This document shows, in pieces, positions 1 through 53,750 of a DNA stretch of 53,750 nucleotides. The position numbers and the translations under genes were made by a program. The DNA comes from Melioribacteraceae bacterium (lineage in GTDB: Bacteria; Bacteroidota; Ignavibacteria; Ignavibacteriales; Melioribacteraceae): contig JAIOZI010000032.1 of the NCBI GenBank assembly GCA_021740785.1, positions 1 through 53,750 on the forward strand, given 5' to 3'. Position 1 is the first letter of the stretch, and every line of letters begins with the position of its first letter. The notes beneath the pieces are model-generated. The model had not been told where the DNA came from. It saw only the letters and a program-made list of their open reading frames with translations, and did not search any database.

Positions 1-120
1 GAGAAACAAGTACCGTACCTCACTACAATCACGAAACAGCATCACCAACAACGTTTTTGGAGCATAATCGCATTGTTTGGCAGCCACCTTCCTCGATTTT
101 CACTGGTTTTTTGCTGCTAA

Positions 121-1140
121 TGGCCAAGTTGGGTTAATAAGAAAGGTTGTGAAATAACCGGTTATTCTTCTGAGGAATTAATTGGTAACAATCCTAGAAT
201 TTTTAAGTCCGGTGTACATGATAATGACTATTATGAAAATTTATGGTCTACAATTTTAGCAGGCAAAGATTGGAAGGGTGAGTTCTGTAACAAACGTAAA
301 GATGGAATACATTATTGGGAATCTGCATACATTTCTCCCTTGTTCAATAACGACAAAAAGTTGATAAATTTTGTTGCCATTAAAGAGGATATAACCGAAA
401 GAAAAAAAATGATGGAAGAATTAGTTGCCGCAAAGGAATCGGCAGAAATTGCCGATAAATTAAAATCAGAGTTTTTGGCTCAAATGTCTCATGAGATCCG
501 GACACCTATCCATGTCATTTTAAGCTATATTGGTTTAATAAAGAGCGGAATGAATTTAATGAGTTCGGATGAGGTTCAAAGTTCATTTATAAGTATTGAT
601 TCTGCAAGCAAAAGAATAATGCGTACGATTGATTTGATTTTAAACATGGCACAAATTCAAACTCACAGTTACGAAGCTTCATTTCAGTATCATGACATTT
701 GTAACGATATTATCACCAAACTGGATAGTGAATTTTCGGAATTAGCTAAGCAGAAAGGATTATACTTCAGGATAAACAATCAATGCAGCAAATGTAAAAT
801 TGAAGTTGATGAGTATAGTGTGATGCAGATATTTTCCAATCTTATTCATAATGCAATCAAATATACTGATGAGGGAGGAGTTACGGTTGAAATCGAAACT
901 AATGATGAATTACTTATTGTTAGAGTTATTGATACTGGAATCGGCATGAGCAAAAGTTACATTAAAAACTTATTTACTCCATTCTCGCAGGAGGAACAAG
1001 GCTACAGCCGGAAATATGAAGGTAACGGATTAGGACTTGCACTTGTAAAAAGTTACTGTGATATCAACAATGCAAAAATTGAAATTGAAAGTGAAAAAGG
1101 GAAGGGTTCAATCTTTACCGTAACATTTTACAAATCATGA
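121..1140 (+). pseudogene. 5'-truncated PAS-domain sensor histidine kinase
   Basis: Open frame without a plausible start at its head. It begins inside a PAS domain (GCEITGYSSEELIGNNPRIF, then the KDWKGEF...YWE core and a PAC-like end), followed by a coiled linker, a HisKA domain with H-box SHEIRTP (phospho-acceptor His codon at 490-492) and a complete HATPase domain: N-box NLIHNAIKYT, G1 DTGIGM, F-box TPFSQEE, G2 GNGLGLALVKSY. An in-frame TAA at 118-120 closes the frame; the only usable start is TTG at 340, which would discard the PAS domain but keep a full kinase core. The DNA before about position 130 is unlike the kinase and reads as foreign or rearranged. No response regulator is adjacent. 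Probably a beheaded hybrid/sensor kinase; expression from TTG 340 cannot be excluded. Confidence 0.75.
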
Positions 1141-1365
1141 TAAAAGTTTTAGCGTATTAATTTGGTTTATTATCTCCTCATGCCACATCTCAAAAAATAT
1201 CAATTCGAAAAACGTTTTGAATATTTGTTGAATTTCAATTGCGGACTGATGGGAAAAAACCACCCTCTTTTACCAATTCTATGTATCCGCAGCGAAGTAT
1301 AAAAATTATCTTGATTCAATCGGAGTTAGTTCTTATCTTACTCCATAAAAATGGAGTAATGAAAA
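1141..1365. other. intergenic region upstream of toxin-antitoxin operon
   Basis: No convincing gene. A frame covering 1239-1454 overlaps the antitoxin gene in another frame and looks like a shadow. The region should hold the promoter of the RelB/YafQ-type operon; the only clear structure is the inverted repeat at 1339-1358, listed separately. Confidence 0.5.
1339..1358 (+). promoter_or_regulatory. inverted repeat overlapping the antitoxin ribosome binding site
   Basis: Arms TACTCCAT (1339-1346) and ATGGAGTA (1351-1358) are perfect 8-base inverted repeats around AAAA. The right arm contains the GGAG that serves the antitoxin start at 1366. It could be the operator for autoregulation, as is usual for RelB-type antitoxins (family knowledge), or an RNA hairpin hiding the ribosome binding site. 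Which one is inference. Confidence 0.5.
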
Positions 1366-1641
1366 ATGGGAAAAACAGCAGAAAGAAAAACAGCAGAAAT
1401 CAGAGTATTATTGGAACCATCATTAAAGAAAAAATCAAGGAAGATTCTCGATGAAATTGGAATCAGTGAATCTGAAGCCGTTAGAATCTTTTTCCGTAAT
1501 CTCGTAATACGTAAAGAGTTTCCTATTGAGTTAAAAATACCTAATGAAGAAACACTTCAGGCAATGAAAGATGCTGATGAAGGAAACACTGTTGGTCCAT
1601 TCAATTCAGTTGATGAATTAATGGAGGAACTAAATTCTTGA
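1366..1641 (+). CDS. RelB/DinJ-family antitoxin
   Basis: 91 residues with the RelB/DinJ ribbon-helix-helix pattern: a basic N-terminal strand (AEIRVLLEPSLKKKSRKIL), then GISESEAVRIFFRNLV and a C-terminal toxin-wrapping tail. It should bind the toxin from the next gene, neutralise it and repress the operon. ATG at 1366 has GGAG about ten bases upstream. Its stop overlaps the TTG start of the toxin (TTGA), which is typical translational coupling. Family assignment is firm; specific partner is inferred from adjacency. Confidence 0.85.
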   Translation: MGKTAERKTAEIRVLLEPSLKKKSRKILDEIGISESEAVRIFFRNLVIRKEFPIELKIPNEETLQAMKDADEGNTVGPFNSVDELMEELNS

Positions 1642-1910
1642 AATATAGGATTGAAATTACTCCCGGATTTAAGAAGGATTTCAAACGTGTAAAGAAGCAA
1701 GGTAAAAATACAGATGAAATTGTTGGAGTCTTTACTCAATTAGCAAAAGGTGAAAAACTCGAAAGGAAATACAGAGACCATAAGTTGAAAGGAAAATATG
1801 CACAGCATAGAGAATGCCACATTAATCCCGATTTGCTGCTGATATACAAAATTGATGGAGAGAAATTGATACTTACAAGAATCGGTTCACACGCGGAATT
1901 ATTTAGGTAG
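1638..1910 (+). CDS. YafQ-family type II toxin (mRNA interferase)
   Basis: 90 residues with the RelE-superfamily YafQ layout: FKKDFKRVKKQGK near the N-terminus, DHKL (His48), ECHINPDLLLIY (His61, Asp65) and the final GSHAELF (His85). These match the histidine and aspartate set used by YafQ for ribosome-dependent mRNA cleavage. It starts at TTG inside the antitoxin stop region. All key residues are present, so the toxin looks active. Acts in the cytoplasm at the ribosomal A site (known for the family). Confidence 0.88.
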   Translation: MKYRIEITPGFKKDFKRVKKQGKNTDEIVGVFTQLAKGEKLERKYRDHKLKGKYAQHRECHINPDLLLIYKIDGEKLILTRIGSHAELFR

Positions 1911-1913
1911 AAA

Positions 1914-2126
1914 ATGACATCAAAAACAGACATAGAAAAGTTGAAAATCTCACCAGTGAGTGATGCAGAGCAGAAGGACATTGAGTCTATACTTAATAAG
2001 CGAACTGGAGCAGATAAGAAAATATCAAGATCCGAAAAGACAGAATTAGAAATATCCAGAGCGGAAGCCGAAAGAGGGGACTTTACGGAACTTGAAGATT
2101 TTACAAAGGGACATAACCTAAGATGA
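1914..2126 (+). CDS. small charged protein in the toxin-antitoxin operon
   Basis: 70 residues, highly charged, mostly predicted helix (DIESILNKRTGADKKISRSE, then SRAEAERGDFTELEDFTKG). It starts three bases after the toxin stop, so it is probably cotranscribed. The C-terminal 'AERGDFTELEDF' resembles the short tails of prevent-host-death/RelB-type antitoxins, but I see no DNA-binding domain. It is not a standard member of relBE/dinJ-yafQ operons. Could be an accessory antitoxin or a stray antitoxin C-terminus. Confidence 0.5.
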   Translation: MTSKTDIEKLKISPVSDAEQKDIESILNKRTGADKKISRSEKTELEISRAEAERGDFTELEDFTKGHNLR

Positions 2127-2444
2127 AAGTTCTTTTAACTAACACTTTTAAGTAGATTGTTTCCAGAGCGGAATGACAGCCAAGCGAAATGAAAAGCCAA
2201 ATCAAAAGTTTACTCTTATAATCCAGCCTACAAGGTTTTACGGAGCCGGACACTCCAAGATTTTCCTTGTGGGCTATTTTATTACAAATAGTCCTTTGGG
2301 GTGATTAAGCAGCTTGAAAAATTGATTACAAAATTGATGACAAATTTCTGATTTTTAGTCATCAAATTGTCGTCAATCTCAAAAATGTAGTTTTTAGTGA
2401 GCAGTTTAAAAAGTTGAAAATAAGCTAAAATCTAACAATCATAG
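2127..2444. other. intergenic region between toxin-antitoxin operon and tRNA genes
   Basis: No gene seen. It contains one long hairpin at 2225-2275 (separate entry) followed by T-rich DNA. The remainder is low-complexity AT-rich sequence with repeated 'aaattgatgacaaattt'-like words near 2320-2370. Confidence 0.5.
2225..2275 (+). terminator. possible terminator hairpin after toxin-antitoxin operon
   Basis: AGCCTACAAGG (2225-2235) pairs with CCTTGTGGGCT (2265-2275) with a single wobble pair, and an inner GGAG/CTCC (2242-2245 with 2253-2256) can extend it. ATTTTATTA follows. The stem is longer than a usual terminator and the T-run is short, so it could also be a mobile-element or attachment-site remnant. 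Confidence 0.4.
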
Positions 2445-2518
<74 letters not shown>

Positions 2519-2541
2519 AATAAGAACATCAATAAATGAAA

Positions 2542-2561
2542 AAATCCACTGCAGTGGATTT
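2542..2561 (-). other. perfect 20-base palindrome between two tRNA genes
   Basis: AAATCCACTGCAGTGGATTT is self-complementary without a loop. It sits between tRNA-Gly and tRNA-Cys. It may be a processing or termination hairpin for the tRNA transcript; read on the minus strand it is followed by T-rich sequence. Confidence 0.45.
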
Positions 2562-2566
2562 CTATG

Positions 2567-2638
<72 letters not shown>

Positions 2639-2743
2639 ATAATAACAATCCAAAAAGAACATAATTTTCAGACACAAAATATAATATACTTCGGTTTACG
2701 AAGCAAGACAAAATGAATTTAACTGGATTCATTTGAACAATTA

Positions 2744-2771
2744 AAAAGGGACACAAAATAGTGTCCCTTTT
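2744..2771 (-). terminator. rho-independent terminator after the Kelch protein gene
   Basis: AAAAGGGACAC (2744-2754) and GTGTCCCTTTT (2761-2771) form an 11-base stem around AAAATA. On the minus strand it is followed by TTTTTAAT, and it lies just downstream of the stop of the minus-strand gene ending at 2799. It also separates that gene from the tRNA genes. Confidence 0.85.
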
Positions 2772-2798
2772 AAAGCCCTCATTTATAGTACAAGACAC

Positions 2799-4010
2799 TT
2801 ATTTCAGTAATATCATTTTTTTCGTCGCTATCTGTTCGCCTGCTTTAAGTTGACAAAAATAAGTGCCGCTAGATAATTTATTCGCATTGAACATATACTG
2901 GTGTTTGCCACCGGTTAAGTTACCTTGAAAAATTGTTTCAATTTCTTGACCAATATTGTTGTATATCTTGAGCTGAACGAAATTATCTTCAACTAAATAG
3001 AAGCTTATTAAAGTTGATGGATTAAATGGGTTTGGGTAGTTTTGATACAAATGAAAATTATTGATTCCTATATTTTTAACTGCTTTGTTTTTGACAGAAA
3101 CTAAACCGGAAATATCCAATTTTGATATGCTAGTAAATCCACTAGATGGTGATCCACCAATAATATATAGGTAAGAGTCAATAATAACACAATCCGGTTC
3201 AACCCTGCCCCACAATAGATCACTACCAAATGACCAACTGTCGGTTTGAGGATCATAAATTTGAATTGATTTTACTAAATTTCCCTCGCCATCATATCCG
3301 CCAACAACAAAAATTTTATCTCCAACAAGAATTGATTTTGAATTAGCTGTTGGTATTAATTGTTGATTTCCATGGGACCAACTATCTGTATCAATATTAT
3401 AGATAAAAACTTTTCCATCTATTTCATTAGAGGTGTTATACCCACAAAACACGAAAATCTTGTCGTTAAAAGTAGTTGCGGTAAGAAGATTTCGAGTTTC
3501 TGGTAATGCTTGTTTGGTCTCCCATGAATCAAGTGAAACATAATATTTTTCTACCTTATCTGTATAACTACCGGAAGAATTACCACCGATGCAAAAAATA
3601 GAATTTTCATATTTAGCAATTCCAAACGAACTTCTTCCGGTTGGCATCTGTGTTAATATTGCCCATGAGTCTGAAATTGGATCATAGCTTTCATTAACTG
3701 CGACAGAATTACCAATATGTCCACCTATTGCATATATTTTCCCATCAATCACTACAGAACGCAGACTATGTCTACCAAAATTCATATTAGATTTTTTTTC
3801 CCATTGATTATTAAATGGGTCAAATTTTTCAAGTCCGTTGAAGTATTCACTTAATGGGTTGGCATCGCCACCAAAGCAGTAAATTTTACCATCAATTGCA
3901 GCAGCTTCTCCACTTCCTGTTGGTGTTGGTAATAATGGTTCTATCTGAGCATACAAGCTTGTTATAGATACCAATACTATTAATAAACTAGTTTTAATAT
4001 TTTTTAGCAT
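2799..4010 (-). CDS. secreted Kelch-repeat protein with T9SS sorting domain
   Basis: 403 residues. An N-terminal signal peptide (LLIVLVSITSLYA/Q) is followed by about six Kelch blades with recurring 'GGKIYxIGG' type motifs (DGKIYCFGGDANP, DGKIYAIGGHIGN, DKIFVVGGYDGE, SYLYIIGG). The C-terminal ~85 residues begin NYPNPFNPSTLISF and end ATKKMILLK, the type A sorting domain recognised by the type IX secretion system. It should fold as a beta-propeller and be exported through SprA, encoded at 29107. Binding partner unknown. The neighbour at 4075-6165 carries the same sorting domain; the two genes are only 64 bases apart and may be cotranscribed. Confidence 0.9.
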   Translation of the reverse strand: MLKNIKTSLLIVLVSITSLYAQIEPLLPTPTGSGEAAAIDGKIYCFGGDANPLSEYFNGLEKFDPFNNQWEKKSNMNFGRHSLRSVVIDGKIYAIGGHIGNSVAVNESYDPISDSWAILTQMPTGRSSFGIAKYENSIFCIGGNSSGSYTDKVEKYYVSLDSWETKQALPETRNLLTATTFNDKIFVFCGYNTSNEIDGKVFIYNIDTDSWSHGNQQLIPTANSKSILVGDKIFVVGGYDGEGNLVKSIQIYDPQTDSWSFGSDLLWGRVEPDCVIIDSYLYIIGGSPSSGFTSISKLDISGLVSVKNKAVKNIGINNFHLYQNYPNPFNPSTLISFYLVEDNFVQLKIYNNIGQEIETIFQGNLTGGKHQYMFNANKLSSGTYFCQLKAGEQIATKKMILLK

Positions 4011-4074
4011 GATAATTACCCTTTATTATTAGTGATTTCTAGTAACCAAATAAATTAATTTTTTTATGTAAGCA

Positions 4075-6165
4075 TTATTTCAAGAGAATCATCTTTTTTG
4101 TATCCAAAAAATCATTCGCTTTTATTCTATAGATGTATATTCCGCTTGGTAGATTAGATGCATCGAATTCAATTGAATAAAATCCGGCTGGGAGATATTC
4201 TGAAATCAGAGATTTAACCTCCTCACCTAGTGTATTGTAAACTGTTAGTTTTACAAATGAATCCTCAGGTATGCCATACCGAATTGTTGTAGCAGGATTA
4301 AATGGATTTGGATAATTATTGTATAAGACGTATTCTATTGGGATGCTATTTCCATTTTCATTAATTCCAGTTAAGAAATCAATTGTGGATTCGGTAATAT
4401 TAAATTGAGGTTCGTTTTCATTCCATCTATTTGTATTTAAAAATATTTTAGTGGAATCAGGCAGGTTATCAGCGACTACACTAAAGCGAAGATTCATCAT
4501 TAAACCGTCTTCAGCATTTGGTACAGAATCCGCACCGGTAATTTTAATTATGCCTTCAAAGGAATTAGTTGATTTTGTAAAACCTTCGAATCCAGACGAC
4601 CATTCGTTAATATCAACAAATTGCAGTACAGCCGGATCATATGATAACTCACTGTAAAAAGAAATAATGTTTGATACATTATTTAAATGTACTGGTACAT
4701 TTATTAGTTCCCCTTGTATATAATTAATGTTTTCTTCCATTGAAATTATACCATCCGCATTGAGCTGTTCAATATAGGGGAGAGAATCAATTAATTCGGC
4801 TACATACTGAAGGATTAGAGATGCATCATAGGAGGATATTGTGCTATCTAAACTAACATCGGCATTGGCTGTGCCTTGGCAGAATAAAGTATCGTATCCT
4901 ACTAATTCTTTGAGAATTAAAGAGGCATCATAAGCTTGAACTATCCCGTTTACATCAACATCACCATAATCGGGAATTGGTTCAATATAAACTCCGCCGT
5001 TTTGAATTGTCACAGAATCGGTTCCAGTGTCAAATATCGCGCTTTCTATCTCTATTGGAACAAAACTGCAAATTTCGCCAGTTACAAGAAATTTCAGATA
5101 GTAAAGCACTCCCTCCCCAGAAATTGGTTCTGCACCGGCGCTAGCTGTAATTAATAGTGAATCAGTTTCATTTACTTCAATCATCCAATCTTTACCGGAT
5201 AGGAGAGTTCCTGTTGTATCGATTCCAAGGAATTCTAAACCGGTTTGGTAGCTGTTGAAATTAATTTCTGCTGAAGAATAAGAGTGCTCTTGGAAAAATG
5301 TTAAAATTGGGATTAATATTGTATCATTATTAATACATGAATATAGGTTAATTGTTATAATGATGTTAATATTCGTTGTATCTTCTTCTTGAAGCTTTGT
5401 AAAAGTGAGAGTTACGTTTCCATAATTATCGCTTAGATCCGAGTAATCAACAAAAAAGAGGTCTGCCCCTAGAGTATCGCCTTGTGTTGTAAAAGTAAGT
5501 GTATCGAGACCTGAATGGAAAGCTTTGTGAATTGCATGCCCAGCTGGATATTCAAAAGTATTCCCTGTCGTAGAATGGAATAATAATCCATCAATATCCC
5601 CACCAGCATGAGGGTTATTTAATTGTGTTAGAACTTCATAGGTTCCATCTGGTAAATTTATTATTGCTGGGTCTGAAAAGTTTGATGGAATAAGTAAAGT
5701 ATTGATAGAAGGATATACTGTGAATTCAAAAACTTCTAAAGTCGACAAGGATTCAAAAAATACATCGACTGAACCATGATTGTCCCCTAAATTCGAATAG
5801 TCAACAAAAAAAAGATATCCGATAATATCTGAGGGCGAATTAGAAAAGGAGAATATTTTGGAAATACTAGAAATTGATGCATGCATTGAATGTCCATTTG
5901 GCCAAATTGATGGATCATCTTGAAATTTTGTAATATAAAATACTTCATCAATATCGCCGCCAGCATGTGCACCATTAAAAGTCGCCCATACTTGATAATC
6001 ATCTGGAGCTAGGTTTACTTCGAGTGCATTACTGAACTGATCGGGTATCATCACAGTATTCAAATTTGGGTAGGCAGTTACCGTATACTGAGATTGACAC
6101 AATGACCAAGTGCATAGATAGTGCATTGCAAAAATGAAATAAAAAAGGATAAAATATTTTTTCAC
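4075..6165 (-). CDS. large secreted protein with tandem repeats, cohesin/dockerin-like domains and T9SS sorting domain
   Basis: 696 residues. A signal peptide is followed by two diverged copies of a ~115-residue domain (each with YP.(L/I)NT..IP..F and HAGGDID), a cohesin-like beta domain (about 275-400), a dockerin-like segment with two calcium-loop-like repeats (GDVDVNG..QAYDASLIL and ADVSLDS..SSYDASLIL), a second cohesin-like domain (about 475-590) and the T9SS sorting domain (NNYPNPFNPATT ... KKMILLK). Start is GTG with GGAGG seven bases upstream. Domain names are by pattern; function (surface adhesion or complex assembly) is inference. No catalytic domain is visible. Confidence 0.85.
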   Translation of the reverse strand: MKKYFILFYFIFAMHYLCTWSLCQSQYTVTAYPNLNTVMIPDQFSNALEVNLAPDDYQVWATFNGAHAGGDIDEVFYITKFQDDPSIWPNGHSMHASISSISKIFSFSNSPSDIIGYLFFVDYSNLGDNHGSVDVFFESLSTLEVFEFTVYPSINTLLIPSNFSDPAIINLPDGTYEVLTQLNNPHAGGDIDGLLFHSTTGNTFEYPAGHAIHKAFHSGLDTLTFTTQGDTLGADLFFVDYSDLSDNYGNVTLTFTKLQEEDTTNINIIITINLYSCINNDTILIPILTFFQEHSYSSAEINFNSYQTGLEFLGIDTTGTLLSGKDWMIEVNETDSLLITASAGAEPISGEGVLYYLKFLVTGEICSFVPIEIESAIFDTGTDSVTIQNGGVYIEPIPDYGDVDVNGIVQAYDASLILKELVGYDTLFCQGTANADVSLDSTISSYDASLILQYVAELIDSLPYIEQLNADGIISMEENINYIQGELINVPVHLNNVSNIISFYSELSYDPAVLQFVDINEWSSGFEGFTKSTNSFEGIIKITGADSVPNAEDGLMMNLRFSVVADNLPDSTKIFLNTNRWNENEPQFNITESTIDFLTGINENGNSIPIEYVLYNNYPNPFNPATTIRYGIPEDSFVKLTVYNTLGEEVKSLISEYLPAGFYSIEFDASNLPSGIYIYRIKANDFLDTKKMILLK

Positions 6166-6254
6166 GGTTACCTCCAGTTTATTTGAGATTGACTATATCT
6201 CATAACAAAACGAAGGGTCTACAGAAAAAATTTATGAACTTATTTTTGAGTGGG

Positions 6255-8384
6255 TCATCTTTTTAGGTAGGCTATTTCCTTCTCATATTCTTTCCAATAT
6301 TTTTGATCAATTTTAGTGGTAAATGTACCCTCAGAATACAATCTATCAGCAAGCTTATCATAAACATCGCTTGTATTAAAATCTACGACTGATAGTGCAA
6401 AATTAAGTGTTATAAAATATACCGGCATCACTGAGGCTATAAGCAAATTACCATCATTGATAGATAATCTAACTAATTTTTTATTTGGGTCAATTTGAAA
6501 ATCATTAATCAAATTCCAGCTAATATTTTTGGCATATCGCTTCCCAATTATGGTGGGGGGGAAAAGAATATAAGCTGATTCCTCGCTATTGGAATAATTC
6601 AAAAGGTCATATTTTGCTGAATGAGGAGCATAACCAAAAACATCATTTTTATCTAAAACAATGAAGCAAGCGCTATGTAATGAATTATTAACGCCTGCGA
6701 GTAGAATTTCTTCTTTCCCGTCATTGTTAAGATCAATAATATCAATATCAGTTAAATGCCCCGGATGTATATATGCAGAAATCTCTTTCCCGGTAATTAA
6801 ATCAATTTGAAAAAGAATCGAAGGATAATAATCATTATAAGTAAGTGCGTATAAATTTTGTTTTGTGTTATTTTCTTTTCCGTCAATAATCATTTCTCTG
6901 CAATAATATTTTTTAGAATAAACGGGATTATTTGGGAAAAGAAGTTCCCTTTTTGACTCAAAAGTCCAAATGAGCGAATCGTTTTTTACATCATAGCATA
7001 TTATTGAATTACCGGGCAGTGGTGAAGTTTCGTCTCTTATATAAAAAATTATTTCATTAAATTTATCATTGTTTGCATCAAAGAATAACACTGTATTATT
7101 TACTCCCATTAAGTAATTTACATTCTCACTACCGATTTTAATGTTAGAAATTTCCTGACCGTATTCATTCATAACTAAAAGATATTCGCCCATTAAGGAA
7201 AAGTTTACCGGATTTTTATTGATTGGGATTGTTAAAAACAACAATAAAGAAATTAAGGCAACAAAAATTGTTAGCAATGCGGTTCTTTTTAAAATTTTGT
7301 TTTGTTGATATTTTCTAACCAGTCTTCTAGCAGGAGAAATTAATGTTTGTTTAATTATTTTCTCTTCATTAATGATATCTGAGATTTTACTTGCTGGAAA
7401 TAAATTTAATTTATAATCACCGATATCATCCTTACTTAACTGTTCCAAAAAATTTTTACAAACTGTTAGATTAATTGATGGAACGACCAGTATTTCTATA
7501 TCAGAAAAAAAGCATGCCTCAATTTTTAAGTACAGTGTTTCTGAATTTACAGGAATAATATTTCCTGTTTCATCAATTTCACCTGTGAAGGCAATGTTAT
7601 CATGGATAGTATAGACTCTAGGAAGGTTAAGAAAATGTGTAACTCTACAGATTGTTAAAATTGTAAGTCCAAGCTCATAGGACTCGCCTATAACAACAGA
7701 GTGATTATCGGTAACACACGAGATTGTAAAATTATTTCTTCTATTTATTCGAAAATTTTTCGATAAATAGTTTTGAGAAGCAACTATAGTGCGTACTAGA
7801 CCTTTTTCATTTTTTAGTGAAGGGAATATTAATTCATTATGGTCGGATTTTTTTACAGCGATTTCAAGCTGAATTACTTTTGCAAATCTTGGAGTTTCTT
7901 TTGATAGGATAATCTCTTTTTCTAATATTGGTATATTAACATAATTTTTGTTTATGCTTGTATGACCTTTCTTACTGTACTCTTGTTTATTTTCGATTTC
8001 TTCAATATGTGAGTGAACAAATATAGACCGAGTATCCAAAGTTATCTTTAGTTTACTAATTTCCTTAATAAGATTTAATTTTGCTTCTTGAAAATTTTGA
8101 CGCTTCTCTATTCCCGGAATTGATTGTTTCACTAAATCAAAACATGACAATATTCTTCTTATGAATTGAATGTTTGTATATTTCAGATCGATTGTTGAAA
8201 TGGCAGTGAGAAATTCATGATGTATATCATAAAGGTATGAGTATCTCGTTATAGCATTTTCTTCTTTTTGTAATTTTTCGATAAAATCAATTATAATGTA
8301 TAGCTTGTTACGTGAACTAAAATATAAATTCAGTTCTTTGCTGATTCTTCTAAATCTTTTTTCGATAAGAATTGGGTTAGTCAT
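6255..8384 (-). CDS. membrane protein with Lon-like domain and FG-GAP-like repeats
   Basis: 709 residues. The N-terminal ~190 residues are helical and of unknown kind. Residues about 200-340 resemble the Lon proteolytic fold: GESYELG with a Ser (235) where Lon has its GPSAG serine, then AFTGEID and GNIIPV, matching Lon's AMTGEI and G.(V/L)PVGG blocks. The usual catalytic Lys cannot be placed confidently (Lys287 is the nearest), so activity is uncertain. One transmembrane helix lies at about 368-386, followed by an outer ~320-residue part with FG-GAP/VCBS-like calcium loops (DANNDKFNEI, DLNNDGKEEIL). Located six bases downstream of the zinc-finger gene, so in one operon with it. No known family combines these parts, to my knowledge. 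Confidence 0.6.
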   Translation of the reverse strand: MTNPILIEKRFRRISKELNLYFSSRNKLYIIIDFIEKLQKEENAITRYSYLYDIHHEFLTAISTIDLKYTNIQFIRRILSCFDLVKQSIPGIEKRQNFQEAKLNLIKEISKLKITLDTRSIFVHSHIEEIENKQEYSKKGHTSINKNYVNIPILEKEIILSKETPRFAKVIQLEIAVKKSDHNELIFPSLKNEKGLVRTIVASQNYLSKNFRINRRNNFTISCVTDNHSVVIGESYELGLTILTICRVTHFLNLPRVYTIHDNIAFTGEIDETGNIIPVNSETLYLKIEACFFSDIEILVVPSINLTVCKNFLEQLSKDDIGDYKLNLFPASKISDIINEEKIIKQTLISPARRLVRKYQQNKILKRTALLTIFVALISLLLFLTIPINKNPVNFSLMGEYLLVMNEYGQEISNIKIGSENVNYLMGVNNTVLFFDANNDKFNEIIFYIRDETSPLPGNSIICYDVKNDSLIWTFESKRELLFPNNPVYSKKYYCREMIIDGKENNTKQNLYALTYNDYYPSILFQIDLITGKEISAYIHPGHLTDIDIIDLNNDGKEEILLAGVNNSLHSACFIVLDKNDVFGYAPHSAKYDLLNYSNSEESAYILFPPTIIGKRYAKNISWNLINDFQIDPNKKLVRLSINDGNLLIASVMPVYFITLNFALSVVDFNTSDVYDKLADRLYSEGTFTTKIDQKYWKEYEKEIAYLKR

Positions 8385-8390
8385 ACCCGA

Positions 8391-9152
8391 CTAATAAAGA
8401 ATAATTTTATTTACATTGTCAAATTTTTCACTAAAAACTTCTTCGATATATCCAGGAATTTTTATGCCTTCATTTGTAACTGAAAGATAATATTCTAATT
8501 TATTACCACTTGAAAAGTCCGATTTGTTTATATTAATTATATGTCTTAATTCATCTTTAACATGATTAATATCTACAATGGAATTTAACTTTAACGTGTA
8601 GTTTGGTTTACGTAGTAATATTTTTACTTTTTCGAAATCAAGTCCGGGAATTTGATTGAACTCAGTATAACCTGTTATGTTTGTTGCTAATAATAGTTCG
8701 CCAATTTCTGAATAAACAATCAACAAAACATTATTTATAAATTCAGTATCATCACTAATTACTTGAACAATAATCTTGTCTTTTATCATATCATATGAAA
8801 AATTAATGAGTACTTTTTCATTTAAATGAAAGCTTTCCAACCTTTTGATTCCGGTTTCTTTATTTGGAATAGAATCAGCAACAAGTGATAATATTCCATA
8901 AGTATATTTTGAAGAGTCTTCATCACCAATTTCCAATCTCCTTAAAAGGTAAACACAGGAATTCTCATTAAAATTATATTGATCAAGATTTGTGGTTTCG
9001 GTCTTTTCTTGAATTATTTCTAACTCGGAATAGAACTTTTTCCAATAGGCGAATTTCATACGACAATGTTTACACTGCGATAAATGTTCATCTGAAACTA
9101 TGTCTCTCTCATTCAAGACGAATTTTTCTATTTCGTTATCAGTATAGTGCAT
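8391..9152 (-). CDS. zinc-finger anti-sigma-like protein
   Basis: 253 residues. The first 50 residues carry EHLSQCKHC, a His-x3-Cys-x2-Cys zinc site as in anti-sigma zinc-finger (zf-HC2) proteins, with an acidic helix before it. The rest is a beta-rich region of unknown fold with no transmembrane helix, unlike a classic membrane anti-sigma factor. It lies between the sigma-like gene (51 bases upstream) and the membrane Lon-like gene (6 bases downstream). Role as a cytoplasmic sigma-binding partner is inference from the zinc motif and gene order. Confidence 0.6.
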   Translation of the reverse strand: MHYTDNEIEKFVLNERDIVSDEHLSQCKHCRMKFAYWKKFYSELEIIQEKTETTNLDQYNFNENSCVYLLRRLEIGDEDSSKYTYGILSLVADSIPNKETGIKRLESFHLNEKVLINFSYDMIKDKIIVQVISDDTEFINNVLLIVYSEIGELLLATNITGYTEFNQIPGLDFEKVKILLRKPNYTLKLNSIVDINHVKDELRHIININKSDFSSGNKLEYYLSVTNEGIKIPGYIEEVFSEKFDNVNKIILY

Positions 9153-9203
9153 ATTTTCTCATTTTATAAGTATAATCATTACAATTACAATGATTTACAG
9201 AAA

Positions 9204-10220
9204 TTATTCATAATATATTTTTTTTATGTCGGTTTTCATTATTCGAACTAAATATTCTATTTTCGTTTTAAACTTCGTGTTATATTTATCATATGAAATA
9301 TCAGGATCGAATTTTTGAGCGAGTTCAAAGAACGTAAATTGCGTATTATCTATTCCTGATAAATAGTTCTCAATAATTGCAAGTGTTGTTTTCTTTATAA
9401 AGTCTGCATCTTCATTTCCAATCTTTCTTTTGTTTATATAAACTTTCTCTATTAATTTGTGAATTTTATTTTTAGCATAACCAGAAAGATTACTCGAATC
9501 TATTATCACATCGTCCTCAATTCGTTTAGAAGGCGCTATTTCTTTAATGTCGGAAAACATGAATTCTTTATACATCATCCCGAACCCAATTAATGAGCAT
9601 CTGGGATTGTCTAATTCTGAATTTCTTAAAAGCTTTTCTAAAAGTATTATGTACTCTTTTAGTGAAACCTCTCCATTTCTACTTAATTGAAAATCTAGTC
9701 TGAAATTTTCAGTTTCCCAAACAGTGAATTTATTTGAGTCCCTATTAATTATCATCCCAATATATTTTTCATTAAAACAATCAAACAATGTTAATGAGGT
9801 AGAATTATTAACGTGATATTTAATATTTCTTATTATTTTAGAAAGACTTGGGTCAATCTGGTGATAAATCTTGAATAGGTTTTTATTCACATGTATGAAA
9901 ACCAATTTTCGAAGTGCAATAAAAAAATCCATATCCGAGCTTGAATCGAGAAAAATCTCATTATTAAAATAATTTTCAATAACGGTAAACCTATCTAAGG
10001 AATCGCGAAGAAATATTTCAGCAATACAATCCCAAGCTAGGTCATTTAGGCTTATCCCAAGATTAGATATTAAAAATGAATTTCGGCTGCGAATACAATT
10101 TAGATGTGTAATTGCTAACAAATGTGAGGTTTTCACCAAATACTTTAATGATGATTGAGAATTATTTCGGGTAAGTTCATCAATATGGAATTTGATATCC
10201 TGATAAACTTTTTTTTTCAT
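9204..10220 (-). CDS. unknown protein, possibly a divergent sigma-like factor
   Basis: 338 residues, no signal peptide or membrane segment. Residues about 40-90 include LNDLAWDCIAEIFLRD, which resembles the region 2 helix of sigma-70 factors (DL.Q..FLR), followed by a helical stretch with DPSLSKIIRNIKYHV. I cannot identify a region 4 helix-turn-helix with confidence; the end (FTFFELAQKFDPDISYDKYN) may be a DNA-binding helix pair. It is the first gene of the minus-strand set 6255-10220, so it may regulate it. Sigma-like nature is a hypothesis resting on one weak motif and the neighbouring zinc-finger gene. Confidence 0.45.
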   Translation of the reverse strand: MKKKVYQDIKFHIDELTRNNSQSSLKYLVKTSHLLAITHLNCIRSRNSFLISNLGISLNDLAWDCIAEIFLRDSLDRFTVIENYFNNEIFLDSSSDMDFFIALRKLVFIHVNKNLFKIYHQIDPSLSKIIRNIKYHVNNSTSLTLFDCFNEKYIGMIINRDSNKFTVWETENFRLDFQLSRNGEVSLKEYIILLEKLLRNSELDNPRCSLIGFGMMYKEFMFSDIKEIAPSKRIEDDVIIDSSNLSGYAKNKIHKLIEKVYINKRKIGNEDADFIKKTTLAIIENYLSGIDNTQFTFFELAQKFDPDISYDKYNTKFKTKIEYLVRIMKTDIKKIYYE

Positions 10221-10313
10221 TTTGATTTTTCTTATATAGCAGTTATTACTTCATTGAAAATAAATTTAATAATATATCAGTCAATTAGCAAAATATTATT
10301 AAGGATAAAAATA

Positions 10314-10832
10314 TCATTTCCTTCCCCCGTGAATAAATCCCCGGTATGGACGAGAATGCTGAATTGTGATAAATGCATCTTTATCAATCGAATCAATAAT
10401 TTTCATTACAGGTTTCATCTCTTTTCTTCTGATGATAAGCAGCAGCACAGCAACACCTCCCGATCCTCCTTCACCGGGCAGAATTGTTACCGCATATTTT
10501 GACAATCTCAGTGTGTCGGCAATTTTATCTGTATGATATTTCGAGATTACATTCATTTGCACATAACCGAGCGCCACTTTTTGCTCAAGTGAAACACCAA
10601 GAATATTTCCGATGGCAAAACCGAGCGCATAACCGATGAGATTGTAATTGTTATCAAGATGTTCAACAATAAACCGCATTGCAAATATCCAAATTAGAAC
10701 TTCAACAAAACCGGCTATTGCCGCATGATATTTTTTTGCCTGCACAACCAGTATTGTCCTAAAGGTTCCAATAGTTACGTCTGCAATACGCATCACCATA
10801 ATAAGCAAAGCGCCGCCAAACAACTCTAACAT
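10314..10832 (-). CDS. UPF0316 membrane protein (DUF5698/DUF2179)
   Basis: About 172 residues: three hydrophobic helices (LLIMVMRIADVTIGTFRTIL, then AAIAGFVEVLIWIFAMRFIV, then YALGFAIGNILGV) and a C-terminal soluble DUF2179-type domain (TILPGEGGSGGVAVLLLIIRRKEM). This order is typical of the UPF0316 family; the function is unknown. I prefer ATG at 10832 because the family begins at this hydrophobic helix; the open frame extends eleven codons to a TTG at 10865. Divergent from pcm. Confidence 0.85.
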   Translation of the reverse strand: MLELFGGALLIMVMRIADVTIGTFRTILVVQAKKYHAAIAGFVEVLIWIFAMRFIVEHLDNNYNLIGYALGFAIGNILGVSLEQKVALGYVQMNVISKYHTDKIADTLRLSKYAVTILPGEGGSGGVAVLLLIIRRKEMKPVMKIIDSIDKDAFITIQHSRPYRGFIHGGRK

Positions 10833-10917
10833 AAGCACTCTAAATTTGTTATAATTACGTGTCAAATTTAACTAATTATTGATGACGGAAAACAGAATTA
10901 TTGATAGGAATAAATAA

Positions 10918-11553
10918 ATGTCGGATTTTAATAGAGATAAGTTAGTTGACGGTTTAAGGAAAAAGGGAATTCGTGACGAAAGAGTTTTGAAAGCTATAGC
11001 TGAGGTTCATCGTGAACTTTTTATACCTGCTGCTATAAAACATCATGCATATGAAGATGTTGCCCTGCCTATCGGTCAAGGACAAACCATATCCCAGCCA
11101 TATACTGTTGCCTTTATGACCGAGGCGCTCAAAATAAATGAAGGAGATTCCGTACTGGAAATCGGAACCGGTTCAGGTTATCAGGCTGCAATTTTGATCA
11201 ATATGGGAGTGAAAGTATTTTCGATCGAAAGAAATACTGAGTTGTATAACAAATCTCTGAAACTGTTTGACAAACTGGGTCTGCGTGTCGCAGTAAGATG
11301 CAGTGACGGAACTCTCGGATGGAATGATTTTGCTCCTTATAACGGAATTATTGTAACAGCCGGAGCGCCGTCTATTCCTGAAAACCTAAAAAAACAGCTT
11401 GCCGTAGGTGGAAGACTTGTTGTTCCGGTCGGTGATAAAAAGTCGCAAATTTTGAAAGTACTTACCAAGGTTGAAGAAGATAGATTTTTAACCGAAGATA
11501 TTCCGCAATTTAAATTTGTTCCGCTTATCGGGAGAGAAGGGTGGAAGGAGTAG
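10918..11553 (+). CDS. pcm: protein-L-isoaspartate O-methyltransferase
   Basis: 211 residues. Transfers a methyl group from S-adenosylmethionine to L-isoaspartyl residues of damaged proteins. Signature features: HRELFIP and the YEDVALPIGQGQTISQPY block (about 45-62), SAM motif I VLEIGTGSGYQAA (79-91), and late VVPVGDKKSQ. Full family length. The last 13 bases overlap miaA, so the two are translationally coupled. Confidence 0.96.
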   Translation: MSDFNRDKLVDGLRKKGIRDERVLKAIAEVHRELFIPAAIKHHAYEDVALPIGQGQTISQPYTVAFMTEALKINEGDSVLEIGTGSGYQAAILINMGVKVFSIERNTELYNKSLKLFDKLGLRVAVRCSDGTLGWNDFAPYNGIIVTAGAPSIPENLKKQLAVGGRLVVPVGDKKSQILKVLTKVEEDRFLTEDIPQFKFVPLIGREGWKE

Positions 11554-12473
11554 TTGTTATTATCACAGGTCCCACTTGCTCGGGAAAAACATTTGTAGGA
11601 ATTGAGCTGGCAAAAAAGATGAACGGAGAAATAATCTCTGCAGACAGCCGTCAATGCTACAAATATTTGGATATCGGAACTGCAAAACCTTCACCGAAAG
11701 AATTGGATTCCATAAAACATCATTTAATTGATACTCATCAACCGGATCAGGATTTTAACGCAAGCATATTCGAACATCAATCGTTAAATATAATTGATAA
11801 TTTATTTGAGCATGATAAGCTTCCTATTGTTGTAGGCGGATCCGGGTTATACATCCGGGCTTTAACCGACGGAATTTTCGATGATGTTGATAATGATGAA
11901 GATTTTAGAAATCAGATGAAAGATTTAAAAGATAAACACGGTAATGAATATATTTATCAAATGTTGATGGAAAGAGATTCTCAAGCGGCGGAAACAATGC
12001 TTCCGCAAAATTGGAAAAGAGTAATACGGGCACTTGAGGTTTTGCATGTAACGGGCAAATCGATTAGGGAAGTTCAAAATGAATATGAGCGAAATCTGAA
12101 TATAAATTTTTTGCTATTTGGATTGAATTGGGAAAGAGAAATTTTGTATCAGAGAATCAACCGAAGGGTTGATGAAATGATTTCTGCGGGATTGATTGAA
12201 GAGGTGAAATCATTAAAGGAACGTGGATTTACTAATGAACTTAACTCGTTAAATACAGTGGGCTATAAGGAAATTTTTAGTTATTTAGATAATGAAATTG
12301 GTATCGAAAGAGCAATTGAATTGATAAAAAGAAATACAAGAAGATTTGCAAAGCGCCAGATGACTTGGTTCAGGCGGGATAAGAGAATTGAATGGATGAA
12401 AATCAATAGAGAATCTGAATTGGAGTTGGTCGTAAAGCGAATAGAAAGTGAGCTTATAAATTTGGACATCTGA
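11541..12473 (+). CDS. miaA: tRNA dimethylallyltransferase
   Basis: 310 residues. Adds a dimethylallyl group to adenosine 37 of tRNAs that read UNN codons. Walker A GPTCSGKT (about 10-17), then ISADSRQCYKYLDIGTAKP and the FGLNWERE.LYQRINRRVD region are diagnostic. GTG start within the end of pcm. The dimethylallyl diphosphate substrate comes from isoprenoid synthesis, which gives a loose link to the HMG-CoA module downstream. Confidence 0.96.
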   Translation: MEGVVVIITGPTCSGKTFVGIELAKKMNGEIISADSRQCYKYLDIGTAKPSPKELDSIKHHLIDTHQPDQDFNASIFEHQSLNIIDNLFEHDKLPIVVGGSGLYIRALTDGIFDDVDNDEDFRNQMKDLKDKHGNEYIYQMLMERDSQAAETMLPQNWKRVIRALEVLHVTGKSIREVQNEYERNLNINFLLFGLNWEREILYQRINRRVDEMISAGLIEEVKSLKERGFTNELNSLNTVGYKEIFSYLDNEIGIERAIELIKRNTRRFAKRQMTWFRRDKRIEWMKINRESELELVVKRIESELINLDI

Positions 12474-12533
12474 ATTAAGTTGAATATATTTAGATAAGCA
12501 CAAAACATTCTACTAATCAAATTAAAGTGAGAA

Positions 12534-13904
12534 ATGAAAGAAAAAATAAGAATTGCATCTGGTCAAGGATTTTGGGGAGATTTAATAGATGCGCCAGTCG
12601 ACCAGGTTACTAAAGGTGATATCGATTATTTGGTTATGGATTATCTCGCCGAAGTTACTATGTCGATTTTGCAAAAACAAAAACATAAAAATCCCGAACA
12701 TGGATATGCAAGAGATATCCCGGAACTGATGCATAGGATACTTCCGGTTTGCAGAGAAAAAAATATTAAAATAATCACAAACGGCGGCGGTGTAAATCCG
12801 ACAGCATGCGCAAACGAAGTTTTAAATATTGCGCGGGAATTGAATATTCCCGATATAAAAATTGCTGTTGTACTCGGCGATGACATTATCGATAGAATTG
12901 ACGAAATAGTATCTTCAGGTTATGAACTTAATAATATGGAAACAGGAGATTCCATTATTTCAGTTAAGGATGAATTACTAAGCGCCAATGTTTATTTCGG
13001 TGCGTTCCCTATTGTTGAAGCTCTGGAGAAGGGTGCAGATATAGTTATTACGGGAAGAACCACAGATACCGGTCTCACACTTGCACCAATGATATACGAA
13101 TTCGGATGGGATAAAAATAACTACGACTTGATGTCAGCCGGAACCGTTGCCGGTCATATACTTGAATGCGGCGGACAGGCATCCGGTGGAAACCTAATGG
13201 CTGATTGGCAGAATGTTGAGAATCTTGCCGAGATAGGTTTTCCTATTGCCGAGGCTTATCCGAATGGTGAAGTGATTATAACGAAGCATGAAAATACAGG
13301 CGGAAAAGTTAGTTTTGAAACTATCGCTGAACAGCTTGTCTATGAGATTGGAGATCCTACAGAATATATCACCCCAGACTGTGTAGTTGATTTTACATCT
13401 ATTAAATTAGAAGACTTGGGAAATAACCGGGTAAAGGTTTATAATGTAAAAGGAAAGAAAGAAACAGAATTTTATAAAGTTTCTATTTCATATTGCGACG
13501 GGTATAAAGCAGTGGGGTCGCTAACCTATTCTTGGCCCGATACACTGAAGAAAGCAAAAGCGGCTGATCAAATTTTACGTAAACGATTAGAAAATCTCGG
13601 ACTTCAATTTGATGAAATTAAAACCGATTTAGTTGGTTTTAATGCAACTCACGAAAATATTGCCAAAGTATTGGAAGAAGACTGTATAAATGAAATCACT
13701 CTTAGAATAGCAGTTCGTTCGCACGATAAAAAAGCGGTCACAAGGTTCGGACAGGAAATAGCCCCGTTGATCTTAACTGGTCCGCCGAGTGTTACCGGGT
13801 TTGCAGGCGGGCGTCCGAAACCCTCGCGTGTTGTTGCCTACTGGCCTGCATTAATTCCAAAGAGTGTTGTACAACCGGAGGTGAAAATTTTAGAATGGAA
13901 ATAA
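12534..13904 (+). CDS. AtuA-family (DUF1446) protein, large part
   Basis: 456 residues matching the acyclic-terpene-utilisation AtuA/DUF1446 family: the N-terminal IASGQGFWGD, DYLAEVTMSIL, ITNGGGVNP and ITGRTTDTGLTLAP blocks and the late GFAGGRPKPSRVVAYWPALIP. The biochemical activity of the family is not settled. In longer homologues the C-terminal AtuA domain is fused; here it is the separate next gene, whose start lies ten bases inside this one. Followed on the same strand by the HMG-CoA synthase set, so a role in branched acyl-CoA metabolism is possible (inference). Confidence 0.88.
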   Translation: MKEKIRIASGQGFWGDLIDAPVDQVTKGDIDYLVMDYLAEVTMSILQKQKHKNPEHGYARDIPELMHRILPVCREKNIKIITNGGGVNPTACANEVLNIARELNIPDIKIAVVLGDDIIDRIDEIVSSGYELNNMETGDSIISVKDELLSANVYFGAFPIVEALEKGADIVITGRTTDTGLTLAPMIYEFGWDKNNYDLMSAGTVAGHILECGGQASGGNLMADWQNVENLAEIGFPIAEAYPNGEVIITKHENTGGKVSFETIAEQLVYEIGDPTEYITPDCVVDFTSIKLEDLGNNRVKVYNVKGKKETEFYKVSISYCDGYKAVGSLTYSWPDTLKKAKAADQILRKRLENLGLQFDEIKTDLVGFNATHENIAKVLEEDCINEITLRIAVRSHDKKAVTRFGQEIAPLILTGPPSVTGFAGGRPKPSRVVAYWPALIPKSVVQPEVKILEWK

Positions 13905-14212
13905 AACTATTGGATATTGCACACGGGCGCAGCGGTGATAAAGGAAGCGCTGCAAACATCGGTATTATTGCCTATAATGACGAAGGTTATGAAATTATTC
14001 GGAAATACTTAACCCCTGAAAAAGTGCAAGAGCATTTTAAAGGAATATGCAAAGGGGAAGTTGAACGTTATGAACTTCCGAATATTAGAGCGCTTAATTT
14101 TATCCTTAATGATACTCTGGGCGGTGGAGGAACGGTATCATTAAAATTTGATGCCCAGGGAAAAACTCTTGCTGCTGCCTTGTTAAGAATGACTTTGCAT
14201 ATAGATGATTAA
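13895..14212 (+). CDS. AtuA C-terminal-domain-like small protein
   Basis: 105 residues with LLDIAHGRSGDKGSAANIGI at the start, a hallmark of the C-terminal domain of AtuA-type proteins, and LGGGGTVSLKFDAQGKTLAAALL at the end. ATG at 13895 overlaps the preceding gene by ten bases, so the pair should be made together and probably forms one complex. Confidence 0.85.
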   Translation: MEIKLLDIAHGRSGDKGSAANIGIIAYNDEGYEIIRKYLTPEKVQEHFKGICKGEVERYELPNIRALNFILNDTLGGGGTVSLKFDAQGKTLAAALLRMTLHIDD

Positions 14213-14355
14213 TTTGCAAAAAAAATAATTTTTGTTGATTAGTTTTCTCCCTGATGATCAACGGGAAAAAACAGAAAACCATATTCCGGGCAAGCAGGAA
14301 TCTAAAATCTCATTTACCGAATAGGTTCCTAATTATATAGAACTGACAAATTGAG

Positions 14356-14375
14356 TTTTCAATTTTTATTGAAAA
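14356..14375 (+). promoter_or_regulatory. AT-rich hairpin upstream of HMG-CoA synthase gene
   Basis: TTTTCAAT (14356-14363) and ATTGAAAA (14368-14375) form a perfect 8-base stem around TTTT. It lies 80 bases before the HMG-CoA synthase start in a 240-base gap that should contain that operon's promoter. It may be an operator; weak as a terminator because it has no GC. Confidence 0.35.
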
Positions 14376-14452
14376 TTCGGTAGAGTTTAATACAGGAAAG
14401 CTAAGAAAGGATAGATAAATGAGATTTTAATACATTTTCCTGGAGGAATTAA

Positions 14453-15508
14453 ATGGATAAAAAAGTCGGTATTATCGGGTATGGTTCATACATACCCAGG
14501 AATCGGATCAAGGTTGAAGAGATAGCAAAAATTTGGGGCGCCGATGCTCCAAGTTACAAAAGAGGCTTAATGCTTCGAGAAAAATCAGTTCCCGCACCTG
14601 ATCAAGACACAATTACCCTATCTGTTGAAGCAACTAAAAACGCATTAAAAAGATGTAATATCGATCCGAAAGATATCGGTGCAATTTACATCGGGTCGGA
14701 ATCGCATCCTTATGCAGTTAAACCCTCGGGAACAATTGTTGCCGAAGCAATAGGAGCTGTTCCGGCTATTCATAGTGCAGATTTTGAATTTGCCTGTAAA
14801 GCCGGCTCGGAAGGTATGTTCGTTGCACATGGTTTGGTTAAAGCCGGATTAATTAAATACGGATTAGGCATAGGAGCCGATACCTCGCAAGGCGCACCCG
14901 GTGATGCATTAGAATACAGCGCTTCGGCAGGAGCTGCGTCTTTTATTTTTGCAGATCATGAATTACTAGCCGAAATTGAATTTACTTATTCTTATATGAC
15001 GGACACTCCCGATTTTTGGAGAAGGGAGCATCAGTTCTATCCGCAGCATGCAGGAAGATTCACAGGCGAACCTGCTTATTTCAAACATATTTTAGGAGCC
15101 GCCGAAGGAATCTTGAAACAAAGCGGCACAAAGCCGGAAGATTTTAAGTACGTTGTTTTTCATCAGCCGAATGGTAAATTCCCAATGAGAGTCGGGAAAA
15201 TGCTCGGTTTTAAGAAAGAGCAAATTGAAACCGGCTGGCTGGTACCAACCTTAGGGAATACATATTCCGGGTCATCTCCTTTAGGGCTTACTGCTGTGCT
15301 CGATGTGGCTGAACCCGGAGATAGAATTTTGATGGTCTCTTACGGCTCCGGCGCCGGAAGCGATGCATTTATATTTAGTTGTACTGATTTACTCCCGGCT
15401 GCCCAAAACAAAGCAAAACTTACCCGTGATTATCTTGACAAACATCAACGATATATCGATTACGGAACCTACTCTAAATTCAGAAAGAAAATAATTAAGA
15501 ATAATTAA
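14453..15508 (+). CDS. archaeal-type hydroxymethylglutaryl-CoA synthase
   Basis: 351 residues, the length and style of archaeal HMG-CoA synthases rather than of bacterial MvaS. It condenses acetyl-CoA with acetoacetyl-CoA to HMG-CoA. Visible catalytic residues: Glu83 in IGSESHPYAVKP, Cys115 in EFACKAGSEGM, His237 in VFHQPNGKFP. The closing YGSGAGSDAF loop is also present. A good GGAGG stands before the ATG. The thiolase (16 bases downstream) and DUF35 protein follow directly, as in the archaeal complex in which the three proteins channel acetoacetyl-CoA (established for a methanogen). Confidence 0.9.
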   Translation: MDKKVGIIGYGSYIPRNRIKVEEIAKIWGADAPSYKRGLMLREKSVPAPDQDTITLSVEATKNALKRCNIDPKDIGAIYIGSESHPYAVKPSGTIVAEAIGAVPAIHSADFEFACKAGSEGMFVAHGLVKAGLIKYGLGIGADTSQGAPGDALEYSASAGAASFIFADHELLAEIEFTYSYMTDTPDFWRREHQFYPQHAGRFTGEPAYFKHILGAAEGILKQSGTKPEDFKYVVFHQPNGKFPMRVGKMLGFKKEQIETGWLVPTLGNTYSGSSPLGLTAVLDVAEPGDRILMVSYGSGAGSDAFIFSCTDLLPAAQNKAKLTRDYLDKHQRYIDYGTYSKFRKKIIKNN

Positions 15509-15523
15509 ATCGGAGAAAATTCA

Positions 15524-16687
15524 ATGCGAGACGTAGCTGTTATTGGTATCGGGATGAATGAAAAGTGGGGCGAATTGTGGGAAAAATCTTTTAGAACAAT
15601 TTTTGTTGAAGCCGCGCTTAATGCAATCGACGATGCCAAAATAGATAAAATCGATGCAATGTATATTGGCTGCATGAGCGGGGGATTATTTGTCGGGCAG
15701 GAACATATCGGTTCTCTATTAGCAGATTATCTTGGAACCGGACCAATTCCGGCGACACGAATTGAATCCGCTTGTGCTTCCGGCGGGCTGGCTTTCAGGC
15801 AGGCTTTTATCGATGTTGCTTCCGGGATGAGCGATATTGTTTTAGCAGGCGGTGTTGAAAAAATGCTTGATGTTGACGGCGGCGCTACTACCTATGCACT
15901 TTCAACCGCTGCCGATCAAGAATATGAATGTTTTCATGGCATTACATTCCCCGGGCTTTATGCGATGATAGCAAATGCACACATGCATAAATACGGAACA
16001 ACACGTAAACAATTGGCTCAAGTAGCCGTTAAAAATCATAAGAACGGATCAATGAATCCTCGTAATCAATTCCCGTTTGAAACTGATATTGATAGTGTTA
16101 TTAATTCGGTGATGATTGCCGATCCGCTGACTATAATGGATTGCTCGCCGGTAACTGATGGTGCAGCGGCTGTTATTCTCTGTCCGTTAGATTTAGCAAA
16201 AGAGAAATTTAAAGATCATCCGGTTATTCAAGTTATCGGTTCGGGACATGCAACCGACTCAATAGCGCTTCACTCGCGGAAAGATTTAACTTGGCTCAGC
16301 GCTGTGGAATTATCGGGCAAAAATACTTATAAAATGGCTGATAAAAATCCCTCTGATATTGATGTATGTGAAGTTCATGATTGTTTCACTATTGCTGAAA
16401 TTTGCGCAACCGAAGCTCTCGGATTTTTTGAACCCGGCAAAGGCGGTATGGCGGTGCAAGATGATGTAACTGCCATTGAAGGCAAAATTCCTATTAATAC
16501 TTCCGGGGGATTAAAAAGCAAAGGTCATCCGGTTGGCGCAACGGGAATTGCACAAATATTGGAAATTACGGAACAATTAAGAGGCGATTCCGGCAAACGC
16601 CAGGTTAAAGATGCAAAAATTGGCATGACTCAAAACATGGGTGGTTCAGGCGGAAGTTCTGTTTGTCATATATTGGAGGTAAAATAA
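15524..16687 (+). CDS. archaeal-type acetyl-CoA acetyltransferase (thiolase)
   Basis: 387 residues. Catalyses condensation of two acetyl-CoA to acetoacetyl-CoA. Nucleophilic Cys84 in [20 protein letters not shown] and [14 protein letters not shown] carry the other active-site residues and are typical of SCP2/archaeal-type thiolases rather than of PhaA-type enzymes. The end reads [13 protein letters not shown]. Between the HMG-CoA synthase gene and the DUF35 gene, one base from the latter. Confidence 0.92.
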
Positions 16688-16688
16688 A

Positions 16689-17087
16689 ATGGGAATAACT
16701 GCTAGAAATTGGCGTGAATATCCACAACGTTACCGAATGGAAGCAGCTAAATGTAATAAATGCGGAAAAATATTTTTCCCTCCGAGATTAGTCTGCAATG
16801 AGTGCGGTAACAGGGAATTTGAACAAGTTAAACTAGCCGGTGAAGGAAAATTGAAAACTTTTACGGTGATAAGAGTTGCTCCTTCGAATTTTATAGATGA
16901 GCAGCCTTACGCAGTAGGTATTGTTGAATTAACCGACGGTGTTTCAACACTGATGCAGATTACTGATTGCGATCCGGATGAACTTTCAATCGGCATGCGG
17001 GTAAAAATTGAATTCAGAAAAGTGCAGACTGAAGGTGATGCCGGAATTTTAATGTACGGTTATAAAGCGGTTCCTTTAAGGGAATAA
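16689..17087 (+). CDS. DUF35 zinc-ribbon/OB-fold scaffold protein
   Basis: 132 residues. Four cysteines at 22, 25, 36 and 39 (CNKCG ... CNECG) make a zinc ribbon, followed by an OB-fold (GKLKTFTVIRVAPSNF, YAVGIVELTDG, RVKIEF). In archaea this protein bridges thiolase and HMG-CoA synthase into one particle; its position here as third gene argues for the same job. No enzyme activity expected. Confidence 0.9.
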   Translation: MGITARNWREYPQRYRMEAAKCNKCGKIFFPPRLVCNECGNREFEQVKLAGEGKLKTFTVIRVAPSNFIDEQPYAVGIVELTDGVSTLMQITDCDPDELSIGMRVKIEFRKVQTEGDAGILMYGYKAVPLRE

Positions 17088-17874
17088 GAGAATTGTTGAG
17101 ATAATTCTGCATTTTATTTTTTTGATAAGAAATCCTTATTAATAATTACTGTATAAGTCTTATCAAAAAAGATAATGTATTTATAAAAACGTGTAGGGAA
17201 TTTGTCTACTGCAAATCTATAAATTCAGGAATGATTGCAGGTTAAATCCAGATTTTCAGATTGAAAACCCGGGTTAATACGGATGTGTAATATGAGTTAC
17301 TTGAGTTGGCTGTAAAGATACTTGTGATTATGAAAACCGTTTTCACAGTTTAAATTGCAGCCGGTGAATTTGAGTGCGCTCACTTTATAAAAAACATCAC
17401 TGCTAATTGTTGTGGATTATTACTTCCTTTTTTTTGATGTGATACATCCCGATAAAATTGTAATAAAAACCGCATACTCAGATTATACCTATATTCATTA
17501 TCTTTCCCTGGAATATTTTTAAAATTTTCCGAATAATTCAACCCAGATTTTCCATTGGAAAATCTGCCCTTCAGGCCGACAATTTGTAAGTTGAGAAATA
17601 TCAGATACTTAGCCAAATAGAAATTTTGGAATTCGTTATATGAGTAAAATATTTCTCTTACAAATTGTCGGGGTTAATCCCGCAACATAAAATGTTTTAA
17701 TAAAATATTTTATTAGCGGTCTCCGGCAATAATTCGTTTCCAATGAATTTTTTGGGATCAATATGTTATATTCATAATTGTTGGACAGAATAATTTTCAT
17801 ATTCCAGCACACCATTGATGATGATTATTTTTTATATTCCATCTCGCAAATAAAAATTACGGAGCACTAATAGA
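17088..17874. repeat. long non-coding stretch with degenerate palindromic repeats
   Basis: About 790 bases with no credible gene. It contains a 10-base-stem palindrome CAGATTTTCC/GGAAAATCTG at 17544-17566, a 15-base perfect inverted repeat CCGACAATTTGTAAG at 17576-17590 with its complement at 17657-17671, and near 17250-17277 a sequence similar to the complement of the first palindrome (CAGATTTTC...GAAAACCCGGGTT). Two further 'gggttaat(a/c)c' words occur. This looks like remnants of a dispersed palindromic repeat family. The prfB promoter should lie near its right end. Confidence 0.5.
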
Positions 17875-18976
17875 ATGTACGAAGAACAAGTAAGGTTGCT
17901 GAAAGGATTTGGATCAAGGATAACAAAATTACGAGGTTATCTTTGACGTAGATAAAAAAGAAGATGAAATAAAGCTACTGCAGAATTTATCCGAGAAACA
18001 GGATTTCTGGGATGACCAACGAGAAGCGCAAAAAGTTTTGCAGAAGATAAAAGCATTGCAGGATTGGGTAGATATTTGGAATGAAATAAATTTTAAGTTC
18101 GAGACCATAAAAGAATTGGTTGAACTTGCCGAAGCCGATAAAGATGAATCCTTAATTGAGGAAATTGAGAAGGAAGTAGCGCAAGTAAGCAAAGCTATTG
18201 ATGAAATAGAACTTAAGAGTATGCTCAGCGGAAATGATGATGATAAAAACTGCATACTCACCATACACTCAGGGGCAGGTGGAACAGAAGCTCAGGATTG
18301 GGCTGAAATGCTGATGCGTATGTATCTCCGTTGGGGTGAACAAAATGATTATAAAATGGTTATGCTTGATATTCTCGAAGGTGACGGCGCAGGAATTAAA
18401 AGTGTTACAATGGAAGTAAGCGGTAAGTTTGCTTACGGTTATATGAAAGCAGAAAACGGTGTACACAGGTTGGTTAGAATTTCACCATTCGATTCAAATA
18501 AAAGAAGACATACTTCATTTGCTTCGGTTTTTGTTATACCCGAGGTTGATGATTCAATTGAGATTGATATAAATCCGGCTGATTTAAGGATTGATACATA
18601 CCGGTCTGGAGGCAAGGGCGGTCAGAATGTAAACAAAGTTGAAACTGCAGTAAGAATAACGCATGTTCCGACCGGAACCGTTGCAGCATGCCAGAGCGAA
18701 AGGTCGCAGAATCAAAATAAAACTAATGCCATGAAAATGTTGAAATCAAAGTTGTACAAGTTGGAACTGGAAAAAGCCGAAGCGGAACTTGACGAAATTG
18801 AAAAAAATAAAATGAAGATTGAATGGGGAAGCCAGATAAGGTCATATGTATTTCATCCGTATAATATGGTTAAAGATCACCGGACGGATTTTGAAACATC
18901 CGATACTCAAGGCGTAATGGATGGTGATATTAATAGTTTTATTAGATCGTTTTTATTAAAATATTCTCAAAATTAA
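17875..18976 (+). CDS. prfB: peptide chain release factor 2 (programmed +1 frameshift)
   Basis: Terminates translation at UGA and UAA. The gene starts at ATG 17875 ([23 protein letters not shown]), meets an in-frame TGA at 17944-17946 and continues in the +1 frame as [12 protein letters not shown], giving about 366 residues. RF2 features: [15 protein letters not shown], with the SPF stop-codon recognition tripeptide, and [18 protein letters not shown] with the GGQ peptidyl-hydrolysis motif. An automated caller would start it too late (18038). GGAGCAC upstream is the likely ribosome binding site. Confidence 0.95.
17934..17947 (+). promoter_or_regulatory. RF2 autoregulatory +1 frameshift site
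   Basis: GAGG (17934-17937 region, inside ACGAGGTTAT) acts as an internal Shine-Dalgarno-like element, followed by the slippery CTT and the stop TGA with C after it (CTT TGA C, 17941-17947). This is the classical prfB arrangement: low RF2 leaves the ribosome paused at UGA and favours the shift to CTT-GAC. Zero frame stops here; +1 frame reads on into the conserved protein. Confidence 0.93.
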
Positions 18977-18990
18977 TCTAAGATAAGAAT

Positions 18991-19362
18991 ATGAAAAAAT
19001 TTAAAACCGGTGATGTATTGACCAGTGAAGGGGATCAGCAGAATGAATTATTTGTACTGATCAGTGGTAGAGTCGGCGTCTTTAAAGGTGATATGCAGGT
19101 GGCGGAATTCACCGAGAAAGGAACAATTATCGGTGAAATGAGCGTGATACTTAACCATCCGCGCACAGCTACTGTTAAAGCGCTTGAGAATACAATCGCT
19201 TTGGCAATTAAGGCTGATCTTGATGAGTTGATGGAAAAATATCCTGATATTTCAAAAAAGATAATTAGAAGTTTAGCACAAAGATTAATGAATACTACAG
19301 ATAATTATTTTGAGTTGGCAGGTATTGCCGATTTGGATGATTTGGAAGGAGGAGAATTATGA
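18991..19362 (+). CDS. stand-alone cyclic-nucleotide-binding domain protein
   Basis: 123 residues, one cNMP-binding beta-roll: [15 protein letters not shown], then [22 protein letters not shown], which is the phosphate-binding cassette with GEM and RTATV. There is no C-terminal helix-turn-helix, so it is not a Crp-type regulator by itself; it may act by protein contact. It sits between prfB and yjbQ; the stop overlaps the next start by four bases. Confidence 0.85.
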
Positions 19363-19772
19363 AATTTCACACCGAATATTTATGGTTTAATACTGAGAAA
19401 AGAAGAGAGTATATTAATATTACTAATGATGTAGAAAATGCATTAAGAAAAAGCGGAATTAATGAAGGAATGATTTTAGTTTCGGCGATGCACATCACAG
19501 CCGGTGTTTATGTTAATGATGCTGAATCAGGACTTATACAAGATATTGATGAATGGCTTGAAGGTCTAGCTCCTTTCCGTCAAGATTATCGTCACCATCG
19601 AACCGGTGAAGATAACGGTGATGCTCATTTAAAAAATCTTATTATCCATCATCAAGTAATTATACCAGTAACCGGCGGCAAGTTGGATTTTGGTCCATGG
19701 CAGCAGGTTTATTATGCTGAATTCGATGGGAAAAGAAGAAAGAGAGCAGTGATAAAAGTAATGGGGGAATAG
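19359..19772 (+). CDS. YjbQ/UPF0047 family protein
   Basis: 137 residues. Family features: [15 protein letters not shown] near residue 45, the long loop [18 protein letters not shown] with clustered histidines (metal site) and [21 protein letters not shown]. Members have been linked to thiamin-phosphate synthase-like activity, but the physiological role is unclear. Overlaps the preceding gene by four bases. Confidence 0.9.
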
Positions 19773-19780
19773 AATTATTA

Positions 19781-20092
19781 ATGACAGTTAAATCTCGAGA
19801 GTCTGAAATATTAACGAGTGCCGTACAAATATTGGTTCAATTTCTTCAACCGGAAAGAATTATCCTATTTGGTTCAAGAGCGAAGGGAACCGGTTACAGT
19901 GGGTCAGATTTTGATCTTGCCATTGAAACCGATAAAAATATTGATAATAAATCACTTAGAAGGGTAAAGGAAGAGATTGATCTAGTTGCGGGGCTGCATA
20001 AAATCGATATCGTTGAAATGCGAAAAATAGATACTGAATTTAAAGAGATAATTCTTGAATCAGGCAGGGTAGTTTATGAAAAAGGAAGTTAA
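19781..20092 (+). CDS. MNT-type minimal nucleotidyltransferase (antitoxin)
   Basis: 103 residues with the polymerase-beta-like signature Gly31-Ser32-x10-Asp43-x-Asp45 (FGSRAKGTGYSGSDFDLAIE). Such MntA proteins neutralise the partner HEPN toxin by adenylylating a tyrosine near its active site (established for the MntA-HepT family). It overlaps the HEPN gene by 17 bases, which supports a pair. Intact. Confidence 0.88.
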   Translation: MTVKSRESEILTSAVQILVQFLQPERIILFGSRAKGTGYSGSDFDLAIETDKNIDNKSLRRVKEEIDLVAGLHKIDIVEMRKIDTEFKEIILESGRVVYEKGS

Positions 20093-20459
20093 GTATTCAA
20101 TTCGAAAATTAACAGATGCTTGTTCTCGATTACAAGACGGTATTGACGCTGCAAATAATGAACTTGGTAGAGATGGAGTTATTAAACGATTTGAGTTCAC
20201 ATTTGAATTACTGTGGAAAGCATTAAAATTATTTCTTTTAGAGGAAGGTATAATTTGTAAATCCCCAAAGGATTGTCTACAGCAGGCGTTTAAATACGGC
20301 TTAGTTGAAGATGAAGAGATTTTCCTGGATATGCTAGAAGATAGAAATCTTACTACACATACATATGATCAAAAAACTTCCGATAAAATATATAATAATA
20401 TTAAAAACAGATATGTGCAGGCAATTATGAATCTTAACGATAAAATGAAAACTGATTAA
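20076..20459 (+). CDS. HEPN-domain toxin partner of the nucleotidyltransferase
   Basis: 127 residues, all helical, HI0074-like. It carries Arg90-x4-His95-x-Tyr97 (RNLTTHTY), the RX4HXY motif of HepT RNase toxins; Tyr97 is the expected adenylylation site. FTFELLWKALKLFLLEEG is the usual core helix. Both catalytic residues are present, so a working toxin is likely. Also describable as a nucleotidyltransferase substrate-binding protein in older annotations. Confidence 0.87.
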   Translation: MKKEVKYSIRKLTDACSRLQDGIDAANNELGRDGVIKRFEFTFELLWKALKLFLLEEGIICKSPKDCLQQAFKYGLVEDEEIFLDMLEDRNLTTHTYDQKTSDKIYNNIKNRYVQAIMNLNDKMKTD

Positions 20460-20479
20460 TTTAGTTGGAGATTTCAGGA

Positions 20480-20809
20480 GTGTCAAATAGCAAGCATGAT
20501 TTTTTTGATAAGGTTCATAAAGTTGTTGCAAAAATTCCAAAAGGAAAAGTAACAACTTACGGCGCTATTGCCGAAGTGTGCGGAATAAAATCTTCAGCGC
20601 GCACGGTTGGCTGGGCGTTAAATAAATCTCCATCCAATTTACCTGCTCACAGAGTGGTGAATAGATTCGGCGCATTGACCGGCAGAATTCATTTTGGTGA
20701 TCCGACACTAATGGAAGAACTTCTTAAATCGGAAGGCATCGACTTCACTGAGGAAGGTTTTGTTGATATGAAAAAACATTTCTGGGATCCGGGATCAATA
20801 AAGATTTAA
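20480..20809 (+). CDS. alkyltransferase-like protein (ATL)
   Basis: About 109 residues of the MGMT/Ogt DNA-binding domain: VVAKIPKGKVTTYGAIAEVCG and RTVGWALNKSP. The active-site block reads LPAHRVVNRFGALTG, with Ala where alkylguanine methyltransferases have Cys (PCHRV), so it cannot accept an alkyl group and should instead flag O6-alkylguanine for nucleotide excision repair, as known for ATL proteins. I choose GTG at 20480 with GGAG upstream; a TTG at 20465 would add five residues. Converges on the LiaF-like gene with four bases overlap. Confidence 0.88.
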   Translation: MSNSKHDFFDKVHKVVAKIPKGKVTTYGAIAEVCGIKSSARTVGWALNKSPSNLPAHRVVNRFGALTGRIHFGDPTLMEELLKSEGIDFTEEGFVDMKKHFWDPGSIKI

Positions 20810-21708
20810 TACTTTTCGATTTCTACAGAAGAAACTCCACCGTCAATTCTGAAATAAATTTTATTTTCAGAATAATCGAAATTATCACTTTCATATACTC
20901 CATCATTCACTTTTCTAAAATCTTCAAACTGTCTTGAAACTAAAAACAAGTCGCTCCTTACTCTGCAGCCGGTGTTCCCCGGAACCAATATCTTTATTTT
21001 AGCTGCTCCCATGTCAACATTAATATATGATTCCTCGAGTAAGTCACTCATCTTAAGTGTGATGTTGGTAGCCCCGGTTTGAATATTTACTTCTTTTATT
21101 TTAAACGGACTTAAATCAAAATAAGCTTTTGCTGCACCCAAATTCAAATCCAAGTCCCAAATTAAATTCGGGTTTAACTGAAGCTCCAGTTTACTTTTAA
21201 AATTATTTCTGAAAAATCTAAAATTTTTCTCCCTTTGGTCAATTACAATCTCGTCTTTATTTTCTCTGGAAGTTCTTCTAACTCTATAATCGGCAAATTC
21301 ACCGGCGGCAGTTCCGGAAATTAAATCCCGGCTGACATCATTAATTATATATTTCCCGACACCTGCATTCAATTCCAAATTTGCGTAAACAGAATTTGAA
21401 TCATACTGCTCATAAAATGTACTTGATTCCCAGTCATCGATGTCAATGTAATCAAAGTTTCCAAATCCTAAAACATTATGGATTGATCCGAAAATAAATG
21501 CGGCGATGAATATGCCGGTTAGTGCAACGATGAAAGGTTTCGCCTGTGAATTCTTCAGCATAACCACAACACCCCAGAGAATAAATATTACAGGCCATAA
21601 ATCCCAAATAAAATACCAGCTTGTTTCAATCCAATCAAATCTTACGGCAAAGACCAGTGATCCAATAGTAAGGAAAAACATGCCCCAAAATACTTGTCCA
21701 CTCTTCAT
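20806..21708 (-). CDS. LiaF-like envelope stress membrane protein
   Basis: About 300 residues. Three or four hydrophobic helices fill the first 95 residues (GQVFWGMFFLTIGSLVFAV, YFIWDLWPVIFILWGVVVML, PFIVALTGIFIAAFIFGSI), then a soluble beta-helix-like domain with repeated 'LxLxxGxxxxxxxL' strands (LELNAGVGKYIINDVSRDL, LDLNLGAAKAYFDL, INVDMGAAKIKILVPG), as in the LiaF/DUF4097-type C-terminus. ATG at 21708 has GAGG at 21717-21720. Follows the PspC gene with six bases overlap, so both are probably one envelope-stress operon. Confidence 0.8.
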   Translation of the reverse strand: MKSGQVFWGMFFLTIGSLVFAVRFDWIETSWYFIWDLWPVIFILWGVVVMLKNSQAKPFIVALTGIFIAAFIFGSIHNVLGFGNFDYIDIDDWESSTFYEQYDSNSVYANLELNAGVGKYIINDVSRDLISGTAAGEFADYRVRRTSRENKDEIVIDQREKNFRFFRNNFKSKLELQLNPNLIWDLDLNLGAAKAYFDLSPFKIKEVNIQTGATNITLKMSDLLEESYINVDMGAAKIKILVPGNTGCRVRSDLFLVSRQFEDFRKVNDGVYESDNFDYSENKIYFRIDGGVSSVEIEKY

Positions 21709-21712
21709 TTTA

Positions 21713-22174
21713 TTAACCTCGCTTGCGAACTGAATTAGCCAACAATAAAATACCCAATGCAATTAATAGTAATGGGAAAAAATCAGCGAAATCAAAGTAC
21801 GGTAAAAACCGTTCAGCTAGGAAAATTCCACCAAGTATGATTAATATTAAACCGGCAAAAAGTCTTCCGCTGCCTGTTCCATTTTCTTTCGATGTATTAT
21901 TTTCAATTTCCGGTTCCGTCTTCACATTATTTACTTCGGGTTCAGTTTGTTCATTATCTTGTCGTTCATTCTTCGAATCATAAAATCTCTTAGGATTCTC
22001 CGGAACTATTATCCACATAATTATATATATAACAACGCCGATGCCGTGAAAAATTGTTAAAAGTACAAAGATAATACGAATTATTACCGGGTCAATATTG
22101 AGGTATTCCCCTAAACCGCCGCTTACTCCTCCGATTACTTTGCTTTGTGATGACCGATATAATCTACTGCTCAT
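21713..22174 (-). CDS. PspC-domain protein
   Basis: 153 residues. RLYRSSQSKVIGGVSGGLGEYLNIDPVIIRI is the PspC start, followed by a helix ending in MWIIVPENP, an acidic Asn/Glu-rich linker (about 65-100) and two more hydrophobic segments (LFAGLILIILGGIFLAERF and FFPLLLIALGILLLA). PspC proteins sense or relay membrane stress. Pairs with the LiaF-like protein encoded downstream. Confidence 0.88.
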   Translation of the reverse strand: MSSRLYRSSQSKVIGGVSGGLGEYLNIDPVIIRIIFVLLTIFHGIGVVIYIIMWIIVPENPKRFYDSKNERQDNEQTEPEVNNVKTEPEIENNTSKENGTGSGRLFAGLILIILGGIFLAERFLPYFDFADFFPLLLIALGILLLANSVRKRG

Positions 22175-22248
22175 TATTGCCTCGCTTTTTATTCGCTCAT
22201 GATTTTAGACGAGACATGTTTGATTAAGTTGCGGTGTATTCCAATTAT

Positions 22249-23010
22249 TTACATCAATTTTATATCGTTTAAAAACGGCAGCTTTTGTCTTATGTCATAC
22301 AATAAATCGAAGTCAATTTCTGCAGTAATAATTTTTTGCTCACCCTCATTCTCAGCAATAAAATTTCCCATCGGATCAACAACGCAGCTATGACCGTTAT
22401 ATTCGAGTGAAGGATCCTTCCCGATCCTATTAACACCGATAAAATAACATTGATTTTCAATCGCTCTCGCTTGAATCAATTTTCTCCAATGTTCAATTCT
22501 TTTTACAGGCCAATTAGCGATGTTAATAATTATCTCAACTTTCTCTTTTGCATAATACCTGTAAAGTTCAGGAAATCTTAAATCGTAGCAGATTGAAAGT
22601 CCTATTTGAATTTTATCAATTTTTGTGATAACAGTTTCGTCTCCCGCTGAATAATGCTGCTCCTCATTTGCAAATGTGAACGGATGAATTTTCCTGTAAC
22701 GAGCGGTAATTAATCCATAATTATCAAAATGGATTAGGTTGTTGTAAAATTTATCCTCGTAACGTTCAATCAATCCAGCAAAAATATGCTTCTTTGTTTT
22801 TTGAGCAAGATCAATAAAATACTTTGTTGAGATACCGTCAATATCTTCTGCAAACTTTTCGGATTGCATTGTGAACCCGGTTAAAGTCAATTCGGGTAAA
22901 ATCAACAAGTCTGTATCTTCTTTACTATCAGCGATTAGTTCATTAATCATGATGATATTATTTTCTCGATTTTCCCAGTCGGGAGAGTATTGGATTAATC
23001 CTACTTTCAT
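22249..23010 (-). CDS. nitrilase-superfamily amidase (omega-amidase/NIT2-like)
   Basis: 253 residues. The Glu-Lys-Cys triad is visible: Glu40 in LILPELTLTGF, Lys107 in YRKIHPF, Cys141 in LSICYDLRFPELY. The NWPVKRIEHWRKLIQARAIENQ block is typical of the YafV/NIT2 branch, which hydrolyses alpha-ketoglutaramate or similar omega-amides. Substrate is inferred from the motif style. Confidence 0.88.
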   Translation of the reverse strand: MKVGLIQYSPDWENRENNIIMINELIADSKEDTDLLILPELTLTGFTMQSEKFAEDIDGISTKYFIDLAQKTKKHIFAGLIERYEDKFYNNLIHFDNYGLITARYRKIHPFTFANEEQHYSAGDETVITKIDKIQIGLSICYDLRFPELYRYYAKEKVEIIINIANWPVKRIEHWRKLIQARAIENQCYFIGVNRIGKDPSLEYNGHSCVVDPMGNFIAENEGEQKIITAEIDFDLLYDIRQKLPFLNDIKLM

Positions 23011-23104
23011 TTGACCTCAGTATTTTTATTTGCAAATTACATATATTAAAAAACATTTATTATACTGCTTGCAATTTTTATTCAAAAAAATGATATAGAT
23101 TTTA

Positions 23105-24724
23105 ATGCTTAATTATATATGGACTGCACTTCTAGTTTTGGGAATCGGTGTTGCATTAACAACCGATATTGTTGATAATTCTACAAACACATTTAGAAAC
23201 GGCGATTCGCTAATTGTTAATCTGAAAATAGAAAATAATTATGAATTAAATTCCAGCAAATCTTTTCAGGGCACTTTCACTCTAAGCAAACTCAAATTCA
23301 ACGAATTTTATAATCAAGTAGAAAGTAATGATATTGAATCGGGAATTAAGCTTATGAAGCTTAAAAACGATGTTCATTCTTTTGTGATAAATATTAAAGA
23401 TGATTCGCCTCAGCTATGGAAAATAATGGCGGCAAGTTCGGGGGAACCGGATGAATTGACCGGCAAATTGAAAATCAATAATCAATTGAGCGAAAATCTT
23501 TTCCAGGCTGAATTAGTTTTTGAATCAGTAACATTCACTAAATTAAAAGATGTTACAAATGCAGCGATTGATTATGCAAATATCGCGGTAAAAATTGCAA
23601 TTGGATTGATTGGTGTAATGGCACTATGGCTAGGAATAATGAAAATTGCCGAAGAGGGCGGATTGATAAAAATTATTGCAAATTCAGTCAGACCCGTAAC
23701 ACGGTTCCTGTTCCCGGATATACCGCACGACCACCCTGCAATAGGGGCTATGATAATGAACATCTCTGCAAATATGCTCGGGTTAGGAAATGCTGCAACT
23801 CCGTTCGGATTAAAAGCTATGGAGGAACTCGATAAGCTTAATCCTGAAAAAGGAACTGCAACTAATGCAATGTGCACATTTCTAGCAATCAATACTGCCG
23901 GTTTAACGCTAATTCCCACAACAGCAATTGCGGTTCGAGCCGCAGCCGGAAGCAGTGATCCGACAATCATAATCGGAACATCATTATTCGGTGCAGCGTG
24001 TGCAACTTTTGTTGGTATTACCGTAGCAAAAATCTTTGAACGATTTTCCAAATCCAAAATTGATTTCTGGTCTTCAAACAAAAATATAATTATTTCAATT
24101 TTAGTATTTGTCGGCGTGGCTGCAATACTTGGTTTTACGGGAGTGTTAAAAAGTTTCTTTACCTTATTTCAATTTGTTGACGCCGACCTCTTTCGCTCTG
24201 TAATTCAAATCATTTCTATCATCGCTATACCGCTGATCATTTTCGCATTTTTGATTTTCGGTTTCATCAAAAAAGTAAAAGTTTATGAAGTATTTGTTGA
24301 AGGTGCAAAAGAGGGATTTAATGTAGCAGTTCGGATAATTCCATATTTGGTCGCAATGCTGGTTGCAATTGGGATTTTTCGAGCGGGCGGTGCTATGGAG
24401 TTTTTAGTGATGATAATTAATCCGGTTACCAGTTTAATTGGAATGCCTGCGGAAGTTATGCCGATGGCGCTTATGCGTCCGCTATCAGGCAGTGGCTCGA
24501 TAGGTTTGATGACCGAGCTTATTTCCACGCACGGCGCTGATTCATTCATCGGTGTTTTGTCATCAACAATTCTCGGAAGTACTGAAACAACTTTTTATGT
24601 GCTTGCAGTTTATTTTGGGTCGGTGAATATTCGCAGAACACGGCATGCGGTTATCGCCGGAGTTTTAGCTGATATTGCCGGGATACTTGGCGCTTTATTT
24701 ATCGTTAACTTTTTATTTAGCTGA
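23105..24724 (+). CDS. SpmA-SpmB fusion (nucleoside-recognition/gate-domain membrane protein)
   Basis: 539 residues. After a first helix and a soluble ~130-residue insert of beta strands, residues about 160-320 match spore maturation protein SpmA (IAEEGGLIKIIANSVRPVT, NISANMLGLGNAATPFGLKA) and 390-539 match SpmB (RIIPYLVAMLVAIGIFRAGG, ALMRPLSGSGSIGLMTELI, LGSTETTFYVLAVYFG). The two are separate genes in Firmicutes; the fused form occurs in non-sporulating Bacteroidota. The transported substrate is unknown. The ribosome binding site is weak and the start at 23105 follows an AT-rich gap. Confidence 0.88.
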   Translation: MLNYIWTALLVLGIGVALTTDIVDNSTNTFRNGDSLIVNLKIENNYELNSSKSFQGTFTLSKLKFNEFYNQVESNDIESGIKLMKLKNDVHSFVINIKDDSPQLWKIMAASSGEPDELTGKLKINNQLSENLFQAELVFESVTFTKLKDVTNAAIDYANIAVKIAIGLIGVMALWLGIMKIAEEGGLIKIIANSVRPVTRFLFPDIPHDHPAIGAMIMNISANMLGLGNAATPFGLKAMEELDKLNPEKGTATNAMCTFLAINTAGLTLIPTTAIAVRAAAGSSDPTIIIGTSLFGAACATFVGITVAKIFERFSKSKIDFWSSNKNIIISILVFVGVAAILGFTGVLKSFFTLFQFVDADLFRSVIQIISIIAIPLIIFAFLIFGFIKKVKVYEVFVEGAKEGFNVAVRIIPYLVAMLVAIGIFRAGGAMEFLVMIINPVTSLIGMPAEVMPMALMRPLSGSGSIGLMTELISTHGADSFIGVLSSTILGSTETTFYVLAVYFGSVNIRRTRHAVIAGVLADIAGILGALFIVNFLFS

Positions 24725-24728
24725 TCGA

Positions 24729-25679
24729 ATGAAAGTATTTATAACAAGAAAAATTTCTAATGATGCTGTGAACCTTTTAAGAAAAGAAGGTTTCACAGTT
24801 GATGTGTTCAAATCAAATCGACCGATAACAAAAGTTGAATTAATTCAAAAAGCAAAAAATTCTGAAGGAGTTATTTCACTTCTTACTGATGTTATCGATA
24901 GGGATATTATTGACGGTTTGAAGAAATGTAAGGTTATTGCCAATTATGCGGTTGGTTATAATAATATTGATGTGGAATATGCAAAATCGAAAGGGATCGT
25001 TGTTACAAATACACCTGATATTCTAACTCACGCAACTGCGGATCTGGCTGTTGCACTCGTACTTGCATGTGCAAGAAATATCAGAGCCGGTGAAAAAATA
25101 ATGCGTGATAATGAATTCAAAGGGTGGGAACCGCAATTGCTCCTTGGTGTGGAATTGAGAGGAAAAACGGTGGGAATTATTGGTTCAGGAAGAATTGGAC
25201 AAGAAACTGCCCTAAGATTAAAATCCTTTGGAACGAAAATCATATATTTCAATCGAAGTAAAAAAGCTGAATTTGAAAAATCAACCGGGGCAAAGAAAGT
25301 GAGTTTAAATGCGCTGCTGAAAAGCTCAGATATAATCTCACTCCACGTTCCATTAACAGATGCAACCTATCATTTGCTGAACAGAACAAATATGAAATTG
25401 TTGAAATCGAACTGCATTATTGTAAACACAGCCCGAGGAGAAATTATTGAAGAAAAAGAACTTATAAAGCTGCTAAAGAAAAACAAAATATTTTCAGCAG
25501 GTTTTGATGTTTATGAAAACGAACCGGATGTAAATAAGGAATTATTGAAATTGAAAAATGTTGTATTGCTCCCTCATTTAGGTAGTGCAACAAATGAAGC
25601 CCGATCGGAAATGGCATTGCTGGCGGCAAAAAATATAATTACAGTTCTGAAAGGGAAAAAAGCAATCACACCGGTTTAA
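24729..25679 (+). CDS. D-2-hydroxyacid dehydrogenase (glyoxylate reductase-like)
   Basis: About 316 residues. NAD(P)-dependent reduction of 2-oxoacids. GIIGSGRIGQETALRL is the Rossmann dinucleotide site; the catalytic Arg is in NYAVGYNNIDVEYAK-type region followed by NTARGEIIEE, Glu in DVYENEPDV and His in LPHLGSAT. ATG at 24729 aligns with the family start (MKVFITRKI); the frame is open 18 codons further up inside the preceding gene. Overlap with the Spm fusion is thereby avoided. Confidence 0.9.
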   Translation: MKVFITRKISNDAVNLLRKEGFTVDVFKSNRPITKVELIQKAKNSEGVISLLTDVIDRDIIDGLKKCKVIANYAVGYNNIDVEYAKSKGIVVTNTPDILTHATADLAVALVLACARNIRAGEKIMRDNEFKGWEPQLLLGVELRGKTVGIIGSGRIGQETALRLKSFGTKIIYFNRSKKAEFEKSTGAKKVSLNALLKSSDIISLHVPLTDATYHLLNRTNMKLLKSNCIIVNTARGEIIEEKELIKLLKKNKIFSAGFDVYENEPDVNKELLKLKNVVLLPHLGSATNEARSEMALLAAKNIITVLKGKKAITPV

Positions 25680-25748
25680 CTGATTTTATTGAATATATCG
25701 GCGATAAATACTAATTTAATTTTCATTAATAAATAAATAACAAGAGAC

Positions 25749-26870
25749 ATGAGAATAGGCATCCCAAAAGAAACTCTTCTTGAAGAGAAGAGAGTTGCAT
25801 TAGCTCCTGCGGGAGTAGATGCATTAGTAAAAGCCGGTCATAGTGTATTCATTCAAACAGAAGCCGGGTTAGAAAGTCATTTCACAGATGACGAGTATAG
25901 AAAAGTCGGAGCGAATATCGCCTACGAGAGAGATGAAATTTATCATCGTGCAGAATTGATTATTAAAGTAGCGCCTTTAACAGACGAAGAAGTTTCGTTG
26001 ATGGATGAGGATCAAATAGTATTCTCGTTCCTTCATCTTGCAGTTAGTAAAAGGAATATTATCGAAAAACTAATTGCCAAAAAAGTTACAGCTATTAGTT
26101 ATGAATTAGTAGAACGAAATAATGAATTGCCTGTTCTTCAAAGTATGAGTGAGATTGCCGGACAACTGGCTATACAAATCGGCGAAAGATATTTCTGCAG
26201 TGATTTTTCCCAGAGCCGCGGAATATTGATGGGAGGATTAACAGGTGTTTCACCTGCTGCAGTAGTTATTTTAGGCGCCGGAATGGTTGGCTTAAATGCT
26301 GCCCGGGCTGCATTAGGCAGAGGCGCTCATGTTATTGTATTGGATAAGGATCTTTACAGGTTAAGACGAATTGAAAACTATTTGGGGAAAAAGATAACCA
26401 CAGTTGTTGCTAATTCATATACTGTTGCCAGGGGCGCCAAGTTCGCGGATTTGATGATAGGTGCAATTCGTGTTAAGGGAGAAAAATCTCCCATGCTGGT
26501 TACCGAGGAAATGGTTAAATCTATGAAACGCGGTGCGGTAATTATTGATATTTCCATTGATCAAGGCGGATGTTTCGAAACAAGCCGTCCGACAACAATT
26601 TCAGATCCCGTTTTTGTTGAGCATGGCGTAATTCATTATTGCGTTCCTAACATGCCGTCGCTTGTTTCACGTACGGCAAGCTATGGTTTAACAAATGCTA
26701 CGTTGGGGTATATATTGGATATCGCCGATAACGGTATTAACAATGCATTGCTTAATGATAGTGGTTTGGCAAACGGTGTTTGTACATTTAACGGATTTTG
26801 TTCCAATGAAGGTCTTGCCGAGACATTCGATCTCGAGTACAGGCGGTTACATATTTTTTCAACAAATTAA
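25749..26870 (+). CDS. ald: alanine dehydrogenase
   Basis: 373 residues. Interconverts L-alanine and pyruvate plus ammonia with NAD. MRIGIPKETLLEEKRVALAP at the start, MSEIAGQLAIQIG in the middle, GAGMVGLNAARAALGRGAHV as the NAD site and ISIDQGGCFETSRPTT near the catalytic cleft are all standard. Full length. Followed after 15 bases by a CoA-transferase. Confidence 0.95.
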   Translation: MRIGIPKETLLEEKRVALAPAGVDALVKAGHSVFIQTEAGLESHFTDDEYRKVGANIAYERDEIYHRAELIIKVAPLTDEEVSLMDEDQIVFSFLHLAVSKRNIIEKLIAKKVTAISYELVERNNELPVLQSMSEIAGQLAIQIGERYFCSDFSQSRGILMGGLTGVSPAAVVILGAGMVGLNAARAALGRGAHVIVLDKDLYRLRRIENYLGKKITTVVANSYTVARGAKFADLMIGAIRVKGEKSPMLVTEEMVKSMKRGAVIIDISIDQGGCFETSRPTTISDPVFVEHGVIHYCVPNMPSLVSRTASYGLTNATLGYILDIADNGINNALLNDSGLANGVCTFNGFCSNEGLAETFDLEYRRLHIFSTN

Positions 26871-26885
26871 GATAATGAGAATAAA

Positions 26886-28238
26886 ATGACTTTAGAAGAT
26901 GTGAAACCCGGCAGGCAGTTGAATGCAGTTTGGGCAAAAAAATATATGACTAAGATTGTTAGTGCTGAAGATGCGGTTAAAGTTATCAAATCCGGTGATA
27001 AGGTTGTAGTTCAACCCGGTTGCGCTGCTCCTCTCGAACTGATAAAACCAATGGTTGATAGAAAAGAAGAATTATACGGTGTTGATATATATCATATTTT
27101 AGTAGTTGGTGATTTACCCTATACGAAACCCGGAATGGAAAAACATTTTAGACACAAGGCGTTTTTTATCGGGGGAAATACGAGGAAAGCTGTAAATGAA
27201 GGGCGGGCTGAATTTATCCCAATATTTCTTTCTGAAGTAACCTTGCTTTTTAAGAAAGGAATAATTGTCCCGGATGTAAGTTTGATACATGTCTCGCCTC
27301 CTGATGAACATGGATTTTGCAGCTATGGAATTGATGTGGGTAATATCAAAACGCCTGCCGAAAAATCCCGGGTTGTTGTTGCCCAAGTAAATAAGCAGAT
27401 GCCGCGTGGTCTCGGGAATAGTTTTATTCACGTTAATAAAATTGATTACATAGTTGAAGTTGACGAGCCGCTAATGGAACTTCCTCAAGTAGACCCGAAT
27501 GCTGATAAAAGTACTTTGAAAGTTTATGATAAAATCGGTAGAAATGTTGCTGAAATGATTCCCGACGGTGCAACATTACAGATGGGTATCGGTGCAATTC
27601 CGGATTCGGTGTTGAATTATTTAAAAGACAGAAATGATCTCGGCGTTCATACCGAGATGTTCTCCGATGGAATAATTGAATTGGTGGAAGAAGGAATAAT
27701 AAATGGTGAAAAGAAAACACTTCATCAAGGTAAAATTATTGCGGGGTTTTGTCTCGGTACCAGAAGATCATATGATTTCCTCGATAACAACCCTATAATT
27801 GAATTCCACCCGCAGGAATATGTAAACGATCCGTTTATAATTTCAAAGAATGATAAAATGATTGCAATCAATTCTGCAATCGAAATAGATCTTACAGGTC
27901 AAGTCTGTTCCGATTCAATTGGAACGAGATTTTACAGTGGTATCGGTGGACAAGTAGATTTTATTCGAGGTGCCTCACATTCTGAAGGAGGAAAACCGAT
28001 TATTGCTCTTCCAAGCGCAACAAAGGATGAAAAAATTTCACGTATCGTTCCAACTCTAAAACCGGGAGCCGGAGTTGTAACTTCAAGAGGTGATGTTCAT
28101 TATGTTGTTACGGAATACGGTACGGTTAATCTTTTCGGTAAAACAGTTCAGGAAAGAGCTCGAGAATTAATTAAAATTTCGCATCCGAAGTTTAGAGATG
28201 AATTAACCGAATTTGCCAAACAGACATATAAGATCTAA
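26886..28238 (+). CDS. acetyl-CoA hydrolase/4-hydroxybutyrate CoA-transferase family protein
   Basis: 450 residues. Family I-type CoA-transferase: VVQPGCAAPLELIKPMVDR near the N-terminus, HVSPPDEHGFCSYGIDV, GATLQMGIGAIPDSVL, HTEMFSDGIIELVE with Glu257 as the likely CoA-thioester nucleophile, and GIGGQVDFIRGA followed by ALPSATKDEKISRIVP. Closest by eye to 4-hydroxybutyrate/acetate CoA-transferases; substrate not provable. Its stop shares a base with the next start (TAATG). Confidence 0.87.
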   Translation: MTLEDVKPGRQLNAVWAKKYMTKIVSAEDAVKVIKSGDKVVVQPGCAAPLELIKPMVDRKEELYGVDIYHILVVGDLPYTKPGMEKHFRHKAFFIGGNTRKAVNEGRAEFIPIFLSEVTLLFKKGIIVPDVSLIHVSPPDEHGFCSYGIDVGNIKTPAEKSRVVVAQVNKQMPRGLGNSFIHVNKIDYIVEVDEPLMELPQVDPNADKSTLKVYDKIGRNVAEMIPDGATLQMGIGAIPDSVLNYLKDRNDLGVHTEMFSDGIIELVEEGIINGEKKTLHQGKIIAGFCLGTRRSYDFLDNNPIIEFHPQEYVNDPFIISKNDKMIAINSAIEIDLTGQVCSDSIGTRFYSGIGGQVDFIRGASHSEGGKPIIALPSATKDEKISRIVPTLKPGAGVVTSRGDVHYVVTEYGTVNLFGKTVQERARELIKISHPKFRDELTEFAKQTYKI

Positions 28239-28927
28239 TGGTTGCGATTATTGGAGATATTCATGGTTGTTATTTTACCCTGGTAGATTTATACAATAAA
28301 ATTATTGCAGATCATCCCGGTATAAAAGTTTATACCGTCGGTGATCTTATCGACCGCGGAAATCATAGTTATGAAGTTCTCCAATTTGTAATTGAAAACG
28401 ATATTCATTTTACTCCCGGTAATCATGATTACATGTTCTACCATTTTTTTCGCGAGCCGACAAGTGTTTTCGCAAGGTCATGGGTTTTTAATGGTAATGA
28501 ATCTACACTTGAATCTTATGAAAAAAATGAAGAAGCGGTTTTTAAACATATTGATTTAATCAGCAAGGCTCCTCTTTTTTATGATTTGTATGATTGTTTT
28601 ATTTCACACGCAGGAATTTCCGTGAAGTATAAATCAGTTTTGCCGCCTAATTTTAGAGATGATCTGAGTATTCTTGAGACTTATATTTACAACGATTTTA
28701 AAAATGATAACGGTGTGTTGTGGACGCGTGACCCTCTTCTTAATTTAGGAAAAATTCAATTAGTTGGGCACACTAAGCAGCAATCTTTAACTTTAGATGA
28801 AGAAGCAAATGCTTTGTATATCGATACCGGCGCTTGTATCGGAAACAAATTAAGCGCAGTAATTGTAGACAACAGTAATATTATCGATACTTACAGCATC
28901 TCGACTCATTTGGACGATATTATCTGA
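28238..28927 (+). CDS. calcineurin-like metallophosphoesterase
   Basis: 229 residues. Metal-binding motifs in order: GDIHG (6-10), GDLIDRG (about 36-42), GNHDYM (about 67-72), SHAGIS and GHTKQ, the pattern of PrpA-type serine/threonine phosphatases and Ap4A-hydrolase-like enzymes. Translationally coupled to the CoA-transferase. Physiological substrate unknown. Confidence 0.9.
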   Translation: MVAIIGDIHGCYFTLVDLYNKIIADHPGIKVYTVGDLIDRGNHSYEVLQFVIENDIHFTPGNHDYMFYHFFREPTSVFARSWVFNGNESTLESYEKNEEAVFKHIDLISKAPLFYDLYDCFISHAGISVKYKSVLPPNFRDDLSILETYIYNDFKNDNGVLWTRDPLLNLGKIQLVGHTKQQSLTLDEEANALYIDTGACIGNKLSAVIVDNSNIIDTYSISTHLDDII

Positions 28928-29106
28928 TCATGCAAAAATTGGGGTACTAAATAATTTTGTTTGATATTATATGCTAAATTCGATAATTTTTCGGGTCATT
29001 ATTATATATAATATTAGAGGAGGTATTATAGAAAAAAAATTACTATAATTGCGTTTCTCAATTTGATGAAGGTCTTCCGATTAATCATAGGATTTTAGAC
29101 ATACTG

Positions 29107-32100
29107 TTGAAATGGAAGAGAGTAATTTTTTCTTCCTTATTAATTTTTGCGTTTGTATTACTTGTTGGATTTACTTTCGGAGTCGAGCCTGTAGGGTACT
29201 TCAAGCATAATCCCCATTTAGATTACAACAATTTAAGCAACTCCAATTTCCTTGCTGGCGCAGGTTTACATTTTGAATCAGCAATTAAAATAAAAAGTGC
29301 TGAATTATTCCTGCCCGGTATTCTTCCGGATTCTACAACACTGAATGATTCTTCATCCCTTCAGGATTCTACCTATTTAGACAGCCTGGCTTTTGCCGAT
29401 TCATTACTGGCTGATACAATGAAAGTAGATTCAATGGCTCTCGACTCAACTGCTCGAATCAAACATTATAAACATTCAAGAAATGATTTGATCTATACAC
29501 CATTTAATAGATACAAATCGCCGTCGTTATATTTAAATCCATCCGACAGTAGAATGAAACGTACAGTTGAATTGGATTCTACCGGACAGTATGTGATTAT
29601 TAAAGAAGTTATTGCAGGAGTTGAACCAAGACCGTATTTAAAAATTCCGCTTGAAGAATATATCGATCTTAGGATGGAGGCTGTTAACCAAGGTCTATGG
29701 GAAGAAATAGGTTACGCTTATGAATTGAGGTCGGGTAAAAAAGATTTATCGGAATTACTTACAGACATAACCAATATTAACATTCCTCTTCCAAGCGCAT
29801 CATTTTTAAGCATATTCGGTCCGCCGGTTATAAGTCTAAGAATAAACGGTTCAGTTGATATTCACGGTGCATGGAGAAATGAAACAACCGAAGGATTAAC
29901 TGCATCACGTTTGGGCAACACTCGTAATGAGCCGGATTTCAAACAGCAGGTTCAGATAAATGTTGACGGTACGATCGGCGATAAACTTACGATTTCTGCC
30001 GACTGGAATACAGAGAGAACTTTTGAATACGAAAATCAACTAAAGATTCAGTATACCGGTTATGATGACGAAATAATTCAAAGCATTGAAGCCGGAAACG
30101 TTTCATTACAGACTTCATCTTTGGTTGGCGGCAGCGAGGCTCTATTTGGAATTAAATCTAAATTTCAACTTGGTCCGCTAACTCTTACCGCATTAGCATC
30201 TCAGAAAAAAGGTGAAATTGAAGAAGTATCTGTAAGTGGCGGTGCGCAGTCTCAAAAATTTGAGGTTCACGCTTATGAGTATTCAAAAAACCACTATTTC
30301 CTAGATGAAATTTATACAGATACATCGGATCTAAATTTCTTCAACCGGTATTACGGAAATGCAACGTATACTCCCACATTGCAAACAGAACAATACCGGG
30401 TTAAAGATATTGAAGTTTGGAAATCGACCAACACTAGGCTGGACCCGGCAAATGAAAGAAAAGCAAATGTATATATTGATTTGGAACAGAGAAATAAAGG
30501 TGAACTTTACGGCGCAAGCCATCGTGATACCACACAAACAACCGTAAACGGTGAAACGGTGATAAACAGTCGTTTCATTCGTCTCATTGAAGGTGTAGAT
30601 TTTGAATATAACGAGTACGTAGGATTTGTTACATTCAAAACCCAGATTCAGAAAGATGATATAATCGGTGTTGCTTATAGGCGCGAAGGTCCAACTTCCG
30701 ATCCAAATGATGATGTATTTTACGGTGAGTTTTTAAACGATGTTTCCACGGATACATCAAGTATTATCGTGTTGAAATTAATTAAACCGAAAGACCTTAA
30801 GCCAACTTTTACGAAAGCATGGAATCTTCAATTACGTAATATCTATCCAATGGGTGGAAGAGATATTAAAAAAGAAGGTTTCCAGCTAGATATTAGATAC
30901 TCTATTCCCGGGCAGGAACCTGTTAATGATTACCTGGGCATTAAACTTTTAGAAGCCTTCGGGCTTGATCAAACCGATGAGAGCGGAACAGGTACATCTC
31001 CAGACGGAGCTTTCGATTTTTTGCCGGGCAGAACAATTTTACCTTCAACCGGTGAAATAATATTTCCAACTTTGCAGCCGTTCGGAGTGAACCTTCCCGA
31101 CGAACTACCGGATTCACTAAAATATAATTCGGTCTACGATACTCTTGATACCTTCGCAAAGCAGGACAGATCAAAAGATAAATTTATTCTAACCGGCGAG
31201 TATTCGGCTGCCATTTCTTCGGTTTATAATATTGGGTTTAACGTTGTTGAAAACTCAGTGAAGGTATTACTTAACGGCAGGGAGTTAAACGAAGGTTCGG
31301 ATTACCAGGTAGATTATAACATTGGTCAGGTTATCATAAGAAATGATCAAGCATTAGTACCGGGTGCTGATTTAAGAATTACCTACGAGCAAAACGACCT
31401 GTTTCAACTTGCCTCAAAAACATTGCTCGGATTAAGGGGAGAGTATGAGTTTGATAAAAAGACCCGGCTTGGTTTCTCATTCCTAAATTTGAACGAACAA
31501 ACGCTCAGTGATAAAGTTAGAATTGGAGAGGAGCCGTTAAACAACTCTATATACGGTGTTGACTTCCAATCCAGTTTCGATCTGCCGTTTATCACCGACG
31601 GATTAGATGAAGTATTCTCAACAAGTAAGATGTCGACATTTAATTTGAAGGGTGAATATGCATATATGAGCCCGGATCCCAACACGAAAAAATCTCCGAT
31701 TTTCAGCGACGACGGGCAGAGTATAGCATACATTGATGATTTTGAAGGATCAAAAAGAATAATTCCTCTCGGAGTTTCCTACGGCGGCTGGCATGATCTC
31801 AGCGTTCCCGACAGTCTGCCTTATATCAGCGGCATAACCGAAAAACTTGAATTGATGAATTATAAAGCCAAGACATACTGGTTCAATAATTTGCCTTCGG
31901 ATGTACAGATTAAAGACATTTGGCCAGAACGCCAAGCAGGTCGTGAAGATCAGCAGGTTACTGTTCTTGATTTTGTTTATAACCCGGAGTTCAAAGGATC
32001 ATATAACTACAATCAATTCTGGAATCCTGCTGATTCACTTAAGAAAAATTGGGGCGGTATGATGACAATCCTTTCTTCAACTGCTAATAATCTTGTGGAA

Positions 32101-35100
32101 GAAAATATTGAGTTCATTGAATTTTGGCTTAAGATAATGGATGCCCCGGAAGATGTTGAACTATATATTGATCTAGGTCAGATCAGTGAAGATGTAATTC
32201 CCAATAGAAAACTGGATAAAGAAGATCAAAATGATAATGACTTAATTGATGAGGGTGAAGATACAGGTATCGATGGAAAATTCGATGGTGAAGAACCATT
32301 TTATGACGCGGTGAACAATCCCGATCCGAGCGGTGATAATTTTTATTTGGATATTAGTTCAAACTTATTTGATAAAATTAACGGAACCGAAGGGAATGCA
32401 GCGTTGACCGATATCGGCAGACTGCCCGATTCTGAAGACCTAAACCGTAACTTCTCTATTGATCTACTCGATAGTTATTTCCGTTACAAAATTCCGATTG
32501 ACACAAACAAAACTCAGAATGAATTTATTGTCGGCGGCGGCGGTGAAAATGACGGGTGGTATCAATTTAGAATTCCGTTAAAAGATTTCTCCTGGACTAA
32601 AGGCGATCCTTCTTTTTCAATTGTGGAATATATAAGATTCTGGATCAGCGGTGTTGAAGAAAGGGTACGGGTTAGGTTTGCTGAAATGAATTTGGTCGGT
32701 AACCAGTGGCAGAAAGTTGTAATACCCGGAAAAGTTGCACAGGACGATTCCGTATTGAGTGTATCCACAATAAATGTTGAAGATAACCCGGGATATTCAA
32801 GTCCACCCGGAGTAATACGTGAAAGAGACAGAAGCAAACCTGATGAAGAGGTGTTCAAAAATGAACAATCTTTGATGATCAATATTGACAGGCTGCCTGA
32901 TGGTGAAACTAGAGAAGCGGTTAAATATTTGTTCCGACCGCTCGATATTTTTGATTATAAAGAAATGAAATTATTTATTCACGGTCCATTAGATAATCAC
33001 CCGGGATCAATTTCCAATTATGTTGATGAAACCAATTATTCCAGCGAGATTTATTTTAGATTCGGTACGGATTCATCAAACTTTTACGAATATCGCCAGC
33101 CTGTTAAGGCGGACTGGAATGAAATTCAAATTACCTTTGAAGAATTAACGGCAATTAAGCAGAGACGGGATGTTGAAAATAGACTATTTCAGGTTCCGGT
33201 CGAAGGTGAGCCGGGACATTTCTACGGAGTTAGGGGAAAGCCAACTCTAACAAGAGTTACATACTTTATGATCGGAATTGTCAATCCCGGCAATAAAGGG
33301 AGTGTAGGTGAATTTGTTTCTGGCGAATTATGGATTAATGAGCTTAGAGTACTCGGAGCCGATGATACCCCGGGCTGGGCTTATACTGCCTCAACATCAA
33401 TGAATTTTGCGGATTTATTTGACGTAAGTTTTAATATTAGTCAAACGGATCCAAATTTTCATAGGCTTTCGGAAAGATTTGGTTCTCGAGTTGATAAAAG
33501 AAACTGGGGTATGTCGGTCGGGTTAGATGTATTAAAATTAATCCCGGCTAATTTGGAAGGAAGCAATCTTAAAGTAAATTACCAGCGGTCGGAATCAATA
33601 TCAAAGCCGGTTTACCTGCCCGGAACCGATATTAACGTTGACGAAGCTGCACGCCAGTTAACACAAAAATTAAACGATAATGATTCAACCAAAGCTGATG
33701 CTCAAAAAGCAGCCGAACAGTTAAAATCGGATGCGCAGACAATAAGCGTTTCTGAAACTTGGACATTATCAAATATGAAGTTTAAAATTCCTACGAAATC
33801 ATGGTTGATTGAAGATACTTTTAACCAGTTGTCCTTCAATTTTAACTACAATAAAAAGAAAGGGAGAAATCCGACTACTCTTAATAATCAATCATGGGTT
33901 TGGAATGCAAGTATAAAATACAGCGTAAATTTAAGCAACAAATTATTTTTCAAACCTGTTGATATACCAATTATCGGAACAGTTATTGACTTATTCTCAG
34001 ATTACAAAGATGTGAAGATTTATTTTGCTCCTTCCAGCATAAATGCCGGAATATCTGCAAATAGAAAATACTCATTTCAAAAAAGCAGGACTATTGGAAC
34101 GAAATCCAACATTCAGAGAGATTTTACAGCAACAAGAAATTATGGTTTTAATTGGAAGCTTACAGAAGGTGCGTTCTGGAATTTATCATTCGATTTAGAC
34201 GTAGATATAAATTCTTCGCTGGCATATTTGCTTACAGCCGGTGAAGTTGAGCGCCCCGAAGGTGATGTTTGGAATGATATATTTAACGGGGCTCATTTCG
34301 GTAAAGATTACAATTTTAGACAAAATTTTTCAATTAAAACAAAACCTACACTGCCCTCAATTTGGAATCTTGATAAATTCTTTCAATTAACTGCCGGTTA
34401 CAGTGTTAACTATACCTGGCAAAATAATTTTCAGCAGGAAGATTTGGGTAGAAGCGCAGGCTTTTCGAACAGGATTCAGACAGGTGTAACAATAAGATGG
34501 AAATCACTTACGGAACCATTGTTTGCGGAGGATCCAAAAACGGCAGCAACTGCGGGTGGTGCTGACAAACGCGGCTCGAGGGGAGGAACTCGTGATTTGG
34601 ATGAAGAGATGAGAAAGAACAAGCAAGATAATCAAGATGATGAGGAAAGTGAAAATGATGACTCACAAGCTCAGCAAGTTGAATCTGCAAAGCCCGATTC
34701 GATTGATACAACCCCGAGAGTTTCGCCCTTAACGAAGGCTTGGACTTTCATAAAAGGTACATCTAAGTATTTGTTTTTCGATTATGACCAAATTAGAGTT
34801 AATTTCTCACAGAGCAATTCTCAATCCGGATCAGGTCTGCTTGGAGAAGGTTCCGGGCAAAAGAATTTTTGGGGATATAAAACTAATTCCAATTATGGAC
34901 CATCCAGGTTATTTATGCTCGGATTCTCTTACGATGTCGGTCCAAGAGCTCCGAACGGCAATCTTCAGGATAGATATTCGCAAAAAAATAATGTTACATT
35001 TTCAACGTCGCGACCTCTTTGGGAAGGCGCAACAATCGATCTCGATTGGAACGTTTCATGGGGAAATAACCGGAATACAACAATACAAACAGATGAACTG

Positions 35101-35979
35101 GGGAATATTTTTGTTTCAAACATTTCTTCCACGGGAAGTATTGAAAGATCATTTTTGAGTTTTCCGCCCTCGCTCTTTTTAACAATTTTTAAATCCGGTA
35201 TTTCAAGAGTTAATGAGCTGTATGATGCAGAGTCGGCAAACCCGAATGAAAATCTATCTAATGCATTTGTAGAAGGATTTGAGAGTATGCCGCTGCTTGC
35301 GAAGGTGCCTTTCCTTGCTGAATTTTCAAAATTCATTCCGCGCCCCAATTGGCGAATTAATTGGAATGGACTTGAAAAAATTTCCTTCTTTGAAGGTTTT
35401 GCAAAACGCGTATCGCTTTCGCACGCATATCAATCATCATATTCGGAAGGTTGGAAAGTCAACCCGGATGGTTTATCTGAAGTACAAACTCAAAAAATTA
35501 ATTACGGGTTTAATCCATTACTTGGGCTGAATATTACGTTCGATTCGTTTTGGGACGGTAATTTGAACGGGTCAATTAAATATGGAACCAAGACAAGTTA
35601 TGACCTTGGATTATCAACCAGAAATATTACCGAAACATTTTCCAGAGATATAAATATATCCGCAAGTTATTCGAAAACAGGTTTTGAAATTCCTTTATTC
35701 GGACTTTCACTTCAGAATGATCTTGAAATATCATTCTCTTATACAAGCGGTAAAAATTCTGTGCTGGTTTTTGAAATGGATAATTTCAAAGAGGAAGGTA
35801 AACCACAGGACGGAACAACCCGAACAACTATGGAACCGCGAGTTAAATATGTAATGAGCAGAAGAGTTACATTATCACTATTTTACAGACGAACATCTGT
35901 TGAACCTGAAGGTGCATCGAGAATTCCTCCTACTACTACCAATGAAGCCGGTCTTGATGTTCATATCGCTATTCAGTAA
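29107..35979 (+). CDS. sprA: T9SS outer-membrane translocon protein SprA
   Basis: 2290 residues, the size expected of SprA, the giant 36-strand barrel that passes T9SS substrates across the outer membrane. Features: an N-terminal hydrophobic export segment (IFSSLLIFAFVLLVGFTFG), repeated beta-strand blocks, the conserved IAYIDDFEGSKRIIPLGV segment, calcium-like DNDLIDEGEDTGIDG loops, WINELRV motifs, and an aromatic C-terminal strand region. A charged low-complexity insert occurs near residues 1820-1865. The start is uncertain: TTG at 29107 is the first usable codon, but the best ribosome binding site (GAGGAGG at 29017-29023) lies far upstream. Followed after 23 bases by porX. Confidence 0.95.
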   Translation: MKWKRVIFSSLLIFAFVLLVGFTFGVEPVGYFKHNPHLDYNNLSNSNFLAGAGLHFESAIKIKSAELFLPGILPDSTTLNDSSSLQDSTYLDSLAFADSLLADTMKVDSMALDSTARIKHYKHSRNDLIYTPFNRYKSPSLYLNPSDSRMKRTVELDSTGQYVIIKEVIAGVEPRPYLKIPLEEYIDLRMEAVNQGLWEEIGYAYELRSGKKDLSELLTDITNINIPLPSASFLSIFGPPVISLRINGSVDIHGAWRNETTEGLTASRLGNTRNEPDFKQQVQINVDGTIGDKLTISADWNTERTFEYENQLKIQYTGYDDEIIQSIEAGNVSLQTSSLVGGSEALFGIKSKFQLGPLTLTALASQKKGEIEEVSVSGGAQSQKFEVHAYEYSKNHYFLDEIYTDTSDLNFFNRYYGNATYTPTLQTEQYRVKDIEVWKSTNTRLDPANERKANVYIDLEQRNKGELYGASHRDTTQTTVNGETVINSRFIRLIEGVDFEYNEYVGFVTFKTQIQKDDIIGVAYRREGPTSDPNDDVFYGEFLNDVSTDTSSIIVLKLIKPKDLKPTFTKAWNLQLRNIYPMGGRDIKKEGFQLDIRYSIPGQEPVNDYLGIKLLEAFGLDQTDESGTGTSPDGAFDFLPGRTILPSTGEIIFPTLQPFGVNLPDELPDSLKYNSVYDTLDTFAKQDRSKDKFILTGEYSAAISSVYNIGFNVVENSVKVLLNGRELNEGSDYQVDYNIGQVIIRNDQALVPGADLRITYEQNDLFQLASKTLLGLRGEYEFDKKTRLGFSFLNLNEQTLSDKVRIGEEPLNNSIYGVDFQSSFDLPFITDGLDEVFSTSKMSTFNLKGEYAYMSPDPNTKKSPIFSDDGQSIAYIDDFEGSKRIIPLGVSYGGWHDLSVPDSLPYISGITEKLELMNYKAKTYWFNNLPSDVQIKDIWPERQAGREDQQVTVLDFVYNPEFKGSYNYNQFWNPADSLKKNWGGMMTILSSTANNLVEENIEFIEFWLKIMDAPEDVELYIDLGQISEDVIPNRKLDKEDQNDNDLIDEGEDTGIDGKFDGEEPFYDAVNNPDPSGDNFYLDISSNLFDKINGTEGNAALTDIGRLPDSEDLNRNFSIDLLDSYFRYKIPIDTNKTQNEFIVGGGGENDGWYQFRIPLKDFSWTKGDPSFSIVEYIRFWISGVEERVRVRFAEMNLVGNQWQKVVIPGKVAQDDSVLSVSTINVEDNPGYSSPPGVIRERDRSKPDEEVFKNEQSLMINIDRLPDGETREAVKYLFRPLDIFDYKEMKLFIHGPLDNHPGSISNYVDETNYSSEIYFRFGTDSSNFYEYRQPVKADWNEIQITFEELTAIKQRRDVENRLFQVPVEGEPGHFYGVRGKPTLTRVTYFMIGIVNPGNKGSVGEFVSGELWINELRVLGADDTPGWAYTASTSMNFADLFDVSFNISQTDPNFHRLSERFGSRVDKRNWGMSVGLDVLKLIPANLEGSNLKVNYQRSESISKPVYLPGTDINVDEAARQLTQKLNDNDSTKADAQKAAEQLKSDAQTISVSETWTLSNMKFKIPTKSWLIEDTFNQLSFNFNYNKKKGRNPTTLNNQSWVWNASIKYSVNLSNKLFFKPVDIPIIGTVIDLFSDYKDVKIYFAPSSINAGISANRKYSFQKSRTIGTKSNIQRDFTATRNYGFNWKLTEGAFWNLSFDLDVDINSSLAYLLTAGEVERPEGDVWNDIFNGAHFGKDYNFRQNFSIKTKPTLPSIWNLDKFFQLTAGYSVNYTWQNNFQQEDLGRSAGFSNRIQTGVTIRWKSLTEPLFAEDPKTAATAGGADKRGSRGGTRDLDEEMRKNKQDNQDDEESENDDSQAQQVESAKPDSIDTTPRVSPLTKAWTFIKGTSKYLFFDYDQIRVNFSQSNSQSGSGLLGEGSGQKNFWGYKTNSNYGPSRLFMLGFSYDVGPRAPNGNLQDRYSQKNNVTFSTSRPLWEGATIDLDWNVSWGNNRNTTIQTDELGNIFVSNISSTGSIERSFLSFPPSLFLTIFKSGISRVNELYDAESANPNENLSNAFVEGFESMPLLAKVPFLAEFSKFIPRPNWRINWNGLEKISFFEGFAKRVSLSHAYQSSYSEGWKVNPDGLSEVQTQKINYGFNPLLGLNITFDSFWDGNLNGSIKYGTKTSYDLGLSTRNITETFSRDINISASYSKTGFEIPLFGLSLQNDLEISFSYTSGKNSVLVFEMDNFKEEGKPQDGTTRTTMEPRVKYVMSRRVTLSLFYRRTSVEPEGASRIPPTTTNEAGLDVHIAIQ

Positions 35980-36002
35980 AAATCTTCAAATAAGGAAATT
36001 CT

Positions 36003-37571
36003 ATGATAAAAAAAATTTTATGGGTGGATGACGAAATTGAATTGCTGCGATCGCATGTTATTTTATTAACCCAGAAAGGTTACGAAGTTGATACCGTTAC
36101 AAATGGTGAAGATGCAATTTCTGCGGTAACCGAAAAGCAGTTTGATCTGATTTTCCTTGACGAAATGATGGCGGGTATGGGCGGTCTGGAAACTCTTCAA
36201 AAAATTAAGGAAATAAATGCGAATATCCCGGTTGTGATGGTTACAAAATCCGAAGAAGAAAGTTTAATGAATGACGCCATAGGTAGTAAGATTAGCGATT
36301 ATCTTATTAAGCCTGTTGTTCCGTCACAGATTCTGATGGTTTGTAAAAAGTTTTTAGAAGGGAAAAAAATCTCCGGTGAATATGTTGCAAAGGATTATTT
36401 GCAGGACTTCAATCAAATTTCTCATAAACTATTGGATCAGCCGGATTATAATGAATGGGTTGATCTGTACCTAAAATTGGTTAATTGGGACCTTGAGCTT
36501 GATACTCATCCTGAAGTAGATTTGAGGCAGACACTTACCGAACAGAAAAAAGAATGCAATAAAGAATTCGGAAAATTTGTAGAATCAAATTACAAGAAGT
36601 GGATTAATAGTGTCGGTAGTTCCGAAACACCGATGCTTACTACTCAGGTAATTGAAAAGTATGTGATTCCGCATATTAAAAAATCCGAGGGACCGGTTTT
36701 CTTTTTTGTGCTCGATTGTCTTCGAGTTGATCAATGGAATGTAATGGAGAATCATTTACGTGATTTATTCCATATCTCACGTGATTATTATTATGCTATT
36801 CTTCCCACTGCTACACCGTATGCGAGAAATTCATTATTCAGCGGTTTATTTCCATTGGAAATCGAACAAAAATATCCGTCACTTTGGAGCAGCGGAAAAG
36901 ATGATGAAAGAAGCATGAATAAATATGAAAAGGATTTATTGCTGCTTTTACTTCAGAGAAGAGGAGTTAAATTAAACAATGAATTAAAGTATCTCAAAAT
37001 TATTGATCCGGATGTTGGCAGAAGTTTCGACCAAAATATTCATTCACATAAGAATACACATTTCATGGCAGTTGTTGTAAATTTTTTAGATATGATTGCT
37101 CATGGCAGATCGGATTCGGAATTGCTTAAGGAAATTGCACCGGATGAATCTGCTTTCAGATCTTTAACCGAAAGTTGGTTCAGACATTCTTCACTTTTAT
37201 CAACACTAAAATCCATATCAAATATGAAAAACGCAAAAGTGATTGTTACCACCGATCACGGAAGTATTCGATCTTTAAGAGGCGCTAAGGTATTGGGGGA
37301 TAGAGAAGCATCATCAAATCTTAGATTTAAATTCGGTCGTAATTTGAAGGTTGATGATAAACATGCAATTTATGTTAAAAATCCCGAAGAATTTAAATTG
37401 CCGAAACGAGGAATAACAACCAGCTATATTTTTGCGAAAGAGGATTATTATTTTGTTTATCCTACCGACTATCATAAATATTTAAGTCATTACAAAGATA
37501 CTTTCCAGCATGGTGGAGTTTCTCTAGAAGAGAATATTCTGCCTGTAATAACAATGGAAAGTAAAGAATAA
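36003..37571 (+). CDS. porX: T9SS response regulator PorX (REC + PglZ)
   Basis: 522 residues. An N-terminal receiver domain has Asp9/Asp10, phospho-acceptor Asp53 in DLIFLDEMM, Thr in MVTKSEE and Lys in YLIKPV. After a linker, the C-terminal ~330 residues form a PglZ alkaline-phosphatase-like domain (FFFVLDCLRVDQWN with Asp nucleation of the metal site, ILPTATPYARNSLFSG with the likely nucleophile Thr, VIVTTDHGSIRS). PorX controls T9SS genes and hydrolyses signalling nucleotides in studied species. Placement directly after sprA is supportive. No PorY kinase in the window. Confidence 0.93.
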   Translation: MIKKILWVDDEIELLRSHVILLTQKGYEVDTVTNGEDAISAVTEKQFDLIFLDEMMAGMGGLETLQKIKEINANIPVVMVTKSEEESLMNDAIGSKISDYLIKPVVPSQILMVCKKFLEGKKISGEYVAKDYLQDFNQISHKLLDQPDYNEWVDLYLKLVNWDLELDTHPEVDLRQTLTEQKKECNKEFGKFVESNYKKWINSVGSSETPMLTTQVIEKYVIPHIKKSEGPVFFFVLDCLRVDQWNVMENHLRDLFHISRDYYYAILPTATPYARNSLFSGLFPLEIEQKYPSLWSSGKDDERSMNKYEKDLLLLLLQRRGVKLNNELKYLKIIDPDVGRSFDQNIHSHKNTHFMAVVVNFLDMIAHGRSDSELLKEIAPDESAFRSLTESWFRHSSLLSTLKSISNMKNAKVIVTTDHGSIRSLRGAKVLGDREASSNLRFKFGRNLKVDDKHAIYVKNPEEFKLPKRGITTSYIFAKEDYYFVYPTDYHKYLSHYKDTFQHGGVSLEENILPVITMESKE

Positions 37572-37999
37572 TGAATCTGCCGTTTATTACAGAATCAAGT
37601 TCTGTTGAAGATACAATTGCTATTGCGGAAGAATTTTCTGACTTATTAAGAGAAGGTGATATTGTTGCACTGGAAGGTAATCTTGGAGTTGGGAAGACGC
37701 AATTTGTTAAAGCCGTTTGTAACTATTTCAAAGCCGGCGATGCTGTATCTCCTACTTTTGCAATTGTAAATGAATATTCAGGTAGGATGAAAATTTATCA
37801 TTTTGATTTTTATAGAATTTCTAGAGAAGAAGAACTTTTTGATATAGGATTTGATGAATATTTAATGGATGATGAAGCGGTTTTATTTATTGAATGGAGC
37901 AATCTATTTCAGGATTTGCTTCCGAAAAAATTGTATAAAATCAAATTCTCTATGATGCTGAATGAAAAAAGAAAAATTGAGATTGTGAAAAATGGCTGA
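37571..37999 (+). CDS. tsaE: tRNA threonylcarbamoyladenosine ATPase
   Basis: 142 residues. P-loop LEGNLGVGKTQFVKAVC, then SPTFAIVNEY and HFDFYRI, and FIEWSNL, all typical of TsaE. It drives the TsaBDE complex that makes t6A37 of tRNAs reading ANN codons. Starts within the porX stop (TAATG) and overlaps tsaB by eight bases. Confidence 0.95.
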   Translation: MNLPFITESSSVEDTIAIAEEFSDLLREGDIVALEGNLGVGKTQFVKAVCNYFKAGDAVSPTFAIVNEYSGRMKIYHFDFYRISREEELFDIGFDEYLMDDEAVLFIEWSNLFQDLLPKKLYKIKFSMMLNEKRKIEIVKNG

Positions 38000-38642
38000 C
38001 CTTAAAAAAATATTAGCTGTTGAGACATCGGGTAATTTATGCAGCACGGCATTGATGCTGAATGAGAAAGACTTTCTGGAATATAATATTCACAAGAAAC
38101 ACATTCATTCTCAGAAATTATTATCATGCATCGAAAATTTATTAAAGGATGCAAATATGAGTTTGGAAGAATTGGATGCTTTAGCTGTTTCAAGTGGACC
38201 CGGATCATTTACAGGTTTGCGTATCGGGATGGCTGCGGTGAAAGGATTAGCACTGGGAGCCGGGCTGCCCATTATTCCAGTCCCAACTTTCGATGCCTTT
38301 GCTTTTGAAATCTCATACTACCTGACAGAAGGTTCAAGGTTTGCAATTGCAAATAAAGTAAATGTTGATGAAGTTTATTTTGCCTCGTATATTAAATCCG
38401 GCGAGAGCTTTTCATGTACCGAAGAATTGAAATTGATTGAGGCTGAAACAATCGATGAAAGATTTAGTTTAAAATATGATTCCGTTTATGGCGATGCAGT
38501 AAAAAATAATATGCGAAATATCTCATCGCCCAGAGCGGTAAGCGTCGGAAGATGGAGTTATATCTTTGGGAAAGATTTGTTAACTTACAATTTCGATTAT
38601 CTTGAACCCAATTATTTGAAAAAGTTTATAGTAAAGGTGTAA
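37992..38642 (+). CDS. tsaB: tRNA threonylcarbamoyladenosine biosynthesis protein TsaB
   Basis: 216 residues of the ASKHA fold: ILAVETSGNLCSTAL, HIHSQKLLSCIENLL and the diagnostic AVSSGPGSFTGLRIGMAAVKGLALG. Scaffold partner of TsaD in t6A synthesis. Overlaps tsaE. Confidence 0.95.
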   Translation: MADLKKILAVETSGNLCSTALMLNEKDFLEYNIHKKHIHSQKLLSCIENLLKDANMSLEELDALAVSSGPGSFTGLRIGMAAVKGLALGAGLPIIPVPTFDAFAFEISYYLTEGSRFAIANKVNVDEVYFASYIKSGESFSCTEELKLIEAETIDERFSLKYDSVYGDAVKNNMRNISSPRAVSVGRWSYIFGKDLLTYNFDYLEPNYLKKFIVKV

Positions 38643-38644
38643 TA

Positions 38645-39376
38645 ATGATGACAAAAGTAAAATTTTTAATCTTGTTTGTATTCATTGTATCTCTCTCGCT
38701 AAATGCTCAGTTAGTGGGACCAAAAATTTCCTCAAACGAATCAGCATTTGATTTTGGAGTAATTACTGAAGGGCAGATAGTTGAACATGATTTTGTTGTT
38801 TTTAATACAGGTGATGATCTTCTAAAGATAGAAAAAGTAAGAGCATCATGCGGATGTACGGCAGCTCAGCCCGACAAGACGGAACTAAAACCTGGTGAAA
38901 GCGCAACTATATCTGTTAAATTTAATTCCGCAAACAGAAGAGGTACGCAGCGTAAATATGTTTATGTTTACTGCAATGATCCTGAAAACGCTATTTATAA
39001 ATTATCATTCTCTACATTTATTCAGGCTGAAGGTGATAAAACGGAAAAAAGCGGTCCGCAACCGAAAATGTTAATCGGAAGAAACAGTTATGATTTTGGG
39101 ACAGTAAAAGAGGGCGAAGTTGTGAAGGTTACGGTCAATTTTAAAAATGCGGGGAATGACAAATTAATAATTAATAATGTCAGAACTTCCTGTGGATGCA
39201 CTGCAGCATTACTAAGCTCGAAAGAAATTCAACCAGGTGAACAAGGCTCATTAAAAATTGAATTAGACACATCCGGAAGGAATGGAAAATTTACACGTAC
39301 GATTACTATGTTTACCAATGACCCGGATCACAGACAACAAACAATCACATTATTTGCAAATATTGTAAAAGGATAA
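38645..39376 (+). CDS. secreted DUF1573 double-domain protein
   Basis: 243 residues. A signal peptide (FLILFVFIVSLSLNA/Q) precedes two copies of the ~100-residue DUF1573 immunoglobulin-like domain, each with FDFG/YDFG at the start, 'EGxxVxHxFxxxNxGxDxLxIxxVRxSCGCTAA' type core (RASCGCTAA and RTSCGCTAA) and a closing strand. Paired cysteines SCGC may bind metal or form disulfides. Common in Bacteroidota; function unknown. No T9SS sorting domain. Confidence 0.88.
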   Translation: MMTKVKFLILFVFIVSLSLNAQLVGPKISSNESAFDFGVITEGQIVEHDFVVFNTGDDLLKIEKVRASCGCTAAQPDKTELKPGESATISVKFNSANRRGTQRKYVYVYCNDPENAIYKLSFSTFIQAEGDKTEKSGPQPKMLIGRNSYDFGTVKEGEVVKVTVNFKNAGNDKLIINNVRTSCGCTAALLSSKEIQPGEQGSLKIELDTSGRNGKFTRTITMFTNDPDHRQQTITLFANIVKG

Positions 39377-39380
39377 TCAA

Positions 39381-40223
39381 ATGGCCTGGTTCAAAAGATC
39401 AAAAGAAAATATTTCACCGGAAAGTCAGAAAAGAGATATTCCGGACGGTCAGTGGATAAAATGTGATTCATGCAGTGAAATAATTCATAAAAAGCAGCTT
39501 GAACTAAGCAACTGGGTCTGCCCAAAATGTGATTTCCATTTTAGGATTGGAAGCGAAGAATATATTAAAACTCTTTTAGATGACGGATCGTTCAAAGAGA
39601 TGGATAAAAAGATGAAATCCGGCGACCCGCTTGAATTTGAAGATACAAAAAAATATGCAGCTAGAATTGAAAGCACAATGAGTAAAACTAATCTAAATGA
39701 TGCAGTTAAAACAGGCACCGGGAAAATTAACGGAGCAAAAGTTTCATTTGCATGTATGGATTTCAAATTTATAGGCGGAAGTATGGGGTCGGTTGTAGGT
39801 GAAAAAATTGCACGTGCAATTGATAAGGCTTATTCAAGCAAGATGCCGATGATAATTATATCACAGAGCGGCGGCGCAAGAATGATGGAAGGAGCTTTTT
39901 CCTTAATGCAGATGGCAAAGACGAGTTCGCGTTTAGCTCGTTTGGCAGAGGCGAAAATACCATATATTTCAATTCTCGCAGATCCAACTACCGGCGGAAC
40001 TACTGCAAGTTATGCAATGTTGGGAGATGTAATAATTGCCGAACCAAAAGCACTGATTGGATTTGCTGGTCCGCGTGTAATTAAGCAGACAATCGGTAAA
40101 GATTTACCCGAAGGTTTTCAGCGATCTGAATTTTTATTGGAACATGGATTTGTTGATATGATCGTTCAAAGAAAAGATTTGAAAGAAACCGTTTCAAAAA
40201 TGATTGGTTACATGACCAATTAG
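39381..40223 (+). CDS. accD: acetyl-CoA carboxylase carboxyltransferase subunit beta
   Basis: 280 residues. Zinc ribbon with Cys28, Cys31, Cys47 and Cys50 (KCDSCSE ... WVCPKCD), then the crotonase-like carboxyltransferase core: MDFKFIGGSMGSVVGEKI, ISQSGGARMMEGAFSLMQM, ADPTTGGTTASYAMLGD, GFAGPRVIKQTI. First step of fatty-acid synthesis, together with AccA, AccB, AccC not in this window. Converges with the cysteine desulfurase gene. Confidence 0.97.
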   Translation: MAWFKRSKENISPESQKRDIPDGQWIKCDSCSEIIHKKQLELSNWVCPKCDFHFRIGSEEYIKTLLDDGSFKEMDKKMKSGDPLEFEDTKKYAARIESTMSKTNLNDAVKTGTGKINGAKVSFACMDFKFIGGSMGSVVGEKIARAIDKAYSSKMPMIIISQSGGARMMEGAFSLMQMAKTSSRLARLAEAKIPYISILADPTTGGTTASYAMLGDVIIAEPKALIGFAGPRVIKQTIGKDLPEGFQRSEFLLEHGFVDMIVQRKDLKETVSKMIGYMTN

Positions 40224-41377
40224 TTTTTACGAAATTTATTTTTCATTTTTTCGATTACCTCAAGTGCATAATCAATTTCATAATTTGTATTTTTTGGGCT
40301 GAATGAAAATCTCAACGTTCCCGATGCATCTTCAACACTTTTATTAAGGGCAAGTATTACATGTGATGGCTTCAATGTTCCCGAAGTACATGCAGCGCCG
40401 CTTGAGGCGGCAACACCGTTGATATCGAGAAACATCAGCATTGCCTCTGCATCGGTTTTATAGAATTCATTCTTAAATGTAACGCTGACTATGTAAGGAC
40501 TGGATGTACCAGCCCCGTTTATTTCAAATGTATCATCATTGATCTTATTTAGTCCGTTCAAAAATCTGTCACGTAATTTTATCACTTCTTTGAGATTATC
40601 ATTCATTTCAGATTTAGCAATCTTCACGGCTTCGGCTAATCCAATTATACCGGCGACATTTTCAGTTCCGCCGCGGCGGTTTCGCTCTTGAGATCCGCCG
40701 AAGATGAAAGGTGAAAGGGGAGTACCCGATTTTACATAAGCAAACCCGGTGCCTTTTGGTCCGTAAATTTTATGACCGGATGCGGTTAGTGCATCAATCC
40801 CGGTACTTTTTACATCGATTGGAACTTTGCAGAAACTCTGAACGCAATCTGAATGAATGTAAACGTTAAACGGCTTTACCTGACCGGCAATTTTTTTAAT
40901 GTCGTTAACTGCACCGGTTTCATTATTTACGTGAATTAAACTAATGAAAGATGTTGAGTTATCAATTGCAGCCATTAATGAGTTTGTATCAACCTTCCCA
41001 TTTGAATCATTCCTAATGAAACTACAGTTAAATCCTTCATTCTGAAGATGTTCAATGGTATCGAGAACAGCATGATGTTCAGACTGGGAAGTAATGATTT
41101 TCTCCTTGCCCGATTCATTGAATTCAGTCTTTGAAATTCCATTAATAATAAAATTATTTGATTCAGTCCCACCACTGGTAAAATAAATTTCACTTGGTAT
41201 TGCGTTTATAAAATCAGCTATAAATTCACGGGCATCTTCAACAGCAACTCGAACTTTTCTGCCGTAGTAATGAATTGAAGATGGATTTCCGAAGTTATCC
41301 TGCAGGTAAGGCAGCATCTTTTCTAAAACCTTAGGGTGCATTCTTGTTGTTGCTGCATTATCTAAATATACTTTCAT
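40220..41377 (-). CDS. cysteine desulfurase (NifS/IscS family)
   Basis: 385 residues. PLP enzyme that releases sulfur from cysteine. Lys203 in TASGHKIYGPKGTG binds PLP; Cys330 in SSGAACTSGTLKPSHV is the persulfide cysteine, with the group I-type loop. YLDNAATTRMHPKV starts the protein. Only six bases downstream of birA on the same strand. Whether it supplies Fe-S assembly or tRNA thiolation cannot be told from context; no iscU or mnmA neighbours. Confidence 0.92.
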   Translation of the reverse strand: MKVYLDNAATTRMHPKVLEKMLPYLQDNFGNPSSIHYYGRKVRVAVEDAREFIADFINAIPSEIYFTSGGTESNNFIINGISKTEFNESGKEKIITSQSEHHAVLDTIEHLQNEGFNCSFIRNDSNGKVDTNSLMAAIDNSTSFISLIHVNNETGAVNDIKKIAGQVKPFNVYIHSDCVQSFCKVPIDVKSTGIDALTASGHKIYGPKGTGFAYVKSGTPLSPFIFGGSQERNRRGGTENVAGIIGLAEAVKIAKSEMNDNLKEVIKLRDRFLNGLNKINDDTFEINGAGTSSPYIVSVTFKNEFYKTDAEAMLMFLDINGVAASSGAACTSGTLKPSHVILALNKSVEDASGTLRFSFSPKNTNYEIDYALEVIEKMKNKFRKN

Positions 41378-41383
41378 AAGCTC

Positions 41384-42151
41384 CTAATGTAAACTAACAT
41401 CGCCGTAATGAATTCTTTCTGTTCTGTCTTTCATTTTTAAAACTAGGAATCCATTTTCATCTATATCGTCAAAAATTCCGAATTTTGAATCGTCCCCATC
41501 AAAAATCTTAATCTTTTCACCAAGCATAAAACAGCGAGACTTCCAATCGTTCAATAATTTTTCAGGATTAGATTTTGCCAAATTTAAGTTTATTTCAAAT
41601 AGATTCAGGATTTCGCTCATCAATCTTTCACGGCTTACTTCTCTTTTAAATTCCTTCCTAACCGATGTAGGGTGAATTAAAAATTTTCCGGTGAAATTGG
41701 GTTGATTTACATTTATTCCAATCCCAATCACTGCTTTCTCTATTGAACTCCCTTTTGAAATTGATTCAAGTAAAATGCCGGCGACTTTTTTCTTATTTAT
41801 CAAAACGTCATTAGGCCATTTCAATTCTACTTTAAACTGGTATAAATTCTCTAATGCCTGGGCTATTGATAAACTGCTCCCGAGATTAATCAAATTAAGA
41901 TAGTTTGGTTTAAAGTCTCTTTTGAGCAAAATCGAAAAAGTCAGGTTCTGATTCGCATTACTCAGCCATTCACTGTCTTTTCTGCCTCTTCCTGCAGATT
42001 GGAATTCAGCTAAAACGACTGTTCCATCTTTATTAAATTCCTTACTGTTTAGTAAAAGTCCGTTAGTTGACTCTACTTCCTCACAATAAATAAAATTGCG
42101 GCTGATGGTTTCGGTATCGAGTTTAATATCAAAATCTTCTAAATTGAACAA
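41384..42151 (-). CDS. birA: biotin--[acetyl-CoA-carboxylase] ligase
   Basis: 255 residues. Attaches biotin to the AccB carrier. The biotin-binding block AEFQSAGRGRKDSEWLSN and LKWPNDVLINKKKVAGILLE are diagnostic. There is no N-terminal helix-turn-helix, so it is a ligase only and not a repressor. Divergent from the dnaK region. Confidence 0.93.
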   Translation of the reverse strand: MFNLEDFDIKLDTETISRNFIYCEEVESTNGLLLNSKEFNKDGTVVLAEFQSAGRGRKDSEWLSNANQNLTFSILLKRDFKPNYLNLINLGSSLSIAQALENLYQFKVELKWPNDVLINKKKVAGILLESISKGSSIEKAVIGIGINVNQPNFTGKFLIHPTSVRKEFKREVSRERLMSEILNLFEINLNLAKSNPEKLLNDWKSRCFMLGEKIKIFDGDDSKFGIFDDIDENGFLVLKMKDRTERIHYGDVSLH

Positions 42152-42523
42152 AGTATGCTCCTTTGTTTAGTGCGCTAAAATGACATATATTACGCCATAA
42201 TGTTCGGTAAATGGCAATAATACTGTAAAGTTGTCATTATAGCAATTATTAGTGATAACAAGTCACCTTGATAAGTTGTTATATAACAAACAGTTAGCTG
42301 GAATATACTCTTGGCATGTATGTTGTTAATATAATTGACACAAATAATTATATAATGATTTACGAAAAAATTGAATCACAAAACAGTTCCCAAATAATAG
42401 AAAATCAATTAAATAAATATCTTGTAAAAATTCATAAAAACAAAAACTCAGAATAATAAAATTTCGCAAAGAATAGAAATTTTTGAATTCAATTACAAAA
42501 TTTTTTTAGAAACCGAATTGCGG
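42152..42523. other. AT-rich region between birA and decayed hsp20
   Basis: No gene seen. It contains a 14-base perfect palindrome TTGTTATATAACAA at 42276-42289 and, about 45 bases further on, TTGACA at 42338 in AT-rich DNA with TATAAT too close for a standard promoter. Either could be part of regulation of birA (leftward) or of the heat-shock genes (rightward). I see no CIRCE element. Confidence 0.4.
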
Positions 42524-42752
42524 TGGAATCCTAAAGTGAAATCAAAATTACACTGCAAGATAATATATTGAAGATTGAAGGTGAAAAGAAAAATCAAAAC
42601 AAAAGTTTTGATGGAATATTTTTAAATAGTGAAATACGTTACGGTATATTTTCAAGAACTCTCTTATCCCGGTTGGAATTTATAACAAAGGAGTATATGC
42701 TGATTTTTAAAACGGTTTACTGATTATTGAATTAATGAACCATGTATCAAAA
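42524..42752 (+). pseudogene. decayed small heat-shock protein (Hsp20) gene
   Basis: Translation in shifting frames recovers the alpha-crystallin domain: WNPKV at 42524, then after a gap EIKITLQDNILKIEGEKK from 42538, RYGIFSRTL further on, and AD-F-stop-NGLLIIELMN at the end, matching the 'WxPxV ... VxLxDxxLxIEGEK ... RxYGxFSRxxxLP ... AxFxxGxLxIxLPK' pattern of Hsp20. It has at least one frame change, a deleted piece after WNPKV and an internal stop. A functional hsp20 lies downstream of dnaK at 44829. No N-terminal region recognised. Confidence 0.75.
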
Positions 42753-42803
42753 ATTGAAAAGAAAAAATAATTGAAGTAAAATAAATTAAAGGAGGAAACG
42801 AGA

Positions 42804-44753
42804 ATGGGAAAGATTATAGGAATTGACTTAGGTACGACAAACTCATGCGTAGCTGTTATGGAAGGTAATGAACCGGTTGTAATTCCGAATGCAGAAGGCG
42901 GAAGAACAACTCCATCCGTTGTTGCTTTTACAAAAAGCGGTGAAAGATTAATTGGGCAGCCAGCAAAAAGACAGGCGGTTACAAATCCTGATAAAACAAT
43001 ATTCTCCATTAAGAGATTTATGGGTAGAAGAATTGATGAAGTAGGAACTGAAATTGAAGAAGTTCCTTACAAGGTTGTTGAAGGGGATAATAAAACAGCG
43101 AGAGTTAAAATTGATGACAGGCTTTACTCTCCGCCTGAAATATCTGCAATGGTTCTTCAGAAAATGAAGAAGACCGCAGAAGATTATATTGGTCAGGAAA
43201 TTACAGAAGCCGTTATTACTGTTCCGGCTTATTTTAATGATTCACAGCGTCAAGCAACAAAGGATGCAGGTGAAATTGCCGGGTTAACAGTGAGACGAAT
43301 TATTAACGAGCCGACTGCCGCTTCATTGGCGTACGGTCTTGATAAGAAAAACAAAGATCAAATAGTTGCTGTATATGATTTAGGCGGCGGTACGTTTGAT
43401 ATTTCTGTACTTCAGCTTGGTGACGGTGTGTTCGAAGTTAAATCAACTAACGGTGATACACATCTTGGCGGTGACGATTTTGATCAGAGGTTAATCAACT
43501 TTTTAGCTGATGAATTTAAACGTGACGAAAACATTGATTTGAAAAAAGATGCAATGGCTCTTCAGAGATTAAAAGAAGCAGCCGAAAAAGCAAAGATCGA
43601 ATTGTCGTCATCAATGCAGACTGATGTAAATCTGCCTTTCATCACAGCAACACAAGATGGTCCGAAACACATGAACATTTCGATATCCCGTTCAAAATTT
43701 GAGCAGTTGGTTGATGATCTGATTCAAAGAACAATTCATCCTGTTGAGCAGGCTATTAAAGATGCCGGTGTATCAGCTTCGCAGATTGATGAAGTTATAC
43801 TTGTTGGTGGTTCAACAAGAATTCCAAAAGTTCAGGAAACAGTTAAAAAACTTTTTGGAAAAGAACCGCATAGAGGTGTAAATCCTGATGAAGTAGTTGC
43901 AATCGGTGCGGCAATTCAGGGCGGAGTTTTATCCGGTGATGTTAAAGACGTTCTGCTTCTTGATGTTACTCCTTTATCATTAGGTATTGAGACTCTCGGC
44001 GGTGTGATGACAAAACTTATCGAATCCAATACAACTATCCCGACTAGGAAAAGCGAGGTTTTCTCAACTGCATCGGATAACCAACCCTCTGTTGAAATAC
44101 ATGTTTTGCAAGGTGAAAGACCAATGGCAACAGATAACAGAACTTTGGGAAGGTTCCATCTTGATGGAATACCGCCAGCTCCGAGAGGTATTCCTCAGGT
44201 TGAAGTAACTTTTGATATTGATGCGAACGGAATTCTAAATGTATCCGCAAAAGATAAAGCAACTAACAAAGAGCAGAGCATTAGAATTACATCTTCGAGC
44301 GGGTTATCTCCGGATGATATTGAAAAGATGAAAAATACGGCAAAAGAACATGCCGCTGAAGATAAGAAGAAAAAGGAAGCTGTTGAAACTCGAAACCAGG
44401 CAGACAATTTGGTATTCCAGACTAAGAAACAAATGGAAGAACTGAAAGATAAAATGCCGGCTGAATCAAAGAGTAAGTTGGAAGCTGAAATCCAAAAAGT
44501 AGAAGATGCATTAAAAACTAATGATACGGATAAAATCAAATCTGCTACCGATAGTTTGACGAAAGCTTGGAATGATATCGCTCAGAATCTATATCAGCAG
44601 CAAGGTCCGCAGCCCGGAGAGCAGCCCGGTGCAGAAAATGCTCAGCAGCCGGGAAGTACCTCTCAAGAATCCGAATCTAAAGAGAAAAGTGAAAAAGAAG
44701 TAGAAGATGCTTCTTATGAAGTTGTAGATGATGAAGATAAAAAGGATAAATAA
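42804..44753 (+). CDS. dnaK: chaperone protein DnaK (Hsp70)
   Basis: 649 residues. ATPase domain with [31 protein letters not shown] and [13 protein letters not shown]; substrate domain with [16 protein letters not shown] and [24 protein letters not shown]; helical lid; then a Gln/Pro/Gly-rich tail and [11 protein letters not shown], a normal DnaK end. AGGAGG stands before the ATG. No grpE or dnaJ adjacent. Followed by a terminator and a small heat-shock gene. Confidence 0.98.
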
Positions 44754-44760
44754 TTAAATG

Positions 44761-44797
44761 AACTCCGGTGAGTGTAAAAGCTCATCGGAGTTTTTAT
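44761..44797 (+). terminator. rho-independent terminator after dnaK
   Basis: AACTCCGGTGAG (44761-44772) pairs with CTCATCGGAGTT (44781-44792) with one wobble, and TTTTTATTTA follows. It lies seven bases after the dnaK stop and before hsp20, so hsp20 either has its own promoter or is read by partial read-through. Confidence 0.9.
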
Positions 44798-44828
44798 TTA
44801 ATTTTTGTTAAACTTGACAGAGGGAACC

Positions 44829-45221
44829 ATGACTGAAGAAAAAGTTAATATCAATAACAAAGAGAATAAGAGCTGGGAAGAAGCCCTAGAAAATGAATCA
44901 TGGGTAGCTCCGCTGATTGATATTTACGAAACATCTGAAGAATATAATCTTATCGCGAATTTGCCGGGTGTTGAGAAAAACGGTTTGAAAATTAAATTGG
45001 AAGACGGACACTTAATAATTATGGGAAGAATCGATTACACCGATGCGATGAATAAGAAATATATTTTGAAAGAAATTGAAACCGGGAATTATTACAGAAG
45101 ATTTAAAATCGCAGATGCAGTGGATGAAAGTAAAATTGATGCATCATTTCAGAACGGTCAATTAACACTCAGTCTCCCCAAACACGAAAGACTAAAACCG
45201 AAGAATATCGAAATAAAATAA
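44829..45221 (+). CDS. small heat-shock protein (Hsp20 family)
   Basis: About 130 residues with one alpha-crystallin domain: WVAPLIDIYETSEEYNLIANLPGV at the start of the domain, LKIKLEDGHLIIMGRI, ETGNYYRRFKIADAVDESKI and FQNGQLTLSLPKHE. ATP-independent holdase. ATG at 44829 is preceded by AGGGA; an open frame upstream to TTG 44805 lies against the terminator and is less likely. Intact partner of the decayed copy upstream of dnaK. Confidence 0.9.
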   Translation: MTEEKVNINNKENKSWEEALENESWVAPLIDIYETSEEYNLIANLPGVEKNGLKIKLEDGHLIIMGRIDYTDAMNKKYILKEIETGNYYRRFKIADAVDESKIDASFQNGQLTLSLPKHERLKPKNIEIK

Positions 45222-45311
45222 AGCTGCTAGAAAGGTCGTATCAAAGTTTGTCCGGAATTTATTCTCGATAGAGGTAAATTTTTAAGAAGTTATATTTGTT
45301 ACGACCTTCTT

Positions 45312-46244
45312 TCATTTACGAGTATAGAAGTTTATTACGCGTAAAGAACGAAGCGTATTCCATCTGCTTGGTTCCCCTACATTTTCCATATCAAAAAAAG
45401 TTTTACCGGGATATTTTTGTTGAAGCTTCCATTTACCGGATTTCTCTCGTTTTTTAAATATCAAGTCCAGCCCATCACTCATTCTTTCATCAAAGGGAAT
45501 TTTCTTATGTTGGAAGTAATCCATTACCCGTAAAACATCATAATGCCACCGGGGAGGAAACGAAAATTTTGTGAATGTACTGCTTACTACTTTTCCCGTT
45601 TTATCAGATTTATACAGGCGATGAGCAAACAAAAATTCATGCGCTTTGGAAACTGAGATATTAATATCTGTGGATTTGTAATCGGAAAAATTTTGAAAAT
45701 CATCGAGAGCTTCTAAAACTGAAAGAGTAGTATTAAAAGAACTATGCGTTGCTCCTCTGTACCATTGACAATTCCAGCCGCCATCCTTGAATTGGTGATT
45801 TAGTAAATGATCAACTAAACTAGTGATTTTTTCATGATTAATTTTAAAATATGATGCTAATGATAAAACCATTCCCGTAACACAAGTTTCGCTATTCTTA
45901 AGCGATTGGAAAAAATTAATTCCACCGTCATTGTAAAGACCTTTATCAATTAAAATATTAGCTGCCTTTTTTGCCTGACGATTGTTTGGATTCAACCCGA
46001 ATCTTTTTAGTAATAAAAGTGTGTATGTAGTTGATGTCCATTTGGGTGTGTAAATCCCTTTAGCCCATAATCCGTTTTCATCCTGAAGTGATAGTAACTT
46101 CGCGCCCCATCCTTCGCTTTCAATTTTTGCTCGTTCAATATTAAAAGTATTTTTATTGGCGCCTGCAATATCTCGTAATGTCTGCCAGCGAATTGAGGGA
46201 TCACCTTCCAGCAGCCAGTTGATTACTTTGGTGTTGTAATTCAT
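45312..46244 (-). CDS. terpenoid-cyclase-fold (alpha/alpha toroid) protein
   Basis: 310 residues with repeated helix pairs of the prenyltransferase/squalene-cyclase type: LQDENGLWAKGIYTPKWTS, NDGGINFFQSLKNSETCVTGM, QFKDGGWNCQWYRGATHSS, EKSGKWKLQQKYPG, each with the 'DGGW'/'GLW' turn. No DXDD or metal-site motif typical of a cyclase is evident, so it may be a non-enzymatic member. Cytoplasmic by sequence. Single gene on the minus strand. Confidence 0.75.
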   Translation of the reverse strand: MNYNTKVINWLLEGDPSIRWQTLRDIAGANKNTFNIERAKIESEGWGAKLLSLQDENGLWAKGIYTPKWTSTTYTLLLLKRFGLNPNNRQAKKAANILIDKGLYNDGGINFFQSLKNSETCVTGMVLSLASYFKINHEKITSLVDHLLNHQFKDGGWNCQWYRGATHSSFNTTLSVLEALDDFQNFSDYKSTDINISVSKAHEFLFAHRLYKSDKTGKVVSSTFTKFSFPPRWHYDVLRVMDYFQHKKIPFDERMSDGLDLIFKKREKSGKWKLQQKYPGKTFFDMENVGEPSRWNTLRSLRVINFYTRK

Positions 46245-46377
46245 TTTTTTATTGAATTGATTTAGGAACTAAGATATTAAAAAAAATATTCAATAAAATT
46301 ATTTTTACCTTTGAATTTGGTCTATAAGATCAATACATTATTTGATATAGATTTGTTGATAAAAAACGGAGATAACA

Positions 46378-46935
46378 ATGGCGGAAACACCTTCAGTAAT
46401 GGTTGAACTTGGAACCTCGGCTTCGAATTTTAAGTTGTACGATACAATAACCGAAACTGAAAAATCATTGGAGCAGCTTAAGTCTGATAAGTGTACGGTA
46501 ATTATGTTTATTTGTAATCATTGTCCCTATGTTAAACATGTTAATGAGGAACTGGTTAGACTTGCAAATGATTACATTCCGAAAGGAGTTTCATTTATTG
46601 CAATCAGTTCTAATGATGTCGAAAACTATCCCGAGGATTCCCCTGAAAAGATGAGGGAATTAGCAGAACGATTAGGATATCCTTTCCCATACTTATATGA
46701 TGAAACACAAGAAGTTGCAAAAGCTTATAATGCTACTTGTACACCTGACTTTTATGTGTACGATGGAAATATGAAGTTAGTCTACCGCGGTCAGCTTGAT
46801 GATTCACGACCAGGCAGTTCGACACCTGTTACGGGTAAAGATTTACGATCTGCATTAGATAACATTTTAATGGGCAAGCCGGTCGATGAAAATCAAATAC
46901 CGAGCGTAGGCTGCAATATAAAGTGGAAGCGGTAA
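46378..46935 (+). CDS. thioredoxin-fold peroxiredoxin-like protein
   Basis: 185 residues. Cys46-x-x-Cys49 in MFICNHCPYVKHVNEELVRL is the active site, then VSFIAISSNDVENYPEDSP and TCTPDFYVYDG with the cis-Pro. This belongs to the AhpC/TSA-like 'thioredoxin family protein' group found in many bacteria. No signal peptide, so cytoplasmic. GGAG before the ATG. Confidence 0.9.
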   Translation: MAETPSVMVELGTSASNFKLYDTITETEKSLEQLKSDKCTVIMFICNHCPYVKHVNEELVRLANDYIPKGVSFIAISSNDVENYPEDSPEKMRELAERLGYPFPYLYDETQEVAKAYNATCTPDFYVYDGNMKLVYRGQLDDSRPGSSTPVTGKDLRSALDNILMGKPVDENQIPSVGCNIKWKR

Positions 46936-46957
46936 GGAGAGATGAACAGAGGATTAT

Positions 46958-47740
46958 TCAATCTGAATTTTTTCTAATAAGCCAAATTGCCCCGGTTATT
47001 TTTTCATCAATAAATTCGCATTCTTCTTTTTGTCTTTTTAGATAATTATTTATTGAGTGCAAAAGTTCGGGGCTGCCGGTTTTTAGTTCGTTCCCGCGTT
47101 TCTCAATTAGATGCAAAAATTCGTAATTGATTTTATTCGTTTCTTCATCAGTGTAAATTACTTCCGTAATAATAGTATCGCCGAATTTAGAAAGAAGTTT
47201 GATAGTTGTTTCTCTATCGGCATAATGCTCATACCCGGATTTACCCGTTTGTACGGAATCCTTCAAGTATCCGTCGTCAATTAAAATGTGTCCACCGACA
47301 TTAACAGTTTTGCGCAGCTTTTCAATTTTATCATCAAAGTTTCCTAAAATTGGTCCGAGCGATGCAAAGATTGTTAAATCATATTCCCTTTCAAATTGAA
47401 GAGCCGTATTTAAATCTCCAACCTCAAACTCACACAGTTTTCCTACTTTATTCTTTTTTGCATGTACTCTGGCATCCTCAATAAACTCATGCATCGCATC
47501 AACGCCTTTTACATTACAATCATATTCCTTAGCGATTGCAATTGAGACAGCGCCTTTACCGCATCCCAAATCTAGCACTCTTGAATTTTTATCTAAATTA
47601 AGTTTTTTACAGATTCTAGAATATTTGGATGGTGAACTCCCGAGAGCCCATAAGTCCTGAAGTAAATAGGGTAAATGGGGTATTAAAATTTTATCGATCT
47701 CAAGTGAATCGGCAATATTTTCTTTTAAATCTTTTTCCAT
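46958..47740 (-). CDS. class I SAM-dependent methyltransferase
   Basis: 260 residues. Motif I VLDLGCGKGAVSIAIA (about 55-70), acidic turn VKGVDAMHEFI, then FEVGDLN and GGHILIDDGYL. The substrate is not predictable. The N-terminal ~40 residues are a helical cap. Minus-strand gene converging with the thioredoxin-fold gene. Confidence 0.85.
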   Translation of the reverse strand: MEKDLKENIADSLEIDKILIPHLPYLLQDLWALGSSPSKYSRICKKLNLDKNSRVLDLGCGKGAVSIAIAKEYDCNVKGVDAMHEFIEDARVHAKKNKVGKLCEFEVGDLNTALQFEREYDLTIFASLGPILGNFDDKIEKLRKTVNVGGHILIDDGYLKDSVQTGKSGYEHYADRETTIKLLSKFGDTIITEVIYTDEETNKINYEFLHLIEKRGNELKTGSPELLHSINNYLKRQKEECEFIDEKITGAIWLIRKNSD

Positions 47741-47865
47741 AACTTTTTGATATTTATTTCAAAAAAATGATTGTAAAAATTCCAGTATATGAAATTAATT
47801 TTGGAATAATATCAATGATTTACGAGAGTTAAAATTTCTAAAAAAAACTCCTCTTAAAGAAAAGT

Positions 47866-48231
47866 TTATTGAATAATCCTGTCTCTCATCTCATCTATCA
47901 TATTACCGAGAATATCCATTTTAAGGTCTTCAAGATGTTTGAACTTTATTCTCCCGTTGTCTAAATCCACATCCCCAAGATCAGGAATATATTTATTCAT
48001 AACATCTTTATCCGGTATGTATAATTGAAAGTAGCTTTTTCGTGCAGCTATTCCGAATATATCTTTATTGTGATGAAAATATGTTGCGGTATCTAATTTT
48101 ACAAGTTCTTCCGTATCAGCAGGCAGCCGTTTCTTTACAAACTCCAACACAGTCCGAACAACCTGCGCTTTTGTTGAATCCAAATTTCTAACGTAATTTG
48201 TAATTGGACTAGAAATAAATGTCATATCCAA
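47866..48231 (-). CDS. DUF1801-like protein
   Basis: 121 residues. FVKKRLPADTEELVKLDTATYFHH, then DIFGIAARKSYFQLYIPD and LDNGRIKFKHLEDL match the YdhG/DUF1801 (frataxin-like fold) pattern. Function unknown. No signal or membrane segment. Confidence 0.65.
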   Translation of the reverse strand: MDMTFISSPITNYVRNLDSTKAQVVRTVLEFVKKRLPADTEELVKLDTATYFHHNKDIFGIAARKSYFQLYIPDKDVMNKYIPDLGDVDLDNGRIKFKHLEDLKMDILGNMIDEMRDRIIQ

Positions 48232-48308
48232 TTCCTCAATAATAATTTGTTGTTAAAACCCTACTGAATATAATATAATTTTATTAAATAGGCTAAATTG
48301 AGTTCGCG

Positions 48309-49082
48309 CTAATAACCAAGATGCTTTTTGAGAATCGGCAGACTTACATCATAACCCTTTTTTATCAACTCAGGTACTTGTGATGTATTTCTTCTATCGA
48401 ATTCAGATAGATCAGGGGTTATGAGAATATCTGCATGCTCTGTTTGAAGTTTATTGGCATTCGAAAGTTTCAAATCGAATGAGGTGATGAGAATATCAAT
48501 AATGTTTTTTGGTTCACGGTATGATTGCTTCGCACGTAAATCAACTCCGATTATTACATCAACATTATCGTCTCTTAGCGGTGTAATCGGGACATTTTCA
48601 AGAACGCCTCCGTCAGTTAAATACATCCCGTTTTTTACAAGCGGGGTAAATAATCCAGGAATCGCAGTACTTGCCATCACAGCTTCTGCAACTTTCCCTT
48701 CACGTAGAATTACTTTTTCACCTTTACTAATATCGAGAGCGATCATGGAAAGCGGGATTTTCGAATCACTGAATTCAACATCCCCGATATTATCAACAAT
48801 AAGCTTACCAAGTTTTTCATTTGAAAGTAACCCGAATTGGGAAAGAGTAAGTCTGGAAATATTCAGCCAGTCAAGTTCCAATGCAATTTCTTCTATTTCC
48901 TTCCACGTTTTGCCGAATGCAAAAAAAGTTGCAACAAGCGCTCCAATGCTTGTTCCTGAGGTATGGGTGATTTTTATACCGAGTTCCGCAAGCGCTCTTA
49001 GCACACCAATATGTGCAGCACCTAATACTACTCCGCCGCCAAGCGCCAATCCTATTTTTTTATTTTTTAACGAATTATCCAT
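48309..49082 (-). CDS. patatin-like phospholipase (RssA type)
   Basis: 257 residues. Oxyanion loop LGGGVVLGAAHIG, nucleophile elbow Gly-Thr-Ser45-Ile-Gly (SGTSIGAL) and Asp157 in DGGVLENVP form the Ser-Asp dyad. TAIPGLFTP is typical of the bacterial RssA/YlbK branch. No signal peptide, so probably a cytoplasmic or membrane-associated lipid hydrolase. Last housekeeping-like gene before the accessory right end. Confidence 0.92.
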   Translation of the reverse strand: MDNSLKNKKIGLALGGGVVLGAAHIGVLRALAELGIKITHTSGTSIGALVATFFAFGKTWKEIEEIALELDWLNISRLTLSQFGLLSNEKLGKLIVDNIGDVEFSDSKIPLSMIALDISKGEKVILREGKVAEAVMASTAIPGLFTPLVKNGMYLTDGGVLENVPITPLRDDNVDVIIGVDLRAKQSYREPKNIIDILITSFDLKLSNANKLQTEHADILITPDLSEFDRRNTSQVPELIKKGYDVSLPILKKHLGY

Positions 49083-49185
49083 CTATGTAAGTTAATCAAC
49101 AAAACATTATGCAACAAGAATTGAGAGCGTTTAATTTTCTATACAATTTAAAAAAAATATAAGCGATGAATAAAAAGGCAATTAG

Positions 49186-49548
49186 CTGAAGAAAGAAAAT
49201 GAATTATCTGATAGATTAAGTCCCAGAGAGAAAGAAGTTTTTGAATTAATAGGGGAAGGAAAGGGAAACAAAGAGATTTCTGAGTTAATCTATATTGCAC
49301 CCTCAACAGTGAAAGTCCATAAAAAGAAACCTACACCAATAAGAATAAGAAAAATATTTACTCAAGTGACAAAAGGAGCAATTTATATGAGAGATTCGAT
49401 TGATGGTATCCCTATGATCAAAAAAATAAAAGTTGAATTAATATTTAACAAGCCCGAAAAAAATGAATATAGATTTACTTTTCGACTATTATCTGTTTCA
49501 TCTCGTTGTGTTGCCTATGTACCAAATAGCAGAATTTCAAGCTTTTAA
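49186..49548 (+). pseudogene. detached LuxR-type HTH fragment fused to unrelated frame
   Basis: The frame opens after a stop at 49183-49185 and encodes a LuxR/NarL helix-turn-helix (RLSPREKEVFELIGEG, then NKEISELIYIAPSTVKVHKK) without a start codon. After HKK at about 49330 the similarity to the 51318 gene ends and unrelated residues follow to 49548. DNA in the shared part (49198-49326) is close to 51382-51510. A GTG at 49309 could start only the unrelated tail. So this is a broken duplicate of the downstream regulator. Confidence 0.75.
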
Positions 49549-49701
49549 CCGATCATTTTAATTAACATACTTATAGTGGTGTTACCAACCATGGAATCTC
49601 AATGCATATAACAGATTAAAAACAAGATCCAGTTCATAAATTTTTTTGTAGATCATTCTTGCAGAATTGATTATTATTAACTAATTAGTTAACTTTTCGA
49701 C

Positions 49702-50045
49702 ATAAGTAGAAAAATAATTGCTTATAAAAATTACTTTATTGATTTCTATAAGTCGCAAGAAGCTAAAGTGCAAGAAAAGATTGGATATGTTCTCGACCTT
49801 GTGAGATTTGAGAAACATGTTCCTACAAAATTCTTTAAGAGTCTGGAAAATACCGACGGAATTTATGAAGTTCGTGTTATCACGACTTTTAATGCCTCAG
49901 GATTCTTTGCTTTTTCGATAAAGGAGACTTAATTGTTTTAATAAATTGTTTTCTCAAAAAATCACAAAAGACACCAGGAAAAGAAATCAAAATGGCTGAG
50001 AAACTAAAAAAAGAATATATGACTGAAAAATACAGAGGACAATAA
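49702..50045 (+). pseudogene. HigB/Gp49-like RelE-superfamily toxin, start lost and frameshifted
   Basis: Translation from ATA at 49702 reads SRKIIAYKNYFIDFYK, VQEKIGYVLDLVRFEKHVP, KFFKSLENTDGIYEVRV, and after a one-base loss near 49897 (aatgcctcagg) the next frame gives RILCFFDKGDLIVLINCFLKK and EIKMAEKLKKEYM to a TAA at 50043-50045. Together this is a normal HigB/phage Gp49-type toxin of about 114 residues. ATG is replaced by ATA and no other start is close, so the toxin looks dead. It ends one base before the intact antitoxin gene. Confidence 0.8.
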
Positions 50046-50046
50046 A

Positions 50047-50337
50047 ATGAAAAACATTACAGATTTTGAAGATATTTTAAAAGAGAGTTACGGAGAGAAA
50101 GGAACGCCTTCAAGAGATAAATTTGATGCAGATTCTTTAGCATTTAGATTAGGAGTTATGTTAAAAGAGGCTAGAAATGAGGCTCAAATGACACAAGACG
50201 AATTAGCCAGAAGGACTGGAACAAAAAAAAGCTATATATCACGAATCGAGAGAGGACAAAGTGATATTCAAATCTCGACATATCATAAATTGATTGAGAT
50301 TGGATTAGGAAAACATTTAAACATCTCGATTGGATAA
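50047..50337 (+). CDS. XRE-family HTH antitoxin (HigA-like)
   Basis: 96 residues. KEARNEAQMTQDELARRTGT and KKSYISRIERGQSDIQIST form a Cro/CI-type helix-turn-helix, with an acidic N-terminal arm. This is the usual partner of Gp49/HigB toxins; here the toxin upstream is broken. It may persist as an autorepressor or an anti-addiction gene. Confidence 0.88.
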   Translation: MKNITDFEDILKESYGEKGTPSRDKFDADSLAFRLGVMLKEARNEAQMTQDELARRTGTKKSYISRIERGQSDIQISTYHKLIEIGLGKHLNISIG

Positions 50338-50805
50338 AAATCAACTACAGTTGGTTATATTTTATTAATCCCATAATGGCTTCTGTGATACACTAACAGC
50401 GAATTTCCGCACTTCTTTTGTCAGTATTCGGACAGAAAATCACCCGCAAATCCGCCACGTAACACATAATTTACAGTTGCCGGCGTCCAAATTCGATTGT
50501 TTGATTCGTATATTGTTTCTCATCTAGTTAGGTATTTAATAAGTCAATATATTAATTTGTAAACCAAACTTCATTTTTATTTTTTATCCAAAAAACAAAA
50601 ATTTCTTGAATACTCTGTTCACTGGTCAGATAACTCCCCATAGTTTTCAAAAAGATTTCCCACCTATGATCTATGATCAAAACCTCCCCCTGGTGATCAT
50701 GAAAAATACCCTATCCAATTAAAATCATTATCCTGGTTTGAGTATAGAATTATAACTTGAAATATAAATATTAATTTCCTATCTTTTTTTTACTGAGTTT
50801 AACGG
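50338..50805. other. intergenic stretch with a compositionally odd patch
   Basis: No gene seen. Positions about 50381-50500 are richer in G and C than the surroundings and read like part of a degenerate dispersed repeat, similar in feel to the first 130 bases of the window. The region from 50670 on contains 'ctatgatctatgatcaaaa' and 'ggtgatcatgaaa', GATC-rich words that might be regulatory for the gene at 50806. Confidence 0.4.
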
Positions 50806-51270
50806 TTGAAATTTAAAAAACGAAATTACCAGGGGATGCCGGTGGAAGACAGTTCGGAATTCTTAATCTTTTATTCTGATGATGAGAATATAACATCCAA
50901 ATTCGTTTCATTTTTTAACGGGAATAATAGAAACACATCGGTTTATCCCACCAGTAACTGGGTTGATTTCTGTGATTGCTTCAGCAGGTTCAATCCCCAA
51001 ACAGCAATAATTGACTTCACAAATAAAAGCGGTTTGCTCTATGAGCTGCAGGAAATTATAGCTAAGAACGGAGAAGTGAAAATCTTAAGTATAGTAAATG
51101 AGAATATTGAACATACAGAATTAGCCAAACTAATAATTATTTCTCAAGGCATTTTATCAATCAACGCGATAGAAAATGAGTTAGAAGATGCATACCGCTC
51201 AGTAGTCTATAATCTAAAATATGTTTGCGAGAGTATGTTAAGGGTGTGGAATATAATAACCAATTCATAA
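50806..51270 (+). CDS. divergent receiver-domain-like protein
   Basis: 154 residues. FLIFYSDDENITSKFVSFF resembles the first strand and acidic pair of a response-regulator receiver, TAIIDFTN holds an Asp where the phospho-acceptor would be, and VKILSIVNEN looks like the switch strand. The Lys of a true receiver is not obvious. Followed by a free LuxR HTH gene, so the two may once have been one NarL-type regulator. Start TTG at 50806; an ATG at 50836 is an alternative. Confidence 0.55.
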   Translation: MKFKKRNYQGMPVEDSSEFLIFYSDDENITSKFVSFFNGNNRNTSVYPTSNWVDFCDCFSRFNPQTAIIDFTNKSGLLYELQEIIAKNGEVKILSIVNENIEHTELAKLIIISQGILSINAIENELEDAYRSVVYNLKYVCESMLRVWNIITNS

Positions 51271-51317
51271 TCCGGGAATACATGATTATTATTAAATGCC
51301 TTTTGAAATGTAAATGA

Positions 51318-51608
51318 TTGACTTTTTTATTCCACTCCCTAAACCGCCTTTGCGAAATTCACTTTATAAAAAATAAAAATGAATTATTGGATAGATTAAG
51401 TACAAGAGAGAAAGAAGTTTTTGATCTAATTGGTGAAGGCAAAGGAAACAAAGAGATTTCTGAAGCAATCTATATTTCCCGATCTACTGTAAAAGTCCAC
51501 AAAAAGAATATTATTAAAAAGTTAAAACTAAACAGCACAAAAGAGTTGGAACGTTTAGCCTACGAAAATCAAAAAAAAGGGGGTAGAAAAAATACCCCAA
51601 AGGGGTAG
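51318..51608 (+). CDS. stand-alone LuxR/NarL-type HTH protein
   Basis: 96 residues. RLSTREKEVFDLIGEG, then NKEISEAIYISRSTVKVHKK and IIKKLKLNSTKELERLA form a complete GerE-type DNA-binding domain. TTG start directly after an in-frame stop; the first ~20 residues are not conserved, and a TTG at 51387 is an alternative. Its last codons overlap the GGGGTA/TACCCC hairpins. Likely a transcription regulator of the MauE/peptide/propeller genes downstream (inference). Confidence 0.75.
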   Translation: MTFLFHSLNRLCEIHFIKNKNELLDRLSTREKEVFDLIGEGKGNKEISEAIYISRSTVKVHKKNIIKKLKLNSTKELERLAYENQKKGGRKNTPKG

Positions 51609-51620
51609 GAAAAATACCCC
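51580..51620 (+). promoter_or_regulatory. tandem GGGGTA-N7-TACCCC inverted repeats
   Basis: Two near-identical units: GGGGTA GAAAAAA TACCCC (51580-51598) and GGGGTA GGAAAAA TACCCC (51602-51620). They overlap the end of the HTH gene and lie about 60 bases before the MauE-like gene. The tandem, precisely repeated dyads suggest a protein-binding operator; a terminator or RNA structure is possible but lacks a T-run. Confidence 0.6.
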
Positions 51621-51676
51621 CTTTAGCATTTGACATAAAGAAAATGACTGATTAAATTGAAATCGAAAATTAATTA

Positions 51677-52054
51677 ATGAAAATGCTTACACATAAAATT
51701 GAATTAATAAATAGAATTGATAAAGAGGAAATAAGAAAATTATTTTCTACAGTTTCTTATTACCTCATTGCTTTAATACTGCTTTTCACCGGCATAACAA
51801 AACTAATTGATCCCAAACCACTGGTTGAAACACTGCAATCCCTAAAATTACTTGCTGATGAAATCACAATCTTTACTTCTGCCACTCTGCCTGTAATTGA
51901 GATTGGGTTGGGAGCAATGCTGATGTTAAAAATAAAGCAAGACCTGGCAATTAAATTTTCACTGCCTCTCTTTTTCTTTCTATTCAACCCTACTAAGGAT
52001 TGGAAAATCATTGTAGGTGCCTGCCCGCAATCCTTTGGTGGGTTTTGGGAGTGA
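51677..52054 (+). CDS. MauE/DoxX-like membrane protein, probably truncated
   Basis: 125 residues with three hydrophobic helices: VSYYLIALILLFTGITKLIDP, IFTSATLPVIEIGLGAMLML and LAIKFSLPLFFFLF, the start of a MauE/DoxX protein. The expected fourth helix and the usual cysteine-containing loop are missing; instead the frame ends in KDWKIIVGACPQSFGGFWE. Another frame over the same DNA reads YSTLLRIGKSL before a stop, which hints at a frameshift. The family supplies reducing or oxidising power for disulfides in exported proteins. Suitable partner for the Cys-rich peptide next to it. Confidence 0.65.
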   Translation: MKMLTHKIELINRIDKEEIRKLFSTVSYYLIALILLFTGITKLIDPKPLVETLQSLKLLADEITIFTSATLPVIEIGLGAMLMLKIKQDLAIKFSLPLFFFLFNPTKDWKIIVGACPQSFGGFWE

Positions 52055-52183
52055 AAAGCAATTGAGAATATGTATTAATAGTATGTAATAATAAATTAAG
52101 AAAATATTTTCTTTATGGTGTTTATCCCACATGTATAATTGGTCTTTAAATTAATTTTTTTAAAAAAATAGGAGAAAAGAAAG

Positions 52184-52426
52184 ATGATAATAACAAAAAA
52201 AATATTGAAAACTATTCCATCGATATTCGTAGTATTGATATTTGCAATCAATATATTACTAATTTTTCAATCTGAGATCAAAGCTGATTACCCTGCTGAA
52301 TATGGATGGTGGGGAACAAGTTCAAGTTGCGAGCCCGGCACAATAGTTACATGGAATTGTTATGGAGGTACACCCATTGAATGTATTGTTGGTGAAACTG
52401 GAAAGGGATTTTGCCCAGATCACTAG
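52184..52426 (+). CDS. small secreted four-cysteine peptide
   Basis: 80 residues: basic start, a strong hydrophobic segment (about 13-28), then an AD cleavage-like point near 34-35 and a mature part with Cys49, Cys59, Cys67 and Cys77. Tryptophans, glycines and the even spacing suggest two disulfides. Similar to short signal-peptide-bearing Cys-rich peptides that occur beside six-bladed beta-propeller lipoproteins in Bacteroidota (NVEALA-like). No known function. Good AGGAG before the ATG. Confidence 0.7.
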   Translation: MIITKKILKTIPSIFVVLIFAINILLIFQSEIKADYPAEYGWWGTSSSCEPGTIVTWNCYGGTPIECIVGETGKGFCPDH

Positions 52427-52442
52427 AAGTTAATAATTTTAT

Positions 52443-52461
52443 GGGAGGATAAGATCCTCCC
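52443..52461 (+). terminator. hairpin between peptide and beta-propeller genes
   Basis: GGGAGGAT (52443-52450) and ATCCTCCC (52454-52461) form a perfect 8-base stem with a 3-base loop, followed by GCATCTTTTG. A compact terminator or attenuator that could let the small peptide be made in excess over the following lipoprotein. Confidence 0.65.
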
Positions 52462-52510
52462 GCATCTTTTGAATGATATTGTCTTCATCTTTAATTAAGG
52501 GAAATTGTAA

Positions 52511-53563
52511 ATGAGTCGTTTAAAGATAATACTAATTGCAATACTTACATTTTCTTGCAATAATAACTCACTTGATAAGACTGATAATTCATTAGATACA
52601 GTAATTGATACGTTAGGTTGTATGAATTCTCTCTTTGATATAGAAAAAATCCCACTAAATATAAATGAAATTAAAATTCCCTTTGGCAATATTGTTTACT
52701 ACACTTGTGATAAAGATGAGAACATTTATTTAATTGATAATGATTCTGAAATATTTGTTTTTAATATATATGGAAAATTTAAGAGAAAATACACTAATAT
52801 TGGCAGAGGACCAGGAGAATATCTGTCAATAGAACGGATGGCCTTTGATAGTTATAATAACATTTATATTGATGATTGGAGACAATTGAGTGTAAAAAAA
52901 TATGATCTCGATTTTAACTTTATTAATGAGTTTAAAAAGGATCAAGCAATACCCTGTGTTGATATGAGAATTGTTGAAGATCGACTCTTTCTTTTGACAC
53001 CCTTTGCTTCCGATAATTCAATCTGTGTTTATGATATCAATACATTTCAAAAAGTGGAGGAAACCGGAAAAGTTGATGCTTTACAAAAGAAATTCTATAC
53101 AAGATTGCATTCCGGTTCCATAATTGTTGATGATTGTATCTATTATAGCTTGCCAAATTATTATCAAATCCATCGAATACGTGAATACGAAAAGAAAGAA
53201 ATAATTCGGGATGCGCCAACCCATTTCGTGCAAGTATCCGAAAGGATTCAGAACCCATTTAAAGATCTGAATAAACAATCGGCACTTTTTAGAATATATA
53301 AAGAAGGGGATTATTTTTTTATAGTTACTTCACCTGCAAAGGGAAAAATTAAGTTCAAGGCAGGATACAAATTCCCAACTGATATTGTCAATAAAAAAGG
53401 AGAAGTATTAAAAGAAAAACTATTTTTTAAAAATATTAATAGCATTCCAGTGAATTATGATGATAAAAAGTATGTATCATACGGTTATAATGAGATTATG
53501 AATATTGAATCAAAAGGGAATGAGATCAAACATTATATATTACTAATTAAATATAAATATTGA
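52511..53563 (+). CDS. six-bladed beta-propeller lipoprotein
   Basis: 350 residues. Signal with lipobox ending LTFSC (Cys16), so a lipoprotein. Recurrent blades: ENIYLIDNDSEIFVFNIYGK, IGRGPGEYLSIERMAFDSYN and NIYIDDWRQLSVKKYDLDF, of the NHL-like six-bladed propeller group common in Bacteroidota. Stop is directly followed by the ATG of a broken small frame. Confidence 0.8.
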   Translation: MSRLKIILIAILTFSCNNNSLDKTDNSLDTVIDTLGCMNSLFDIEKIPLNINEIKIPFGNIVYYTCDKDENIYLIDNDSEIFVFNIYGKFKRKYTNIGRGPGEYLSIERMAFDSYNNIYIDDWRQLSVKKYDLDFNFINEFKKDQAIPCVDMRIVEDRLFLLTPFASDNSICVYDINTFQKVEETGKVDALQKKFYTRLHSGSIIVDDCIYYSLPNYYQIHRIREYEKKEIIRDAPTHFVQVSERIQNPFKDLNKQSALFRIYKEGDYFFIVTSPAKGKIKFKAGYKFPTDIVNKKGEVLKEKLFFKNINSIPVNYDDKKYVSYGYNEIMNIESKGNEIKHYILLIKYKY

Positions 53564-53632
53564 ATGAAAATAAATAAATACAAGGTTATAATTATTTGCT
53601 TGTTCTTGTTTAAGAGTTATATTAAAAGTTAG
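53564..53632 (+). pseudogene. beheaded signal-peptide-like remnant
   Basis: ATG at 53564 abuts the propeller stop (TGAATG) and encodes 22 residues: a basic start, then VIIICLFLFKSYIKS and stop. It has the look of a signal peptide whose mature part has been cut off. The next 80 bases are low-complexity A-rich DNA leading to the hairpin at 53659. Confidence 0.45.
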
Positions 53633-53658
53633 TTGAAAAAGAAAAAATAAAAAGAAAA

Positions 53659-53717
53659 AGAGACTCCAAAAATTAATAAATTAAGTTATCAACAAAATAA
53701 AAACTAAAGGAGTCTCT
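53659..53717 (+). promoter_or_regulatory. hairpin covering the ribosome binding site of the last gene
   Basis: AGAGACTCC (53659-53667) and GGAGTCTCT (53709-53717) are a perfect 9-base inverted repeat with a 41-base AT-rich loop. The right arm contains the AAGGAG that serves the ATG at 53720. Such masking is typical of transposase genes or of autoregulated genes; which applies is not decidable here. Confidence 0.5.
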
Positions 53718-53719
53718 CA

Positions 53720-53750
53720 ATGCAAAATAAAGAAATAACGGGTAAAAATC
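53720..53750 (+). CDS. start of an unidentified gene, cut by the window end
   Basis: ATG at 53720 with AAGGAG nine bases upstream; reads MQNKEITGKN to the window end. Too short to classify. Given the hairpin and the adjacent gene remnant, a mobile-element gene is a reasonable guess only. Confidence 0.4.
   Translation, partial: MQNKEITGKN

What the first reader, a model, noticed from the sequence alone, without database searches (positions are those of the whole stretch)
50806..53563. Possible undescribed secreted-peptide module
A REC-like protein, a LuxR HTH with tandem operators, a MauE-like membrane protein, an exported four-Cys 80-residue peptide, an attenuator-type hairpin and a six-bladed propeller lipoprotein stand in one row. 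MauE-type proteins handle disulfide redox, which suits the peptide. The set resembles NVEALA-type peptide/propeller loci of Bacteroidota, whose function is unknown. Here MauE seems truncated, so this copy may be incomplete.
Basis: inference. Interest (0 to 1): 0.65.

Follow-up and report, generated by a model that had tools for sequence, protein, structure and literature searches.

The report
Modular variable cysteine-peptide and propeller system
The window holds a worn copy of a gene system in which bacteria of the Ignavibacteria group make small exported cysteine-rich peptides, usually with a constant front end and very different cores, each encoded beside a matching propeller protein; the layout suggests competition or self-recognition between bacteria, which remains to be tested.

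Summary
The gene row is real but two parts are broken. The REC and LuxR ORFs are one regulator gene split by a 99-bp TA-flanked element. MauE has lost its DCGCFG motif. The 80-aa four-Cys peptide and the PF17170 propeller are open. An intact module lies on contig C64 of this genome, and related peptides occur in 14 of 391 class genomes, own included. The order is MauE, often an O-antigen-ligase/TPR protein, peptide, propeller, thioredoxin-like protein, often an RND pump. Of 30 peptides with a shared leader, 27 have a propeller within 700 bp downstream and 26 cores have an even Cys count. Leaders are alike within a genome; cores are not, but core similarity tracks propeller similarity (Mantel r 0.60, P 0.0002; Spearman only 0.18, P 0.03). 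Flanking-gene fragments resemble displaced toxin/immunity cassettes. The window peptide lacks this leader and joins the system by position; its best match has E 0.011. Best reading: a polymorphic exported-peptide/cognate-propeller system for competition or recognition, of which the window is a decayed copy. It is laid out like NVEALA/propeller loci but has another leader.

The parts
49196..49548 (+). Relic of an earlier copy: 133-bp LuxR fragment (84% to 51376-51508) running into a remnant of a propeller C-terminus (ORF 49309-49548)
   Evidence: self-BLAST; the remnant reads like the C-terminus of the second propeller of contig C109 (by eye)
50806..51608 (+). One REC-like/LuxR regulator gene, now split into two ORFs (50806-51270 and 51318-51608)
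   Evidence: flanks without the element and with one TA give one open frame of 233 codons plus stop; GerE PF00196 1.4e-17
51241..51339 (.). 99-bp MITE-like element, imperfect terminal inverted repeats AGGGTGTGGAATA/TATTCCACTCCC, TA on both sides
   Evidence: four other copies at 83-90% and one 43-bp partial match in this genome; sharp ends in the alignment of five copies; TA and ends
51580..51620 (.). Two tandem palindromes 22 bp apart (GGGGTA-N7-TACCCC), probable operators
   Evidence: the only pair of such palindromes 19-26 bp apart in the window; a similar pair upstream of MauE in L010
51630..51659 (+). Promoter-like stretch TTGACA ... TAAATTG, identical in the C109 copy
   Evidence: sequence; promoter function is inference
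51677..52054 (+). MauE-type membrane protein, truncated, probably not functional
   Evidence: PF07291 1.8e-11, profile 3-82/128; DCGCFG absent in the alignment of 14 MauE sequences, where the C109 copy also lacks it
52014..52038 (.). Insert of about 25 bp at the codons of the MauE DCGCFG motif (borders approximate)
   Evidence: comparison by eye with the C64 copy; an insert at the same codons in L103
52184..52426 (+). 80-aa exported peptide, N-terminal hydrophobic signal, 4 Cys in the core (short-leader class, assigned by position)
   Evidence: short Cys peptides in the same position in L060, L100 and L029; best sequence match E 0.011
52443..52461 (+). Hairpin between peptide and propeller genes (8-bp stem)
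   Evidence: 15 of 26 such gaps have z below -2, this one -1.67
52511..53563 (+). Propeller with lipoprotein-like signal (PF17170)
   Evidence: AlphaFold all-beta model; best PDB match 4raa, Bacteroides fragilis BF0058

Best explanation
The window carries a partly decayed copy of a polymorphic secreted-peptide system of Ignavibacteria. Shown from sequence, in the long-leader loci: a constant leader followed by a hypervariable core with a mostly even Cys count; a propeller gene next to nearly every peptide; MauE and thioredoxin-like CxxC membrane proteins in the same gene row; core similarity that follows propeller similarity but not leader similarity; fragments of flanking genes. Inferred: the peptide leaves through Sec, MauE with the thioredoxin-like protein forms its disulfides, the O-ligase-like protein may modify it, and it acts at or beyond the outer membrane. 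The cognate propeller lipoprotein binds it and serves as self-protection or self-recognition partner. The most likely use is competition or kin discrimination among close relatives, with control by a LuxR-type regulator in some loci and by a poly-T promoter in others. The window copy has a split regulator and a broken MauE but an open peptide and propeller; it may be silent, or served by the MauE and thioredoxin-like protein of contig C64.
For: Intact version in the same genome: MauE, Cys-rich peptide, propeller, thioredoxin-like protein, RND pump. 30 long-leader peptides in 19 loci of 15 genomes; a propeller within 700 bp downstream in 27 of 30, intact in 26; MauE (5) or the O-ligase (10, of which one is a 60-aa fragment and two are cut by a contig end) directly upstream in 15 of 30. 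26 of 30 cores have an even Cys count; Cys is 11.6% of core and 0.3% of leader residues. Leaders are more alike within than between genomes (P 0.0005); cores and propellers are not (P 0.61, 0.93). Core-propeller Mantel r 0.60, P 0.0002, the same after removing leader similarity and shared genome; leader-core r 0.03. Cores with shuffled letters reach at most r 0.23 in 50 trials. In G074, leader DNA 92-98% identical between copies, ending within about five residues of the leader/core border. Fragments: MauE 3' ends, an O-ligase end of 60 aa upstream of a peptide in L091 and RND 5' ends in L092 and L093 and L100. T9-T15 in the promoter spacer of 7 of 20 MauE genes, with T15, T15 and T9 in three copies of one genome. 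Displaced toxin/immunity pairs with conserved homology are described for CDI/Rhs (PMC4927057, passages).
Against: No activity is known for any peptide. Cores are poor in Lys and Arg (1.7%, 2.2%), unlike classical cationic bacteriocins. By rank correlation the core-propeller link is weaker (Spearman 0.18, P 0.03); core-thioredoxin is not significant (0.08, P 0.26, n 18), while leader-thioredoxin is (0.27, P 0.02), so the thioredoxin-like gene may not travel with the core. Correlated similarity shows co-inheritance, not binding. The Cys parity count is not corrected for relatedness. The poly-T pattern is not exclusive: 31 hits at 25 places against 15 hits of the reversed control, and 9 of 24 inspected places precede such modules. 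The window peptide has no significant sequence relative (best E 0.011) and was not part of these statistics; the window lacks a thioredoxin-like gene beside it and an intact MauE.
Confidence: 0.45

Rival explanations
1. Variable surface peptides: the peptide, perhaps glycosylated by the O-ligase-like protein, is displayed on the cell surface with the propeller, and variation evades phages or predators rather than acting on relatives.
For: O-ligase-like gene or fragment directly upstream of the peptide in 10 of 30 cases; Wzy_C domain (1.5e-21, 1.3e-23), with TIGR03097 O-glycosylation ligase as a relative below its cut-off; poly-T promoters, which in this family also precede lipoprotein-like genes; acidic, Gly/Tyr-rich cores.
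Against: Does not need core-propeller pairing across genera, nor propellers without a peptide (22 of 53 intact ones by an automatic rule that misses several peptides).
Confidence: 0.25
2. Peptide pheromone: the peptide is a strain-specific signal, the propeller its receptor or carrier, and the LuxR regulator its response arm.
For: LuxR-type gene within about 160 bp upstream of MauE at 4 of 20 MauE starts (window, L053, L059, L102); tandem palindromes there; cognate pairing.
Against: 18 of 24 loci have no LuxR-model hit. Sensor genes were not searched for; in L054 and L091 a membrane protein that I did not test precedes the response regulator.
Confidence: 0.12
3. Two-subunit periplasmic redox protein on the plan of methylamine dehydrogenase: small Cys-rich subunit plus propeller, matured by MauE and a MauD-like thioredoxin.
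For: Parts list parallels the mau cluster (recalled: MauA small and disulfide-rich, MauB propeller, MauE, MauD); MauE PF07291 8.3e-24 (C64) and 2.5e-21 (L054); MauE-redoxin fusion in L092.
Against: Core similarities are low between most pairs (mean about 0.10 of self-score), unlike an enzyme subunit; several different pairs per genome.
Confidence: 0.1

Closest known systems
NVEALA (PF14055) peptide / propeller loci
   Same: Short exported peptide with constant leader and variable Cys-containing core (leader similarity 0.40 against core 0.11 over the 6 peptides of one genome); a propeller matching the model trained here directly downstream of 6 of 6 (E 3.6e-4 to 5e-18), a CTSC protein (weak thioredoxin-model hit, 0.013) and a Wzy_C-like protein nearby
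   Different: Leader not alignable; no match over cut-off in this genome; no MauE- or RND-model hit in the two NVEALA regions read
Candidate RiPP clusters with mauE/mauD in Streptomyces (decRiPPter, PMC7794033; passages read)
   Same: MauE (3 families), and once MauD, beside precursors with at least 8 Cys, interpreted as modification of the precursor
   Different: Actinobacteria; the passages read mention no propeller, leader/core exchange or RND pump
CDI/Rhs toxin-immunity cassettes (PMC4927057; passages read)
   Same: Constant part, variable part with its own partner gene, displaced modules downstream that keep conserved homology
   Different: Here the constant part is a 53-59 residue leader, the variable part a 29-93 residue Cys-rich core, the partner a propeller; no toxin activity shown
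Methylamine utilisation (mau) cluster
   Same: MauE family protein, thioredoxin-like protein, small Cys-rich exported protein, propeller (mau side recalled)
   Different: Hypervariable peptides, several pairs per genome, no evidence of a quinone cofactor

Membership tests
NVEALA peptides (PF14055) | match to PF14055 over its cut-off / NVEALA motif at the end of the leader | tested here: not met
   own genome 0 matches over cut-off; window and C64 peptides 0 Pfam hits; hhalign of leaders 6.5% probability
NVEALA-type loci (as an architecture) | exported Cys peptide beside a DUF5128-type propeller | tested here: met
   window PF17170 beside the 80-aa peptide; 27 of 30 long-leader peptides with propeller downstream; same layout in G238
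Long-leader peptide family described here | match of the window peptide to the leader model | tested here: not met
   no hit of the leader model to the window peptide; assigned to the system by position only
MauE family (PF07291) | membrane domain over the curated cut-off with the DCGCFG motif | tested here: not met
   window over the cut-off (44.9 against 27 bits) but profile 3-82 of 128 and motif lost; the C64 copy meets both
LuxR-type response regulator | GerE HTH plus receiver domain in one protein | tested here: inconclusive
   GerE met; the receiver-like half has no significant Pfam hit; one frame only when the element is left out
DUF5128 propeller (PF17170) | match over the curated cut-off, propeller fold | tested here: met
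   44.8 against 22.9 bits; all-beta AlphaFold model with propellers as best PDB matches, mean pLDDT only 69.6
Polymorphic toxin-immunity systems (CDI/Rhs kind) | constant region, variable region co-inherited with its partner, displaced fragments | tested here: met
   in the long-leader loci, with the weaker Spearman value told in the report; not testable for the window copy alone
Polymorphic toxin-immunity systems (CDI/Rhs kind) | growth inhibition by the variable part, neutralised by the partner | not testable with these tools
   needs experiment
RiPP | leader-guided post-translational modification by a linked enzyme | not testable with these tools
   ligase-like and redox proteins are linked; modification unknown
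Known anti-phage defence | match to PADLOC models | tested here: not met
   0 hits for the 7 proteins given

The most novel reading that the evidence does not exclude
A new class of polymorphic interbacterial weapon or recognition system: tiny disulfide-rich peptides with an exchangeable core, each paired with its own propeller lipoprotein as immunity partner or receptor, diversified by swapping core-propeller cassettes under a constant leader and in part switched by a poly-T promoter. NVEALA/propeller loci of Bacteroidota would be the same class with another leader.
Probability: 0.4. Interest if true: 0.88.

Novelty: new variant of a known kind. Interest (0 to 1): 0.68.

Why it matters
Peptide/propeller loci of this kind carry only family names, and my searches of the held open-licence library found no paper on them (in one search only 15 of 61 papers were listed). 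The evidence here turns 'function unknown' into a testable claim: variable core and neighbouring propeller form a matched pair. If the pair is a toxin and its immunity partner, this is a new interbacterial system; if it is display or signalling, it is a new variation or pheromone system. A binding test and a competition test would decide.

Tried and rejected
REC and LuxR as two proteins: rejected, one gene split by an element. NVEALA membership of the peptide: rejected. Anti-phage defence: no PADLOC hit for 7 proteins. Plasmid-borne MauE: tblastn with the C64 MauE found no match in 72,556 plasmid records. Poly-T promoter as exclusive to the module: not so, 9 of 24 inspected places. Core-thioredoxin co-inheritance: not significant. 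MauE hits in a Desulfobacteraceae and a Chloroflexi contig (L104, L105): no propeller- or leader-model hit beside them. Rows dropped: the weak leader match of G305 (E 7e-4, inside a 495-aa frame) was not fetched; weak PF14055 hits below cut-off in G053 and G120: G053 was fetched and shows no propeller- or MauE-model hit, G120 was not fetched; one of 25 poly-T places had no locus; one of 26 peptide-propeller gaps was too short to fold; 4 of 30 peptides without an intact propeller downstream were left out of the Mantel test. Literature on MauE with bacteriocin: 113 papers, ten listed, general bacteriocin or unrelated titles (listing only). Note 6 in the notebook gives 26 distinct poly-T places; the recount is 25.

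Full report
Observation. The region 50806-53563 holds the gene row described. Pfam supports the LuxR HTH (PF00196, 1.4e-17), MauE (PF07291, 1.8e-11) and the propeller (PF17170, 1.3e-11); the 154-aa first ORF and the 80-aa peptide have no hit above a cut-off. The first two ORFs are one gene. The stretch 51241-51339 is a 99-bp element with imperfect terminal inverted repeats and TA on both sides; four more copies at 83-90% identity lie on contigs C81, C30, C51 and C34 of this genome, and a 43-bp partial match on C106. The flanks with one TA form a single frame of 233 codons plus stop, with a REC-like first half and the LuxR HTH. Two palindromes 22 bp apart, at 51580 and 51602, are the only such pair in the window. 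A similar pair stands upstream of a second MauE copy on contig C109; that stretch and the gene start are 83% identical to the window over 420 alignment columns. MauE stops before its DCGCFG motif, with an insert of about 25 bp there; the C109 copy is also truncated. A relic of a LuxR gene joined to a propeller tail stands at 49196-49548. So the window copy is worn, with peptide and propeller still open.

The window peptide. In its own genome it finds only itself at a meaningful score (the two others have E 1.4 and 6). The leader model does not hit it, and its best match among all ORFs collected is E 0.011, to an 81-aa 6-Cys peptide in L100 that is followed by a propeller, a thioredoxin-like gene and MauE. 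Its place in the system therefore rests on position: short-signal Cys peptides stand between MauE and a propeller also in L060 and L029. The statistics below are on the long-leader peptides and do not include it.

The intact version. Contig C64 of the same genome carries a complete MauE (8.3e-24), a 110-aa Cys-rich exported peptide, a propeller, a membrane protein with a CAKC motif and an RND-type protein. The C64 peptide alone found 2 of 296 genomes of the phylum, own included. A profile with its first relatives found 10 of 79 genomes of the family, one of them weak and not followed (G305); an improved profile found 14 of 391 of the class. A scan of named genomes with MauE gave six loci from Ignavibacteriae, Melioribacter and Ignavibacteriales MAGs, five with propellers and one (L102) cut off in MauE, plus one Desulfobacteraceae and one Chloroflexi contig without propeller or leader hits. 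So the organism belongs in or near Melioribacteraceae; this is inference.

Leader, core, partner. I took 30 long-leader peptides from 19 loci of 15 genomes. The leader runs from a basic start through a hydrophobic stretch to GDIS..G..I.LF..T.A (consensus). The core after it is 29-93 residues long; 26 of 30 cores have an even number of Cys; Cys makes up 11.6% of core and 0.3% of leader residues. Of the 30, 27 have a propeller within 700 bp downstream (26 intact), one has a thioredoxin-like gene first, and two have no propeller there. Directly upstream stand MauE in 5 cases and the O-ligase in 10; of the ten, one is a 60-aa fragment (L091) and two are cut by a contig end (L053, L055). The loci were found by the peptide, not by the propeller, so the adjacency is not built in, though two genomes supplied the first seeds. 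Leaders are more alike within a genome than between genomes (P 0.0005); cores and propellers are not (P 0.61 and 0.93). Among the 26 complete pairs similarity of cores follows similarity of propellers (Pearson Mantel r 0.60, P 0.0002; the same with leader similarity and shared genome removed), while leader similarity predicts neither (r 0.03 and 0.04). Cores with shuffled letters give r 0.14 on average and at most 0.23 in 50 trials; without the five closest propeller pairs r is 0.41; Spearman is weaker (0.18, P 0.03). The signal thus comes mainly from the related pairs. For 18 loci with a thioredoxin-like gene, propeller-thioredoxin is 0.35 (P 0.012), leader-thioredoxin 0.27 (P 0.02), and core-thioredoxin 0.08 (P 0.26), so the thioredoxin-like gene is not shown to travel with the core.

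Cassettes. In G074 the leader DNA of four copies is 92-98% identical and the identity ends within about five residues of the leader/core border; MauE copies with their flanks are 92-96% identical; MauE 3' ends recur as fragments. One leader is fused in frame to a stretch that by eye resembles the TPR part of the O-ligase, and a 60-aa O-ligase end precedes a peptide in L091. RND 5' ends recur as fragments in L092 and L093 and L100. RND genes or fragments occur in 12 of 24 loci, several of which are short contigs. This is what repeated displacement by recombination in conserved flanks would leave; displaced toxin/immunity pairs with conserved homology are described for CDI and Rhs (PMC4927057, passages).

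Regulation. Of 20 MauE starts whose upstream DNA I printed, 7 have T9-T15 after a TTGAC element; three copies in G074 carry T15, T15 and T9. An eighth tract stands before a peptide gene in L100. None of the loci with a tract has a LuxR-model hit; the four MauE genes with a LuxR-type gene within about 160 bp upstream (window, L053, L059, L102) have no tract, and L053 and L102 show repeated palindromes by eye. In the family the poly-T pattern has 31 hits at 25 places in 15 of 79 genomes, against 15 hits of the reversed control. Of 24 places inspected 9 precede MauE or peptide/propeller genes, three have less than 350 bp of DNA downstream, and the rest precede other genes. So phase variation is a candidate, not shown. 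Of 26 peptide-propeller gaps, 15 fold with z below -2, which suggests more peptide than propeller; the window hairpin has a perfect stem but scores only -1.67.

NVEALA. PF14055 has no match over cut-off in this genome; over it are only 1 of 296 phylum genomes (G238, six copies) and the control Bacteroides ihuae. In G238 all six peptides have a constant leader, a variable Cys core and a propeller directly downstream that matches my model (3.6e-4 to 5e-18), with a CTSC protein and a Wzy_C-like protein nearby. The leaders do not align with those here (6.5%). I conclude: same architecture, different peptide family.

Structure. The AlphaFold model of the window propeller is all-beta with mean pLDDT 69.6 and pTM 0.70 from 12 sequences. 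Its best PDB match is BF0058 of Bacteroides fragilis (4raa, TM 0.60), followed by NHL domains. It supports a propeller and says nothing about function.

Interpretation. Shown: module, variable core, co-inheritance of core and propeller, fragments, poly-T tracts of differing length. Inferred: Sec export, disulfides by MauE and the thioredoxin-like protein, binding, phase variation, use in competition or recognition. Literature: MauE beside Cys-rich precursors was proposed for Streptomyces candidate RiPPs (PMC7794033, passages). Searches for NVEALA, DUF5128, propeller with MauE and related terms gave no paper on this system, in a library that lacks most subscription journals; I saw 15 of 61 listed.

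Noticed in passing
L103 about 4090-4120 and window 52014-52038: Two MauE genes from different genomes carry a short GC-rich insert at the same DCGCFG codons; possibly a small repeat element with a target there.
   Followed up: partly
L029:2884-3504 and 16745-17365: A transglycosylase-like protein (by eye, no Pfam hit) and an NlpC/P60 protein (PF00877 1.8e-11) stand inside the peptide array of G074, possibly extra cargo.
   Followed up: no
L092:7745-8695: MauE fused to an AhpC/redoxin domain, followed by an 8-Cys peptide and a propeller.
   Followed up: partly
L096:346-2229: 627-aa protein with an N-terminal MauE domain and a C-terminal part without a family above cut-off, in the place of MauE plus O-ligase.
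   Followed up: partly
L117, L145, L123 (poly-T places): Similar poly-T promoters precede related lipoprotein-like genes (MQKRYVFLF... / MQKRPFALF...) in other genomes of the family, possible phase-variable surface proteins.
   Followed up: no
L010:7813-8358 (minus strand): Membrane protein with CIEC motif upstream of the second truncated MauE in this genome.
   Followed up: no
window 50047-50337: Small Cro/C1-type HTH protein (PF01381 2.9e-12) upstream of the module.
   Followed up: no
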